This document shows positions 1 to 37,755 of a stretch of DNA of 37,755 bases, piece after piece (within the stretch, counting starts at the first letter, position 1; the number at the start of each line of letters is the position of its first letter). The notes below the pieces were generated by a model. That model ran no database searches, was not told the DNA's origin, and was given only the letters and a program-made list of their open reading frames with translations. This DNA is from a virus. The translations under genes were made by a program, and so were the position numbers. Location of the stretch: IMG/VR virus record IMGVR_UViG_3300037963_003190, positions 1-37,755 of that record; one strand, given 5' to 3'.

Positions 1-1
1 A

Positions 2-99
2 AAAATTACTTTTAAAATTTGTAATTAAAAATTAAAATATTTAAGTCATTTTACTAACAGATAGCTCTTTAAAGGCATCAAAAGTAGCTTTTTCATCAT
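2..99. repeat. Terminal direct repeat, left copy (98 bp)
   Basis: Bases 2-99 are identical to 37658-37755. Base 1 differs from base 37657, so the repeat is exactly 98 bp. It covers the 3' end of the 61-aa gene at 41-226 and the AT-rich spacer beyond it. A repeat of this length at contig ends usually means a circular or circularly permuted molecule whose ends overlap by about one assembly k-mer. A true short terminal redundancy is possible but cannot be told apart here. The unit length without the duplicate is 37657 bp. Confidence 0.9.
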
Positions 100-226
100 C
101 GCTTAATTCTGTATATTTTATAATATTTTGAGTTTCTTCACCACTGTCACTAGTAAATTGTACTATCATTCTTGGAGGTACTGATAATAAATTAAATTGT
201 ACCACGTTCTGCTTAATTTCTGCCAT
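41..226 (-). CDS. Small protein of unknown function (61 aa), end of late region
   Basis: A 61-residue protein that I do not recognise. It has a beta-rich N-terminal half (VVQFNLLSVPPRMIVQF) and an acidic, helical C-terminal half ending in SKMT. It follows the tail-spike gene by an 18-base AT-rich gap, so it is probably co-transcribed as the last late gene. A role as a small virion or tail-spike accessory protein is only positional inference. Its 3' part is duplicated at the other end of the window because the contig ends overlap. Confidence 0.6.
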   Translation of the reverse strand: MAEIKQNVVQFNLLSVPPRMIVQFTSDSGEETQNIIKYTELSDDEKATFDAFKELSVSKMT

Positions 227-244
227 TTTATTTATTTTATTTTT

Positions 245-1795
245 TTAACCAATCGATATATTCCCAAAAGTATCTTCTGTATTACTTTGTAAGTTAGTAA
301 TATTTGCATTAACGGGAGTTGTAGAATTACTAAACCTAAGACCTACAAAATAACAATTTTTTGCACTAGCTGCGTTTATACAGTTTGCACCCGCATTTTG
401 TACTCTCAAACTGCCACCGCTAAAAAATATGTCATCATCTGAACCAGCAACTAATAAAGCATGACTACCTGCATCATCATGAGTTGTAGCACAATCTAAA
501 TTACTAAATTCAACTTTACCTGAGTTTTTTAGTACATACATAGCCACATCAGCAGTAGAAAAAGCTTTTAAATTTAATATTAAATGGTCACCTGAACCAG
601 AGAAGTATCTTACTCCGTAAGTAGCTGTTGAATATCCAGTTACATTAGTTCCTTGACCTACTATATTTACACCAGCTTCAGCAGAGCTATATCCAAAAAT
701 GTTACCATATTTAGCATCTCCCGTAATATGGAAGCCATAATTAGAACTGGAAAACCCTTGACAGTTATAAGTTTGCCCGTTACCCGAAAAAAACCCATGA
801 TTGCCATGTGACCTACCTGTACAATTGTGAGCTTGTGAATTATTATTATAAATGCCGTAACTATTATCTGAAAACCCATAACAATTAATAGCAATTCCAT
901 TATTTTGTATTTGCAAACCTACCCCAGTATTAGAGCTTGCGTGTGCATTTTCTAACCTTGCATTTTGTAAAAAAATACCTTTAGTCTCTCCAACAAAAAC
1001 CCCTCCTTTAATAGTTCTAGTGGGACTAGATAGATAAGCCGCATTGCCAAAGTCATTTTCTAAAATCATTGAGCTTAGAGTTAAAATACCTAAACCAGTC
1101 GCTTTTATAGCTACTTTAGTTGTCACATCTGACGTAGCTCCAGTCCTCTTAATTTTACCATTATACATCTCTAATGAAACGTTATTATTTACACTAAAAG
1201 CGTTTGCGGTTCCAGATGTATTTAAAGTATATGTATAGCCATTAAAATTAATATTAACACCATCAACACAAGTTACTGTAATATTACTTGTTTCTGTAAT
1301 GTTTGCAAAAAACTCAATAGTATCTCCACTAGAAGCAGCAGTTAGTGCATCCGCAAGAGTTGAATAATAAGTAAATGCTCCAGCACTATCACTAATTCCA
1401 AGTTTGCCAAAACTAGAACCTAAACCAGCCCATGCAGAACCATCAAAAACCTTTAAAGCATCTGCGTTTTTATCATAACACATACTGCCCTTTTGAGGGG
1501 TTATGCTATTCCATGCAGCACCATCATACCTTACCCAATCTTGCAAGCTAACACCTCCCCAACCTGCATTAACACTACCTCCTGAAGATAATATATAAAT
1601 ATCACCTGCATTAGTAGTAGGAGGGGCTACGCTGCCATCAACAAAATTTAAAGCTGCCGGTAGTAACAATTCATCTGTACTCTCTAGCTGCCCTTTTTCA
1701 TTTTTAAAAGCATAATCACCATTGTTAGCATTTTGAAACCATTTAGGATTATGAATGTCAGTTTCATTGTTTATATTCTTATGTAATATCGCCAT
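245..1795 (-). CDS. Tail spike / receptor-binding protein with beta-helix
   Basis: 516 aa. Residues 1-130 form an attachment-like head with the repeated pattern seen in phage tail proteins: AAWNSITPQKG followed by YDKNADALKVFDGSAWAGL (DUF2793-like). From about residue 140 to 490 the protein has many short, Asn/Gly/Ser-rich turns spaced 20-25 residues apart (NNGIAINCYGFS, NNSQAHNC, GNGQTYNCQGFSSSN), the signature of a right-handed parallel beta-helix as in pectate-lyase-fold tail spikes. It would bind, and perhaps cleave, a cell-surface polysaccharide. I could not pick out catalytic residues. It lies 3 bases after the connector gene, at the end of the head module. Confidence 0.75.
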   Translation of the reverse strand: MAILHKNINNETDIHNPKWFQNANNGDYAFKNEKGQLESTDELLLPAALNFVDGSVAPPTTNAGDIYILSSGGSVNAGWGGVSLQDWVRYDGAAWNSITPQKGSMCYDKNADALKVFDGSAWAGLGSSFGKLGISDSAGAFTYYSTLADALTAASSGDTIEFFANITETSNITVTCVDGVNINFNGYTYTLNTSGTANAFSVNNNVSLEMYNGKIKRTGATSDVTTKVAIKATGLGILTLSSMILENDFGNAAYLSSPTRTIKGGVFVGETKGIFLQNARLENAHASSNTGVGLQIQNNGIAINCYGFSDNSYGIYNNNSQAHNCTGRSHGNHGFFSGNGQTYNCQGFSSSNYGFHITGDAKYGNIFGYSSAEAGVNIVGQGTNVTGYSTATYGVRYFSGSGDHLILNLKAFSTADVAMYVLKNSGKVEFSNLDCATTHDDAGSHALLVAGSDDDIFFSGGSLRVQNAGANCINAASAKNCYFVGLRFSNSTTPVNANITNLQSNTEDTFGNISIG

Positions 1796-1798
1796 ATC

Positions 1799-2302
1799 TT
1801 AATAAAATATAATGCCTTTTTTATTTACCTGTACTGGGGTTTCGCAATCATCAAATAAAGGAAATTTTGTACTATCATCATCTTTAGCTTCCTTGATATA
1901 TTCTATCATATCTTTTTTCCAGAAATCAGCTTTATTAATATAAAAATCCCTAGATTGTGAATATTCAAAGTTGCTAGCCTGATTTGACTGCTCTGTATTA
2001 TTCTCCATTGCACCCTGATTAGTAAGCTGTGTATGTATCTTAGAATACACCTCATAAACTACGTAATGAGCTAACATTGGTTTTATAAACTGATTAACAA
2101 TAATAGTATTATCACCTGTCAAACTAGCTCCAGCAATTTGGGTTAAAAGCTCATTATAGTAATCTTTCCCTAAAACAGGCTTTACATACTTTCGCTGTGA
2201 TGTCAAAATGTACTTATCAAAATAAGCAGTATCAAAATAATTATCATTTATTGCTTGACTACTTACCTCTGTTGAGGTCATCATTTCAGTATTATACGCC
2301 AT
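1799..2302 (-). CDS. Head-tail connector-like protein (DUF6712-like)
   Basis: 167 aa. The segment QRKYVKPVLGKDYYNEL (about residues 36-52) and the following helical stretch resemble the DUF6712-type proteins found next to the portal gene in Bacteroidota phages. These are likely equivalents of the gp6-type adaptor that docks on the portal ring after packaging. The gene starts 5 bases after the portal stop and is followed by the tail spike 3 bases later, so it belongs to the head operon. The assignment rests on that motif and position; I cannot see a catalytic site and none is expected. Confidence 0.6.
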   Translation of the reverse strand: MAYNTEMMTSTEVSSQAINDNYFDTAYFDKYILTSQRKYVKPVLGKDYYNELLTQIAGASLTGDNTIIVNQFIKPMLAHYVVYEVYSKIHTQLTNQGAMENNTEQSNQASNFEYSQSRDFYINKADFWKKDMIEYIKEAKDDDSTKFPLFDDCETPVQVNKKGIIFY

Positions 2303-2307
2303 ATTTA

Positions 2308-3954
2308 TTAACTGTTTTCTATTTCCTTAATCTTTCTCTCAGCCCAACTTTTCATACTCTTACCTCCCCACAATAAATAGGAGATAGTACCACAAGCCTT
2401 AGTATCACTAGGGTCATAGTACTCTTCTGCTCTTGATAAATAACTAAACGTTCTTTTTATAGTACTAAAAGATAAACCTCTTCTATTAGCTATGTCCTGT
2501 GCTCTTTGTTTACCTACATCAGTTGCACATCTGTTATTAACTTCATCATTTAGCTTTATACCCCTCTTAGCATTGTTAACTGCACTATCAGGATAATCAG
2601 CATAGGTTTTTATATAAATGCTATTTTGATAAGTGTTGTTTATTTCATTATCTACCTCTTCATCTGTATCCTCTTCAATATTCTGTACAGCATTTTCATT
2701 TACAAACTGCTCACCTCTACCATCATCTAACATTTGTAAGCCTAGCATCTTACGAGCTTCATTGATAGTTATAACAGCATTTAAATCAACTTTAGCACTA
2801 TCACCAACAGGAGAAACGTTTAAAATACCTATTTCAATGTTACCATATTTAGTATCTCTCTTGATAATACCGTTTAACGCTTTTAATAGTGGCTCCTGAA
2901 AATCCGGAATAACTACACTGTTCATAAACTTATCATACTCATCTTTTATCTGTTGGTTACTTCCCAGCTTTCCTGCTGTTTCAATACCAGCTAAACTAGG
3001 AGTAATCCTATGAGCAGAAATAATGGCTTTAGTGCATAACTGTGATAGCTCCATAAATTCACCATCACGCTCCCTGTCAAACTCTTTTATACTTGCTGCT
3101 TGTTCAGGGCTATCTAAAAGCTCTACTAAAAATTTATCATTATTAGCTTCACCTGTAAACTTCTCTTTAATCTTTTCAACGTATTGCTGTGCGTTCATCC
3201 CATCGGGAACCTCCCCAAACATCTGAATAAGTACACTAGGAAAAAACCCATTATCAAACTTATCAATATTGTACTTACTCATTCTGTACTCAATATCAAT
3301 CCAGTCTAAAGCACCTACATAATCAGGCAATCCATAATAATTGAACTCTGGATATTTTCTCATTATATGAATTATAAACTCTTTACTTTGAGTACCATCA
3401 TAAAATTTTAACTCATTAACAGGATATTGAGCAGATGGAGTATTACTTAATTCTATATCTCTCCAAAAGTTTGATAAATATGCTATATCTTTTCTTTTTC
3501 CTTTTCTTACCGTCGTAGCATCCTCACAATATAATGCAGTGTAATCACCGCTTTTTTTAATATGTGCATAAGCATTACCAGTGATAACATAAGACTGTAC
3601 AATGTCGCTAAATACATCATATAAACTATCTCCTTCAGGGTTGACTTCCTTGCACCATTCCTGAAAATCCTGCGGCAAATCCTCATAACCCACATTCTCA
3701 CCGTCTAACTTGAAAGTAAATTCCTTACCCTTTATAAATGTAATTTTTTGATTTATAATACTGCTATGAGTACTGGACCGTCTAGCCCTCTTTGCTAAAT
3801 CATTTACATAAATGTTATCTGAATCCTGAAAAAATGGTACCCACTTTTGTTCAATATCAATATTAGGCTCTTTCTCTTTTTTAACTATTGGAGTAGATAT
3901 AGGGTCAGTCTTAACAGTACTAGCCTTTATGCTACTTATCTTCTTTTGGCTCAT
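2308..3954 (-). CDS. Portal protein with extra C-terminal domain
   Basis: 548 aa. It forms the dodecameric ring at one capsid vertex through which DNA enters. The first ~430 residues follow the HK97/PBSX-type portal plan: an N-terminal tail, a wing region with NAYAHIKKSGDYTALYCED, a stretch HIMRKYPEFNYYGLPDYVGA, and the helical clip/stem part with AHRITPSLAGIETAGKLGSN. Acidic linkers (EEDTDEEVDNEINN) then lead to a separate 95-residue domain that begins KTYADYPDSAVNNAKRG and ends with an SYLSRAEEYY...ACGTISYLLWGG pattern. I know that pattern from other phage head proteins as a tail-piece, not as core portal. The gene overlaps the upstream 58-aa gene by 23 bases. Confidence 0.85.
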   Translation of the reverse strand: MSQKKISSIKASTVKTDPISTPIVKKEKEPNIDIEQKWVPFFQDSDNIYVNDLAKRARRSSTHSSIINQKITFIKGKEFTFKLDGENVGYEDLPQDFQEWCKEVNPEGDSLYDVFSDIVQSYVITGNAYAHIKKSGDYTALYCEDATTVRKGKRKDIAYLSNFWRDIELSNTPSAQYPVNELKFYDGTQSKEFIIHIMRKYPEFNYYGLPDYVGALDWIDIEYRMSKYNIDKFDNGFFPSVLIQMFGEVPDGMNAQQYVEKIKEKFTGEANNDKFLVELLDSPEQAASIKEFDRERDGEFMELSQLCTKAIISAHRITPSLAGIETAGKLGSNQQIKDEYDKFMNSVVIPDFQEPLLKALNGIIKRDTKYGNIEIGILNVSPVGDSAKVDLNAVITINEARKMLGLQMLDDGRGEQFVNENAVQNIEEDTDEEVDNEINNTYQNSIYIKTYADYPDSAVNNAKRGIKLNDEVNNRCATDVGKQRAQDIANRRGLSFSTIKRTFSYLSRAEEYYDPSDTKACGTISYLLWGGKSMKSWAERKIKEIENS

Positions 3955-4108
3955 CTTTTACCTTTTCGATTGATACAATATTGGTAAAACCTGCATTGTA
4001 TAGTTTTTTTAAGTCTTTTTGGCTTGTTTTATCAGTAAGATTGATAATACCTACTGAACCCATTATTTTTTTACCTATAAAACTAGGCTCTATAATAAAT
4101 TTGCTCAT
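3932..4108 (-). CDS. Small protein before portal (58 aa)
   Basis: A short reading frame: ATG at 4108, TAG at 3934-3932. The product begins MSKFIIEPSFIGKK and contains KDLKKLYNAGFTNIVSIEK. The end overlaps the portal start by 23 bases, suggesting translational coupling. A TATATTTA element lies only 3-4 bases upstream of the ATG (4112-4119), so the message may be leaderless. The middle resembles the short 'YNAGF/YDAGH' proteins that often precede portal or connector genes, but the function is unknown. Confidence 0.6.
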   Translation of the reverse strand: MSKFIIEPSFIGKKIMGSVGIINLTDKTSQKDLKKLYNAGFTNIVSIEKVKDEPKEDK

Positions 4109-4111
4109 ATC

Positions 4112-4119
4112 TAAATATA
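4112..4119 (-). promoter_or_regulatory. Candidate -7 element before the portal unit
   Basis: The minus strand reads TTATTATATTTAGATATG, giving a TATATTTA element that matches the Bacteroidota -7 consensus TAnnTTTG except for the last base. It lies between the hairpin at 4157-4182 and the ATG at 4108. No clear TTG -33 box sits at the right distance, so it is weaker than the elements at 36490 and 34721. Confidence 0.4.
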
Positions 4120-4156
4120 ATAAAATTAATTAATACTTTATTTCTAAAAGCAATAA

Positions 4157-4182
4157 AGGGAGAACCTAACAAAGCCCTCCCT
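4157..4182 (-). terminator. Possible hairpin after the tail-tube-like gene
   Basis: Minus strand: AGGGAG, a 14-base loop, CTCCCT, then TTATTG. It has six base pairs but a long loop and only a short T run. It lies 37 bases past the stop of the 4219-4788 gene and before the promoter-like element at 4112. This is a plausible weak terminator or an mRNA 3'-end stabiliser. Confidence 0.45.
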
Positions 4183-4218
4183 ACTGTTGCACCTGCAACT
4201 ATCCACCATAAACTAAAT

Positions 4219-4788
4219 TTATGAACCTAAGCTAACAGTACCGGAGCTGTTTGTAGTGATGGAACCTACAAATTCCCTTACTAGCTGAGCTTGCTTACCA
4301 GCAAAAGTTACAGTATATCCGTTTTGCCCTTGTAATTCAGCTTCTAAAACTTCATTAGCAATAGCATCAACTGCTGCATCTTTTTCCATAATCTCATCAT
4401 ACCCTAATACAAAAGCTTTATTATCATTAGTTTCTTTGTTGTAAGTTTCAAAGATTACGATTAAACCACAAGATTCAACATAGCTGTTAATGCCTTTAGC
4501 TTTTACTTTCTCCATTTTTGGAGAGAACACCTCTAAAGAAGTTTCATAAGAAATAGAACCATTCTCACGAGAACCCTCTGAGCTATATAACTTTGTTTCC
4601 AGCTCTCCCTCAATCTCATAAAACTTATCATCAGTAGTACTTAAAGTTACTGCTGTGTAAGAATGATTGTCAGTAGACGCTGTGAAACTTGTTACATCAT
4701 CTTTATTAATAACGAATACTCTTTTAATACCACCTCTGCGGTTTTCATCGTTACAATTAATTAAAATATCTGTTGAAATTTCTGACAT
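4219..4788 (-). CDS. Putative major tail tube-like virion protein
   Basis: 189 aa. An N-terminal stretch with RRGGIKRVFVINKDDVTSFTA, then strands with YEIEGELETKLYSSEGS, SISYETSLEVFSPKMEKVKAKGI and a late NGYTVTFAGKQAQLV. This is the pattern of the beta-rich proteins encoded beside the capsid gene in many Bacteroidota siphophages, and I read it as the tail tube (gpV/HK97-type) protein. It stands alone between two hairpins, which would allow high, separate expression as needed for a major structural protein. A minor head protein is the alternative. Confidence 0.5.
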   Translation of the reverse strand: MSEISTDILINCNDENRRGGIKRVFVINKDDVTSFTASTDNHSYTAVTLSTTDDKFYEIEGELETKLYSSEGSRENGSISYETSLEVFSPKMEKVKAKGINSYVESCGLIVIFETYNKETNDNKAFVLGYDEIMEKDAAVDAIANEVLEAELQGQNGYTVTFAGKQAQLVREFVGSITTNSSGTVSLGS

Positions 4789-4816
4789 CTTTTAAAAATT
4801 TATTAGTTAAAAAAAT

Positions 4817-4834
4817 GCCCTCCCGAAAGAGGGC
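4817..4834 (-). terminator. Rho-independent terminator after capsid gene
   Basis: Minus strand: GCCCTC, loop TTTCGG, GAGGGC, then ATTTTTTT. It has a strong six-pair G/C stem directly after the capsid stop codon (4843) and a seven-T run. It would end or reduce transcripts after the capsid gene, giving capsid message in excess of the downstream genes. Confidence 0.8.
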
Positions 4835-4842
4835 TTTAATTC

Positions 4843-5871
4843 TTAGTAGTAGAAAGAAATCAACTCACCAAATACATACTGAGCACCCATTTTGTACTTA
4901 GCAATAATTTTTAATAACTCATCGTCATCGTCATTACTTCTAAATTTCAATTGAGAACCAGCATCAGCAACATCAGTACCAATAACTAAGTTATCATCTA
5001 CTGTGTAAACTAGCATATTCTTTCCTATATCTATACCTAAAGTCTGAGAGTTAGGGTTAGCAGCATCAGCTAATTGCGTATCCCATCCAGTAACCTCAAC
5101 AACAGGAATACCTCTGAAAGTCAAAGACTGTCCATCCTGTAACAACTGAAGCCCTAAAGCGTTCCCAGTACCAAGTTGCTCATAAGTAGTCATCAAGTTA
5201 TCAACTATTGTAGCAGTAACTCTGAAGCTCTTAGAGTTGTTTGGCATTTGTCTAAGTACTTTAGTTTGGTTTTCGTAAGCAGACTTTAGCAAAGTATAAG
5301 CACCATCAGCAACTAAATCACCGTTAGTATCTTCAACATTTGCAATAGTAGTCATTTCTACATATTTACCTAAACCAGCAGAACCAGCAACAAACAACTG
5401 AACAAAACCATCAAACTGGTTATAGTCAGATGAAGCAGCAGTAGAAGCAGCAAACCAAGCCATTCTCCCGTTATCATCAGCGATAGCTTCAGCAACTCTT
5501 TTTCTAGCAACCTCACCTACAACTGTATCAGTTAGGTCATCAATTGCAGTTCCTGAACCGTAGAACTCTTCAAAGATAGTACCGTAAAAAGCATCTCCAC
5601 ACTCTTCAAGGTTAACCTTAAGTTTAGAAACTTCTAATGTTCTATCAGATACTGAAGTAACTCCACCAGTAGCAGAAAACCCACAAGTAGTATACTTTCT
5701 AACGATTTTCGTTAGTGAGCTGTTAAGGTACATATTAGCCTTAACTTTAATGTTAGGGATAATTCTAATCCCTGATAAATCCGAGCTACCTTCTTGAGGT
5801 GCAAATAGGATTTCTGTAAATTCCTGTCCAGCGTAAGTAGAAGAAATCGATTGTGTAATAAAATTTGCCAT
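4843..5871 (-). CDS. Major capsid protein
   Basis: 342 aa. It is placed directly after the protease-scaffold fusion and followed by a strong terminator, the classic setting of the HK97-fold major capsid gene. Visible features: the extended N-terminal arm (ITQSISSTYAGQEFTEILF), a central helix region (DDLTDTVVGEVARKRVAEAIADDNGRMAWFAA) and a C-terminal beta-rich domain (GIPVVEVTGWDTQL, GKNMLVYTVDDNLVIGTD, YKMGAQYVFGELI). The closing pattern is typical of capsid proteins of this group. The assignment comes from context plus overall pattern, since capsid sequences diverge widely. The likely start is the ATG at 5871, 8 bases after the protease stop. Confidence 0.8.
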   Translation of the reverse strand: MANFITQSISSTYAGQEFTEILFAPQEGSSDLSGIRIIPNIKVKANMYLNSSLTKIVRKYTTCGFSATGGVTSVSDRTLEVSKLKVNLEECGDAFYGTIFEEFYGSGTAIDDLTDTVVGEVARKRVAEAIADDNGRMAWFAASTAASSDYNQFDGFVQLFVAGSAGLGKYVEMTTIANVEDTNGDLVADGAYTLLKSAYENQTKVLRQMPNNSKSFRVTATIVDNLMTTYEQLGTGNALGLQLLQDGQSLTFRGIPVVEVTGWDTQLADAANPNSQTLGIDIGKNMLVYTVDDNLVIGTDVADAGSQLKFRSNDDDDELLKIIAKYKMGAQYVFGELISFYY

Positions 5872-5879
5872 TTTTTAAA

Positions 5880-6935
5880 TTATTTATATGAAGATTTTAA
5901 AATATTAAGGATTGCAGCACCTAACTCATCCACCTCTTTTACATTAGCTTCAGGATTAACAACATCCTCTTTAGCCTCTAATGGCTCTCTTGATGCTTTT
6001 GCCTTATCCAGTTCCTTTTTCATTTCTGCTAACTCGCTATCCTTAGCGGTTAGTTCAGCTTTAATTGAATCCATAAGCTCTGCTTTAATGGCTTCAACAT
6101 CTACTGCATCTTGTGGCTCTTCAGTTACCTCTTCATTAACCTCTTCAACCTCTTCAGTAGTTTCTTCAACAGCTTCAACTTCTGGAGTTTCTTCTGTTGT
6201 TTCTTCAACCGCTTCAGCTTTTGGAGCTAACAATTCAGAAACATAAGCCTTTAGCTGGTCTAATAGACCTTCCTTTTCAGACATATTCACGTTATTTAAT
6301 TGATTTACATAATTAGATGGTACATTATACCCTTTTTTGGCTAACTCTTTAGGTGAAGCATAAGCAGCGATTGCTAAAGCCCCTTCTATAATACCAATGA
6401 AATTATACTCTTTAGCTTCTTCAGCAGTTAGCCATGTTTCAGCTTTCATCATATCCTGAATAGTAGACAACTCAAGACCTGTTGCATTAGCGTAAATTTT
6501 AGCAAGTTTAAGATTAATCTTATCCATCAACTGTGCTTGCTTTTCTAGCTCTTCTTTATAATCTCTTATCTCATCACTATTCATGCCCTCCATAGATACT
6601 ACTGGCATCCATGCATTATGTATCATAAAGAAACTGTTTTCACTCATAACAGGTAACTCACTACCAGAAAGAGCAATGATTGTAGCAGCACTAGCAGCTA
6701 AACCTTCAATTTTTACAGATACATTATAAGAAGAGTTTTTTAGAAAGTCATAAATAGCAAGGGCATCAAATACTGAACCACCTCCGCTATTTACAGTAAG
6801 CTCTATATCTTTAGAACCTGAAGCCTTAACCTCATCAATAAAGGTTTTAGCATCAATCCCAAAAGAACCTATTTCCTCATCTATCGAAATAGATAGCTTG
6901 TTATTTATTGAATTACTTAAATTATACCAATTCAT
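5880..6935 (-). CDS. Head maturation protease (ClpP-like) fused to scaffold
   Basis: 351 aa in two parts. Residues ~10-200 are a ClpP/S14-type serine protease. NSGGGSVFDALAIYDFL contains the oxyanion loop, GLAASAATIIALSG carries the nucleophile Ser82, and SFFMIHNAW carries His106. Residues ~218-351 form an acidic, repetitive, coiled-coil tail with EETTEE repeats (EAVEETTEETPEVEAVEETTEE) and a KAELTAKDSELAEMKKELDKA helix, as expected of a scaffold. The fused form resembles the phage lambda C/Nu3 arrangement. An in-frame ATG at 6284 (MSEKEGLLDQL) could start a separate scaffold. The protease would cut the scaffold and capsid arms during prohead maturation. Confidence 0.85.
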   Translation of the reverse strand: MNWYNLSNSINNKLSISIDEEIGSFGIDAKTFIDEVKASGSKDIELTVNSGGGSVFDALAIYDFLKNSSYNVSVKIEGLAASAATIIALSGSELPVMSENSFFMIHNAWMPVVSMEGMNSDEIRDYKEELEKQAQLMDKINLKLAKIYANATGLELSTIQDMMKAETWLTAEEAKEYNFIGIIEGALAIAAYASPKELAKKGYNVPSNYVNQLNNVNMSEKEGLLDQLKAYVSELLAPKAEAVEETTEETPEVEAVEETTEEVEEVNEEVTEEPQDAVDVEAIKAELMDSIKAELTAKDSELAEMKKELDKAKASREPLEAKEDVVNPEANVKEVDELGAAILNILKSSYK

Positions 6936-6984
6936 TAAACAACAATAGCAAATTGTTTTAAAATTGATATATAATTTTTTTACA

Positions 6985-7015
6985 TAAAAAAAGAGGGCTA
7001 CCCTAAAAACCCTCT
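6985..7015 (-). terminator. Rho-independent terminator before head genes
   Basis: Minus strand: AGAGGG (7015-7010), a loop that includes TTTTTAGGG, CCCTCT (6997-6992), then seven Ts. It lies 53 bases after the stop of the 7068-7370 gene and upstream of the protease gene, so it separates the tail operon from the head operon. Confidence 0.75.
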
Positions 7016-7067
7016 CTTAATAATCACAAAACTATTTACTTATGAAGTAAAAAGCTAATATATAAAA

Positions 7068-7370
7068 TTACTTTTGTAAAACAATCTTTATAACCAAATT
7101 TACAGAAATGTCATACTTAACAGATAGATTGTAATAAATATCCTTCATCATCATTAGAGGATTTTTTCTCATTATATGGTAATCATTTATCACTGCCATA
7201 TTCCTAACAGCTTTTTGATTAATTAAACCAGTGCTTAATAATAATTCAGTAGCTTGCTTAATATCATCAGCCTTATTAACAACACTAAACAAAGTATCAT
7301 TTAGTACATTTGCCAATTCTCTAGCCTCTGCTTCCAAAAGTTTATTATTCTCCTTTTGCACCTGCCACAT
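7068..7370 (-). CDS. Unknown 100-aa protein after zinc-ribbon genes
   Basis: Up to 100 aa, largely helical, ending with a helix-turn-helix-like stretch (MKDIYYNLSVKYDISVNLVIKIV). The first ATG (7370) makes the gene overlap the preceding one by 70 bases, more than is usual here. A later start is possible, but no better ATG exists before residue 58. I do not recognise the family. Position at the end of the tail operon suggests a small late protein. Confidence 0.5.
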   Translation of the reverse strand: MWQVQKENNKLLEAEARELANVLNDTLFSVVNKADDIKQATELLLSTGLINQKAVRNMAVINDYHIMRKNPLMMMKDIYYNLSVKYDISVNLVIKIVLQK

Positions 7371-7540
7371 GAAATTTTAAAGTTTGGTTCTACGTTTTCT
7401 TTAAATAGGTCTGATAAATATTCAAGGCTCTTTGAGCATGGGAAAATTTTACCATGAGTTTTAATAATAGCTTCTTTAATATTTAACCTTTCTGTTTGAT
7501 CAAGGTTCTCAATATTTTTATTTACGTCAAAATCTACCAT
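7301..7540 (-). CDS. Unknown 79-aa protein with a C-terminal Cys pair
   Basis: 79 aa. It starts MVDFDVNKN and contains HGKIFPCSKSLEYL and SCGRCKRRIINFW near the C-terminus, so there are three cysteines including a CxxC. The Cys-x2-Cys-basic-aromatic ending is seen in short phage proteins encoded after tape measure genes. It overlaps the previous gene by 7 bases and the next by 70. Metal binding is inferred from the cysteines; its role is unknown. Confidence 0.55.
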   Translation of the reverse strand: MVDFDVNKNIENLDQTERLNIKEAIIKTHGKIFPCSKSLEYLSDLFKENVEPNFKISCGRCKRRIINFWKQRLENWQMY

Positions 7541-7764
7541 TTACCTTTAGGACATTGTTCATCTTCCCATATTGTTTTATCAATCAAAGCACATTTACAA
7601 ATACTGCATTGTGATATACCCGGTTTCTCAAACCATAAAAATTTAAAGTTATCTCTTTTATCGTTGCAACCTTCACAAATGTTAAGCCTTTTTAATTTCT
7701 TTTGATAACTTGATAATTCACTGCTTATATTTTTTGCCTTACCGAATAAACTAGTTAACCACAT
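7534..7764 (-). CDS. Small zinc-ribbon-like protein after tape measure
   Basis: 76 aa with two Cys pairs, NICEGCND (about residues 28-35) and SQCSICKCAL (about 51-60), plus a later Cys in DEQCPKGKW, so a zinc ribbon is likely. The N-terminus MWLTSLFGKAKN could be a short amphipathic helix. The ATG at 7764 lies 18 bases after the tape measure stop and only 4 bases from a TATATTTA element (7769-7776). It forms a small operon with the next two genes. The function is unknown; perhaps a tail-tip accessory. Confidence 0.6.
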   Translation of the reverse strand: MWLTSLFGKAKNISSELSSYQKKLKRLNICEGCNDKRDNFKFLWFEKPGISQCSICKCALIDKTIWEDEQCPKGKW

Positions 7765-7768
7765 AATC

Positions 7769-7776
7769 TAAATATA
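7769..7776 (-). promoter_or_regulatory. Candidate -7 element before 7764 gene
   Basis: The minus strand reads TTATTATATTTAGATTATG: a TATATTTA element four bases before the start codon, in the 18-base gap after the tape measure gene. It is similar in layout to the elements at 4112 and 20464. If used, the transcript would be leaderless or nearly so. Confidence 0.35.
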
Positions 7777-7782
7777 ATAATT

Positions 7783-10377
7783 TTAACCAAAAGTAGCCTC
7801 TGATTGTATATTGTTCACTTTTGCAGCTTGTGTGATTGTATCAGTAGCATTATTAACAACCTGAATAGCTCCTATTGAACTTGCAACAGCTCTTGTTATT
7901 CTGTTTTCTAGTTCAGACATATCAACTCCGCCAGCACTGGTAAAGCCACCATTAGCAAAACCTATATTACTAAATGGTTGAGGTCTATTAGTACGCATAG
8001 CTTCCAAAGCACCTACTAAACTAGCTCCCCTTTGCGATTCAAGTACATTCTTAGGTACTACATATTCGCCCTCATGCACTATACCTGCTTGTTTAAATCC
8101 TGAGCTATCAGGAGAACCAAAACCAGAACCAGTATAACCTCCTTCTGCAAATCTTTGGCTAGCAACTATACCTGCTTGTACTGCACTCCTAGCCGTAGCA
8201 ATACCAGCTAAAGCAATATTTTGAGCAGCTCCTGCACTACCAAAAGTAAATGCGTTTAATGGGTTACCTGCTGAATTTGCTGCGATGTTTGCTATTTCTC
8301 GTGCTAAACTAATAGCTATTTGTGCTAACTCTAATCTTTTTTGCTTTTGGAAAGCTTTTCTTTCTATCGCTTCCCTTTGCTTTTCAAATTGCTCTTGAGA
8401 TATTAAACCCTGTTGTAATCTTGAATCTAAAGCAGCCAGTTCTAAAGTTTTTTCCCTCTCAACCCTTCTATTTGAAACATCAACTAAGGCATTAGCAGCC
8501 TGTTCAGCTAAATCTATTTTTTGCCTTTGTAGTTCCTGCTCAAAGTTTGCCCTCTGTTCTAATTCATTTTGCATAGCAGCAGAATCAATATCAAGCTTTC
8601 TCTCCGCTTCATTTTCTGCAATCTCTAAACGCTTTTCCGATTCTTCATTTATTAAATCTGAAAACGCTAGAATAGCATTTGTTGACTTTTGTATTTGCTC
8701 TTCTTCAAAATCAAAAGCATCATCTTCAACCTCTTCAAGCTCTTCTAATGCAAACTTTACATTATCAACCGCATCTGCTTTTTTATCTAATGCTTTAGCT
8801 TCTATTTCTGCTTGTAATGATGATGCTTTAGACGCTTCTGCTGCATTTTTTAGAGCGTCTTGTTGAGCTGTTAAATCTTTAAAAAACTTTGCTTGTATGT
8901 TAGCTATTACTGTTAAATTTTCTGCTAAATCATCATTATCATCTTTTTGAGCTTGTTTAATTTGCTCTTTTAATTTTAAAATGTTTTTAGCAGTATCTAT
9001 TCTTTTTTGTTTAACAGCTTCAGCATTACTTACATTGTTTTTTAAAAACTCATCATTTGCATCTAAAAGTTTTAATAAATCCTCTTGACTTTCGCTTATA
9101 CTTCCAAAACTTAAACCTATTGAATTTTCACCAACAGCCCTCAATCTATTAATTTGATTATTTACATCTGTAAAAGCATTTAATAATTCAGCTGCAAGAA
9201 GCTTTACTTTTGTTAATCCATCTTCACTACCTTCTCCAATGGTTAATATCATACCCTCATAAGCACTGCTTAATTTTTTAGTAGCTCCCACTGAAGTATT
9301 ACCAATAATATCAGCCATTTCACTAGCTGCACCGGAAGCATCATTAAAAGCATGAGTTAAATCAATACTTTTTTGCTCATTGTCTGCTAATGTTATAGCT
9401 AATGCAGCTCCCCTTTTACCAAATAAATCTAAAGCGGTAGTAGTTTTATCTGAGCTGTTTCTTATTTGACTTAATCCCTGTTCTAATGTTATTCCTCTTT
9501 TGCCTATTTCTAAAAATATGTTTCTTAATGCAGTACCAGCAGTACTAGCATCAAAACCAGCATCTGTCAAAGTACCTAGTAAAGCTGTTGTTTTCTCAAC
9601 GCTTATACCTGCTGTTTTAGCAACCGGAGCCACCGTAGCCATTGCAGTTTGAAACTTATTTATATCTAATGAAGTACTGCTAAATGACTTAGCCATCACA
9701 TCAACTATTCTCTGAGTTTCAGTAGCATCTAAGGCAAACCCTCTAAGAGTAGAAGCAGAAACAACAGCGGACTGAGCAAGGTCTGAACCAGAAGCGGTAG
9801 CAAGTTGTAATATGGCATCAGATGCTGCTAATATTTCAGGAGTAGTAAAACCTAATTTAGCAAGTTCCTCTTGTAGCTTACCTACTTCAGTTGAAGTAAA
9901 TAATGATGCCCTACCTAGTTCCTTTGCAGAGGTTGTTAATAGATTAAATTCAGCTTCAGTAGCACCCGTAACAGCTTTCACTTTTGCCATCTGCTGCTCA
10001 AACTCTTCTAATGTTTTAATAGCGTCTTTAAAAACTTGAAAAACTTGCTGAACAGCAAACAAACCAGCAAACCCGGCAACAATACTACTACCCATCTTTT
10101 TAAATGAGTTGCTTAATCTAGTAGTAAAACCATCAATACCTAGCATCTCTTGCCTAGTGACTAGCAATTGCCGTCTATGTGCTTTTAAACCGGTATTAAC
10201 CTTTGCTATCTCTCTTCCATATTTATTAAGTGATATTGTACCGTTTTTTTGAGCTTTGTTTAATTGTGTCCTTCTTAATGTTAATTTTTTAACCTCAGTT
10301 TCTAAAGCTGCTAATTTCTTTTTTTGTGCATCAGTACCTTGTAAATCAACTTTTATCGCTATTACCTTCTCTGCCAT
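7783..10377 (-). CDS. Tail tape measure protein (TP901-type)
   Basis: 864 aa. It sets tail length and is ejected with the DNA. Residues 1-75 are a basic coiled coil. About residues 105-330 match the TP901-type tape-measure core: EEFEQQMAKVKAVTGATEAEF, LFTSTEVGKLQEELAKLGF, LDINKFQTAMATVAPVAKTAG, DAGFDASTAGTALRNI. A long E/K/Q/A-rich coiled coil follows (about 470-690), then an Ala-rich hydrophobic stretch (LAGIATARSAVQAGIVAS) and the frequent tape-measure end motif HEGEYVVPKNVLES. The size predicts a tail of roughly 130 nm by the usual 0.15 nm per residue. It follows the tail-tip genes, an inverted order compared with lambda. Confidence 0.92.
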   Translation of the reverse strand: MAEKVIAIKVDLQGTDAQKKKLAALETEVKKLTLRRTQLNKAQKNGTISLNKYGREIAKVNTGLKAHRRQLLVTRQEMLGIDGFTTRLSNSFKKMGSSIVAGFAGLFAVQQVFQVFKDAIKTLEEFEQQMAKVKAVTGATEAEFNLLTTSAKELGRASLFTSTEVGKLQEELAKLGFTTPEILAASDAILQLATASGSDLAQSAVVSASTLRGFALDATETQRIVDVMAKSFSSTSLDINKFQTAMATVAPVAKTAGISVEKTTALLGTLTDAGFDASTAGTALRNIFLEIGKRGITLEQGLSQIRNSSDKTTTALDLFGKRGAALAITLADNEQKSIDLTHAFNDASGAASEMADIIGNTSVGATKKLSSAYEGMILTIGEGSEDGLTKVKLLAAELLNAFTDVNNQINRLRAVGENSIGLSFGSISESQEDLLKLLDANDEFLKNNVSNAEAVKQKRIDTAKNILKLKEQIKQAQKDDNDDLAENLTVIANIQAKFFKDLTAQQDALKNAAEASKASSLQAEIEAKALDKKADAVDNVKFALEELEEVEDDAFDFEEEQIQKSTNAILAFSDLINEESEKRLEIAENEAERKLDIDSAAMQNELEQRANFEQELQRQKIDLAEQAANALVDVSNRRVEREKTLELAALDSRLQQGLISQEQFEKQREAIERKAFQKQKRLELAQIAISLAREIANIAANSAGNPLNAFTFGSAGAAQNIALAGIATARSAVQAGIVASQRFAEGGYTGSGFGSPDSSGFKQAGIVHEGEYVVPKNVLESQRGASLVGALEAMRTNRPQPFSNIGFANGGFTSAGGVDMSELENRITRAVASSIGAIQVVNNATDTITQAAKVNNIQSEATFG

Positions 10378-10380
10378 CTC

Positions 10381-12642
10381 TTATCTATAAACTGGTTCTA
10401 TTAATCCTGTTATTGGGTTCTCAATATAAACCTCTATTAGTTGTGAGCCATCTTGTACATAAATAGGTTTTAAAACAGGAACTGTATTACCATTATCAGT
10501 ATCACTGCTATTATTACCCTGTTGGCTACCATCTATGCTTACACTGCCTAAATTCTCAAACTTAAATAATATAACTTTTGTTAACTCATTTTGTACAGGC
10601 TTATAATCAACTACACTCTCAATAAAATAATACCCTTTAACATTAGCTTCATTATCTAAATAAATCAACTTTCTAAAATCTAAGTTTTCAATATCTGTAC
10701 TGCTCAGATTAAAATACGCTATTAATCTACCGCCCTCTTCAATGTTTTTTATCATCTTAGAGTAATAGGTAGAAAACAACCCATCTGAACCTGTAAAACT
10801 TAAATTTTGAGGGCTTGTAATGTTATTATAACTTTCAAAAATACCATAAGGAATGACCTCAGTAGTAGTGCCAAACTTACTTATTTTGTTATTCTCACCT
10901 GTTACATTTAACTGGTTACCATTTTGGAAAAAATATATTTTACTGTTATAGTTAGTTGTTCTAGTTTCTGGAGCTGTATCTTCATACTCATTCCATATTT
11001 TTAATGTAACAGGATAATCATTAGCATTTGCATTTACAGGTGCAGCATTGCCGTCAGTTATTGCATAAGCAGCACTGAACTCATCTAGTTCTATTTTTTG
11101 AGTGCCTTCTGTAAATCTATCTGATAAAACACTATTATAACTACCATAAATACGCTTATTATCATCCTGCCATCCCTTTAACCACTCATCACGATTTAAA
11201 GCTTTATACCTAAAATTTAAAGTTCTTTTGTAGGAGCTTACATAGTCAACTTCATAGCTGTTAACATCTATTTTATCAGTCCAATCAATTGCATCAGATT
11301 GTGCTTTGAAAAAACTATCTCTAGTATTAAAATAAACTGTTTTACTTTTTACATCAGTCCAATAATAGATATTAAACATTCTTGTAAAATCATTTAAAAC
11401 ATCTATGAATTTAATACTATCAGGAAGTAAGTTATTTAGCAAAAAGTTATCATTTTCCTCAATTGCATTCTTTTTAGATAATTTTAAAAATGTTTGATAT
11501 GCCGTAAGCCCTTGTACTTCAACATCAAAAAATGACTCTGGTGTTTTTGTTTCAATATAGATTGAAATTTTATCATTTGCCCTAGCAGCAATAGTAGTGG
11601 AACGTGATACAGGATAAAAAATTGTACCTGAATACGCATCACCTACTTGCTGTTCAATTATTGTACCCGTACCTATTGATGTTAATGTTTGTCCGTTATT
11701 TACGATATATAAATAAACATTTTGACCACCATTAAAAGGGCTGTTAGTTCTTACTCTTATCTCATAAAATAAATCATAAGTACCATCAGATGGTACAGTG
11801 TATTCAAAAGTAGATGTATCATAATTATTACCAGGGTCTTTTAATGGGCTTGCCGAATCAGTATCAAAAGGCAATCTTTTTACATCACCTGGGCTTAATG
11901 TAAAGTTACTTCCTGATTTAACCCATATTGAAGTATTTTCTATTGTTGTTTCATCCTGTTTAAACTTTAAATCAAAATCACAAACCAATTTTTTGAGATG
12001 TGCATTGTCAGTAAAAAATGAAGTATTTACATTATACCCTAAAGAAGCAAAGCATTTATTTAAAATACTTTCTAAATAAAAAACAGGTCTATAATCAGAT
12101 ACTATTGTATCATTAGTTGATAAGTTGCCACCTCGATTAATATAAGGGTAAGCATGGCTATAAGTAGTACTATCAGCAGCATTAGCAGCGTCTATGCCTG
12201 CTTCATTATATGTTTGAGTGTTGTTATCCCAAGTAATACTCTTTAAAGTTAGCTCAGATGCTTCTTTAACCCAGTCAATATTATTACCATAAAAAACCAG
12301 TTCAAAACTTTCAACTTCTAATCCATTATAAACCTTACTAACCTGTAAGAAGCCCTTTTCAATAGGTGAATTGTTAACCAATATTATACATGGCTTTCTA
12401 TTTAATGCTCTTCTGTAATCTTTTCTGCTATTTATATTATCTACATTTGATAATAAATCTGCATTGGTTTTTGTGTTTGGAACTTTAAAACTTTTGGTGA
12501 ATGTCCCAGTACGCTGTTTTAAATTATCAAGATTAACAATACCTTTATTAATTGCTAAAGGGAAATCATTAAAATTAGTTAATTCTAAATCACCTTGAAC
12601 ATTATTAGCAGTATCTATTATTCTTATAATTACTTCATTCAT
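10381..12642 (-). CDS. Large tail-tip / baseplate hub protein
   Basis: 753 aa. The N-terminal third carries LKQRTGTFTKSFKVPNTKTN and YRRALNRKPCIILVNN, a pattern repeated in the large tail proteins next to the tape measure gene of Bacteroidota siphophages. A central Gly/Ser/Thr-rich beta region (about 240-350, including DGTYDLFYEIRVRT) looks like a carbohydrate-binding jelly-roll insertion. The C-terminal third has an aromatic-rich portion with EVDYVSSYKRTLNFRYKALNRDEWL. It is probably the hub or tail-associated protein at the tip. It overlaps the upstream gene by 4 bases and is followed 3 bases later by the tape measure gene. Confidence 0.6.
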   Translation of the reverse strand: MNEVIIRIIDTANNVQGDLELTNFNDFPLAINKGIVNLDNLKQRTGTFTKSFKVPNTKTNADLLSNVDNINSRKDYRRALNRKPCIILVNNSPIEKGFLQVSKVYNGLEVESFELVFYGNNIDWVKEASELTLKSITWDNNTQTYNEAGIDAANAADSTTYSHAYPYINRGGNLSTNDTIVSDYRPVFYLESILNKCFASLGYNVNTSFFTDNAHLKKLVCDFDLKFKQDETTIENTSIWVKSGSNFTLSPGDVKRLPFDTDSASPLKDPGNNYDTSTFEYTVPSDGTYDLFYEIRVRTNSPFNGGQNVYLYIVNNGQTLTSIGTGTIIEQQVGDAYSGTIFYPVSRSTTIAARANDKISIYIETKTPESFFDVEVQGLTAYQTFLKLSKKNAIEENDNFLLNNLLPDSIKFIDVLNDFTRMFNIYYWTDVKSKTVYFNTRDSFFKAQSDAIDWTDKIDVNSYEVDYVSSYKRTLNFRYKALNRDEWLKGWQDDNKRIYGSYNSVLSDRFTEGTQKIELDEFSAAYAITDGNAAPVNANANDYPVTLKIWNEYEDTAPETRTTNYNSKIYFFQNGNQLNVTGENNKISKFGTTTEVIPYGIFESYNNITSPQNLSFTGSDGLFSTYYSKMIKNIEEGGRLIAYFNLSSTDIENLDFRKLIYLDNEANVKGYYFIESVVDYKPVQNELTKVILFKFENLGSVSIDGSQQGNNSSDTDNGNTVPVLKPIYVQDGSQLIEVYIENPITGLIEPVYR

Positions 12643-13862
12643 CCTTTAATACCTTTTGTTGAATTAGCAAAACTATAATTTAACACAAATTGTATAGGCA
12701 TATCACGCTCATCAGTTTTAAAAAAAGTACCATCTTCTATAATGATAGGAAAATAATCTCCATCAATCTCTACCCATGCCCTCTTGTTAATTAACATATC
12801 ACTTAACCAATGGTACTCATCTCTTCCTATTGATTTACTGTATGCCGTAAAAGTGCTGTTAAGCGTATTTTGCATAATACTAACACCTCTCGCATCACTT
12901 GAATATGTTATTCCTTTAGCTTTTATAAATGTACTTGCTTTATGCTCTAAACTTTCCTGCTTATTACCTTTAAAAGTATAACTATCTCTTTTTCCGTATT
13001 TGTTTTGCCAGTGTATTCTTACATCATGAGTACATGAACCAACTATATCAAACCTCTTTAGCTCGCTTACATCTCCACCATTGTTAATAATTCTAACAGT
13101 ATAATAAGCTACATTTGTTAAACTTATCCCGGCAGCTATCAAATTAGCAGTTCCTACGGGAATAGTTATGTAATAAAATGTAAAATTTCCTGCTGAATAA
13201 CCAGCATCCCAATCAGTAATATTAATGTAGTCAGTATTTAAAACAGCATCACTACTATCATAGGTTAATATCTCTACTTTAAATGCTTGTGCTGCCACTC
13301 CATCATACCACAATGCACCTAGATATTCACTTTGTGAAAGCTCTATATTTTTAGCAGCTGGAGTATCATTTAAAAACTTTTTAGTATTAGCTGTTAACTG
13401 GTAATCAGTTGCATTAAAAGAATTTTGCTGTATGGTTGCAAGAGTACAATTAAACACATTACGTATATTGTTATCATAATAAGTATAATTTGTGTTATTA
13501 GCATCATCTGGGTCATAATCAGTAACTAAAACACTAGCTGGCTGAGTAACCTCATATATTTTTATTTTATACTGATTTACTCCCGTGTCAGTAGCATCAT
13601 AAGTGCTTAAATCTGTTGTATAAAGTTTAAAATCTAAATAATTTTGTACTACTTCATTTAATACAACCGTAAACTCATTGCTAGTGCCTTTATCAATTTG
13701 CACATTTAATGCTGCTATCCTGGTACCATCAATTAAAACCTCAACTATACATGATACTAAATCAGATGCATTACTGCTAAACCTATAAATAATTTTATCT
13801 TTTTCACCGTATGCAGCTTTAGGAGTACCTAAAGCCGGGCTTGTTATTATTGTTATTGCCAT
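12639..13862 (-). CDS. Tail-tip protein (distal-tail-like)
   Basis: 407 aa, mostly beta. The C-terminal half contains DVRIHWQNKYGKRDSYTFKG and IGRDEYHWLSDMLINKRAWVE, then DGDYFPIIIEDGTF. This 'IHWxNxxGxxDxYTF' pattern is shared by tail proteins encoded upstream of the hub protein in Bacteroidota phages. A distal-tail (Dit-like) or upper-baseplate role fits. Its start overlaps the end of the gp10-like gene by one base and its end overlaps the hub gene by four bases, so translation of the three is tightly coupled. Function is inferred from position and pattern. Confidence 0.55.
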   Translation of the reverse strand: MAITIITSPALGTPKAAYGEKDKIIYRFSSNASDLVSCIVEVLIDGTRIAALNVQIDKGTSNEFTVVLNEVVQNYLDFKLYTTDLSTYDATDTGVNQYKIKIYEVTQPASVLVTDYDPDDANNTNYTYYDNNIRNVFNCTLATIQQNSFNATDYQLTANTKKFLNDTPAAKNIELSQSEYLGALWYDGVAAQAFKVEILTYDSSDAVLNTDYINITDWDAGYSAGNFTFYYITIPVGTANLIAAGISLTNVAYYTVRIINNGGDVSELKRFDIVGSCTHDVRIHWQNKYGKRDSYTFKGNKQESLEHKASTFIKAKGITYSSDARGVSIMQNTLNSTFTAYSKSIGRDEYHWLSDMLINKRAWVEIDGDYFPIIIEDGTFFKTDERDMPIQFVLNYSFANSTKGIKG

Positions 13863-14350
13863 TAGTTTACTTTGTTAAAATCTTTTACCATTATAGCTAT
13901 CGCATCATCATAGCCCTCAAATACTTGCTGCTCTAATTCATTATAAACTTCATCTAATTCATTATTAATCACAAAGTCTATAAATCCTTTTCTCCTGCCG
14001 TTATTGCTAAACTTAAAACTTCCCTTTGTAGGTATTCCTTCCTTATGAATAGTTTGTTGAATAGCAAAAGCCAAACTTTTAACCTCTTTATCACCGTTAA
14101 CAATTGCTTTGCGTTCTATCCAATCAACAAGTACATTAATAGGTACTTTTTTACCCCCTGTTTTTCTGCCTTCATTAACATAGATGCCATATTGATCCAT
14201 CAGAATTTCAATCACTATGCTGTTAGGCACTTCAATAACTCTTTGCTCAAAGCTGTTAACCAAATTACCAGTAGCTTCATGCCCTTGCTCGATTAACTCC
14301 TTTTGTAAAGAAGCTATTATTAATTTACCTACTTTGTTAAAATCAACCAT
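13862..14350 (-). CDS. Neck / tail-completion protein (HK97 gp10-like)
   Basis: 162 aa. The layout matches HK97 gp10-type minor tail proteins: an N-terminal helix (LIIASLQKELIEQGHEATGNL), the strand-turn NSIVIEILMDQYGIYVNEGRK, and a helical region ending in KDFNKVN. The 'YGIYVNEGRKTGGKK' turn is the most typical element. It should act at the head-tail interface together with the next gene upstream. It shares its first base with the stop of the 14350-14832 gene. Confidence 0.65.
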   Translation of the reverse strand: MVDFNKVGKLIIASLQKELIEQGHEATGNLVNSFEQRVIEVPNSIVIEILMDQYGIYVNEGRKTGGKKVPINVLVDWIERKAIVNGDKEVKSLAFAIQQTIHKEGIPTKGSFKFSNNGRRKGFIDFVINNELDEVYNELEQQVFEGYDDAIAIMVKDFNKVN

Positions 14351-14832
14351 TAGTAACTAAATGAACCTAAAGTACAATTACTATCTAATTCAACTGTTAT
14401 TGTATAAGTGCTTTGTACTAGCTTATCATTGTGCACATCATGAGCTAAGAAACCAGATAAAGCAGTATTATTTACAATACTAAACCCATTAGAGCCATCT
14501 ATATTTCTTCTCATAACCTCAGCTATGTACTGGTCTAAAATATTATCTATTTCGCCTTGTTTTTGTTGTAAGCTCTTAGTACCCCTTTCAGCACTATTAT
14601 AATCTCCATAACAAAAGATGTTTAAAGTAAACTGCTTACCTCTAGGTAAAAAACTATTATTATTTGCACCCCTTACAAAGTTTGGAGTAGAGTTAATTAA
14701 TATCATTGGATAAGCTTTATTTTGTAAAGAGCCATTAACCCTACTAACCCTATCATATACAAAATAATTAACGGAAGCAAAAGCATCTGCAACCGTTTTA
14801 AACTCATCTATTATATCTTTATATACTGCCAT
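14350..14832 (-). CDS. Tail terminator / completion-like protein
   Basis: 160 aa. YKDIIDEFKTVADAFASVNYF, then KAYPMILINSTPN and TLNIFCYGDYNSAERGTKSLQQKQ, then a C-terminal strand VQSTYTITVELDSN. Small alpha/beta proteins of this plan next to gp10-like genes are usually tail-terminator (gpU-like) proteins that cap the tail tube. No motif gives certainty; position between a decoration-like gene and the gp10-like gene supports it. Confidence 0.55.
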   Translation of the reverse strand: MAVYKDIIDEFKTVADAFASVNYFVYDRVSRVNGSLQNKAYPMILINSTPNFVRGANNNSFLPRGKQFTLNIFCYGDYNSAERGTKSLQQKQGEIDNILDQYIAEVMRRNIDGSNGFSIVNNTALSGFLAHDVHNDKLVQSTYTITVELDSNCTLGSFSY

Positions 14833-14834
14833 AA

Positions 14835-15500
14835 TTAAAACATTGCAAAGAAATCACCTCCACTAGTATCTACTGAACCTCCTAAGCCTTTTATTTCTGT
14901 TCTATCAAGTGTTAAGTTACCGCTTGCACTAGTTGCCCTTACATTAATAGTACCAGCACTATGCCCGGCATTAGCACTAATGGCTCCTGTTGCCACCTGC
15001 CTATTTACGTTATGAGTGGTAAAAGTCCTATTAGTTCCTGTTGGTATCTGTTGAGTAAGGATAACATTTACACAACATGAAGTAGTCATAATTAATGAAT
15101 CATCTTCTACTGTTATATCTCCACTGTGAGGTGATGGCTGTCCTCCTGTCCTTTGTGATGCACCTACTCCACCTGAATTTGTAAAACTTCTAATATGTAC
15201 ACTTACACCATTCCAAACACTAGCACTAAAACTAAGCGTTAACGTATTGCTTCCAGTAGGAGGGTTTTCTAAGTAATAAAAAGCCATTTTTTGACCTAAA
15301 CCACCTCGATTAATTTGATACAGTTGCGTCATGGCTTGACCTCCATAAGTAGCTCCTGTGAAATTTCTATTATTAGTCATTGAAAGCTGTACTACTATTA
15401 AACCATCACTACCCGTATTCTGGGTATGAGTATAGTTTTTAGAACTAGCTCCTGGAGTAGCACTTGAGTTAGTTGTATTTCCTTTAGTAGGAGTTGCCAT
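14835..15500 (-). CDS. Beta-rich virion protein (tail fibre/decoration-like)
   Basis: 221 aa, rich in Thr, Ser, Gly and Asn and almost wholly beta by pattern. DGLIVVQLSMTNNRNFTGATYGG, MTQLYQINRGG and SFSASVWNGVSVHIRSF recall the all-beta, Ig- or lectin-like domains of secreted and phage surface proteins. Charged residues are scarce and the ends are flexible, as in displayed virion proteins. It is transcribed with the fibre-like genes upstream (15501-16905). Its exact place on the particle cannot be read from the sequence. Confidence 0.5.
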   Translation of the reverse strand: MATPTKGNTTNSSATPGASSKNYTHTQNTGSDGLIVVQLSMTNNRNFTGATYGGQAMTQLYQINRGGLGQKMAFYYLENPPTGSNTLTLSFSASVWNGVSVHIRSFTNSGGVGASQRTGGQPSPHSGDITVEDDSLIMTTSCCVNVILTQQIPTGTNRTFTTHNVNRQVATGAISANAGHSAGTINVRATSASGNLTLDRTEIKGLGGSVDTSGGDFFAMF

Positions 15501-15782
15501 TTATAACTGATTTATATTAGTAATTTCTGTTAAACTTAAACCCTCAATGCTATCTGTTTGAGTAGCTGCTTCGTTTACATATTCAGTAGTTGCAAAAAAT
15601 GTACTGATTGAAACTAAACCTAAACTTAATTTAGTCCTGTTTTCTCCTATGAACTTACCTAATGTACTATCATAATCCTCATTTATCTGATTGATAATAG
15701 CTTCATCCTGAGTATAACCTACATCAGTGTATTTAAGATTATCTGTACCCTCTAATTCTATTTTTGAAATAATTGTTATCAT
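15501..15782 (-). CDS. Small protein in fibre gene cluster (93 aa)
   Basis: 93 aa. Begins MITIISKIELEGTDNLKYTDVGY and ends with SLTEITNINQL. Mildly acidic. It follows the 15785-16666 gene by two bases and precedes the 14835 gene directly, so it is part of the same operon. I do not recognise the family; a structural accessory role is only inferred from position. Confidence 0.55.
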   Translation of the reverse strand: MITIISKIELEGTDNLKYTDVGYTQDEAIINQINEDYDSTLGKFIGENRTKLSLGLVSISTFFATTEYVNEAATQTDSIEGLSLTEITNINQL

Positions 15783-15784
15783 AA

Positions 15785-16666
15785 TTAAGCTTCTTCTTTA
15801 ACTGCTATAACATCCCACTTACTATCTGTATCGTTATACACACAACCCACATAAATAATCTTACTTGATGTAGTTGTGCTTGGTAATGTTACTCCTATTA
15901 CTCTAAAAATAGCATTCCATGTTAGAGGTGCAGCACTACCATTATCCTTAATTCTTATAATCAATTTTTGCCCTTGTACTGGTGTACCAGTAGGAGCAGC
16001 TATTGTACAGCTACCATTTTGAGCCGTTAATATTTCTATATCTGTACTATCAGCATCTACTGTTAATGTGGCTGTTGATGCCGTTGAGCTTACAATAGGA
16101 TTAACAACCGCTTTTCTCTTAATGCTCTTTTTGTTTCCACTATCGGCACTATCTTCAATAATAAACTCATCATCACTAGCAACTGTTGTTTTCTCTGTTA
16201 TTGCTGTTATCTCATTAGCAGCGTTAACATGAACAGCATTTGCATCACTTGTAGCCGGTAAATCTCCAATAGTTATTTTTTTCTTATTGTTGCTATCAGC
16301 AGCATCTTCAATAATCAATAAGTCACTACTTGTAGGAGTAGCCTTAGCAGATATGCCATTTATCTCACCTCCTACATTAACATGAACAGCATTTGCATCA
16401 GTACCTCCACCAGAAGATGAAACATCAATATAGCCTCTTACAGTAGCATATAAAGCATCTATATCAGCTTCACTAGGGCTTGTAACCTCTGAAAAAGGTA
16501 TGCTAATATAAACCTGCCCTCTTTGGTTACCATCATCATCTGAATCATCATAGATATTAATATTAGTACCTCTTTTTAAAAGCTTTACATTTCCATGTTT
16601 GATATAGGTTACTGCACCTCCGTAATTAATCTCTATACCGCTTGTTAAGTTAGTTATTGTTGCCAT
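15785..16666 (-). CDS. Fibre-like virion protein with internal repeats
   Basis: 293 aa. The first ~80 residues (MATITNLTSGIEI...EVTSPSEADIDALYATVRGYID) are homologous to the whole of the next protein upstream (16666-16905), so the two genes arose by duplication. Residues ~92-190 hold two copies of a ~48-residue unit beginning DANAVHVN and containing LLIIEDAADSNNKK / EFIIEDSADSGNKK. The C-terminal ~90 residues (TLTVDADSTDIEILTAQNGS onward) form a beta domain like those ending short tail fibres. The likely role is a fibre or tail-surface protein with an N-terminal attachment domain. Start ATG overlaps the stop of the upstream gene (TAATG). Confidence 0.6.
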   Translation of the reverse strand: MATITNLTSGIEINYGGAVTYIKHGNVKLLKRGTNINIYDDSDDDGNQRGQVYISIPFSEVTSPSEADIDALYATVRGYIDVSSSGGGTDANAVHVNVGGEINGISAKATPTSSDLLIIEDAADSNNKKKITIGDLPATSDANAVHVNAANEITAITEKTTVASDDEFIIEDSADSGNKKSIKRKAVVNPIVSSTASTATLTVDADSTDIEILTAQNGSCTIAAPTGTPVQGQKLIIRIKDNGSAAPLTWNAIFRVIGVTLPSTTTSSKIIYVGCVYNDTDSKWDVIAVKEEA

Positions 16667-16905
16667 TAGTCTATATATCCTCTTATAGTTGTGTATAAAT
16701 TATTTAAATCTGCTGTACTAGGGCTTGTAACCTCTGCATGGGTTAGCCTTATAGCATCTGCTCCTTTTCTGTTTTCTGAGTTATCGTAAATAGAAAGTGT
16801 TAAAGTACTCTTTATGAGTTTAACATTTGCATACTTGATAAAATAAGTATCTCCATGAGGATCAACTATCTCAATTCCATCTGTTTTATTCGTAATTGTA
16901 GCCAT
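16666..16905 (-). CDS. Stand-alone attachment-domain paralogue (79 aa)
   Basis: 79 aa. It aligns end to end with the N-terminal domain of the 293-aa neighbour (shared MATITN, GIEI, NVKL, EVTSPS.AD, LY.T.RGYID) and stops exactly where that domain ends. It may cap the same attachment site or serve as a minor subunit. It is the first gene of the tail operon after the terminator at 16946-16976. Confidence 0.6.
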   Translation of the reverse strand: MATITNKTDGIEIVDPHGDTYFIKYANVKLIKSTLTLSIYDNSENRKGADAIRLTHAEVTSPSTADLNNLYTTIRGYID

Positions 16906-16945
16906 ATCTTTTAAATGTATAGCTCATGTGTGGATGTTACTAATA

Positions 16946-16976
16946 TAAAAAAAAACAGCCAATAATTTTTGACTGT
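16946..16976 (-). terminator. Rho-independent terminator upstream of tail operon
   Basis: Minus strand: ACAGTC, a 10-base AT loop, GGCTGT, then nine Ts. The stem has six pairs, one of them G-T. It ends the unit that contains the glycosyltransferase and coiled-coil genes, 41 bases before the first tail-fibre gene start at 16905. Confidence 0.65.
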
Positions 16977-16996
16977 CAATTTTTTTTAATAAGAAG

Positions 16997-17080
16997 CTAC
17001 TTTTTATTTATCCTTTTTTCTAATAATCTAAATATGAATTGTATCAATACAAATAAGAATAATACTAGTAATGGTGTCAA
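16997..17080 (-). CDS. Possible 27-aa membrane peptide (TTG start)
   Basis: A short frame starting with TTG at 17080, overlapping the stop of the coiled-coil gene in a TTGA junction, and ending TAG at 16999-16997. The product would be TPLLVLFLFVLIQFIFRLL followed by EKRINKK: a single hydrophobic helix with a basic C-terminal end, typical of phage membrane micro-proteins. Size and non-ATG start make it uncertain; AT-rich DNA easily encodes hydrophobic peptides by chance. Confidence 0.3.
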   Translation of the reverse strand: MTPLLVLFLFVLIQFIFRLLEKRINKK

Positions 17081-17580
17081 TCTTTTAATTTTAAAATATT
17101 ATTAATCTGCCTAAAATCGTTTAGAACCTGTGAGTAGTTTTTATCAACAAACCTCTTTTGAATACCATCTATTAAATCACTGACCTCATCTATCTGCATT
17201 TCTACCATCTTAATGGCTTCTTTAATCTCTTTAGTTTTTTTACTTCTTTTTAACTTATGCAAATCATCTAACATCATATCATGAACCTCTTTAGACTTTT
17301 CTATTAGCTCTGGTAACTCTTGGATGGCTTTTTCTTTTAACTGCTCCTGTTCATTAATCTGCTTAATCTGTGCTTTTCTCTGTTCAATTAAACTGTTTTT
17401 AAAGTCTAATTCATTCTGAAGCCTGTAAGCTTTATCAACGTCATCTAAACTGTTATAAACCTTTTTACCTTGTGCATCTACGGTATGTTTAGTTAAATGT
17501 TCTATATATTCCTTTAAAAATTTTATTCTGCCTTTATAGTTCTCTAATTCTTCTTCTAGTTTCTGGATAGTTGCTAACAT
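17077..17580 (-). CDS. Coiled-coil protein of unknown function (167 aa)
   Basis: 167 aa, almost entirely helical with heptad-like Leu/Ile spacing: QKLEEELENYKGRIKFLKEY, then QNELDFKNSLIEQRKAQIKQ and LDDLHKLKRSKKTKEIKEAI. There are no cysteines or catalytic patterns. It starts two bases after the stop of the 50-aa gene. Possible roles include a tail-assembly helper or a scaffold-like protein; nothing in the sequence decides between them. Confidence 0.6.
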   Translation of the reverse strand: MLATIQKLEEELENYKGRIKFLKEYIEHLTKHTVDAQGKKVYNSLDDVDKAYRLQNELDFKNSLIEQRKAQIKQINEQEQLKEKAIQELPELIEKSKEVHDMMLDDLHKLKRSKKTKEIKEAIKMVEMQIDEVSDLIDGIQKRFVDKNYSQVLNDFRQINNILKLKD

Positions 17581-17582
17581 AT

Positions 17583-17735
17583 TTAATTGTGTTTTATCAT
17601 TTCTATTTTTGCATCTTCAGGGATGCTACCTATGGCTATCTGCCACTGCATTAAATCTTCACCTATTGCTAATAATTCCTTTTCGTTATCTGCCTCTTTG
17701 TTTACTAAAAAAAAGTACTCGATATCATCATCCAT
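17583..17735 (-). CDS. Small acidic protein (50 aa)
   Basis: ATG at 17735, TAA at 17585-17583. The product starts MDDDIEYFFLVNKEADNEKE and ends AKIEMIKHN. It fills the space between the glycosyltransferase and coiled-coil genes with 16- and 2-base gaps, which supports a real gene. No recognisable family. Confidence 0.5.
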   Translation of the reverse strand: MDDDIEYFFLVNKEADNEKELLAIGEDLMQWQIAIGSIPEDAKIEMIKHN

Positions 17736-17751
17736 GATACTATTTTAAAAA

Positions 17752-18462
17752 TCATTTTCTATGCTCACAAATAATGTTACTATCTATTAATATTTTAAAA
17801 CCAAACTTTTGCATATCTGTAAATATGAAAGTATCAGAAAAAGCACTTTTATTTAAATTTAAATCTACTCTAAACCTTACCAGCTCAAGGGCTTCCCTCC
17901 TGAATAAAGTACATCCTATTCCTGTTGCTGTTATTTTAGCATCAGGATCTATTAATAACTGATTAAGAGGTAAAACACCCTGACCCATAATATCAATACC
18001 ATGAGACCGCTCTAAAATCTTTTCACTCCTTACTGCTCTGTAATCACTGGTAGATGTTAAGCATAAAGTTGGCTCCCCTCTGTTTATCTCATAAGTACAA
18101 GTAACAGCACCAGCTCCAGAACATTCCGCATAGCTTACAAGCTTTTCTAATATACATTCACCTGTAAATACATCACTTTCAATCATCATTAAATAGTCAT
18201 AGTCACCATTTAAAAAGTATTCTCTTATGATGTTTTGATGCCTTGCTAACTCTTCTCTAAAATCACCGTTTAAAGGTTCGTGAATAGCTTTAATACCTCT
18301 TTTATGGTACTCTTTAACATGGCTTTTATCTTTGCTGTTATCTACTACAAAGATGTCATACAATGGATAAGTAAAAGTAGTTATCTGCTTTACAAAAGCA
18401 TGTAAGCAATAATCTTTAACTGATGATGATGGAAAGCCTATTAATATTTTTGGATAGTTCAT
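17752..18462 (-). CDS. Glycosyltransferase, GT-A fold (family 2-like)
   Basis: 236 aa. GT-A features: an N-terminal Rossmann-like strand KILIGFPSSS, the nucleotide-sugar strand IFVVDNSKD (residues 38-45), then DYDYLMMIESDVF, where Glu95-Ser-Asp97 stands in for the DxD metal motif. Later elements are ITATGIGCTLFRREAL (acceptor loop) and SDTFIFTDMQKFGFKI ending in CEHRK. No membrane segment is seen. A cytoplasmic transferase expressed with virion genes could glycosylate a capsid or tail protein, or modify surface sugars to block reinfection. Modification of phage DNA is less likely without hydroxymethyl-base genes here. Its start overlaps a 25-aa membrane peptide. Confidence 0.7.
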   Translation of the reverse strand: MNYPKILIGFPSSSVKDYCLHAFVKQITTFTYPLYDIFVVDNSKDKSHVKEYHKRGIKAIHEPLNGDFREELARHQNIIREYFLNGDYDYLMMIESDVFTGECILEKLVSYAECSGAGAVTCTYEINRGEPTLCLTSTSDYRAVRSEKILERSHGIDIMGQGVLPLNQLLIDPDAKITATGIGCTLFRREALELVRFRVDLNLNKSAFSDTFIFTDMQKFGFKILIDSNIICEHRK

Positions 18463-18536
18463 ATTAGGTTTAAAATAAACATTGCAAATACCGAAAACAT
18501 AATAATAAGTACCGAAATAAAATCTTTGATTGTCAT
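18459..18536 (-). CDS. Possible 25-aa membrane peptide
   Basis: ATG at 18536, with the stop overlapping the glycosyltransferase start in an ATGA junction. The product is MTIKDFISVLIIMFSVFAMF plus FILNLI-like residues: one hydrophobic helix. It sits just past the terminator at 18551-18569 and is well placed to couple translation to the glycosyltransferase. A leader peptide or small membrane protein is possible; chance is also possible. Confidence 0.3.
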   Translation of the reverse strand: MTIKDFISVLIIMFSVFAMFILNLI

Positions 18537-18550
18537 CTTGTTTTGTTTTT

Positions 18551-18569
18551 AAAAAGCCCCGAAGGGCTT
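18551..18569 (-). terminator. Rho-independent terminator with TTCG loop
   Basis: Minus strand: AAGCCC, loop TTCG, GGGCTT, then TTT. The UUCG tetraloop closed by C-G is especially stable. It lies seven bases beyond the stop of the 18576-19037 gene, so it ends that unit. The T run is short (five including the stem end). Confidence 0.8.
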
Positions 18570-18575
18570 GTTTTG

Positions 18576-19037
18576 TTATTTTACTAAGTATCTGTAATGT
18601 GGTTTTTGAACCATTCCACTTGCTATAATTGTAAAAGCTCTAACGGTTTTTTCTCCATCTGTGATAGTAGTTGATATATTAGGGTCTAGATACGATGTAC
18701 TCATTTTTAAGTTGCTTTCGTTTAATCCCTTTTTTGCTATTCTTAAAGCTAATTTTTCTATTGAATTATAATAATGCTTTTCAGCTTTTTCAACTTGTAT
18801 TTTTGTATATTCTTCAACTTTTCCATTCATGTTCACTACACACGCAGGAAGAGAATAATATTTTTTCTCTTTGCTTACATCATAGTTAGTTTCGTAATCA
18901 TTTACAAACTCTTTTAATCTTTTATAGTCTTGTATTGACCATTCAATAGTTTTTTGAATATAAGCTGTTTTTAAATCTTGTGTTTGTTCTATTAATCTTT
19001 CTGCTAAATTCATGATGTTGTTTGTTTCTTTGTTCAT
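18576..19037 (-). CDS. Unknown protein (153 aa), stand-alone unit
   Basis: Up to 153 aa. A helical N-terminal half (LAERLIEQTQDLKTAYIQKT, DYKRLKEFVNDYETNYDVS) and a C-terminal beta part (STTITDGEKTVRAFTIIASG). A TATATTTG element (19042-19049) ends only five bases before the first ATG, so if that promoter is used the message is leaderless or starts at the second ATG (19013), which has an AACAAACAACATC leader. The gene is followed by a strong terminator, so it forms its own transcription unit. Function unknown. Confidence 0.6.
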   Translation of the reverse strand: MNKETNNIMNLAERLIEQTQDLKTAYIQKTIEWSIQDYKRLKEFVNDYETNYDVSKEKKYYSLPACVVNMNGKVEEYTKIQVEKAEKHYYNSIEKLALRIAKKGLNESNLKMSTSYLDPNISTTITDGEKTVRAFTIIASGMVQKPHYRYLVK

Positions 19038-19041
19038 ACTT

Positions 19042-19049
19042 CAAATATA
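19042..19049 (-). promoter_or_regulatory. Candidate -7 element TATATTTG
   Basis: An exact match to TAnnTTTG on the minus strand, inside the 63-base gap between two genes. A second TTTTTTATTATAG stretch precedes it. No well-spaced TTG -33 box is clear. Its closeness to the ATG at 19037 argues for a start at 19013 or a leaderless message. Confidence 0.5.
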
Positions 19050-19100
19050 AGAACTTTATTCTATAATAAAAAATTAATACAAAGAAATATTCAAAAAAAA

Positions 19101-19316
19101 TTATAACCTATCTATCATTCTATCAATTAAGCCCTCATCATTATTGAAATCCACAACCTCTGCCCATTGTTCTTTACTATGGAAATGTATAATAGATATT
19201 TGTATGAAACTGGGAGTAACTGCAACTATTTGGTAATTCTTATAAACACCATAAAATTCCCAGTGAAAAACTGAACAAGCTTCTAATACTTCTTTTAGAA
19301 AGTCCTCCTTGTTCAT
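19101..19316 (-). CDS. Unknown protein (71 aa) after tail chaperone
   Basis: 71 aa. Starts MNKEDFLKEVLEACSVFHWEF and contains YKNYQIVAVTPSFIQISIIHF, suggesting a small alpha/beta fold. Its ATG overlaps the TGA of the frameshifted extension (ATGA junction at 19313-19316). That overlap is good evidence that the -1 frame is really translated and that this gene is coupled to it. Family unknown. Confidence 0.6.
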   Translation of the reverse strand: MNKEDFLKEVLEACSVFHWEFYGVYKNYQIVAVTPSFIQISIIHFHSKEQWAEVVDFNNDEGLIDRMIDRL

Positions 19317-19558
19317 CGTTTACGCTGCTTTTTTATAGCATCATCATGAGCCTGCTGAGTTAATTCTGCCTTATAAGTTTCCTCTGCTGTTTCTATGCTT
19401 ATAAACTCTAACACCTTCCACATATTAGTACTGTAAACACTATTTAAAGGAGTTTTGTTTTCTTGATTGAAAATACCCTTTTCAGCAATCTTATAAGCTT
19501 TGCTTTGCCAAAAAAGATTTTTAACAATAGCTTCGCTTTTCGTGTTCGTAGCTTTGCC
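19313..19558 (-). CDS. -1 frame extension of tail assembly chaperone
   Basis: An open frame of 81 codons without its own ATG, entered by a -1 shift at the A AAA AAG site (19564-19558). After Lys228 of the upstream product it adds GKATNTKSEAIVKNLFWQSK, then a segment with NMWKVLEFISIETAEETYKA, ending DDAIKKQRKR. The amino-acid mix is that of a normal protein, whereas the 0 frame over the same bases gives a Lys/Leu/Arg-rich tail. The full fusion would be 309 aa. This mirrors the lambda gpG/gpGT pair. A homopolymer sequencing error in the seven As would give the same picture. Confidence 0.6.
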   Translation of the reverse strand, partial: GKATNTKSEAIVKNLFWQSKAYKIAEKGIFNQENKTPLNSVYSTNMWKVLEFISIETAEETYKAELTQQAHDDAIKKQRKR

Positions 19559-20241
19559 TTTTTTTCCATCAAAGATGTTAGCATAGACTTTTGTAATTTG
19601 CTGGTATGCTCTTGCAAAAAAAAATATCCTTTGTACGCTTCAGATATTGTAAGATTTTCAAAAGCCTTTGCCCTCATATCTATAATATCTTCATTATACT
19701 GCTCATCTTCTTTTTCTCTAAATAGTATTGCTGTTATCTTACTTAGGTAGTTCCATTTTCTATACTGCTTGGATTGAAACAAAGTTGATAAAGCCTGCGA
19801 TTCAGAGAAATGTTTATATGTAGCACCTCCTAACATCTTATCAATACCTCCGGCAGTCTTAACAGATTTAATTAAAACATACTTTTTTTTGTTTAAAGTA
19901 ATTGTATCGGAAGTACCTATATCATCCTGAGATGGCTCCCCTAAGAACTTAGCAACCAGGTTAAATATTTCAATAAGGCTTAACTCATCAGCTTTATTAA
20001 CACTTATTTCACACTCCAAATATTCTCTAGGTATATCGCTGAAAAGCTCTATCCAGTCAATATAAAAATCTAATAGCTTGGCTTCGCTTACTGGTTCATC
20101 TTGATCTGAATAAATGTAATTAGATAACCATTTAGGCATAGCATCAATATATTTCTGAGCTGCACCCATTTGTTTTATAGTGTTATCATTCCAGTTATTA
20201 CGTATTTGATATGGTTTATCGAGGATAGTTACTTTCAGCAT
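19444..20241 (-). CDS. Putative tail assembly chaperone (0-frame product)
   Basis: 265 aa as read without shifting. It begins MLKVTILDKPYQIRNNWND, the 'short beta-hairpin then SWxE/NWxD' start common in tail-chaperone-type proteins of this phage group. Helical segments follow (LLDFYIDWIELFSDI, LSLIEIFNLVAKFLGE), then SKITAILFREKEDEQYNED. After Met-Glu226-Lys227-Lys228 the frame becomes low-complexity (KAKLRTRKAKLLLKIFFGKA) while the -1 frame becomes protein-like. It starts at the last base of the 20241-20459 gene. The distance from the tape measure gene is unusual for a chaperone, so the name depends mainly on the frameshift architecture. Confidence 0.55.
   Translation of the reverse strand: MLKVTILDKPYQIRNNWNDNTIKQMGAAQKYIDAMPKWLSNYIYSDQDEPVSEAKLLDFYIDWIELFSDIPREYLECEISVNKADELSLIEIFNLVAKFLGEPSQDDIGTSDTITLNKKKYVLIKSVKTAGGIDKMLGGATYKHFSESQALSTLFQSKQYRKWNYLSKITAILFREKEDEQYNEDIIDMRAKAFENLTISEAYKGYFFLQEHTSKLQKSMLTSLMEKKAKLRTRKAKLLLKIFFGKAKLIRLLKRVFSIKKTKLL
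19558..19564 (-). promoter_or_regulatory. Slippery heptamer A AAA AAG (programmed -1 frameshift)
   Basis: The minus strand reads GAA AAA AAG GCA in the 0 frame, so the heptamer A AAA AAG has exactly the X XXY YYZ phase used for -1 slippage in bacteria. The next codon in the -1 frame is GGC and opens the 81-codon extension. I did not find an obvious strong stem just downstream or a Shine-Dalgarno stimulator upstream, and Bacteroidota ribosomes make little use of the latter. Confidence 0.6.
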
Positions 20242-20459
20242 TATTTAATGATGTTTCTGCTGATAAATATTAAATCTTGCTTTATCTTACCTAGCCTAGC
20301 ACAAGCAACAGTACTAAGCTGTTTATTACGCTCTTCTTTAATAGTGTTATCAATAAAGTCTGCTATCTCTATTAGCTTATCTTGTAAATCTGCTTTTACT
20401 GCTTTCTTAACAGTTCTCTTTGCTGCTGGCTTTTTAGCCTTTACTTCTTTCTTTTCCAT
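20241..20459 (-). CDS. Small Lys-rich protein (72 aa)
   Basis: 72 aa. The first 24 residues are histone-tail-like (EKKEVKAKKPAAKRTVKKAV), followed by a helical domain (LQDKLIEIADFIDNTIKEER) and ACARLGKIKQDLIFIS. The basic arm could bind nucleic acid. The gene overlaps the chaperone-like gene by one base. It is preceded by a TATATTTA element at 20464-20471, five bases from its ATG. Confidence 0.6.
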   Translation of the reverse strand: MEKKEVKAKKPAAKRTVKKAVKADLQDKLIEIADFIDNTIKEERNKQLSTVACARLGKIKQDLIFISRNIIK

Positions 20460-20463
20460 GTTA

Positions 20464-20471
20464 TAAATATA
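20464..20471 (-). promoter_or_regulatory. Candidate -7 element before 20459 gene
   Basis: The minus strand reads TTATTATATTTATAACATG. It has the same TTATTATATTT core as the stronger promoters at 21478, 34721 and 36490 but ends in A instead of G. It would start a message almost at the ATG. Confidence 0.35.
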
Positions 20472-20501
20472 ATAATTTTTTAAAAAGATTATAATTGCAA
20501 C

Positions 20502-21101
20502 CTACGGCAGTCGCTCAAGATGAATTATATTTAATATACTTCTAAAGTGTTTTGGTATGCCTTTGTATAAATCAATATTTGCCACTGCTTTTTCATACAT
20601 AATTTTTGCATCTTCTTCTATTTCAAATAATCCTAGATGAATATCATATTTATCAATTTTAATAGCTGACCTCCATTTGTTAGCTTTTTTACTCCAAGAA
20701 ACACCAACGTATTTACTTGTTTTATTTTCCAACTTACTTTTGAGGTCTTGCACAAATTTTCTTCTTGTAATAACTTTATCATTTTTAACAACCTCTTTTC
20801 TTTTACCTTTTGGTTCAAACCCGTTAAAATGAATTTGCTTTAAAGTATAAACATCATAAGTTTTTTTTATCTTATTTTTTACAAGAGAAACATCTCCATT
20901 TGTGTTTTTTAAAATCTTTTCCTTATAAACTCTTGGGCAATTATATCTACCTCCTATTACTATCTTTTCCAGAGCTTTTACCCTGTTTTTATTACTTATT
21001 TCATAAATACCTTCATACCCTTTTATAGGCTTCCATATTTCTTTACTTTCTAAATAAACAGTTTTACTATGCTGTGAAATGTTATTGATTTGTTTATTCA
21101 T
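20502..21101 (-). CDS. NUMOD4-AP2 protein lacking HNH residues
   Basis: 199 aa. Residues ~20-45 are a NUMOD4 motif (EIWKPIKGYEGIYEISNKNR). Residues ~128-175 are an AP2-type DNA-binding domain (SKYVGVSWSKKANKWRSAI, then HLGLFEIEEDAKIMYEKA). Between them, free-standing homing endonucleases carry an HNH segment of the type DHIDxNxxNN; here the corresponding stretch is KRKEVVKNDKVITRRKF, without the catalytic His and Asn pattern. It is therefore probably a nuclease-dead descendant, either decaying or reused as a DNA-binding protein. It lies just after the terminase region, a common target zone for phage homing genes. Confidence 0.7.
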   Translation of the reverse strand: MNKQINNISQHSKTVYLESKEIWKPIKGYEGIYEISNKNRVKALEKIVIGGRYNCPRVYKEKILKNTNGDVSLVKNKIKKTYDVYTLKQIHFNGFEPKGKRKEVVKNDKVITRRKFVQDLKSKLENKTSKYVGVSWSKKANKWRSAIKIDKYDIHLGLFEIEEDAKIMYEKAVANIDLYKGIPKHFRSILNIIHLERLP

Positions 21102-21107
21102 AATTTA

Positions 21108-21320
21108 TCATCTCTTAAAACAATCGCTCTTAGGCTTGATATTAATAAGCTGTTTAATATCCTCTTTACTCAACTGGCTGTAAATGCTCCTAAGCTCCTG
21201 AAAGTACCCTAACGGCTCTCTTTTATACCTACCCTCTGTTAATAATCCTATTCTCCTGTAATTAGATACCTCTATTCTAATAAGCTTATCTAATAAATAA
21301 TCTTTGCTGTTAATATTCAT
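21108..21320 (-). CDS. Unknown protein (70 aa)
   Basis: 70 aa, basic, helical: YLLDKLIRIEVSNYRRIGLL, then YFQELRSIYSQLSKEDIKQL. Starts four bases inside the end of the membrane-protein gene and ends six bases before the NUMOD4-AP2 gene. Not recognised. Confidence 0.55.
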   Translation of the reverse strand: MNINSKDYLLDKLIRIEVSNYRRIGLLTEGRYKREPLGYFQELRSIYSQLSKEDIKQLINIKPKSDCFKR

Positions 21321-21454
21321 TTCTTAAATAGATTTTTGATGAATAAATAAGCCTTCTCACAATAGAATAAACAGCTTGTAAATATTGATAATAATACTAG
21401 CAAAAACATAAAACTGTTTTCATGCTTAATCTTAAATCTTTTGTCTTTTTTCAT
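21317..21454 (-). CDS. Small single-pass membrane protein (45 aa)
   Basis: From the ATG at 21454 the product is MKKDKRFKIKHENSFMFLLV followed by LLSIFTSCLFY and a Lys-rich end. It has a basic N-terminus, one transmembrane helix and a basic tail. An upstream ATG at 21505 would lie within or before the promoter at 21478-21507, so the shorter form is preferred; it also has the ACAAACTATTTAACA leader. First gene of the unit after terL. Function unknown. Confidence 0.6.
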   Translation of the reverse strand: MKKDKRFKIKHENSFMFLLVLLSIFTSCLFYCEKAYLFIKNLFKK

Positions 21455-21477
21455 TGTTAAATAGTTTGTTTGAAAAT

Positions 21478-21505
21478 CAAATATAATAATAAATTTGTAA
21501 TACAA
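21478..21505 (-). promoter_or_regulatory. Promoter (TTG-N17-TATATTTG) after terL
   Basis: Minus strand: TTG at 21505-21503, a 17-base spacer, TATATTTG at 21485-21478. This is a full match to the Bacteroidota vegetative promoter pattern. The spacer region contains TTTGTATTACAAA (21506-21494), a near-palindrome also found at the 36490 promoter and possibly an operator. Predicted transcripts begin near 21471 and would cover the genes from 21454 downwards. Confidence 0.7.
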
Positions 21506-21514
21506 AAGAAAAAG

Positions 21515-22852
21515 TTATGCAACTGCTCTAACTGACTTTTTAGCAAGCTCAAAATACTCCCTCATCATAAAACAATCTGCATAATCGGGAGAACGTCCTA
21601 TGCTCTCTTTAATCTTATCCTTTGCAATTATACCTAACTTGTTTTCATCGTTATCTGGATTAGCCTGTTTGATGCTTGCTAACTCTTCTTTTAACTCTTG
21701 CCAGCATTTATTAGCAACATTAGGAGAAATGTAAATGCCATAATCATTAACCCTCTCAGCACTCTTAAAATAACATTGAGCTTTTAAGTTTTTATAGTTT
21801 TCATTCTTAAACTTGTTAACTATTGCTTTAGCATTATTGGTAAAACCCTTAGAACCTTTTAACACATCAACAGCACCTCCACCAACTCCATCCTGATCAA
21901 GTACTATATTACTACGGGCAACATTGTATTTATTTGCCATTTGTCTTATAGTTAATACAACTTCATCAATTCCTGATTTATCTATTATATGAATATCAGA
22001 CAAGACAAACCCCTGCCAAACCATGATAACGGTTTTATCAGCTCCAAACCTTGCAACATCACAAGTAATAAAAGCTTTTCCTTCAGGCTGTATAAATTCA
22101 TTAGTTAACAAATTATCTAAACCATCATCTGAGTAAATCCTGTTAGGGTCATTATCATAATCCCAGTTACCTAGTAAAAGCCTTTCCTTTTTAGATTGGT
22201 CTTTAATAGATTTAAGGTTAATGATATACTCTTTATCAATGTATGGGTTATCTGTTACGTATGCTTCAATAAATGCCTGAGTAATGGGTAGATTGTTTGC
22301 TCTGAATGGCTGTATAAACTCTTCATACATCCAGTTCCTTTTTGGGTTACAGGTTATAAGTAACTTAGGCAGTATATTGTATTCAGTATTGAACCATCTA
22401 CCTATCCTGGTCCTGAGTACATCATAAGCACCGAAGTTTATCTCTCCACCCTCTTCAATCCAACCTCCTGTATATTCTAATGAACCGAAACGCTCATACA
22501 TTGGATCAGATGGCTTATACTGTAAATCAAGTAAGTCTATTCTTGAGCCGTTAGGAAATTCAATATAGTTGTCCTGTCCTTGATACCTCCAGAAGTCATG
22601 AGGTAAATTATGATGCTGTCTTACTTTTAATAGTGTTTGATAAGTTGAAGCTCTTAGCCTTTTTAACTCTTCTCTGCCAATAAACCATTTAGTCTTAGGA
22701 TACCTTAAACAGTTTACTAATAACCATTCACATCCTAGCCATGACTTACCACCTCCAGCAGCACCACCGTAAAGAGTTTCCTTAGTTATGCTATCATTTA
22801 GTTTATTGTATGCTTCATGCTGTTTTTTAGATGGATTTATATTAATCTCCAT
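21515..22852 (-). CDS. terL: Terminase large subunit
   Basis: 445 aa. It is the ATP-driven packaging motor and headful/cos nuclease. Walker A is YGGAAGGGKSWLG (residues 28-40), and the adenine-binding region precedes it (KKQHEAYNKL). A Walker B-like GGWIEEGGEI and coupling motif LLITCNPKRNW follow. The C-terminal RNase H-like nuclease has the acidic residues FITCDVARFGADKT and IVLDQDGVGGGAVDVLKG, and a late SPDYADCFMM. Length and order fit Terminase_3/6-type large subunits. It overlaps the small-subunit gene by 11 bases. The stop is about 10 bases before a promoter region. Confidence 0.95.
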   Translation of the reverse strand: MEININPSKKQHEAYNKLNDSITKETLYGGAAGGGKSWLGCEWLLVNCLRYPKTKWFIGREELKRLRASTYQTLLKVRQHHNLPHDFWRYQGQDNYIEFPNGSRIDLLDLQYKPSDPMYERFGSLEYTGGWIEEGGEINFGAYDVLRTRIGRWFNTEYNILPKLLITCNPKRNWMYEEFIQPFRANNLPITQAFIEAYVTDNPYIDKEYIINLKSIKDQSKKERLLLGNWDYDNDPNRIYSDDGLDNLLTNEFIQPEGKAFITCDVARFGADKTVIMVWQGFVLSDIHIIDKSGIDEVVLTIRQMANKYNVARSNIVLDQDGVGGGAVDVLKGSKGFTNNAKAIVNKFKNENYKNLKAQCYFKSAERVNDYGIYISPNVANKCWQELKEELASIKQANPDNDENKLGIIAKDKIKESIGRSPDYADCFMMREYFELAKKSVRAVA

Positions 22853-23252
22853 TAGGTAGGTTATAGTTTATTTTAATCTCTCCTGTATGAGTATTTTCGT
22901 TTTTGTTTTCATTAATATTTTTAAGGTTCCACTCTGAAAATTTACGCTCTATAATCCACGCCCATCTCTGCCATGCTCTATCATCATTAGAGAACTTTTT
23001 AAACAGGTTTTCTTTTTGATTCCTTAGTGCTTTTTTTATAAGACGACAAAACTCTGCACCTATTTCACCATTTTCATCGAAATTATTAGACTTCCATCTT
23101 TCAAATGTTCTCTGACTAATCCTATCTTTTTTATCTAGGTTTTCATTAATCTCATCTACCAATTCCTCATCAGTTAACAGCATTAAACCATCTCTAAAAA
23201 GTACATCTTTAGCAACTTCAATAAATCTATCTATCTTACTCGGTCTTGCCAT
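22842..23252 (-). CDS. Terminase small subunit-like protein
   Basis: 136 aa. It would recognise the packaging site on phage DNA. The N-terminal half has a helix-turn-helix-like arrangement (RPSKIDRFIEVAKDVLFRDG, DEELVDEINENLDKKDRIS, QRTFERWK). The C-terminal half is helical, then polar (GEIKINYNLPNGD), as in small terminases. Direct overlap with terL by 11 bases is the main support. Its own start overlaps the end of the 76-aa gene by 22 bases. Confidence 0.7.
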   Translation of the reverse strand: MARPSKIDRFIEVAKDVLFRDGLMLLTDEELVDEINENLDKKDRISQRTFERWKSNNFDENGEIGAEFCRLIKKALRNQKENLFKKFSNDDRAWQRWAWIIERKFSEWNLKNINENKNENTHTGEIKINYNLPNGD

Positions 23253-23461
23253 CTATCTGTTATATCATAGTCTGGATTTTTTAACCAGACACTATCTTTT
23301 ATTTTTTTTTTAACCTTGATTGATTTTAGGAAGTATCTAGTTATTCCGTCATGAGGTATTTTCTTTGCCATTATAAAGATACTATTGTTTTCCAGTACCT
23401 CATATTCATGCCCTTTGTGATGAAATATATCTTTAGTATGTAAGGTTCCTACTTCAACCAT
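23231..23461 (-). CDS. Unknown protein (76 aa) before terminase
   Basis: 76 aa, beta-rich: DIFHHKGHEYEVLENNSIFIM and RYFLKSIKVKKKIKD, ending with a basic tail DRWQDRVR. It resembles no family I can name. A TATATTAG element lies just upstream of the ATG. Overlaps the small-terminase gene by 22 bases. Confidence 0.55.
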   Translation of the reverse strand: MVEVGTLHTKDIFHHKGHEYEVLENNSIFIMAKKIPHDGITRYFLKSIKVKKKIKDSVWLKNPDYDITDRWQDRVR

Positions 23462-23485
23462 TAAACCTAATATAATAAAATTTAA

Positions 23486-23770
23486 TTATTTTTCAATCTC
23501 TTGGACTATTAGGATTAATTCATTAAGCAGCTTCTGCTGAGCTTCTTCATAGTTTTGACAGTATGAAGATTCAGTAGAAGTGTAAATTGGTTTATGGAAA
23601 GTACCTCTAGCATATACTTTATAATTGTATTGTTTCCCTGTTTTCTCAATCCATGATGTATAACCCCACCTTACTCTAAACCAGTTAAACACTTTGCAAT
23701 ATGTTATATTATCATCATACCCTAGTTGCCTTACTAAGGATAGCTCTTGGGAGGTTATTACATCATTCAT
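23486..23770 (-). CDS. Unknown phage protein (94 aa)
   Basis: 94 aa. TSQELSLVRQLGYDDNITYC leads into WFRVRWGYTSWIEKTGKQYN and YEEAQQKLLNELILIVQEIE. Small proteins with 'FNWFRxKYGxxSWI' patterns recur in Bacteroidota phages near replication or packaging genes; their role is unknown. It starts eight bases after the porin stop, showing that the cargo genes are embedded in the phage operon. Confidence 0.6.
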   Translation of the reverse strand: MNDVITSQELSLVRQLGYDDNITYCKVFNWFRVRWGYTSWIEKTGKQYNYKVYARGTFHKPIYTSTESSYCQNYEEAQQKLLNELILIVQEIEK

Positions 23771-23778
23771 GATTTAAT

Positions 23779-24771
23779 TTAATTAAAAGAATAAACTGCT
23801 GCTAGTACTATACTTGATAAATTATCTTTTTGCTCAAATACTTGCTCACTAGCTTTATCTAATCTGTATTCTAATTTTAGATTTAAATTTTCAACCGAAT
23901 AATCTAAAGTAGTTGTAAAGTTTATAACATTTGCACCTGGAGCAATAGCACCTATACCACTATTAATCTCTGCAAAATACTCACTTCTTAAACCGGCTGT
24001 TAATTTACCTAAATCATACTGAGGATATAAAGCAAGCCCATAAAAACCATCTTTATCAGTTTTGTTGTAAGTAGAATTTACTCCGAGATAAAACTTTTTA
24101 CTTAGGTCATAACCTGCTGTTAAATCTAGTTGAAAAGTAGGCTCTAAGCTTGCATCCTGTTTACCATACAAAGCATTTAAGTAAGTACCTTTATAACCTA
24201 ATTGAACTCCTAAAGTATTGAAGTTTGTAGGGTTAAAATCAGTAGCATCAGTTGCATTTAAAACCGCTAACATACCTGTAAGGTTTTCAGATAGGTTAAA
24301 ATCTGCTTTTAATCCTGAATGAGAAAAAGGACCATAACTAAACATATAAGAAGTTGAGTAATTAAAATTACCACTAGGGCTTATAACCTCATAACCTAGA
24401 AAAGTATTAAAATTACCCATTGTTAAAGTAAGGTTATCACTAACATCCCAGTAAGCATAAAGCTGATTAATAATATTAGAACTTCCTGACGATAAGAAAA
24501 CAGCGTCTTCCCCTCTAGGTCCAAATACTAAATCAGCAACAAAACCTGTATTTTTAGTATCATAAAAGCCAATAAGATTAAACATTCCTAAACTAAACCC
24601 GTTACCATTTGCAAATGATGTAGCTGGAGTTATTTCTGTATTTGATGTGCTTATGTTTCTACGGTAATAAATATCAGCACTTCCTTCTAAGGAAAGATTT
24701 GATTTTAAGCTGTCTTGAGCTGTAATAATTAAAGCACTTAGTGCTAATAAAATTGTAAATATATTTTTCAT
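23779..24771 (-). CDS. Outer-membrane beta-barrel porin (BBP2/OmpL-like), cargo
   Basis: 330 aa. Residues 1-18 (MKNIFTILLALSALIITA) form a Sec signal peptide. The mature part is an all-beta barrel: NLSLEGSADIYYRRN, GNGFSLGMFNLIGFYDTKN, GFVADLVFGPRGEDAVF, QLYAYWDVSDNLTLTMGNFN, TFLGYEVISPSGNFNYSTSY and FSHSGLKADFNLSENLTGML match the putative beta-barrel porin-2 family. Alternating strands continue to a C-terminal VLAAVYSFN. It is expected in the outer membrane, letting ammonium or other small N-compounds into the periplasm for Amt. It follows amt after a hairpin. Porins beside amt-glnK occur in Bacteroidota chromosomes, so capture of a whole locus is likely; the solute is inferred from context. 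Confidence 0.75.
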   Translation of the reverse strand: MKNIFTILLALSALIITAQDSLKSNLSLEGSADIYYRRNISTSNTEITPATSFANGNGFSLGMFNLIGFYDTKNTGFVADLVFGPRGEDAVFLSSGSSNIINQLYAYWDVSDNLTLTMGNFNTFLGYEVISPSGNFNYSTSYMFSYGPFSHSGLKADFNLSENLTGMLAVLNATDATDFNPTNFNTLGVQLGYKGTYLNALYGKQDASLEPTFQLDLTAGYDLSKKFYLGVNSTYNKTDKDGFYGLALYPQYDLGKLTAGLRSEYFAEINSGIGAIAPGANVINFTTTLDYSVENLNLKLEYRLDKASEQVFEQKDNLSSIVLAAVYSFN

Positions 24772-24787
24772 TTTTTTTGAAATTAAA

Positions 24788-24808
24788 AGAGGGGCTTTTA
24801 ACCCCTCT
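24788..24808 (-). terminator. Hairpin between amt and porin genes
   Basis: Minus strand: AGAGGGG, loop TTAAAAG, CCCCTCT, then TTTTAATTTC. It has a seven-pair G/C-rich stem with a moderate T run, 7 bases after the amt stop. It could terminate part of the transcripts, making porin less abundant than Amt, or protect the glnK-amt message 3' end. No separate promoter before the porin gene is evident. Confidence 0.65.
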
Positions 24809-24814
24809 ATATTA

Positions 24815-26044
24815 TTAATGTTGATTTAATCGGAAATCTGGATAGGCACTCATTCCATGCTCTGCATTATCTAAGCCCTCAACCTCTTCTCTTTTTGATA
24901 CTCTTAACCCTATTGTTTTTTTAATTGTAAATAGAATTAAGAAAGCACTAATTAAACAAAAGGCTCCAATGATACCCACTCCGGTTAATTGAATAAGAAA
25001 CTGACTAGCACTAGCCATACTACCAAAGATACCTACTGCAAGTGTTCCCCAGATACCACAACCTAAATGTACTGCTATGGCTCCAACAGGATCATCTAGT
25101 TTTAGCTTATCCAATAATGATACTGTAAACACCACCACAATACCACCAATAATACCAATTAAAACAGATTGGTTAGGGCTCATTAAATCTGCTCCAGCGG
25201 TAATAGCAACTAAACCTCCTAAGATACCATTTAAAAACATTGTTAAATCAAATGTTTTGTCTTTAATAAAAGAAGTAACAGCCGCACCAATACCACCAGC
25301 CGCAGCAGCTAAACAAGTAGTAACAAGAGTTAAAGAGGTCAATGCAGGGTCAGCACTTAATACGCTGCCTCCATTGAAACCAAACCAACCTAACCAAAGT
25401 ATTAATACTCCAGCAGTAGCAAAGGGTATGTTATGACCTAAGATGGGTATTGACTTACCGTTTTTGAATTTACCAACTCTAGCACCTAACAACCATACTG
25501 CAATAAGAGCAGCCCATCCACCAACTGAATGAACTAATGTAGAACCAGCGAAGTCATAGAAACCTAAGTTATCTAAAAAACCTCCACCCCATTTCCATGA
25601 TCCTACTATCGGATAAACTAATCCTACGTATATTAAACTGAAAATCATAAAGCTACTAAGCTTAATCCTTTCAGCTACTGCTCCTGATACAATAGTTGCA
25701 GCGGTTGCAGCAAACATTCCCTGAAAAAGAAAATCAGTCCACCATGTATAACCACCATCAGCATATTCAGCAGTCATACCGTTTACAGGTGCATCTATTC
25801 CAAAACCAGCGAATTTAATAAATCCAATACTACCATCTTCAAAGCCCGGATACATAAGATTAAAACCACCTATGTAATAAACTAATAAGCCCATACAAAT
25901 AATGAAGATGTTTTTAAACAAAATATTAATTGTATTCTTTTGTCTGGTTAATCCAATCTCTAAGAAAGAAAAACCTAAATGCATGAAAAACACTAAACCA
26001 GTGCAGACCATCATCCATACATTGTTAACTGTTAACATTTCCAT
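24815..26044 (-). CDS. amt: Ammonium transporter (Amt/MEP/Rh family), cargo
   Basis: 409 aa, eleven predicted hydrophobic segments, full family length. The Amt signature DFAGSTLVHSVGGWAAL (164-180) holds Asp164 and the first pore His172. The second pore His326 lies in VGAIAVHLGCGIWG. The aromatic gate region QGMFAATAATIVSGAVAERI (109-127) is intact. The cytoplasmic tail ends with GLDNAEHGMSAYP (390-402), the conserved segment needed for regulation by P-II. All features of an active channel are present, with no break. It starts eight bases after the P-II gene, as in bacterial glnK-amtB operons. Unlike most bacterial Amts it has no obvious N-terminal signal peptide. Confidence 0.95.
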   Translation of the reverse strand: MEMLTVNNVWMMVCTGLVFFMHLGFSFLEIGLTRQKNTINILFKNIFIICMGLLVYYIGGFNLMYPGFEDGSIGFIKFAGFGIDAPVNGMTAEYADGGYTWWTDFLFQGMFAATAATIVSGAVAERIKLSSFMIFSLIYVGLVYPIVGSWKWGGGFLDNLGFYDFAGSTLVHSVGGWAALIAVWLLGARVGKFKNGKSIPILGHNIPFATAGVLILWLGWFGFNGGSVLSADPALTSLTLVTTCLAAAAGGIGAAVTSFIKDKTFDLTMFLNGILGGLVAITAGADLMSPNQSVLIGIIGGIVVVFTVSLLDKLKLDDPVGAIAVHLGCGIWGTLAVGIFGSMASASQFLIQLTGVGIIGAFCLISAFLILFTIKKTIGLRVSKREEVEGLDNAEHGMSAYPDFRLNQH

Positions 26045-26051
26045 CTCTCTT

Positions 26052-26390
26052 TTAATTTAAAGTTTGATTTCCACGTTCTCCAGTTCTAATCCTGTAAGCT
26101 TCTTCAATATTGGAAACAAAAATCTTACCATCTCCAATATTACCTGTTTTACCAGATTGCAGAATAGCTTTTATTGTTCTATCTAAAAACTCATCAGATA
26201 CAACAATAGATAAGTACCTCCTTTGTATATCAGAAGTACTATATTCAATTCCTCGATAGCGTCTATCGAGTTTCTCATTACCAACTCCTGTACAATCCCA
26301 GTAACTAAAAAAAGTTACCTTAACTGCCAATAGAGCTGATTTCACATCATCGAATTGAGATTTTCGAATGATGGCATCCACTTTTTTCAT
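26052..26390 (-). CDS. glnK: P-II nitrogen regulatory protein (GlnK-like), cargo
   Basis: 112 aa, full length. The fold starts MKKVDAIIRKSQFDDVKSAL. The T-loop (about 36-55) has GNEKLDRRYRGIEY, in which Tyr50 aligns with the uridylylated Tyr51 of E. coli proteins. The second P-II signature TGNIGDGKIFV is at 82-92, and RIRTGERG (100-107) supplies nucleotide-binding Arg residues. The usual Gln39 ligand is Glu here (G37-N-E39-K), which I believe is common in Bacteroidota but could not check. It would sense ATP/ADP and 2-oxoglutarate and block or open Amt. It has its own -7 element upstream (26421-26428) and leads the cassette. Confidence 0.93.
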   Translation of the reverse strand: MKKVDAIIRKSQFDDVKSALLAVKVTFFSYWDCTGVGNEKLDRRYRGIEYSTSDIQRRYLSIVVSDEFLDRTIKAILQSGKTGNIGDGKIFVSNIEEAYRIRTGERGNQTLN

Positions 26391-26420
26391 AAGCGATTTA
26401 TTTAAGTTAAAAATTGATTA

Positions 26421-26428
26421 CAAATATA
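26421..26428 (-). promoter_or_regulatory. -7 element TATATTTG before glnK
   Basis: An exact TAnnTTTG on the minus strand in the 39-base gap between the MazG-like and P-II genes, followed by TAATCAATTTTTAACTTAAATAA and the ATG at 26390. There is no TTG at the normal -33 distance, so basal activity may be low or depend on an activator. It offers the cassette its own transcription start. Confidence 0.5.
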
Positions 26429-26429
26429 A

Positions 26430-26708
26430 TTATTTTCCCTGTTTTGCTCTGTACTCGTTTATTCTGATCTTGTTTTTTATTTCCTGCTCAATGTCAATAT
26501 TGTAATGCTTTGCCATGTTTAAACATACCAGAATAACATCAGCTAACTCTTCAGGTAAATTACTCCATTCTTTAGATATTAAAGCTTCTTTTTTTAGCTC
26601 TTCTACCTCTTCTTGAAGCTTATCTAAAAACTCAAAAAGCGTAGTAGTAGGAGTTATAAAACCCCTATCTACTATGCTCTGGTAATTGGCACTTATTATA
26701 TCTTGCAT
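26430..26708 (-). CDS. MazG-like nucleotide pyrophosphohydrolase
   Basis: 92 aa, a single all-alpha MazG/dUTPase-like NTP-PPase domain. LFEFLDKLQEEVEELKKEAL gives the metal-binding ExxE pattern (about residues 31-38), and NLPEELADVILVCLNMAKHY gives the second ExxD helix. Such phage enzymes hydrolyse NTPs/dNTPs and have been linked to nucleotide recycling and the starvation response. It starts on the stop of the helicase-methyltransferase gene (TAATG) and directly precedes the nitrogen cassette. The start at the ATG 26708 is supported by that overlap. Confidence 0.75.
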   Translation of the reverse strand: MQDIISANYQSIVDRGFITPTTTLFEFLDKLQEEVEELKKEALISKEWSNLPEELADVILVCLNMAKHYNIDIEQEIKNKIRINEYRAKQGK

Positions 26709-28936
26709 TAGAATAATGTTAGTTGATTTTTTGAATGTATTGCTTTATTTACATTTTTTATAGCAGTTTCAAAATATTTATCTTTTAACTCTATTCCAAT
26801 TCCATATCTATTTAATTTTACTGATTCAAATATTTCACTTCCAATTCCTAAAAAGGGAGTAAAAACAGTTTCATGAGGATTTGACCACATTTGAACGCAT
26901 CTTTTTATTACAGAAAGTTGAAGTGGAGCAATATGTTTTTCATCACCTAAGTCAGTTCCTTGTTTATTGTTTAAAACGTCAGTTCTTTTGATATCCATCC
27001 AAGATTGTACTTTGTAAAGTTTTTCAATCTCTTCTAAGTGTTTTATATCTGATTTTTCAACATTCCAAACAGGACTTGCCCAAGATTGCCAAGTATCTAA
27101 AGGGAAATTATTTTGGTTTTTATTGTTTATTGGTTTCCAATCTTCTTCATTTCCATCCCACTTACGAAAAACTGTAACATATTCAGGAAGTCCTACTCCA
27201 GTATAACTTGAGTCTTTTCTTAATTGCTTATAAAGTAGTCTTTGTGTTTTAGTTCTTTGCATTTCTAACACGGGGTCAGTCCATATATTTATTTTTGAAT
27301 GATACTTAAAACCTACATCTTCAACTGATTTATGATGTTCTCCAGTAAAATCATACAGTCCAGTGTAACCACTAGAATTTTTATAAACAGCTAAATCTTT
27401 TGTGTGACAACACATTAACCTACCCGGCTTTAATATCCTGTATAAATCTTTTAATAAGAATTGATATTGTTTAAAAAAATCATCGTGACTGTCATTATTA
27501 CCCATATCGTGTATATAATTCGAATAAGTAAATAATGAACTAAACGGAGGGCTGAAAATAATTAAATCTACTGAATTATCTGGTATTCTTTTTATTTCCT
27601 GACATGAGTCACCTTTCATTAGCCAATAGTCGTTATTCTTTACTTCTTTAAAAGTATAAGAATTTAATAGTCCAAATGATTCACCATTAATGTATTTATT
27701 CATTTCGTTTTGCATTTCTTCAAATTGTTTTTGTTTTTTATTTATAATTTTTATTACATTTTCCATAGTATCAGTTGTAATCAAATAGATGTTTACATTG
27801 TTTTTTTGTCCGAATCTGTAAGACCGCCTTACTGCTTGGTAAAGTCCTTCAAAACTAAAATCTAAACTTGCAAATACCTGATTGTAACAATTTTGAAAAT
27901 TCATACCAAATTGAGCTATTTTCTTTTTTGTGACTAAAACTCTAAATTCATTATTTGCAAATCCTAGTAATCTAGATTCTTTAATTTCAGGTTTGTCAGC
28001 ACCGTTAACAGAAACTGCATCAGGTATTAATTGTTTTATTTTTTTTTCTTCTTCATTTTGGTTAACCCATACAATAAATTGACTACTAGAGTTATTAACT
28101 ATCTTAGCGACTTCTTCTAATCTTTCAGCTAATGTTAATTTCAATTCTTTGTTAAAAGATGTTGCATTAGTGTTTCCTTCATTAAATAACCTTCCATTAT
28201 TTCTTACTTTTGTTTTTATGCTTTTTTCAAAGTAATTAATCTTTGGTAAAACGTATTTAGTTCCATCAAAACCTAAATCCTTTGGATTAGTTAACATAAC
28301 TGCCCATGAGCTAATCCATCCGTAAAAATCTTTTTTAGCGTGCCCTTTTAAACGATAGTTATTCATACCTTCATCCCTAACAAACCACTTAGCTCTCATA
28401 TCCTGAGCATCTAATACATTTAAAAACTCACTGTGATTTCCAATTTCATTCAAATCATTAGGCGAAGGCGTCGCAGTACACGCTAATTTATAAGCTGTTT
28501 TATCAAACTTATCAATTATTAGCTTTTTATATTTTCCTGTGAAGTTTTTTAATATACTTGATTCATCTAATACTACACCTGAATAAATTGAAATATCAAT
28601 ATTGTCTAATTGTTCATAATTCCAAATATCAAAACTATCTAAGTTTATATTAAATTTGATTGCCTCTTGTTTTGTTTGACCTTTGACCGCTAAAGGTGCA
28701 AGTATTAAAACCTTTTTATTTGTTTTTTTGTAAACTTCTTCAGCCCAGCTTAATTGCATTAGTGTTTTGCCCAAACCACAATCAGCAAATATTGCAAATC
28801 TACCATTTTGTAATGCTCTAATAACAATATGTTTTTGAAAATCGAACAAATTAGTATTTAAATTACTTTCATTAATACAAAAACCACTTTTAACGTGCCT
28901 TTTCTCTTTTGTTTTTAAGAACTCTTGATAATCCAT
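26708..28936 (-). CDS. SNF2-type helicase fused to DNA methyltransferase
   Basis: 742 aa in two parts. Residues ~30-400 are an SF2 helicase/translocase: Walker A ADCGLGKT (51-58), motif II DESS (124-127), motif III-like TATPSPND (154-161), and the C-terminal lobe with FEGLYQAVRRSYRFGQ (motif VI, 362-376). Residues ~435-742 are an N4/N6-type amino-methyltransferase of permuted order: SPPF (462-465) as motif IV and FTPFLGIGSE with FLGIG (695-699) as AdoMet motif I. The SPP form is commoner in N4-cytosine enzymes. No nuclease domain is visible, so self-modification against host restriction, or methylation during replication, is more likely than a complete restriction system. Confidence 0.88.
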   Translation of the reverse strand: MDYQEFLKTKEKRHVKSGFCINESNLNTNLFDFQKHIVIRALQNGRFAIFADCGLGKTLMQLSWAEEVYKKTNKKVLILAPLAVKGQTKQEAIKFNINLDSFDIWNYEQLDNIDISIYSGVVLDESSILKNFTGKYKKLIIDKFDKTAYKLACTATPSPNDLNEIGNHSEFLNVLDAQDMRAKWFVRDEGMNNYRLKGHAKKDFYGWISSWAVMLTNPKDLGFDGTKYVLPKINYFEKSIKTKVRNNGRLFNEGNTNATSFNKELKLTLAERLEEVAKIVNNSSSQFIVWVNQNEEEKKIKQLIPDAVSVNGADKPEIKESRLLGFANNEFRVLVTKKKIAQFGMNFQNCYNQVFASLDFSFEGLYQAVRRSYRFGQKNNVNIYLITTDTMENVIKIINKKQKQFEEMQNEMNKYINGESFGLLNSYTFKEVKNNDYWLMKGDSCQEIKRIPDNSVDLIIFSPPFSSLFTYSNYIHDMGNNDSHDDFFKQYQFLLKDLYRILKPGRLMCCHTKDLAVYKNSSGYTGLYDFTGEHHKSVEDVGFKYHSKINIWTDPVLEMQRTKTQRLLYKQLRKDSSYTGVGLPEYVTVFRKWDGNEEDWKPINNKNQNNFPLDTWQSWASPVWNVEKSDIKHLEEIEKLYKVQSWMDIKRTDVLNNKQGTDLGDEKHIAPLQLSVIKRCVQMWSNPHETVFTPFLGIGSEIFESVKLNRYGIGIELKDKYFETAIKNVNKAIHSKNQLTLF

Positions 28937-28939
28937 AGC

Positions 28940-29143
28940 TTATAAATAATATTGTTTTACTCGTACAAATTCACCATACCTATTAGGTACTTCTAACCAT
29001 TCATCTTTTACTTTATTACCTTCTTTTCTAAGGTCGCATATTCTCGATGCTAGGCGGTATATCCCTAGCTCCTGCCATGCTTTTAAAGGATTAATTTTGT
29101 TACCTTGCTCTAGATAGGTGAGCAACCTTTGTTTTTGTGTCAT
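28940..29143 (-). CDS. Small helix-turn-helix protein (HTH_39-like)
   Basis: 67 aa. TQKQRLLTYLEQGNKINPLK then AWQELGIYRLASRICDLRKE followed by a beta wing (VKDEWLEVPNRYGEFVRVKQYYL) is the typical winged-helix module found singly in phages. It ends three bases before the helicase-methyltransferase start. It could regulate the operon or act with the methyltransferase. A TATCATTG element 25-30 bases upstream of the ATG is a weak candidate promoter. Confidence 0.7.
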   Translation of the reverse strand: MTQKQRLLTYLEQGNKINPLKAWQELGIYRLASRICDLRKEGNKVKDEWLEVPNRYGEFVRVKQYYL

Positions 29144-29195
29144 AATTGTTTAGTTTGTTGTTTATTTTCACAATGATAATAATAAAATTTTAATA

Positions 29196-29552
29196 CTAAA
29201 ACTTTAAAGATTGATTTTCTAATTTTATTTTATAATTTTCTTCTCTAAGCTTTAAATTTTCCTGTTTTAAAAGCGTGTTTTCATTTTTTAATTTTGTAAC
29301 CTCATCATCAACAGTATCAATATAAAACTCTAATTCTGCGACCGAAAATATGGCGGCTTCTGTTAATGTTGCCAGTGGATTATCAGTCATTTTTTTATCC
29401 TCAAAACTTTTGAATAATCTTCTTAACGTAATATCAGCCGTTTCTAGAGCTTGTTTTGCCTCGAGGTATACATTACCCCCAAAAATATTTTTCGTGTCCT
29501 TAAACATCACATAAATAGGCAATAAATCGATTTGTGGCTTTTCACTTAGCAT
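29196..29552 (-). CDS. Coiled-coil (leucine-zipper) protein (118 aa)
   Basis: From the ATG at 29552 (MLSEKPQIDLLPIYVMF) 118 aa. An earlier ATG at 29594 would overlap the helicase gene by 32 bases, and the chosen start has the AACAACAAACT leader. The C-terminal 45 residues form a clear coiled coil with repeated KLKNENTLLKQENLKLREEN. The N-terminal part has KNIFGGNVYLEAKQALETAD. Dimerisation is likely; function unknown. Placed after the replicative helicase. Confidence 0.6.
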   Translation of the reverse strand: MLSEKPQIDLLPIYVMFKDTKNIFGGNVYLEAKQALETADITLRRLFKSFEDKKMTDNPLATLTEAAIFSVAELEFYIDTVDDEVTKLKNENTLLKQENLKLREENYKIKLENQSLKF

Positions 29553-29562
29553 AGTTTGTTGT

Positions 29563-30543
29563 TTAAAATGGTAAATCGTCATCAATATCATCATTTCCGT
29601 AGCTCATTCTACTCATGTTTTGATGCTCTTTTGTTTTTATGAGTTCTAATTGTTCGGATGGTTTGTCGTATGTATGCTCTAATGGGTTTTCGTTATCGAT
29701 TATGTAAGCACAATGATTAACCCATCTTAACTCTATTGGTTTATCTCTGGGAGTAACACAACCTCCAGTAATAGTTTCTTTTACTTTCCTAACGTGCAGC
29801 TCTCCAATATTCCACCTTTCCGGGTGCTGTGTCATTCTGTGAATAGTAAAAAAATCATCTGCTCTATTAGCAAACTTTTGACCACCTTCTGTATCTGCTT
29901 TTTCAGGAGCTGCTAAATGTCCTTCGTAAATATGGTCTTTTGGATATCTGTTTCTGGCTGATTGAGTTACTAGATGAGCATTTACAAATACCGTAGTATT
30001 ATTCTGTTCTGCAAATATTCTAAGGTTAGCACAAATGTCATAATCCTCTTGATGTTTGTTACTGGTTTCAGTCATTAAGCTGTTGAAAGGATCAACTAAC
30101 AATCCATCATGATGCTTTTTACTTGCTATGTCCAAAATATCATAAGCGGAGTATCTTTTATCGTTCGGTATAAATTCAAAATAATCAGATATTTCATTTA
30201 GGGTATGCTGAAAACCTCTATCATCAATCGTATAATCTTTGTCTAATCTTCTACCAGTCCAAAAGTTAAAAATTTTAAATACCTGACTTCTAACTGTATT
30301 TTCTGAAGAGTAGATAAGATGTTTTTTACCATGCAGCTTACTCATGCAAACAAAGTACCATAACAAAACATCTGTTTTTCCTACGTTATCATGCCCGTTA
30401 ACCATATTAAACTGCCCTTGCTTCCATTTAATGTGGTTATCAAAAGCTTCTACTCCTATTCCTAAACCTTGCTCAATCTTTCCTAATCGTATTTCATCTA
30501 AGCCCTGAAGCTCATGAAAAGGTTTTGTGTAATAATTTTCCAT
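29563..30543 (-). CDS. RecA-fold (DnaB/RepA-like) helicase with SSB-type tip
   Basis: 326 aa. Single RecA-like ATPase domain of AAA_25/RepA type: Walker A GHDNVGKT (50-57) and Walker B DGLLVDPFNSL; later TTVFVNAHLVTQSARNRYP (motif with His, sensor-like) and EGGQKFANRADDFFTIHRM. There is no N-terminal DnaB domain, so it probably acts as a stand-alone replicative helicase or annealing-related ATPase. The last residues, GNDDIDDDLPF, copy the acidic-hydrophobic C-terminal tip of bacterial SSB, a docking site for repair and replication proteins. It starts one base after the initiation-protein stop. Confidence 0.8.
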   Translation of the reverse strand: MENYYTKPFHELQGLDEIRLGKIEQGLGIGVEAFDNHIKWKQGQFNMVNGHDNVGKTDVLLWYFVCMSKLHGKKHLIYSSENTVRSQVFKIFNFWTGRRLDKDYTIDDRGFQHTLNEISDYFEFIPNDKRYSAYDILDIASKKHHDGLLVDPFNSLMTETSNKHQEDYDICANLRIFAEQNNTTVFVNAHLVTQSARNRYPKDHIYEGHLAAPEKADTEGGQKFANRADDFFTIHRMTQHPERWNIGELHVRKVKETITGGCVTPRDKPIELRWVNHCAYIIDNENPLEHTYDKPSEQLELIKTKEHQNMSRMSYGNDDIDDDLPF

Positions 30544-31185
30544 CTATTTACTCCCTTCTATCCAAGGAGCTGCTGTGTTATTGTTGTTTGTTTCTTTTGG
30601 TTTGCTGGTTGAGTTACACCAATTCCAGAACCAAGATATAATATTTCCGTATTGTTTATTCCTAAACTCTTCTGAATCTTTTTTAATTTCTAAAAATCTT
30701 TTTAAGTGTTTTATAAGCTCTTCTTTGTTCGTTTTATAAATTATCTCATTTTGTTGATAACTTGTTTCAGAAAACCTTTTCAAAACAGAATTTATTTTTT
30801 TATTAATTATATATATATCATTATCATTAACAGTATCAGTATCAGGTTTTTTTGGGTTTTTTGGGTTTCCAAAATAACCCACTGGGTTTTTTGGGTTATT
30901 AGATAAACCCACTGGGTTTTCTGGGTTTTTCTTAGGTCTTCCACCTAGAGCACCATTGGCTCTATTGCGTTCCTGTATTTTCTCATATTTCTTTAAATCT
31001 CTCTTCAATTGCTGTTTTATAGGATTAAAAGCAGCATTCAACATCCAGTCATCTGATTGAGGATTTTTATCATTAACATATTCGAAAATGTGTTTAATTA
31101 ATTTTCCAGCAAATTCATCAGGAAGTTCGGAAAAGGTTTCCAAGTAATCACAATAGAGTATAAAACTCTTTTTATCTTTTGCCAT
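30544..31185 (-). CDS. Replication initiation-like protein (DUF6291/DnaD-like)
   Basis: 213 aa. The N-terminal ~75 residues (KKSFILYCDYLETFSELPDE, FAGKLIKHIFEYVNDKNPQS, FNPIKQQLKRDLKKYEKIQE) match the DUF6291-type region found in phage replication proteins. NRANGALGGRPKK follows, then three 10-residue repeats NPxNPxxxxx (NPENPVGLSN, NPKNPVGYFG, NPKNPKKPDT), then a helical C-terminal domain ending IISWFWNWC. The repeats at DNA level (30841-30930) suggest an origin inside the gene, as in lambda O. It overlaps the upstream gene by 14 bases and is followed by the helicase gene. Confidence 0.65.
   Translation of the reverse strand: MAKDKKSFILYCDYLETFSELPDEFAGKLIKHIFEYVNDKNPQSDDWMLNAAFNPIKQQLKRDLKKYEKIQERNRANGALGGRPKKNPENPVGLSNNPKNPVGYFGNPKNPKKPDTDTVNDNDIYIINKKINSVLKRFSETSYQQNEIIYKTNKEELIKHLKRFLEIKKDSEEFRNKQYGNIISWFWNWCNSTSKPKETNNNNTAAPWIEGSK
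30781..30832. other. AT-rich stretch beside repeats (candidate unwinding element)
   Basis: A run that includes ttatttttttattaatta and tatatatatatca, with hardly any G or C, directly beside the 30-bp repeats and inside the initiation-protein gene. In lambda-type origins an AT-rich region flanks the iterons on the side towards the end of the initiator gene; the same order is seen here. Confidence 0.45.
30841..30930. repeat. Three 30-bp direct repeats (candidate iterons / ori)
   Basis: The plus strand holds TGGGTT at 30853, 30862, 30883, 30892, 30913 and 30922: three pairs, 9 bases apart within each pair, with a 30-base period. The two right-hand units also carry AACCCACTGGGTT, an inverted repeat (30877-30889 and 30907-30919). 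In the protein they encode six Asn-Pro pairs, every one as AAC CCA although the genome is AT-rich. Either the DNA sequence itself is under selection (iteron origin) or the repeat duplicated recently. Confidence 0.6.
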
Positions 31186-31450
31186 TATTATTGAGTAGTT
31201 TTTTTATTTGTTCTAAATCATTAAGTAATACTTTATCATCAGCTTTTAATAAGCTAGTAATCTTCCTTTTATAAGCCCTTACTTTGCTTAAATTACAACC
31301 TAAATACTTAGAAATGTTTGTTTGATTTATCTTTAAATAGTCATGTGCTAAGTAACAAAAAATATACTTAGAATAAGAATTTTGATCTAAAGAAGAGTTA
31401 AAATATACAAAGATTACCAGCTTCAAAAAGTCTAAATCTTGACATTGCAT
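31172..31450 (-). CDS. Small HTH-like protein (92 aa)
   Basis: 92 aa. DLDFLKLVIFVYFNSSLDQN at the N-terminus and a probable helix-turn-helix INQTNISKYLGCNLSKVRAYK in the middle, then a charged helix. It overlaps the DnaA-domain gene by 19 bases and the initiation-protein gene by 14 bases, so the three are translated as a block. A DNA-binding partner in replication initiation is plausible but not shown. Confidence 0.6.
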   Translation of the reverse strand: MQCQDLDFLKLVIFVYFNSSLDQNSYSKYIFCYLAHDYLKINQTNISKYLGCNLSKVRAYKRKITSLLKADDKVLLNDLEQIKKLLNNNGKR

Positions 31451-31893
31451 AGCTTTTGTATCAGTTTGTTATTTTCCTTTGTTTTGGCTTCTACATATTC
31501 ATTGAAAATACTAGTTACTTGTTCAATATCTTCTTTAATATTATCAATATTAAATTCCAATAAATCAACTACTAATTTATAACCATTTAAAACAGTAGCA
31601 TGGTCTCTGTTAACCCTTTTACCAATAAATTTTAAGCTGTTTTTAGTCAGATTTCTACAAAGGTAATAATACGCACCTCTAGCATTTACATAATGTCTTT
31701 GTCTGCTTTTTCCTGTTAGTTCTTTTTCTGTTATCTGGTAATGCAAAAGAACTGCATCAATTATTAATTCTATTTTTTGTTTGTCATATAATGTTACATT
31801 GTTTCTTTTGAAGTAGTTAGTAACATCATAAAAATTAAAGCCTTGCTTGTATAACATATAGGCTTTGTAAAGGTCATTTTCGCTGTAAATCAT
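31432..31893 (-). CDS. Stand-alone DnaA domain IV DNA-binding protein
   Basis: 153 aa. Residues ~40-110 match domain IV of DnaA: KQKIELIIDAVLLHYQITEK, GKSRQRHYVNARGAYYYLC and the signature GKRVNRDHATVLNGYK (91-106), corresponding to the DnaA helix-turn-helix with its RDH(T/A)TV box-recognition loop. The AAA+ ATPase domain of DnaA is absent. The C-terminal ~45 residues are charged and helical. It probably binds DnaA-box-like sites in phage or host DNA, either to start phage replication or to interfere with host initiation. It heads the initiation block. Confidence 0.85.
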   Translation of the reverse strand: MIYSENDLYKAYMLYKQGFNFYDVTNYFKRNNVTLYDKQKIELIIDAVLLHYQITEKELTGKSRQRHYVNARGAYYYLCRNLTKNSLKFIGKRVNRDHATVLNGYKLVVDLLEFNIDNIKEDIEQVTSIFNEYVEAKTKENNKLIQKLCNVKI

Positions 31894-31902
31894 ATTATCT
31901 AG

Positions 31903-32103
31903 TTAAAAGTTTTTTAGTTGTTCAATTCTATCAAGTTCATCAGAAATATCTTGATATAAATTTGTCAGCTTATTTTTAGTTTGAAAAACCAGAAGCTTAA
32001 TATCCTGTTGTTTGTAATCAGTTTTGTTTAACTGATTTTCAAAATTACTTAAAGCATTTGCAAATACTAGAAATGCATTCTCAAAAGTATCTAACTCTTT
32101 CAT
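31903..32103 (-). CDS. Small helical protein (66 aa)
   Basis: 66 aa. FENAFLVFANALSNFENQLN, then IKLLVFQTKNKLTNLYQDIS; helical, heptad-like. It overlaps the upstream gene by four bases (ATGA-type) and ends nine bases before the DnaA-domain gene. Not recognised. Confidence 0.55.
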   Translation of the reverse strand: MKELDTFENAFLVFANALSNFENQLNKTDYKQQDIKLLVFQTKNKLTNLYQDISDELDRIEQLKNF

Positions 32104-32285
32104 GTTAATAAATTTTTTAATGTTTTCAAAAATTCCTGTCTATTTTCTTCAGAATAATATTCATGCATGATAAATGCTACGCTTTCAGCTAAATGTTTAT
32201 ATGATAAATTTTCATCTACCTCATCAATAGCATTAACCAGTGCTTTAGTTAATAACATACTCTTTTTAATCTCTGTAAAATCCAT
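32100..32285 (-). CDS. Small helical protein (61 aa)
   Basis: 61 aa: MDFTEIKKSMLLTKALVNAI, then EVDENLSYKHLAESVAFIMH. Acidic and helical. First gene of the unit that begins after the terminator at 32347-32377, with a TATATCTT promoter-like element near 32310 and a GGGCAAACAAATAAACAATTTAACA-type leader in two parts. Function unknown. Confidence 0.55.
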   Translation of the reverse strand: MDFTEIKKSMLLTKALVNAIDEVDENLSYKHLAESVAFIMHEYYSEENRQEFLKTLKNLLT

Positions 32286-32346
32286 TGTTAAATTGTTTAT
32301 TTGTTTGCCCTAAGATATAATAAAATTCTAATATAAAAAATAAACA

Positions 32347-32377
32347 CAAAAAAAAAGGTAAAAAATTAATTTTACCT
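32347..32377 (-). terminator. Rho-independent-like terminator after rusA
   Basis: Minus strand: AGGTAAAA, loop TTAATT, TTTTACCT, then nine or ten Ts. The stem has eight pairs but only three G/C pairs. It lies 27 bases past the rusA stop (32404). As the phage is AT-rich this is a reasonable terminator. Confidence 0.65.
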
Positions 32378-32403
32378 CATTTATAATAAATTATCTCCTT
32401 ATG

Positions 32404-32766
32404 TTATTTTGGTAATATAGTGAACTTTACTCTAGGGTTCTCTTTATCTAAGTGTTTTTTTGCAACTATTTCAATACACTTGTTATCATTCTTAATCGCT
32501 CCAGCCTTTTGTAAACAGTCCAATACCACTTTTAAGGCATTATCTAAATCAGGTCTGCGGCTATCATAATAAACATCAATAATAAACTTAAATTCTGTAT
32601 CTATTAGATCATACTTGTATTGTAGCATCTGAAGCATAAAAGAGTTTTCATAGCTTTTAAGGTGTTTCTGCTTACCGAGTGAACATTTAGAACCTAACTT
32701 AATTACTTTGTAGCAGTTACTTTTAGATGGGCAGTTACCCGTTATCGTGAACTCTTGTATCTTCAT
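32404..32766 (-). CDS. rusA: RusA-family Holliday junction resolvase
   Basis: 120 aa, the usual RusA length. The metal-binding acidic residues appear in RRPDLDNALKVVLDCLQKAG: Asp73, Asp75 and then Asp94 (AIKNDNKCIEI), the same spacing as Asp70, Asp72 and Asp91 in E. coli RusA. The N-terminal strand MKIQEFTITGNCPSKSN matches the family start. It would resolve branched intermediates before packaging. It starts 31 bases inside the end of the upstream gene, suggesting coupling, and is followed by a terminator. Confidence 0.9.
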   Translation of the reverse strand: MKIQEFTITGNCPSKSNCYKVIKLGSKCSLGKQKHLKSYENSFMLQMLQYKYDLIDTEFKFIIDVYYDSRRPDLDNALKVVLDCLQKAGAIKNDNKCIEIVAKKHLDKENPRVKFTILPK

Positions 32767-33172
32767 ACTCCTTACGCAATATACTAATATCTTGTGTAAT
32801 ACTAGTTATCGCATCTCTCATAGTATCGAAGTAACTTTTAACCCTCCTGTAAAGGGCTTCATTCTCACCCTCTGCTAATCTTAACTGGTAGTTTTTTAAC
32901 TCTGCTTTTAACTCAGCTTTTCCGGCACTATCACCATCCTCAATATACTTTAACTTTTTATTTGCTAACTCATTTTTTCTGATTGCATAGCTAATATTGT
33001 ACTGATCCAATGCATAACCTACAACAGCACTAAATCTAAAAGCATAGCCTACAAGTTTACGCTTTGCAACTATTAACCTTTTAATGTCCTTAAAATCTTT
33101 ATCTAAAGAAGAATAGCCCTTAATAATAAGAGCTATTTCTTCAATTAATTTATCTATCTCTTTACTATCCAT
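32735..33172 (-). CDS. Coiled-coil protein in recombination cluster (145 aa)
   Basis: 145 aa, helical and charged: KEIDKLIEEIALIIKGYSSL, LKAELKNYQLRLAEGENEAL, RRVKSYFDTMRDAITSITQD. No known domain seen. It lies between the SSB-tip protein and RusA with 3- and 31-base spacing/overlap, so it probably works in recombination or replication, but that is inference from position. Confidence 0.55.
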   Translation of the reverse strand: MDSKEIDKLIEEIALIIKGYSSLDKDFKDIKRLIVAKRKLVGYAFRFSAVVGYALDQYNISYAIRKNELANKKLKYIEDGDSAGKAELKAELKNYQLRLAEGENEALYRRVKSYFDTMRDAITSITQDISILRKEYEDTRVHDNG

Positions 33173-33174
33173 AA

Positions 33175-33438
33175 TTAAAACGGTAAATCATCAGCAGCAT
33201 CTTTTGCTATTGGTGTGTTATTAGTTTGACCTTCTGGTTTCCAATTATTAACAGCGGCATAAGCTTTTCCAGATTTGCCTTCTTTTAAATCTAAATTTAT
33301 CCATTCATCAGATTTGCTATTAAGCCATTGTATCAATTCAGCTCTTTTAATTGATAAGCTGCCCTTTATAAAATCAGGAGCTTTTTCTCTAGGTAGTTTA
33401 AATATCAGCCCTTGTGGGAACTCTAAATTGTTTTCCAT
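33175..33438 (-). CDS. Small ssDNA-binding-like protein with SSB-type tip
   Basis: 87 aa. A compact N-terminal domain (GLIFKLPREKAPDFIKGSLS, then SDEWINLDLKEGKSGKAYAA with WKPEG), a short polar linker and the C-terminal end KDAADDLPF, the acidic tip of SSB proteins. It is half the size of a normal SSB and the fold cannot be confirmed from sequence. Its neighbours (annealing-like protein, RusA) support a role as the phage single-strand binding protein or a docking factor. Confidence 0.6.
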   Translation of the reverse strand: MENNLEFPQGLIFKLPREKAPDFIKGSLSIKRAELIQWLNSKSDEWINLDLKEGKSGKAYAAVNNWKPEGQTNNTPIAKDAADDLPF

Positions 33439-33445
33439 TTTTGAT

Positions 33446-33676
33446 TTACTTTTTATCGTTTATTTTTCTATTAAATTCCTCTTCTAATGTTGGAATGCTA
33501 TTAGCCTTTAAATAAGTTATAATTGCATCAGCCTCTTCATACTTTAATTCAGTGTCAAAAATCATCCTTTCTACTTCATCTTTTTCCTGTTGAGGTATGT
33601 ATGACAATGGTATTAAACTTTCTATTATTGATATTTGCCAGTCGGTAGCATTCTCAGTAGTATTATCAAAACCCAT
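33446..33676 (-). CDS. Unknown protein (76 aa)
   Basis: 76 aa. TDWQISIIESLIPLSYIPQQ, then EVERMIFDTELKYEEADAII. The 'YEEADAIITYLKANSIPTLEEEF' half resembles small phage proteins encoded with recombination genes; role unknown. Starts one base from the stop of the annealing-like gene. Confidence 0.55.
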   Translation of the reverse strand: MGFDNTTENATDWQISIIESLIPLSYIPQQEKDEVERMIFDTELKYEEADAIITYLKANSIPTLEEEFNRKINDKK

Positions 33677-34111
33677 TTATTTCTGATTTTTAATAGCATT
33701 AGCAACCTCATCAGCACTAGCCACTGAACTATCAACCCCTATTGCAAAATTGGCTAAAGCTCTACCCCAAGCACTAGTTTCGCAGTTCTCAATATAACTG
33801 GTTTTATTTATGTATGAACTATCAGCTTTTTCCATTGCATACCCAGTAGCTACTGCTTCATCCTTTTCATTAAATATCGAAGCCTTAAAACATATTTCTC
33901 CTTTAGTCCATGCTGTTTTATTGATCTTGTTACCTTCTGCATCAAACTCATGCCATTCTAAAAAAGTAGCTTGATTATGATATACTATCTCACTTATTAG
34001 CTTATAGCCTGTAAAATGCTCTCTAAAATACTTTACACGCTCATTAACTGTTACATAAGCCTTACCTTTAATATCAACTGTTTTGAGGGCTTTTTCTAAT
34101 CCTGTTTCCAT
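33677..34111 (-). CDS. Single-strand annealing-like recombination protein
   Basis: 144 aa. KGKAYVTVNERVKYFREHF, then ICFKASIFNEKDEAVATGYA and SYIENCETSAWGRALANFAI. The last pattern (ETSAxGRALAxxGIG) is typical of Erf/Sak-type and Rad52-like phage annealing or ssDNA-binding proteins. It would load on exposed single strands and promote annealing, working with the SSB-tip protein and RusA. I see no ATP-binding motif. The start overlaps the previous gene by 16 bases. Confidence 0.65.
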   Translation of the reverse strand: METGLEKALKTVDIKGKAYVTVNERVKYFREHFTGYKLISEIVYHNQATFLEWHEFDAEGNKINKTAWTKGEICFKASIFNEKDEAVATGYAMEKADSSYINKTSYIENCETSAWGRALANFAIGVDSSVASADEVANAIKNQK

Positions 34112-34335
34112 GTTTTTTCGTTTATAGTTATTATTAATTCTGCATCCTTGTTAAAGCTTTTAATACTCTTAGATAATTTGTCAGCAGTAGCATCTAAGCT
34201 TTTCTTTTCCTGATGTACTACTACATTATCATGTTTATTACTAAGCTTCTTAACCTGCCTAATATCTTCAGCCAGTTCTTTGTTTGTTTTTTGGGAAGCC
34301 CTATGTAAGAACTCCCCTAAATTTACTTTCTCCAT
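34096..34335 (-). CDS. Unknown Lys-rich protein (79 aa)
   Basis: 79 aa. NLGEFLHRASQKTNKELAED, then VHQEKKSLDATADKLSKSIK. Helical and basic. Overlaps the annealing-like gene by 16 bases, indicating coupled translation. Not recognised. Confidence 0.55.
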   Translation of the reverse strand: MEKVNLGEFLHRASQKTNKELAEDIRQVKKLSNKHDNVVVHQEKKSLDATADKLSKSIKSFNKDAELIITINEKTWKQD

Positions 34336-34346
34336 CTTTCTGCTAT

Positions 34347-34688
34347 TTAATCATTATATAATTCATTCTCATCAATGTAATCTCTGATCTCATCCTCTAA
34401 TAACATATCTATCATTTGTTTGTATTCCGGGCTTACTTCGCAGCTTTCATCGTTTTCAGTTCTAATACCATCAAAACCAGAAGCATTGTAGGTGCAGTCA
34501 TAAGTAATACATTCAGGAGTATAATAATCTCCTTTATCATGTGATACGTTTTGAATTTCAAAATCAAAATCAAAATCTATAATAGTATGACAATCGCCAT
34601 TAATAAGACATTCTAATTCGCCTGTAAGCGTATCAAAATCTAAATCTATTCTATAACTTTCTCTGTTTTTTGTTGCTAAGTTTTCCAT
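34347..34688 (-). CDS. Acidic unknown protein (113 aa)
   Basis: 113 aa, strongly acidic: IDFDFDFEIQNVSHDKGDYY, YDCTYNASGFDGIRTENDES, and a tail LLEDEIRDYIDENELYND. Five cysteines are spread over it. First gene behind the promoter at 34721-34749, with an AAACAAACAATAACA leader. Acidic small early proteins can be DNA mimics, but nothing more specific supports that. Confidence 0.6.
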   Translation of the reverse strand: MENLATKNRESYRIDLDFDTLTGELECLINGDCHTIIDFDFDFEIQNVSHDKGDYYTPECITYDCTYNASGFDGIRTENDESCEVSPEYKQMIDMLLEDEIRDYIDENELYND

Positions 34689-34720
34689 TGTTATTGTTTG
34701 TTTTAATTATTAACTATATA

Positions 34721-34749
34721 CAAATATAATAAATAATTAATATAAACAA
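34721..34749 (-). promoter_or_regulatory. Promoter (TTG-N18-TATATTTG)
   Basis: Minus strand: TTG at 34749-34747, an 18-base AT-rich spacer, TATATTTG at 34728-34721. It drives the recombination block starting at 34688. The untranslated leader is about 25 bases and contains AAACAAACAATAAC. Confidence 0.7.
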
Positions 34750-34758
34750 CACAAAAAA

Positions 34759-35193
34759 CTATATAAAATCTAATAAAATTTTAATATCATGAGGGGCTGG
34801 AGCTTTACCTCCAAAATAAGGGAATAGAAACTTCCCAAACCAGTAAGTACGATGAGCTTTAATTCTTAGCTTGTTATACTGCCCAATCCGAACAGTATCA
34901 AAATGTTTTTTAATCCTTACTCCTTCAATGTATTTGTAAGTGTAAAGCTTTATCCTGTCTTTTTTTGCTGAGTACCTCCAGCCAATTCTTACGCTGTTTT
35001 TATGATGCCACAAAGCACCAAAGCCCACAAGCTTATTAATCTGCTCAGATAGTTGAGGGTCATCTGTAACATAGCGACATGAATCTGTAAACTTGAAAAG
35101 AATAGTTATCTCTCTGCATCTGAAGAAAGGTCTAAATCTAAACCCTGAATAGTGTTTATTTTTTTTTATTGAATAAGTTTTTAAGCCAAACAT
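34759..35193 (-). CDS. Basic unknown protein (144 aa)
   Basis: 144 aa, rich in Arg, Lys and aromatics: HYSGFRFRPFFRCREITILF, WRYSAKKDRIKLYTYKYIEG, YWFGKFLFPYFGG. The composition suggests a beta-rich nucleic-acid or membrane-surface binding protein, but no family is recognised. Its start overlaps the membrane-protein gene by 38 bases. Confidence 0.5.
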   Translation of the reverse strand: MFGLKTYSIKKNKHYSGFRFRPFFRCREITILFKFTDSCRYVTDDPQLSEQINKLVGFGALWHHKNSVRIGWRYSAKKDRIKLYTYKYIEGVRIKKHFDTVRIGQYNKLRIKAHRTYWFGKFLFPYFGGKAPAPHDIKILLDFI

Positions 35194-35350
35194 AAAGCGA
35201 AATTATAACATAAATAACACCAGCAAAAGCCGGGATAACAAAAAGCCATATAACTATCTCTTCATATATTTCTGAATCTATAAAATAAGAGCCTAAAATT
35301 AAGGACCAGAGTACTATTATACCTACTATAATTATTGACTTTTTGTTCAT
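35156..35350 (-). CDS. Two-pass membrane protein (64 aa)
   Basis: 64 aa with two hydrophobic helices: KKSIIIVGIIVLWSLILGSY and EIVIWLFVIPAFAGVIYVII, ending KNLFNKKK. A holin-like or superinfection-exclusion-like shape. It lies in the early region, away from the lysis genes, which favours the second role, but that is inference. Confidence 0.55.
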   Translation of the reverse strand: MNKKSIIIVGIIVLWSLILGSYFIDSEIYEEIVIWLFVIPAFAGVIYVIISLYVWLKNLFNKKK

Positions 35351-35441
35351 CTTTTTATTTTAAAATTAATAAAAAAAGGCTATTAAAACGGCTTATAACA
35401 TTTGATAACAACAATTTAAAAAGCGGTTATTAAGATGTTAG

Positions 35442-35663
35442 TTACAATTTTTGAATTTTACTTTTAATCATTCTACGAACTTCTGCATCAGAAGAACTAT
35501 TTCTAATCCTTTGAATAGTTTCGTGGTCAAAAACAGAATAACTAATATCAAATAATTTCAATAACTCTTCAGTGCATTGTTCTATTTCGGTATTAGTTAA
35601 AATTGTCTTAAATAATATTTCAACTATTTTTTCTTCCATCGTTACAAAATTTATTCTCAACAT
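35442..35663 (-). CDS. Unknown protein (73 or 65 aa)
   Basis: First ATG at 35663 overlaps the stop of the HTH gene (TAATG). A second ATG at 35639 (MEEKIVEILFKT) mirrors the MEEKI start of that HTH neighbour and may be the true start. Helical, ending VRRMIKSKIQKL. Not recognised. Confidence 0.5.
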   Translation of the reverse strand: MLRINFVTMEEKIVEILFKTILTNTEIEQCTEELLKLFDISYSVFDHETIQRIRNSSSDAEVRRMIKSKIQKL

Positions 35664-35941
35664 TATTTAAAACCACCTTTATTAAGATATTCAATAAGTT
35701 CTAGTTTAGAGAAATAAAGTCTTTTTGATACTTTTTTAAACGGTATTTCTTTTCTTGAAACTTTACTATAAATTGTTGGTACTGTCAAACGCAGAAATTC
35801 AGCAGCCTCTTGAATATTAAATAATTTGTCCTCGTGTTTTCCTTCTTTTTGGTTTTGATTGCTTAAACAACTATTTACACAATCAATAATTAATGTCATT
35901 AATTCATCTTTGGACATTGATATAAATATTTTTTCTTCCAT
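35663..35941 (-). CDS. Excisionase-like helix-turn-helix protein (HTH_17)
   Basis: 92 aa. The C-terminal half, LFNIQEAAEFLRLTVPTIYS then SRKEIPFKKVSKRLYFSKLE, is a MerR/excisionase-type winged helix (HTH_17). The N-terminal ~38 residues are a helical dimerisation-like extension with ELMTLIIDCVNSCLSN. There is no integrase in the window, so a true excisionase role is unlikely; an early gene regulator is more plausible. Confidence 0.8.
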   Translation of the reverse strand: MEEKIFISMSKDELMTLIIDCVNSCLSNQNQKEGKHEDKLFNIQEAAEFLRLTVPTIYSKVSRKEIPFKKVSKRLYFSKLELIEYLNKGGFK

Positions 35942-35960
35942 AATTATTTATTAGTTTAAA

Positions 35961-36173
35961 TTATTCAAAAAGGTACTCATAATATTCTTTTAGCTCTTGT
36001 GCTGTTTCTTTTTTACCTCTGTAAAGCTTTACCTGACCATCATAGAAATCATTTAAATCTTCAATGATGTTTGTTTCTTTTGCTTTTAAAGCATCCTGAA
36101 GCACCATATTATAAACAGCAATACTGTTTTCTATCTTATTTTTAAACTTAATATGTTTTTGCTCGTTTGTCAT
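35961..36173 (-). CDS. Unknown helical protein (70 aa)
   Basis: 70 aa: HIKFKNKIENSIAVYNMVLQ, then DGQVKLYRGKKETAQELKEY. Charged and helical. It belongs to the early unit starting at 36461; 24 bases separate it from the upstream gene. Not recognised. Confidence 0.55.
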   Translation of the reverse strand: MTNEQKHIKFKNKIENSIAVYNMVLQDALKAKETNIIEDLNDFYDGQVKLYRGKKETAQELKEYYEYLFE

Positions 36174-36197
36174 CTTATCTGTTTTATAAAGAAGAGC

Positions 36198-36461
36198 TTA
36201 AATAAGCTCTTCTCCTTTGATTTGTAATTTAGTTACTGTTTTAAGGTTAATCATTCTAAATGCATTCTTTTGCATATCCCATACAGGAAGCAAACCCTTT
36301 TCTATTGGGTCATAACTCATTCCAGTACCTTTAATACCTTTCTTTACGTTTAAACGTGCTGTCATAGTTCTTACTGAACCATCTTTTTTGATAAACTCTA
36401 CGCTAAAAATAGTGTTGTTTGCTGTTTGAATTTCCTCTAATACTTTTCTGAACTTTTCCAT
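36198..36461 (-). CDS. Sm/SH3-like small protein (WYL_2/DUF2693-like)
   Basis: 87 aa from the ATG at 36461. An upstream in-frame ATG (36521) would lie before the promoter and give a hydrophobic N-terminus, so it is rejected. FSVEFIKKDGSVRTMTARLN, VKKGIKGTGMSYDPIEKGLL and VWDMQKNAFRMINLKTVTKL match the beta-barrel WYL_2 family common in Bacteroidota phages, thought to bind nucleic acid or nucleotides. First gene of the early operon, with an AACAACAAACAATTATACATC-type leader. Confidence 0.7.
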   Translation of the reverse strand: MEKFRKVLEEIQTANNTIFSVEFIKKDGSVRTMTARLNVKKGIKGTGMSYDPIEKGLLPVWDMQKNAFRMINLKTVTKLQIKGEELI

Positions 36462-36489
36462 GATGTATAATTGTTTGTTGTTTGTATTA

Positions 36490-36517
36490 CAAATATAATA
36501 AAAAATTAATATACAAA
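36490..36517 (-). promoter_or_regulatory. Promoter (TTTG-N16-TATATTTG) for early genes
   Basis: Minus strand: TTTG at 36517-36514, a 16-base AT spacer, TATATTTG at 36497-36490; the leader runs to the ATG at 36461. It is the best promoter in the window and lies directly after the lysis-unit terminator. A near-palindrome TTTGTAATACAAA (36493-36481) overlaps its -7/start region and is the same motif as at 21494-21506, so a shared regulator may bind. Confidence 0.75.
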
Positions 36518-36544
36518 GCAAAAAAGTAAATATTTTTTTAGATC

Positions 36545-36574
36545 AAAAAAAAAGAGGGGTAACAACTCCCCTCT
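36545..36574 (-). terminator. Rho-independent terminator after lysis genes
   Basis: Minus strand: AGAGGGG, loop AGTTGTTA, CCCCTCT, then TTTTTTTT. A seven-pair stem with a long T run, 41 bases after the stop of the 36615-36821 gene. It closes the lysis unit. Confidence 0.85.
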
Positions 36575-36614
36575 AAACAAACAAACAATTAACCCGGAAA
36601 AGGGCTAGAAAATC

Positions 36615-36821
36615 TTAGTTAATATCTTTAAACAGTTCTATAAATGTTTCCTCACTAATCGCACCTGCAAGTACTAAGATAGCCAATACAATAGTAATAG
36701 CCAATGCTACCCTCTTTTTATTAACTCTTACTTTTCCAATCTTTTCAATACCATCAACAGCATTTTTAACCGTTTCAGGCTGCAAAAAAAATCCTTTTGC
36801 AATATTTAACAACTTTTTCAT
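36615..36821 (-). CDS. Small membrane protein, holin candidate (68 aa)
   Basis: 68 aa. A helical basic N-terminal part (KKLLNIAKGFFLQPETVKNA), then RVNKKRVALAITIVLAILVL as one transmembrane helix and an acidic end. It follows the M15 peptidase gene with a four-base overlap and is the last gene before a strong terminator. Size, one helix and location next to the endolysin make a holin or pinholin possible, though no family motif confirms it. Confidence 0.5.
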   Translation of the reverse strand: MKKLLNIAKGFFLQPETVKNAVDGIEKIGKVRVNKKRVALAITIVLAILVLAGAISEETFIELFKDIN

Positions 36822-37303
36822 CTATTTGCTTTTTTATAAATTGTTTTACCTTTTACCTTTTCAGCTATTAATATCTCCCCTCTGTTATTTTCACTATATG
36901 ATATATGTAGCCATCTGGGAACTCCACTAACATCAGGATATTCAATTATTAACTGATCAAACTTAATAACACCATTAAAAGATAAACTAATAACTTTATC
37001 TAATAATATAGCATTTTTCTCTTCCCCTCTAATCCACAACTCAATATCAGCAGCTTCTCCTTTAACGTGCTGACTTCTAGAACTACCTCCAATGTATTTA
37101 TTAAGCTTTTCACATCTATACCCACTGGTAACCCTAACAGGCATTTCTAAACCATCCCTAATGGGTTGTAATACGTTTTTACAGAGTTTTGTAAGGTTAT
37201 CAATAATTTCTTTTGATGGAGAATATTGCTCTTCAATACCTAACCTAAAAGCGGTATTGCTTTTTAGCATTTCTGCTAACGTAAAACTATTACTAAGTTT
37301 CAT
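36818..37303 (-). CDS. Peptidase M15 endolysin
   Basis: 161 aa. D-Ala-D-Ala carboxypeptidase-like (M15_3) zinc peptidase. RVTSGYRCEKLNKYIGGSSR (57-76) precedes SQHVKGEAADIEL, giving the zinc ligands His79 and Asp86 in SxHxxGxAxD. RWLHISYS gives the third ligand, His133, and the likely catalytic acid lies in the nearby LIIEY. It cuts peptidoglycan peptides, for lysis or DNA entry. No signal peptide is seen, so release would need a holin; the membrane proteins on both sides of it are candidates. Confidence 0.9.
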   Translation of the reverse strand: MKLSNSFTLAEMLKSNTAFRLGIEEQYSPSKEIIDNLTKLCKNVLQPIRDGLEMPVRVTSGYRCEKLNKYIGGSSRSQHVKGEAADIELWIRGEEKNAILLDKVISLSFNGVIKFDQLIIEYPDVSGVPRWLHISYSENNRGEILIAEKVKGKTIYKKANR

Positions 37304-37572
37304 AAACTTTTGTTAAGCTGCTTCAAATATCCTTTTATTTCGCCTATATCAGCTGCAATACATTTAATATCATCCTCAACTTCACTTATCTTATTTTCAA
37401 GCTTGGTATAATTATCTTTTACCTCCTCTTTGATGGCTTGGACATCTTTCTCTAACTGCACAATTAATAGCGTATTTTTTTCGGTTTTGTTATTAAATCT
37501 AATGAAAGCAGACAAAAGCCCAATAAACAATGCTATAAATTGCAATAAATTCTCGACGGTTAATAAATCCAT
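37300..37572 (-). CDS. Membrane-anchored coiled-coil protein (lysis-associated)
   Basis: 90 aa. An N-terminal hydrophobic helix (LLQFIALFIGLLSAFI, about residues 10-25) is followed by a long coiled coil (LLIVQLEKDVQAIKEEVKDN, KLENKISEVEDDIKCIAADI). This shape resembles XhlA-like haemolysin accessory proteins (there with the order reversed) and some i-spanin-like proteins. It overlaps the endolysin gene by four bases. Lysis accessory or holin partner is likely; the precise class is open. Confidence 0.55.
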   Translation of the reverse strand: MDLLTVENLLQFIALFIGLLSAFIRFNNKTEKNTLLIVQLEKDVQAIKEEVKDNYTKLENKISEVEDDIKCIAADIGEIKGYLKQLNKSL

Positions 37573-37657
37573 GCCTTAAATAAAAATATTTCTGGTTAAA
37601 AATCTTAATTTTAGGCGGTTATGATACAAATTAATCATTTTATAAATATATCAATTT

Positions 37658-37755
37658 AAAATTACTTTTAAAATTTGTAATTAAAAATTAAAATATTTAA
37701 GTCATTTTACTAACAGATAGCTCTTTAAAGGCATCAAAAGTAGCTTTTTCATCAT
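37658..37755. repeat. Terminal direct repeat, right copy (98 bp)
   Basis: Identical to 2-99. Joining the ends places the lysis unit (start 37572) directly after the 61-aa gene at 41-226 with about 125 bases between. That spacer has no hairpin I could recognise. On the minus strand it contains TTGATATATTTATAAAATG and TTAATTTG, weak promoter-like elements before the lysis genes. Confidence 0.9.

Follow-up and report, generated by a model that had tools for sequence, protein, structure and literature searches.

Among viruses, the closest described relatives of the locus reported here are contigs of the PII-1 group, credited to Roux et al. (2016), two of which carry glnK, amtB and ompL in that order (Gazitua et al., 2020; PMC8115048). 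According to the same source, the PII-Amt-OmpL association is found only in Flavobacteriales, the P-II proteins of the group stand at 71–72% to Flavobacteriales, and competition with the host PII is among the roles suggested for viral PII. Another viral group of that paper, PII-4, likewise has P-II beside Amt in a phage, but with a gammaproteobacterial donor, no extra genes and a T4-like phage as carrier. An ammonium transporter is also carried by an Ostreococcus virus and is reported to be transcribed during infection and to transport ammonium (Monier et al., 2017, as described in PMC9083009); this is, however, a eukaryotic virus, and the passage on it names the transporter alone.

The DNA analysed here (the window) is IMG/VR virus record IMGVR_UViG_3300037963_003190, 37,755 b in length and classed as linear. 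It has several features of the PII-1 group, namely glnK followed by amtB, a BBP2 porin directly downstream, a P-II nearest to Flavobacteriaceae and the T-loop tyrosine Y51, and it shares with that group the genes and their order, the presence of phage hallmark genes, a promoter upstream of glnK and, downstream of amtB, a hairpin resembling a terminator. The original prediction, which knew of no phage with all three genes, is therefore superseded on this point, since the three-gene cassette had already been published. The PII-1 contigs are two in one cluster, and the section of PMC8115048 describing them says nothing of spread among phages that are unrelated, of where a common block begins and ends, of divergence in the T-loop or of an operator in hosts; what is added here is a mobile block with borders, the T-loop pattern and the absence of the operator.

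The cassette in its phage context

The window is a genuine tailed phage and encodes a portal, a head-maturation protease, a tape measure protein and an endolysin. The three genes are intact, with full Pfam matches, and lie as predicted between a MazG-like gene and the terminase genes, both neighbours being matched by profile (Table 1). The order MazG, P-II, Amt, porin, small ORFs and terminase is repeated in loci L001, L003, L004, L006 and L007, and relatives with the same terminase (85–97%) are free of the cassette (L106, L107, L109, L110 and L121). The case for a chimeric assembly in which phage and host DNA were joined, a concern raised with the original prediction, is confined to the host-like genes themselves and to the broken P-II and Amt frames in one contig (L026); the recurrence of the same gene junctions in further contigs, the existence of cassette-free relatives, the grouping of the cassette genes in phage-only clades and a closest host Amt of 80% identity (best 80 of 591 host loci) make it very unlikely, to the point of being negligible.

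Table 1. Features of the cassette and its surroundings in the window.
Feature	Positions	Strand	Remarks
Terminase large subunit gene	21515-22852		
Terminase small subunit gene	22842-23252		
Small ORF, 94 aa	23486..23770	-	frequent companion of the cassette
Block common to phages of otherwise different gene content	23779..26428	-	
BBP2/OmpL-like outer-membrane porin, 330 aa	23779..24771	-	PF07642, 200.9 bits, profile 2-339 of 339
Hairpin between amt and porin genes	24788..24808	-	terminator-like or transcript-stabilising
Amt ammonium channel, 409 aa	24815..26044	-	PF00909, 383.8 bits, profile 1-399 of 399
P-II (GlnK-type) nitrogen regulator, 112 aa	26052..26390	-	PF00543, 74.2 bits, profile 1-102 of 102
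P-II T-loop, residues 36-54, with Tyr45-Arg46	26229..26285	-	variable in phages, conserved in hosts
P-II T-loop tip, residues 40-44	26259-26273	-	
Bacteroidota-type -7 promoter box TATATTTG (TANNTTTG)	26421..26428	-	followed by conserved leader to P-II start
MazG-like gene	26430-26708		28.8 bits against a cut-off of 27; borders P-II side of cassette

The phage probably infects Bacteroidota, as had been proposed: its terminase, compared within the ten top-listed of 25 GenBank phage records, comes closest, at 41–47%, to those of Bacteroides, Flavobacterium 11b, Polaribacter and Cellulophaga phages. In GenBank phages, matches were obtained for Amt in 21 records (best 45.9%), for P-II in 14 (40.2%) and for the terminase in 25 (46.7%), all below 60% identity. 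An Rfam scan of positions 23000–27000 gave no match at gathering scores, and a sigma-70 promoter scan was uninformative, with 16 matches against 18.8 expected.

Flavobacterial origin and purifying selection

Trees, T-loop comparisons and palindrome counts are based on the best 80 of 591 host loci (hereafter, the host set), 18 of which have the exact order P-II, Amt, porin. Within this set the nearest cellular P-II proteins are those of Flavobacteriaceae (61–75% identity), whose operons in Maribacter, Robiginitalea, Flagellimonas and others share gene order and protein families with the phage cassette; the phage copies differ in shorter spacers, in the lack of a CCCCTA-N6-TAGGGG-type operator and in a variable T-loop tip. 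The median P-II-Amt spacer is 7 nt in phages versus 25 nt in the host set, and the Amt-porin spacer 41 versus 114 nt, leaving aside the window itself and gaps above 400 nt (that of L026 among them).

In each of the three protein trees the phage rows form one clade separate from the host set: 24 of 104 rows for Amt (SH-aLRT 100, quick search), 24 of 88 for P-II (100/100) and 24 of 61 for the porin (100/100). The trees were built without L011, L021 and L026, whose genes are cut or broken, and host rows were dropped if they were incomplete, contained internal stops or fell below 80% coverage. The trees are compatible with one capture, and phages probably captured a flavobacterial operon a single time.

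Purifying selection acts on each of the three genes, with median dN/dS of 0.115 for P-II, 0.079 for Amt and 0.129 for the porin (pairs with dS of 0.05–1.5). The earlier claim that the phage carries an intact, host-derived operon for ammonium uptake is upheld. Being host-like, intact, under purifying selection and located on a viral genome, the genes would qualify as auxiliary metabolic genes. It could be argued that phages carry the cassette passively, as a hitchhiker or as silent cargo that brings them no benefit, given that some close relatives, the cassette-free phages named above, manage without it; but the low dN/dS of all three genes, frames open in all 24 rows of diverged phages, the shortened spacers, the retained -7 box and a hairpin kept in most lineages render this reading highly improbable.

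A block shared among phages

In IMG/VR the cassette group comprises 28 P-II loci on 27 contigs, some of them near-copies. Amt adjoins P-II in 26 of the 28, the other two contigs ending within 45 nt, and the three genes remain together in all phage contigs long enough to show them. The borders of the common block were defined by blastn of window positions 20001–31000 against 12 loci from phages of otherwise different gene content: it starts at 26392–26433 and ends at 23762–23783, or at 23482–23499 when the small ORF is included.

Beyond the block, an ORF matrix shows that the cassette-bearing lineages have little in common, and their hallmark families differ: the window has TerL phrog_2 and portal phrog_12, whereas L020 has TerL phrog_6681 and portal phrog_6547; a tail-fibre attachment RNA ligase (phrog_562) occurs in L012 and a head-closure protein (phrog_679) in L015. 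The genes identified in L005 and L013 were those of replication and lysis. Terminase phrog_2 was matched in four of 18 and PF03237 in two of 16 cassette records searched, a low rate that is partly a limit of the queries, because L020 has another terminase family; the record of L017 gave no match in the terminase search. Several rows are near-copies (L013 equals L014 over 16,195 b, L015/L016 and L019/L020 are identical in P-II and porin, and L009/L010 in the porin), so the 24 phage rows represent fewer independent phages.

Phage-only clades and common borders in lineages that share little else suggest that the block moves between phages; it has probably been exchanged among several groups of marine Bacteroidota phages that are not related to one another. 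A tRNA was considered as a general insertion mark and rejected, one being found near the cassette in only one of 14 loci (L017).

A retained promoter and a missing host operator

The sequence TANNTTTG, which we take to be the Bacteroidota -7 box consensus, starts 38 nt 5' of the P-II ATG in the window and 32–42 nt in 19 of 23 other phage loci, the remaining four giving no match. The P-II leader is alike across otherwise unrelated phages. About half of the glnK-amt-porin operons of Flavobacteriaceae in the host set have the -7 box at the same position as the phages.

Palindromes of the CCCCTA-N6-TAGGGG type precede 33 of 51 operons in the host set, including 16 of the 20 rows nearest to the phages, and paired copies are 52–54 bp apart. 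Searched with the loose pattern CCCY-N4-11-RGGG, the operons of the host set contain 46 distinct sites, or 64 with overlapping matches counted (L154 and L167, in which the locus begins too near the operon, are omitted from the distinct count). The same type of palindrome adjoins glutamine synthetase and alanine dehydrogenase genes, and Pfam matches bore out the weaker of the glutamine synthetase and Amt neighbours. In a pilot on eight genomes an 18-nt pattern occurred at seven sites in five genomes and its control nowhere, and a 17-nt pattern occurred once each in two genomes, while the reversed pattern that served as its control had one match, in a further genome. The strict pattern matched 27 sites, two of them outside the examined loci; of 120 genomes, 95 contain no such site. 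Among the papers listed by literature searches on flavobacterial nitrogen regulation, none deals with such an operator.

The palindrome was found before P-II neither in the window nor in any of 23 phage loci. It is also missing in some marine MAG and single-cell rows of the host set (L152, L189, L192, L205 and L224), so the donor may already have been without it.

GlnD (TIGR01693) was above the cut-off in none of 33 Bacteroidota genomes (31 flavobacterial and two Algoriphagus, taken to represent likely hosts), seven having weak partial matches; in the controls the profile matched five of 14, E. coli among them, and exceeded the cut-off in two. The published model of GlnK uridylylation thus looks unlikely in these genomes.

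A P-II protein with a drifted T-loop tip

The P-II residues G86 D87 G88 K89, R100 and R102, presumably the nucleotide site, are invariant in 25 aligned rows. The T-loop tip of P-II contacts partner proteins. In phage P-II this tip is the most variable part, whereas the T-loop of the host set is nearly constant. Counted as changes per site on the Amt tree, the ratio of T-loop to the rest of the protein is 2.40 in phages and 0.52 in the host set (Fisher p 2e-11, a test that treats the changes as independent); alleles of the T-loop are common to L004, L005 and L015 as DNA blocks, so these counts are inflated by recombination. Distances were taken from 16 distinct phage proteins and 50 distinct proteins of the host set. 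Within phage P-II, dN/dS is 0.21–0.23 for residues 36–54, 0.64–0.75 for residues 40–44 and 0.07–0.10 for the rest; being below 1, these values do not support positive selection on the T-loop, and the pattern could reflect relaxed constraint no less than adaptation. Tyr50 of the window aligns with T-loop position 51; 21 of 24 phage rows retain this tyrosine, the exceptions being F in L012 and H in L015 and L016.

The fast change at the tip, together with the competition with host PII suggested in PMC8115048, could mean that phage P-II is mainly a decoy, which joins or displaces host P-II so that the Amt channels of host and phage alike stay open, or disturbs other targets of host P-II. However, Tyr45-Arg46, by homology probably the pair that plugs Amt, is unchanged in all 24 phage and all 51 host rows (host set), and the position of Amt next to P-II in 26 of 28 loci fits a gate for the phage's own channel; a decoy is accordingly regarded as unlikely.

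Amt, porin and a companion ORF

The motif DFAGSxxVH is present in 24 of 24 phage Amt copies and VHLGCGIWG in 21 of 24; we assume that these hold the pore Asp and twin-His residues. From the best 80 of 99 viral Amt matches, 52 loci (L027 and L030–L080, 43–59% identity) lack both P-II and porin on the sequence examined, and such standalone Amt genes were excluded from the cassette group. In the window the porin gene starts 43 nt after amt. The hairpin between the two genes is found in the window and in 17 listed phage loci with a gap of at least 38 nt, and is absent from four listed loci with gaps of 3–11 nt.

The porin sequence gave no match to solved structures at E values up to 1. Its structural model has a signal helix and 16 strands (pLDDT 74.6, pTM 0.70) and resembles PorB/OmpF-like folds with Z of about 20, making a general outer-membrane channel of OmpF/PorB type most likely. 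Such a barrel would also suit a role in which porin and Amt alter the cell surface, by receptor hiding or for other nutrients, ammonium supply being secondary; this is improbable, as the same porin stands in the ammonium operon of many hosts of the host set and the phages keep it together with P-II and Amt.

In many cassette loci the small ORF lies 3' of the porin; in L015/L016 it is upstream of P-II. It occurs without the cassette in L121 and has no tblastn match in the host set.

Proposed mechanism and significance

The explanation that we favour, and consider likely, is that a flavobacterial operon captured once by phages spread among them as a promoter-bearing block and would provide self-gated ammonium uptake uncoupled from the nitrogen control of the host. 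If the cassette is expressed, infection would place extra Amt channels in the inner membrane, and the porin would form a general channel in the outer one. At low 2-oxoglutarate, phage P-II would close the phage's own Amt by inserting Tyr45-Arg46, and under nitrogen shortage would release it, so that ammonium could be transported during infection, possibly of nitrogen-limited cells as originally proposed, to the benefit of the phage. The absence of the palindromic operator and the drift of the T-loop tip suggest that both transcription and the P-II contacts have been uncoupled from host nitrogen control, the contact with Amt alone being kept. A more specific version is put forward tentatively, at somewhat below even confidence: a 2.65-kb block with its own promoter may have passed among at least four phage lineages and been freed twice, by the absence of an undescribed operator and by a T-loop keeping only the Amt contact.

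With its borders known, the cassette can be handled as a single mobile module of phages, and its natural P-II variants offer a way to tell the parts that gate Amt from those that serve the remaining nitrogen control of the host. The host palindrome, in turn, gives direct access to the study of how flavobacteria regulate nitrogen use.

Gene Content, Probable Host and Previous Reports

The window is a viral record from IMG/VR, 37,755 bases long and classed as linear; it encodes portal, head-maturation protease, tape-measure and endolysin genes together with a terminase pair. Matches to its large terminase came from 25 phage records in GenBank; Bacteroides, Flavobacterium 11b, Polaribacter and Cellulophaga phages are among the ten listed (41-47% identity), so that a Bacteroidota host is likely. 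The P-II, Amt and porin genes lie where the original prediction placed them, each matching its own Pfam family along its full length; the observation is real, and its interpretation, an ammonium import route with its own regulator, is sound in outline but had been published before. In the PII-1 group, Gazitua et al. (2020; PMC8115048) described two viral contigs that carry glnK, amtB and an ompL porin in that order, their origin being traced to Flavobacteriales, and suggested either more ammonium uptake in infection under uridylylation control or competition with host PII. P-II in ocean viruses was reported earlier still (Roux et al., 2016, as cited in other papers). The claim that the three genes had never been described together in a phage is therefore wrong, and the cassette is known in its essentials.

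Coordinates of the cassette and of neighboring features
Feature	Sequence	Position	Strand
P-II	window	26390-26052	minus
Amt	window	26044-24815	minus
BBP2/OmpL-like porin	window	24771-23779	minus
Shared block, border before P-II	window	26392-26433	
Shared block, border after porin	window	23762-23783	
Shared block, border where the small ORF is included	window	23482-23499	
Small ORF (94 aa)	window	23486-23770	
Amt residue 328	window	25061-25063	
Helicase-methyltransferase	window	26708-28936	
tRNA-Tyr	L017	1876-1954	

A Probably Mobile Block in Different Phages

The search of viral collections proposed with the original prediction showed that amt beside glnK and a BBP2 porin recurs in IMG/VR. A P-II profile scan gave 28 loci on 27 contigs, some of them near-copies of one another, at 76-99% identity to the window. 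Amt directly follows P-II in 26 of the 28 (the contigs of L097 and L098 end within 45 nt) and the porin follows Amt in 24 of these 26 (those of L025 and L029 end inside Amt); in L026 the P-II and Amt frames are broken.

In an all-against-all comparison of ORFs on the contig stretches examined, cassette contigs fall into sets having little else in common: only 3 to 5 window ORFs are matched in L012, L015, L017, L020 and L028, the cassette making up three of them. The hallmark genes are different as well: the window encodes a terminase of phrog_2 and a portal protein of phrog_12, L020 a terminase of phrog_6681 and a portal protein of phrog_6547, L012 a tail-fiber attachment RNA ligase (phrog_562), and L015 a head-closure protein (phrog_679). 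On the L015 contig there is, in addition, a terminase in a frame of 636 aa. When window positions 20001-31000 were aligned by blastn to 12 loci from different phages, the shared part had the borders given in the table, outside which a single further match was listed (42 nt, with L013). The block thus delimited consists of promoter, P-II, Amt and porin. Five relatives sharing the window terminase (L106, L107, L109, L110 and L121) are cassette-free, and in one of them, L121, MazG is followed after 109 nt by the start of a counterpart to the small ORF.

In trees of the three proteins, likewise proposed, 24 phage rows set against cellular loci (the best 80 of 591) form one group for each protein (SH-aLRT 100 in a quick search for Amt; 100/100 for both P-II and porin). 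This pattern suggests a single capture and, taken with the differing gene content around the block, later spread among phages; further captures from unsampled hosts remain compatible with the trees.

Several neighboring features were observed. The helicase-methyltransferase gene adjoining the cassette has counterparts 96-99% alike in L001 and L121 but only 34-35% alike in L004 and L006, although MazG and terminase in the latter two are more than 90% alike, which points to allele swapping. Contig IMGVR_UViG_3300030110_003801 (128,733 bases) bears two cassettes, L013 and L023, 78.6% alike, with no blastn match between the stretches beyond the cassettes and a primase-like gene upstream of each; this is either a genuine double cassette or the product of an assembly that fused two phages. 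A tRNA-Tyr gene lies just upstream of the L017 cassette, and a tRNA scan of 13 other cassette loci found none. At least 52 IMG/VR loci (L027 and L030-L080, among the best 80 of 99 viral Amt matches) have an Amt 43-59% like that of the window, unaccompanied by P-II or porin on the stretch examined; these appear to be other viral or host Amt genes. Distant P-II (30-46%) and Amt (30-40%) matches adjoin in several phage-labelled GenBank deposits (such as MT835472, MT835517, MT836927 and MT836963, human fecal 'Bacteriophage sp.', and CAKLQH020000023); they could be further captures, or else bacterial DNA within the deposits.

Selection on the Three Genes and the P-II T-loop

Median dN/dS, over pairs with dS of 0.05-1.5, is 0.115 for P-II (112 pairs), 0.079 for Amt (129) and 0.129 for the porin (162), low values which argue that all three genes are retained by selection. 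The porin model (signal helix and 16 strands, pLDDT 74.6) resembles PorB, OmpF and similar barrels with Z about 20, supporting an outer-membrane channel; ammonium selectivity is not implied by it. Amt residue 328, two positions past His326, which we take to be the second pore histidine, is Gly in 24/24 phage proteins vs. 1/53 host rows, where it is mostly Ile.

The T-loop of P-II (window residues 36-54) changes per site about half as much as the remaining protein in 51 flavobacterial rows, whereas the 24 phage rows show 2.4 times as many changes per site there as in the rest (48 changes in 19 columns vs. 98 in 93, with the Amt tree used for counting; Fisher p = 2e-11 for the phage-host contrast, changes being taken as independent). 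At matched divergence of the rest of the protein (10-20%), phage T-loops differ on average by 0.317 (74 pairs) and host T-loops by 0.094 (168 pairs). In GlnK, Arg47 is the residue that plugs Amt; Tyr45-Arg46, which correspond in alignment to positions 46-47 in solved P-II proteins, are unchanged in all phage and host rows, and Tyr50 (position 51) is retained in 21 of the 24 phage rows. Recombination accounts for part of the pattern, since T-loop DNA blocks are common to different lineages (L004, L005 and L015), and dN/dS at the loop tip is below 1. We read the pattern as probable relaxation of constraint on contacts besides the Amt plug.

The published proposal of a phage channel opened by uridylylation is unlikely to hold if the hosts resemble the 33 Bacteroidota genomes (31 flavobacterial) scanned with the GlnD model TIGR01693, as none gave a match above cut-off and seven gave weak partial ones; among 14 controls five matched, E. 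coli included, two of them above cut-off. ATP, ADP and 2-oxoglutarate acting directly on P-II would be the simpler reading.

Regulatory Signals in Phages and Hosts

A TANNTTTG box starts 32-42 nt upstream of the P-II start in the window as well as in 19/23 other phage loci, and 25/51 hosts have it within 80 nt upstream; the leader before P-II is similar across unrelated phages. Spacers are shorter in phages than in hosts, with medians of 7 nt (23 loci) vs. 25 (51) between P-II and Amt and 41 (26) vs. 114 (25) between Amt and porin. The latter gap holds a GC-rich hairpin in the window and, with changed letters, in all 17 other phage loci examined whose gaps are at least 38 nt; none was seen in the four examined with gaps of 3-11 nt (L017, L018, L020 and L028), and a larger, different hairpin is present in five of five host loci examined (L146, L151, L160, L166 and L169).

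Upstream of the first gene of the host operon, be it P-II or porin, lie palindromes of the type CCCCTA-N6-TAGGGG. The loose pattern CCCY-N4-11-RGGG occurs in 33 of 51 host operons at 46 distinct sites, i.e., 3.6 per kb over 12,750 bp vs. 0.085 per kb over the remainder of these loci, and neighboring sites are spaced 52-54 bp apart in 13/13 cases. Scanned genome-wide, 120 genomes from the family to which genome G021 belongs gave 27 sites for the strict 18-nt pattern, distributed over 25 genomes, and none for the reversed control pattern. Nitrogen genes adjoin 21 of the 25 strict sites examined (weaker gene matches confirmed by Pfam): nine P-II/Amt/porin, which are circular because the pattern was discovered there, and, free of this circularity, nine glutamine synthetase and three alanine dehydrogenase. 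At the other four, the nearest listed ORF is a sigma-factor-like fragment (L239), has no family match (L243) or is a methyltransferase (L259), and no ORF is listed at L244. The paired palindromes, drawn from L230 and L237-L260 in that family and from host loci L146-L224, are thus a candidate flavobacterial nitrogen operator, of which no description was found in literature listings.

The loose pattern is absent within 250 nt upstream of P-II in all 23 phage loci and in the window. Of the 21 host rows grouping with phages in the Amt tree, 16 of 20 scorable ones carry it; since two lacking the palindrome are, by their titles, a metagenome bin (L152) and a single-cell or bin genome (L205), phages may either have lost the operator or have inherited its absence.

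To the cassette as previously known, this analysis adds a host operator missing from the phage copies, the T-loop pattern of P-II, a likely lack of control by GlnD, and the organization of the three genes as one block with defined borders carried by unrelated phages.

Follow-up and report, generated by a model that had tools for sequence, protein, structure and literature searches.

What is a regular array of direct repeats, flanked by unusually unstable DNA, doing in the middle of a phage protein-coding gene? The array is carried by a linear IMG/VR virus record of 37,755 bp, analyzed here over its whole length and referred to as the window, in which the minus strand holds almost all plausible genes. 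A first-pass annotation had proposed that the site is a candidate replication origin inside an initiator gene. Family-wide conservation of the DNA and the occurrence of similar composites outside coding sequence support that proposal, and it is very likely that the region from 30.78 to 30.93 kb serves the phage as its origin of replication, or as one of several, at which a DUF6291 protein would bind iterons beside an unwinding element and load a helicase; the function is predicted from sequence comparisons. The linear record may be incomplete, and another origin is thus possible elsewhere.

The array occupies part of a putative replication initiator gene (30544-31185, minus strand) encoding 213 aa. 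Its N-terminal DUF6291 domain (residues 7-85; 30931-31167, minus strand; PF19808, E 4.6e-27) has a predicted role in DNA binding, and its C-terminal domain (residues 122-213; 30547-30822, minus strand) a putative one in contacting helicase or ssDNA. In an AF2 model from 58 sequences (overall pTM 0.38), a helical N-domain with pLDDT of ~90 and a helical C-domain (122-192) are separated by a linker, residues 90-120, with pLDDT below 50, and it is this disordered linker that is encoded by the iteron DNA. The next gene downstream (29563-30543, minus strand) specifies a DnaB/RecA-type helicase (phrog_18375 primase/helicase, E 4e-32). Upstream are genes for a RusA resolvase and, in the same replication block, for a stand-alone DnaA C-terminal (domain IV) protein (31432-31893, minus strand; PF08299, E 4.1e-21); Cellulophaga phage phi19:3 likewise has a stand-alone DnaA domain-IV protein upstream of its DUF6291 gene. 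Elsewhere on the minus strand of the window are a NUMOD4-motif protein of homing-endonuclease type (20502-21101), a SNF2/helicase region fused to an N6/N4 DNA methylase (26708-28936) and, in a row at 23779-26390, an ammonium transporter (PF00909, E 1e-114), a P-II nitrogen regulator (PF00543) and a BBP2 outer-membrane porin (PF07642), which is a host-derived nitrogen uptake cassette.

The array itself (30853-30928, read on the plus strand) consists of six TGGGTT and two AACCCA boxes. The TGGGTT boxes begin at 30853, 30862, 30883, 30892, 30913 and 30922, exactly where they had first been marked, at intervals that alternate between 9 and 21 bp, and the AACCCA boxes begin at 30876 and 30906; Tandem Repeats Finder reports the same interval with a period of 30, 2.5 copies and a score of 103. 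Two exact copies of the palindromic iteron pair AACCCACTGGGTT are found at 30876-30888 and 30906-30918, and sites of this type with no more than 2 mismatches number 4 against 0.31 expected. The window contains 30 copies of TGGGTT (13.0±3.5 expected), the densest 100 bp for TGGGTT/AACCCA sites is the array, with 8 of them, and no second iteron array was found in the window. The adjoining candidate DNA unwinding element (30781-30845) combines a hexamer run, TATCAG x5 at 30816-30845, with an A+T tract at 30789-30828. The AT-rich stretch noted beside the repeats proved to be an apt observation, as only one other 40-bp stretch of the window is less stable than this tract; the other most unstable stretches are intergenic or at gene ends according to the ORF list. 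DnaA boxes, TTATNCACA, are absent near 30.8 kb and number 3 in the whole window against a chance expectation of 2.8; without them the site does not fit an origin of the chromosomal, DnaA-box type. Cumulative GC skew, suggested initially as a check, was rejected as an origin locator, since all main genes of the window point one way, confounding skew with gene orientation, and the skew minima of three related phages, 0.7-2.4 kb from their arrays, coincide with gene-strand switches.

Codon usage in the window gave a first indication that the DNA is under selection in its own right. It had been remarked that all six Asn-Pro pairs of the gene are AAC CCA. This holds for the six pairs in the linker (P = 1.9e-6 under phage codon usage), but the gene has eight in total, and the two outside the linker, at residues 41 and 54, are AAT CCT, which strengthens the original point about selection on DNA. 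Relatives collected by protein similarity carry, in the linker after a GGRP motif, the element AACCCARAAAACCCA, which is translated in three ways: AAC CCA AAA AAC CCA as NPKNP, GAA ACC CAA AAA ACC CAA as ETQKTQ, and AAA CCC AAA AAA CCC ACT GGG TT as KPKKPTG. Among 37 non-redundant loci, the AACCC core falls in codon phases 0, 1 and 2 in 42, 63 and 48 cases, and AACCC and GGGTT cores together number 168, compared with 37.3±5.4 and at most 53 when codons were shuffled 300 times with peptide and local codon usage preserved. Because each of these loci had been chosen for at least two AACCC, a motif-free test was added, which counted repeated 7-mer pairs in the linker DNA of 32 loci; there were 498 of them against 96.7±16.9, whereas the N-terminal control gave 96 against 86.5±10.3. 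Repeats were also somewhat in excess in the C-terminal control (228 against 124±14), perhaps due to a hexamer run that lies inside the C-terminal part of short genes. Phages of Vibrio, Pseudoalteromonas, Aeromonas and Shewanella, only 43-48% identical in the matched N-terminal part, retain the AACCC array with (GATAGT)n after it, and the DNA signal is kept in more than 100 related viruses despite differing amino-acid readings. Retention of the NPxNPVG peptide with varied codons had been named as the outcome that would count against an origin; the opposite was seen, with the DNA kept while the peptide changes. On these comparisons the conserved entity is the DNA and not the peptide.

The A+T-rich flank is similarly constrained. 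A run of (D/V/G)(N/S/T/I/A) codons, 76% A+T, follows the array in 68 of 74 loci, and in it Ser is AGT in 98 of 100 instances (22.6 expected), Asn is AAT in 229 of 233 (133.6 expected) and Asp is GAT in 212 of 216 (143.1 expected). This codon bias implies that the run, too, is constrained as DNA, as expected of a DNA unwinding element. Gene order is also shared within the family. The downstream gene is a helicase homologue, having DnaB_C or Toprim plus DnaB_C Pfam domains, in 45 of the 71 loci with a downstream ORF. That of phi19:3 is a DNA replication protein whose annotation rests on similarity to COG1484, a DnaC-type loader, and in one further locus (L088) an AAA ATPase is found. In phage phiA005 the order DUF6291-dnaB-...-pphA-NinG resembles the O-P-nin order of lambda. 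The lambda-like plan first suggested for the window, an initiator gene with iterons, A+T-rich DNA and a helicase or loader gene, thus holds across the family, and the features of an iteron origin within an initiator gene (in-gene direct repeats, an A+T-rich element, DNA-level selection and a helicase or loader neighbor) were found together.

IMG/VR was also scanned with three DNA patterns, using no protein information. Of 142 loci recovered by these motif-first scans, 114 have the motif within a DUF6291 gene, directly after GGRP in those inspected. Half of the remaining 28 (L216, L218, L226, L228, L237, L240, L246, L249, L250, L253, L258, L259, L267 and L269) are a single family of AACCCA..TGGGTT hairpins, recurrent, intergenic and terminator-like, with similar flanking sequence in many viral contigs. 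Three others fall in one long coding gene (L277/L278/L312) and were set aside as uninformative, being probably chance matches. L213 and L243 resemble DUF6291 genes interrupted by a stop just after GGRP, with the downstream array intact, representing either a pseudogene or a sequencing error. L201, L202 and L212 bear AACCC iterons in the linkers of initiator-like proteins with other N-termini (a weak DUF1376 match in L202), for which convergent recognition or capture of an origin cassette would each be an explanation.

In four loci, iterons and a GATA-type run were found outside initiator coding sequence, and these non-coding composites argue against a purely protein-level explanation of the motif. 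The L231 composite (8440-8550) precedes, by at most ~300 bp, a DUF6291 gene that has no AACCC in its linker; that of L244 (~1150-1440) lies between genes identified by Pfam as terL and portal, on a 4.9-kb contig with no initiator gene; that of L251 (~11500-11750) is ~15 kb from a DUF6291 gene (L256) on the same contig, which has an in-gene array as well; and L272 is a weaker example. The first three are candidates for second or relocated origins.

These composites bear on whether the array might be an operator only, bound by the DUF6291 protein for autoregulation or for transcription of the replication operon, and not an origin. In other replicons iterons often serve as operators too, and the L231 copy occupies the position expected of an operator, immediately before the initiator gene. 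However, a mid-gene site, as found in most relatives, is poorly placed for a promoter operator, the constrained A+T-rich hexamer run follows the array even in non-coding copies, and the L244 composite stands apart from any initiator gene on its contig; a purely regulatory site is therefore improbable.

Considerably less probable still is that the inverted repeats act as RNA, in the form of a terminator or attenuator hairpin or, with A AAA AAC, a programmed frameshift signal. The linker RNA of the window does fold better than shuffles (z -3.65), A AAA AAC is in slippery phase there, and the 14 intergenic matches described above are terminator-like, but any GGGTT is present in the linker of just 14 of 37 AACCC-type loci, so that a hairpin is not conserved, and the codon phase differs among relatives, so that no slippery site is kept. 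We give the same low standing to the idea that the DUF6291 protein binds the array as a site for partition, incompatibility or packaging and not as an origin; iteron arrays can have such roles and the L244 copy adjoins terL, whereas the location in an initiator gene that has helicase or loader genes next to it, together with the A+T-rich run, speaks against it. Least probable of all is a low-complexity protein linker in which peptide repeats matter and DNA similarity is secondary, for although the peptides are repetitive, with K/P/N and D/N/S/T/V runs, this is contradicted by the three codon phases, the synonymous-shuffle tests and the non-coding copies.

Replication initiation remains the favored role of the array. 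The initial description of the gene product as "DUF6291/DnaD-like" was right in its first part; the DnaD-like identity was rejected, since the DnaD Pfam domain gave no match at E<1 and PDB fold searches no match. A PDB fold search with the AF2 model and a PDB sequence search returned no convincing match, and with no solved fold to match the initiator domain, its DNA binding is a predicted property. Fold matches among viral proteins were mainly to other DUF6291 proteins, together with the automatic labels "DnaD domain protein" and "replisome organizer". Membership of the lambda O family by homology was likewise rejected, as comparisons with Pfam, PDB sequences and PDB folds matched no initiator.

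Variation among relatives is informative about specificity. Five iteron types were recognized, each paired with its own protein segment: AACCC with NGxxGGRP, AAAGC with KR(S/A)ExGxxGGRP, CGAAGC with GG(L/F/V)KSGE, TCAAC with (A)GxxS(A/V)xxR, and TCGCA with GNLKR(Y/W)N. The type of iteron and that of the adjacent ~20-residue segment (residues 66-88 in the window; 30922-30990, minus strand) are concordant in 65 of the 66 loci that could be classified. Iteron types need 25 changes on a tree built from residues 1-62 only, which is weakly resolved from few columns, compared with a minimum of 5 and a shuffled mean of 35, and sister pairs with good support, L101/L157 among them, differ in segment and iteron alike. 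The scatter on the tree and these sister pairs indicate that segment and iterons switch together, repeatedly. Part of the correlation could be plain physical linkage, which aids such co-switching, and the correlation is accordingly indirect support for binding of the repeats by the protein and not proof of contact. A larger exchange is seen in L005-L012, in which the C-terminal half of the window protein is fused to another N-terminus, Lin1244_N (PF14297, E 1.6e-5 in L005), and a different repeat family accompanies the swapped N-terminus. From these patterns we lean, with some reserve, toward DUF6291 proteins forming a large and hitherto undescribed phage initiator family, in which the ~20-residue segment ending a DNA-binding helix is the main specificity determinant, segment and iterons have been repeatedly exchanged as a mini-cassette, and there are at least five origin specificities.

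That the protein works like lambda O is well supported, and we infer the steps of binding, melting, helicase loading and initiation as follows. The DUF6291 N-terminal domain would bind the TGGGTT/AACCCA iterons within the DNA encoding its own linker, and the ~20 residues around GGRPKK would account for most of its specificity. The resulting nucleoprotein complex would melt the adjacent A+T-rich hexamer run, the C-terminal domain would deliver the neighboring DnaB/RecA-type helicase to the opened strands, and this loading would start theta replication. Because the origin would overlap the gene, the DNA-binding domain and its iterons would travel as one specificity cassette.

Origins within genes are certainly an old theme (PMC6316719, PMC7466680). 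Ori-lambda lies within gene O, with iterons in mid-gene and then an A+T-rich tract (PMC7466680), and the DUF6291 locus shares this arrangement as well as a next gene that acts on the replicative helicase; it differs in a domain without sequence or fold match to solved structures, in having a phage helicase or DnaC-like loader as partner, in its short AACCCA boxes with 9/21 bp spacing, and in DNA conserved through three reading frames. In SPP1, oriL is within gene 38 and comprises direct repeats and an A+T-rich unwinding element, with gp39 as helicase loader and gp40 as helicase, and two origins are ~13 kb apart (PMC6316719). The DUF6291 locus is alike in its repeats and A+T-rich unwinding element within an initiator gene and its helicase or loader, and the layout of oriL and oriR is matched by L251/L256, with two arrays ~15 kb apart on one contig, although gp38 belongs to a different initiator family and one array was found in the window. 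Modular replisome organizers of Gram-positive phages, as in Krappator oenophages, have differing N-terminal halves and a similar C-terminal half (PMC12403621), as do L005-L012, whereas in the DUF6291 family a swap brings a change of iterons with it, as does the exchange of a segment as short as ~20 residues inside one domain family. None of the open-access papers searched mentions DUF6291, and a literature search for Lin1244 in phage replication gave no match. The overall plan is already known; the DUF6291 family itself, conservation of the DNA whatever its reading frame, and the specificity cassette appear new.

In summary, structural modeling and comparisons among related phages have led from a repeat array noticed within one gene to a probable function for a widespread DUF. 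Origins could be located from sequence in many phages that have not been cultivated, most of them phages of Bacteroidota and others of Gammaproteobacteria, and the five types of matched initiator-iteron pairs offer a natural set for deriving recognition rules. The family would also provide a clear example of a regulatory DNA element that overrides the protein reading frame within a gene.
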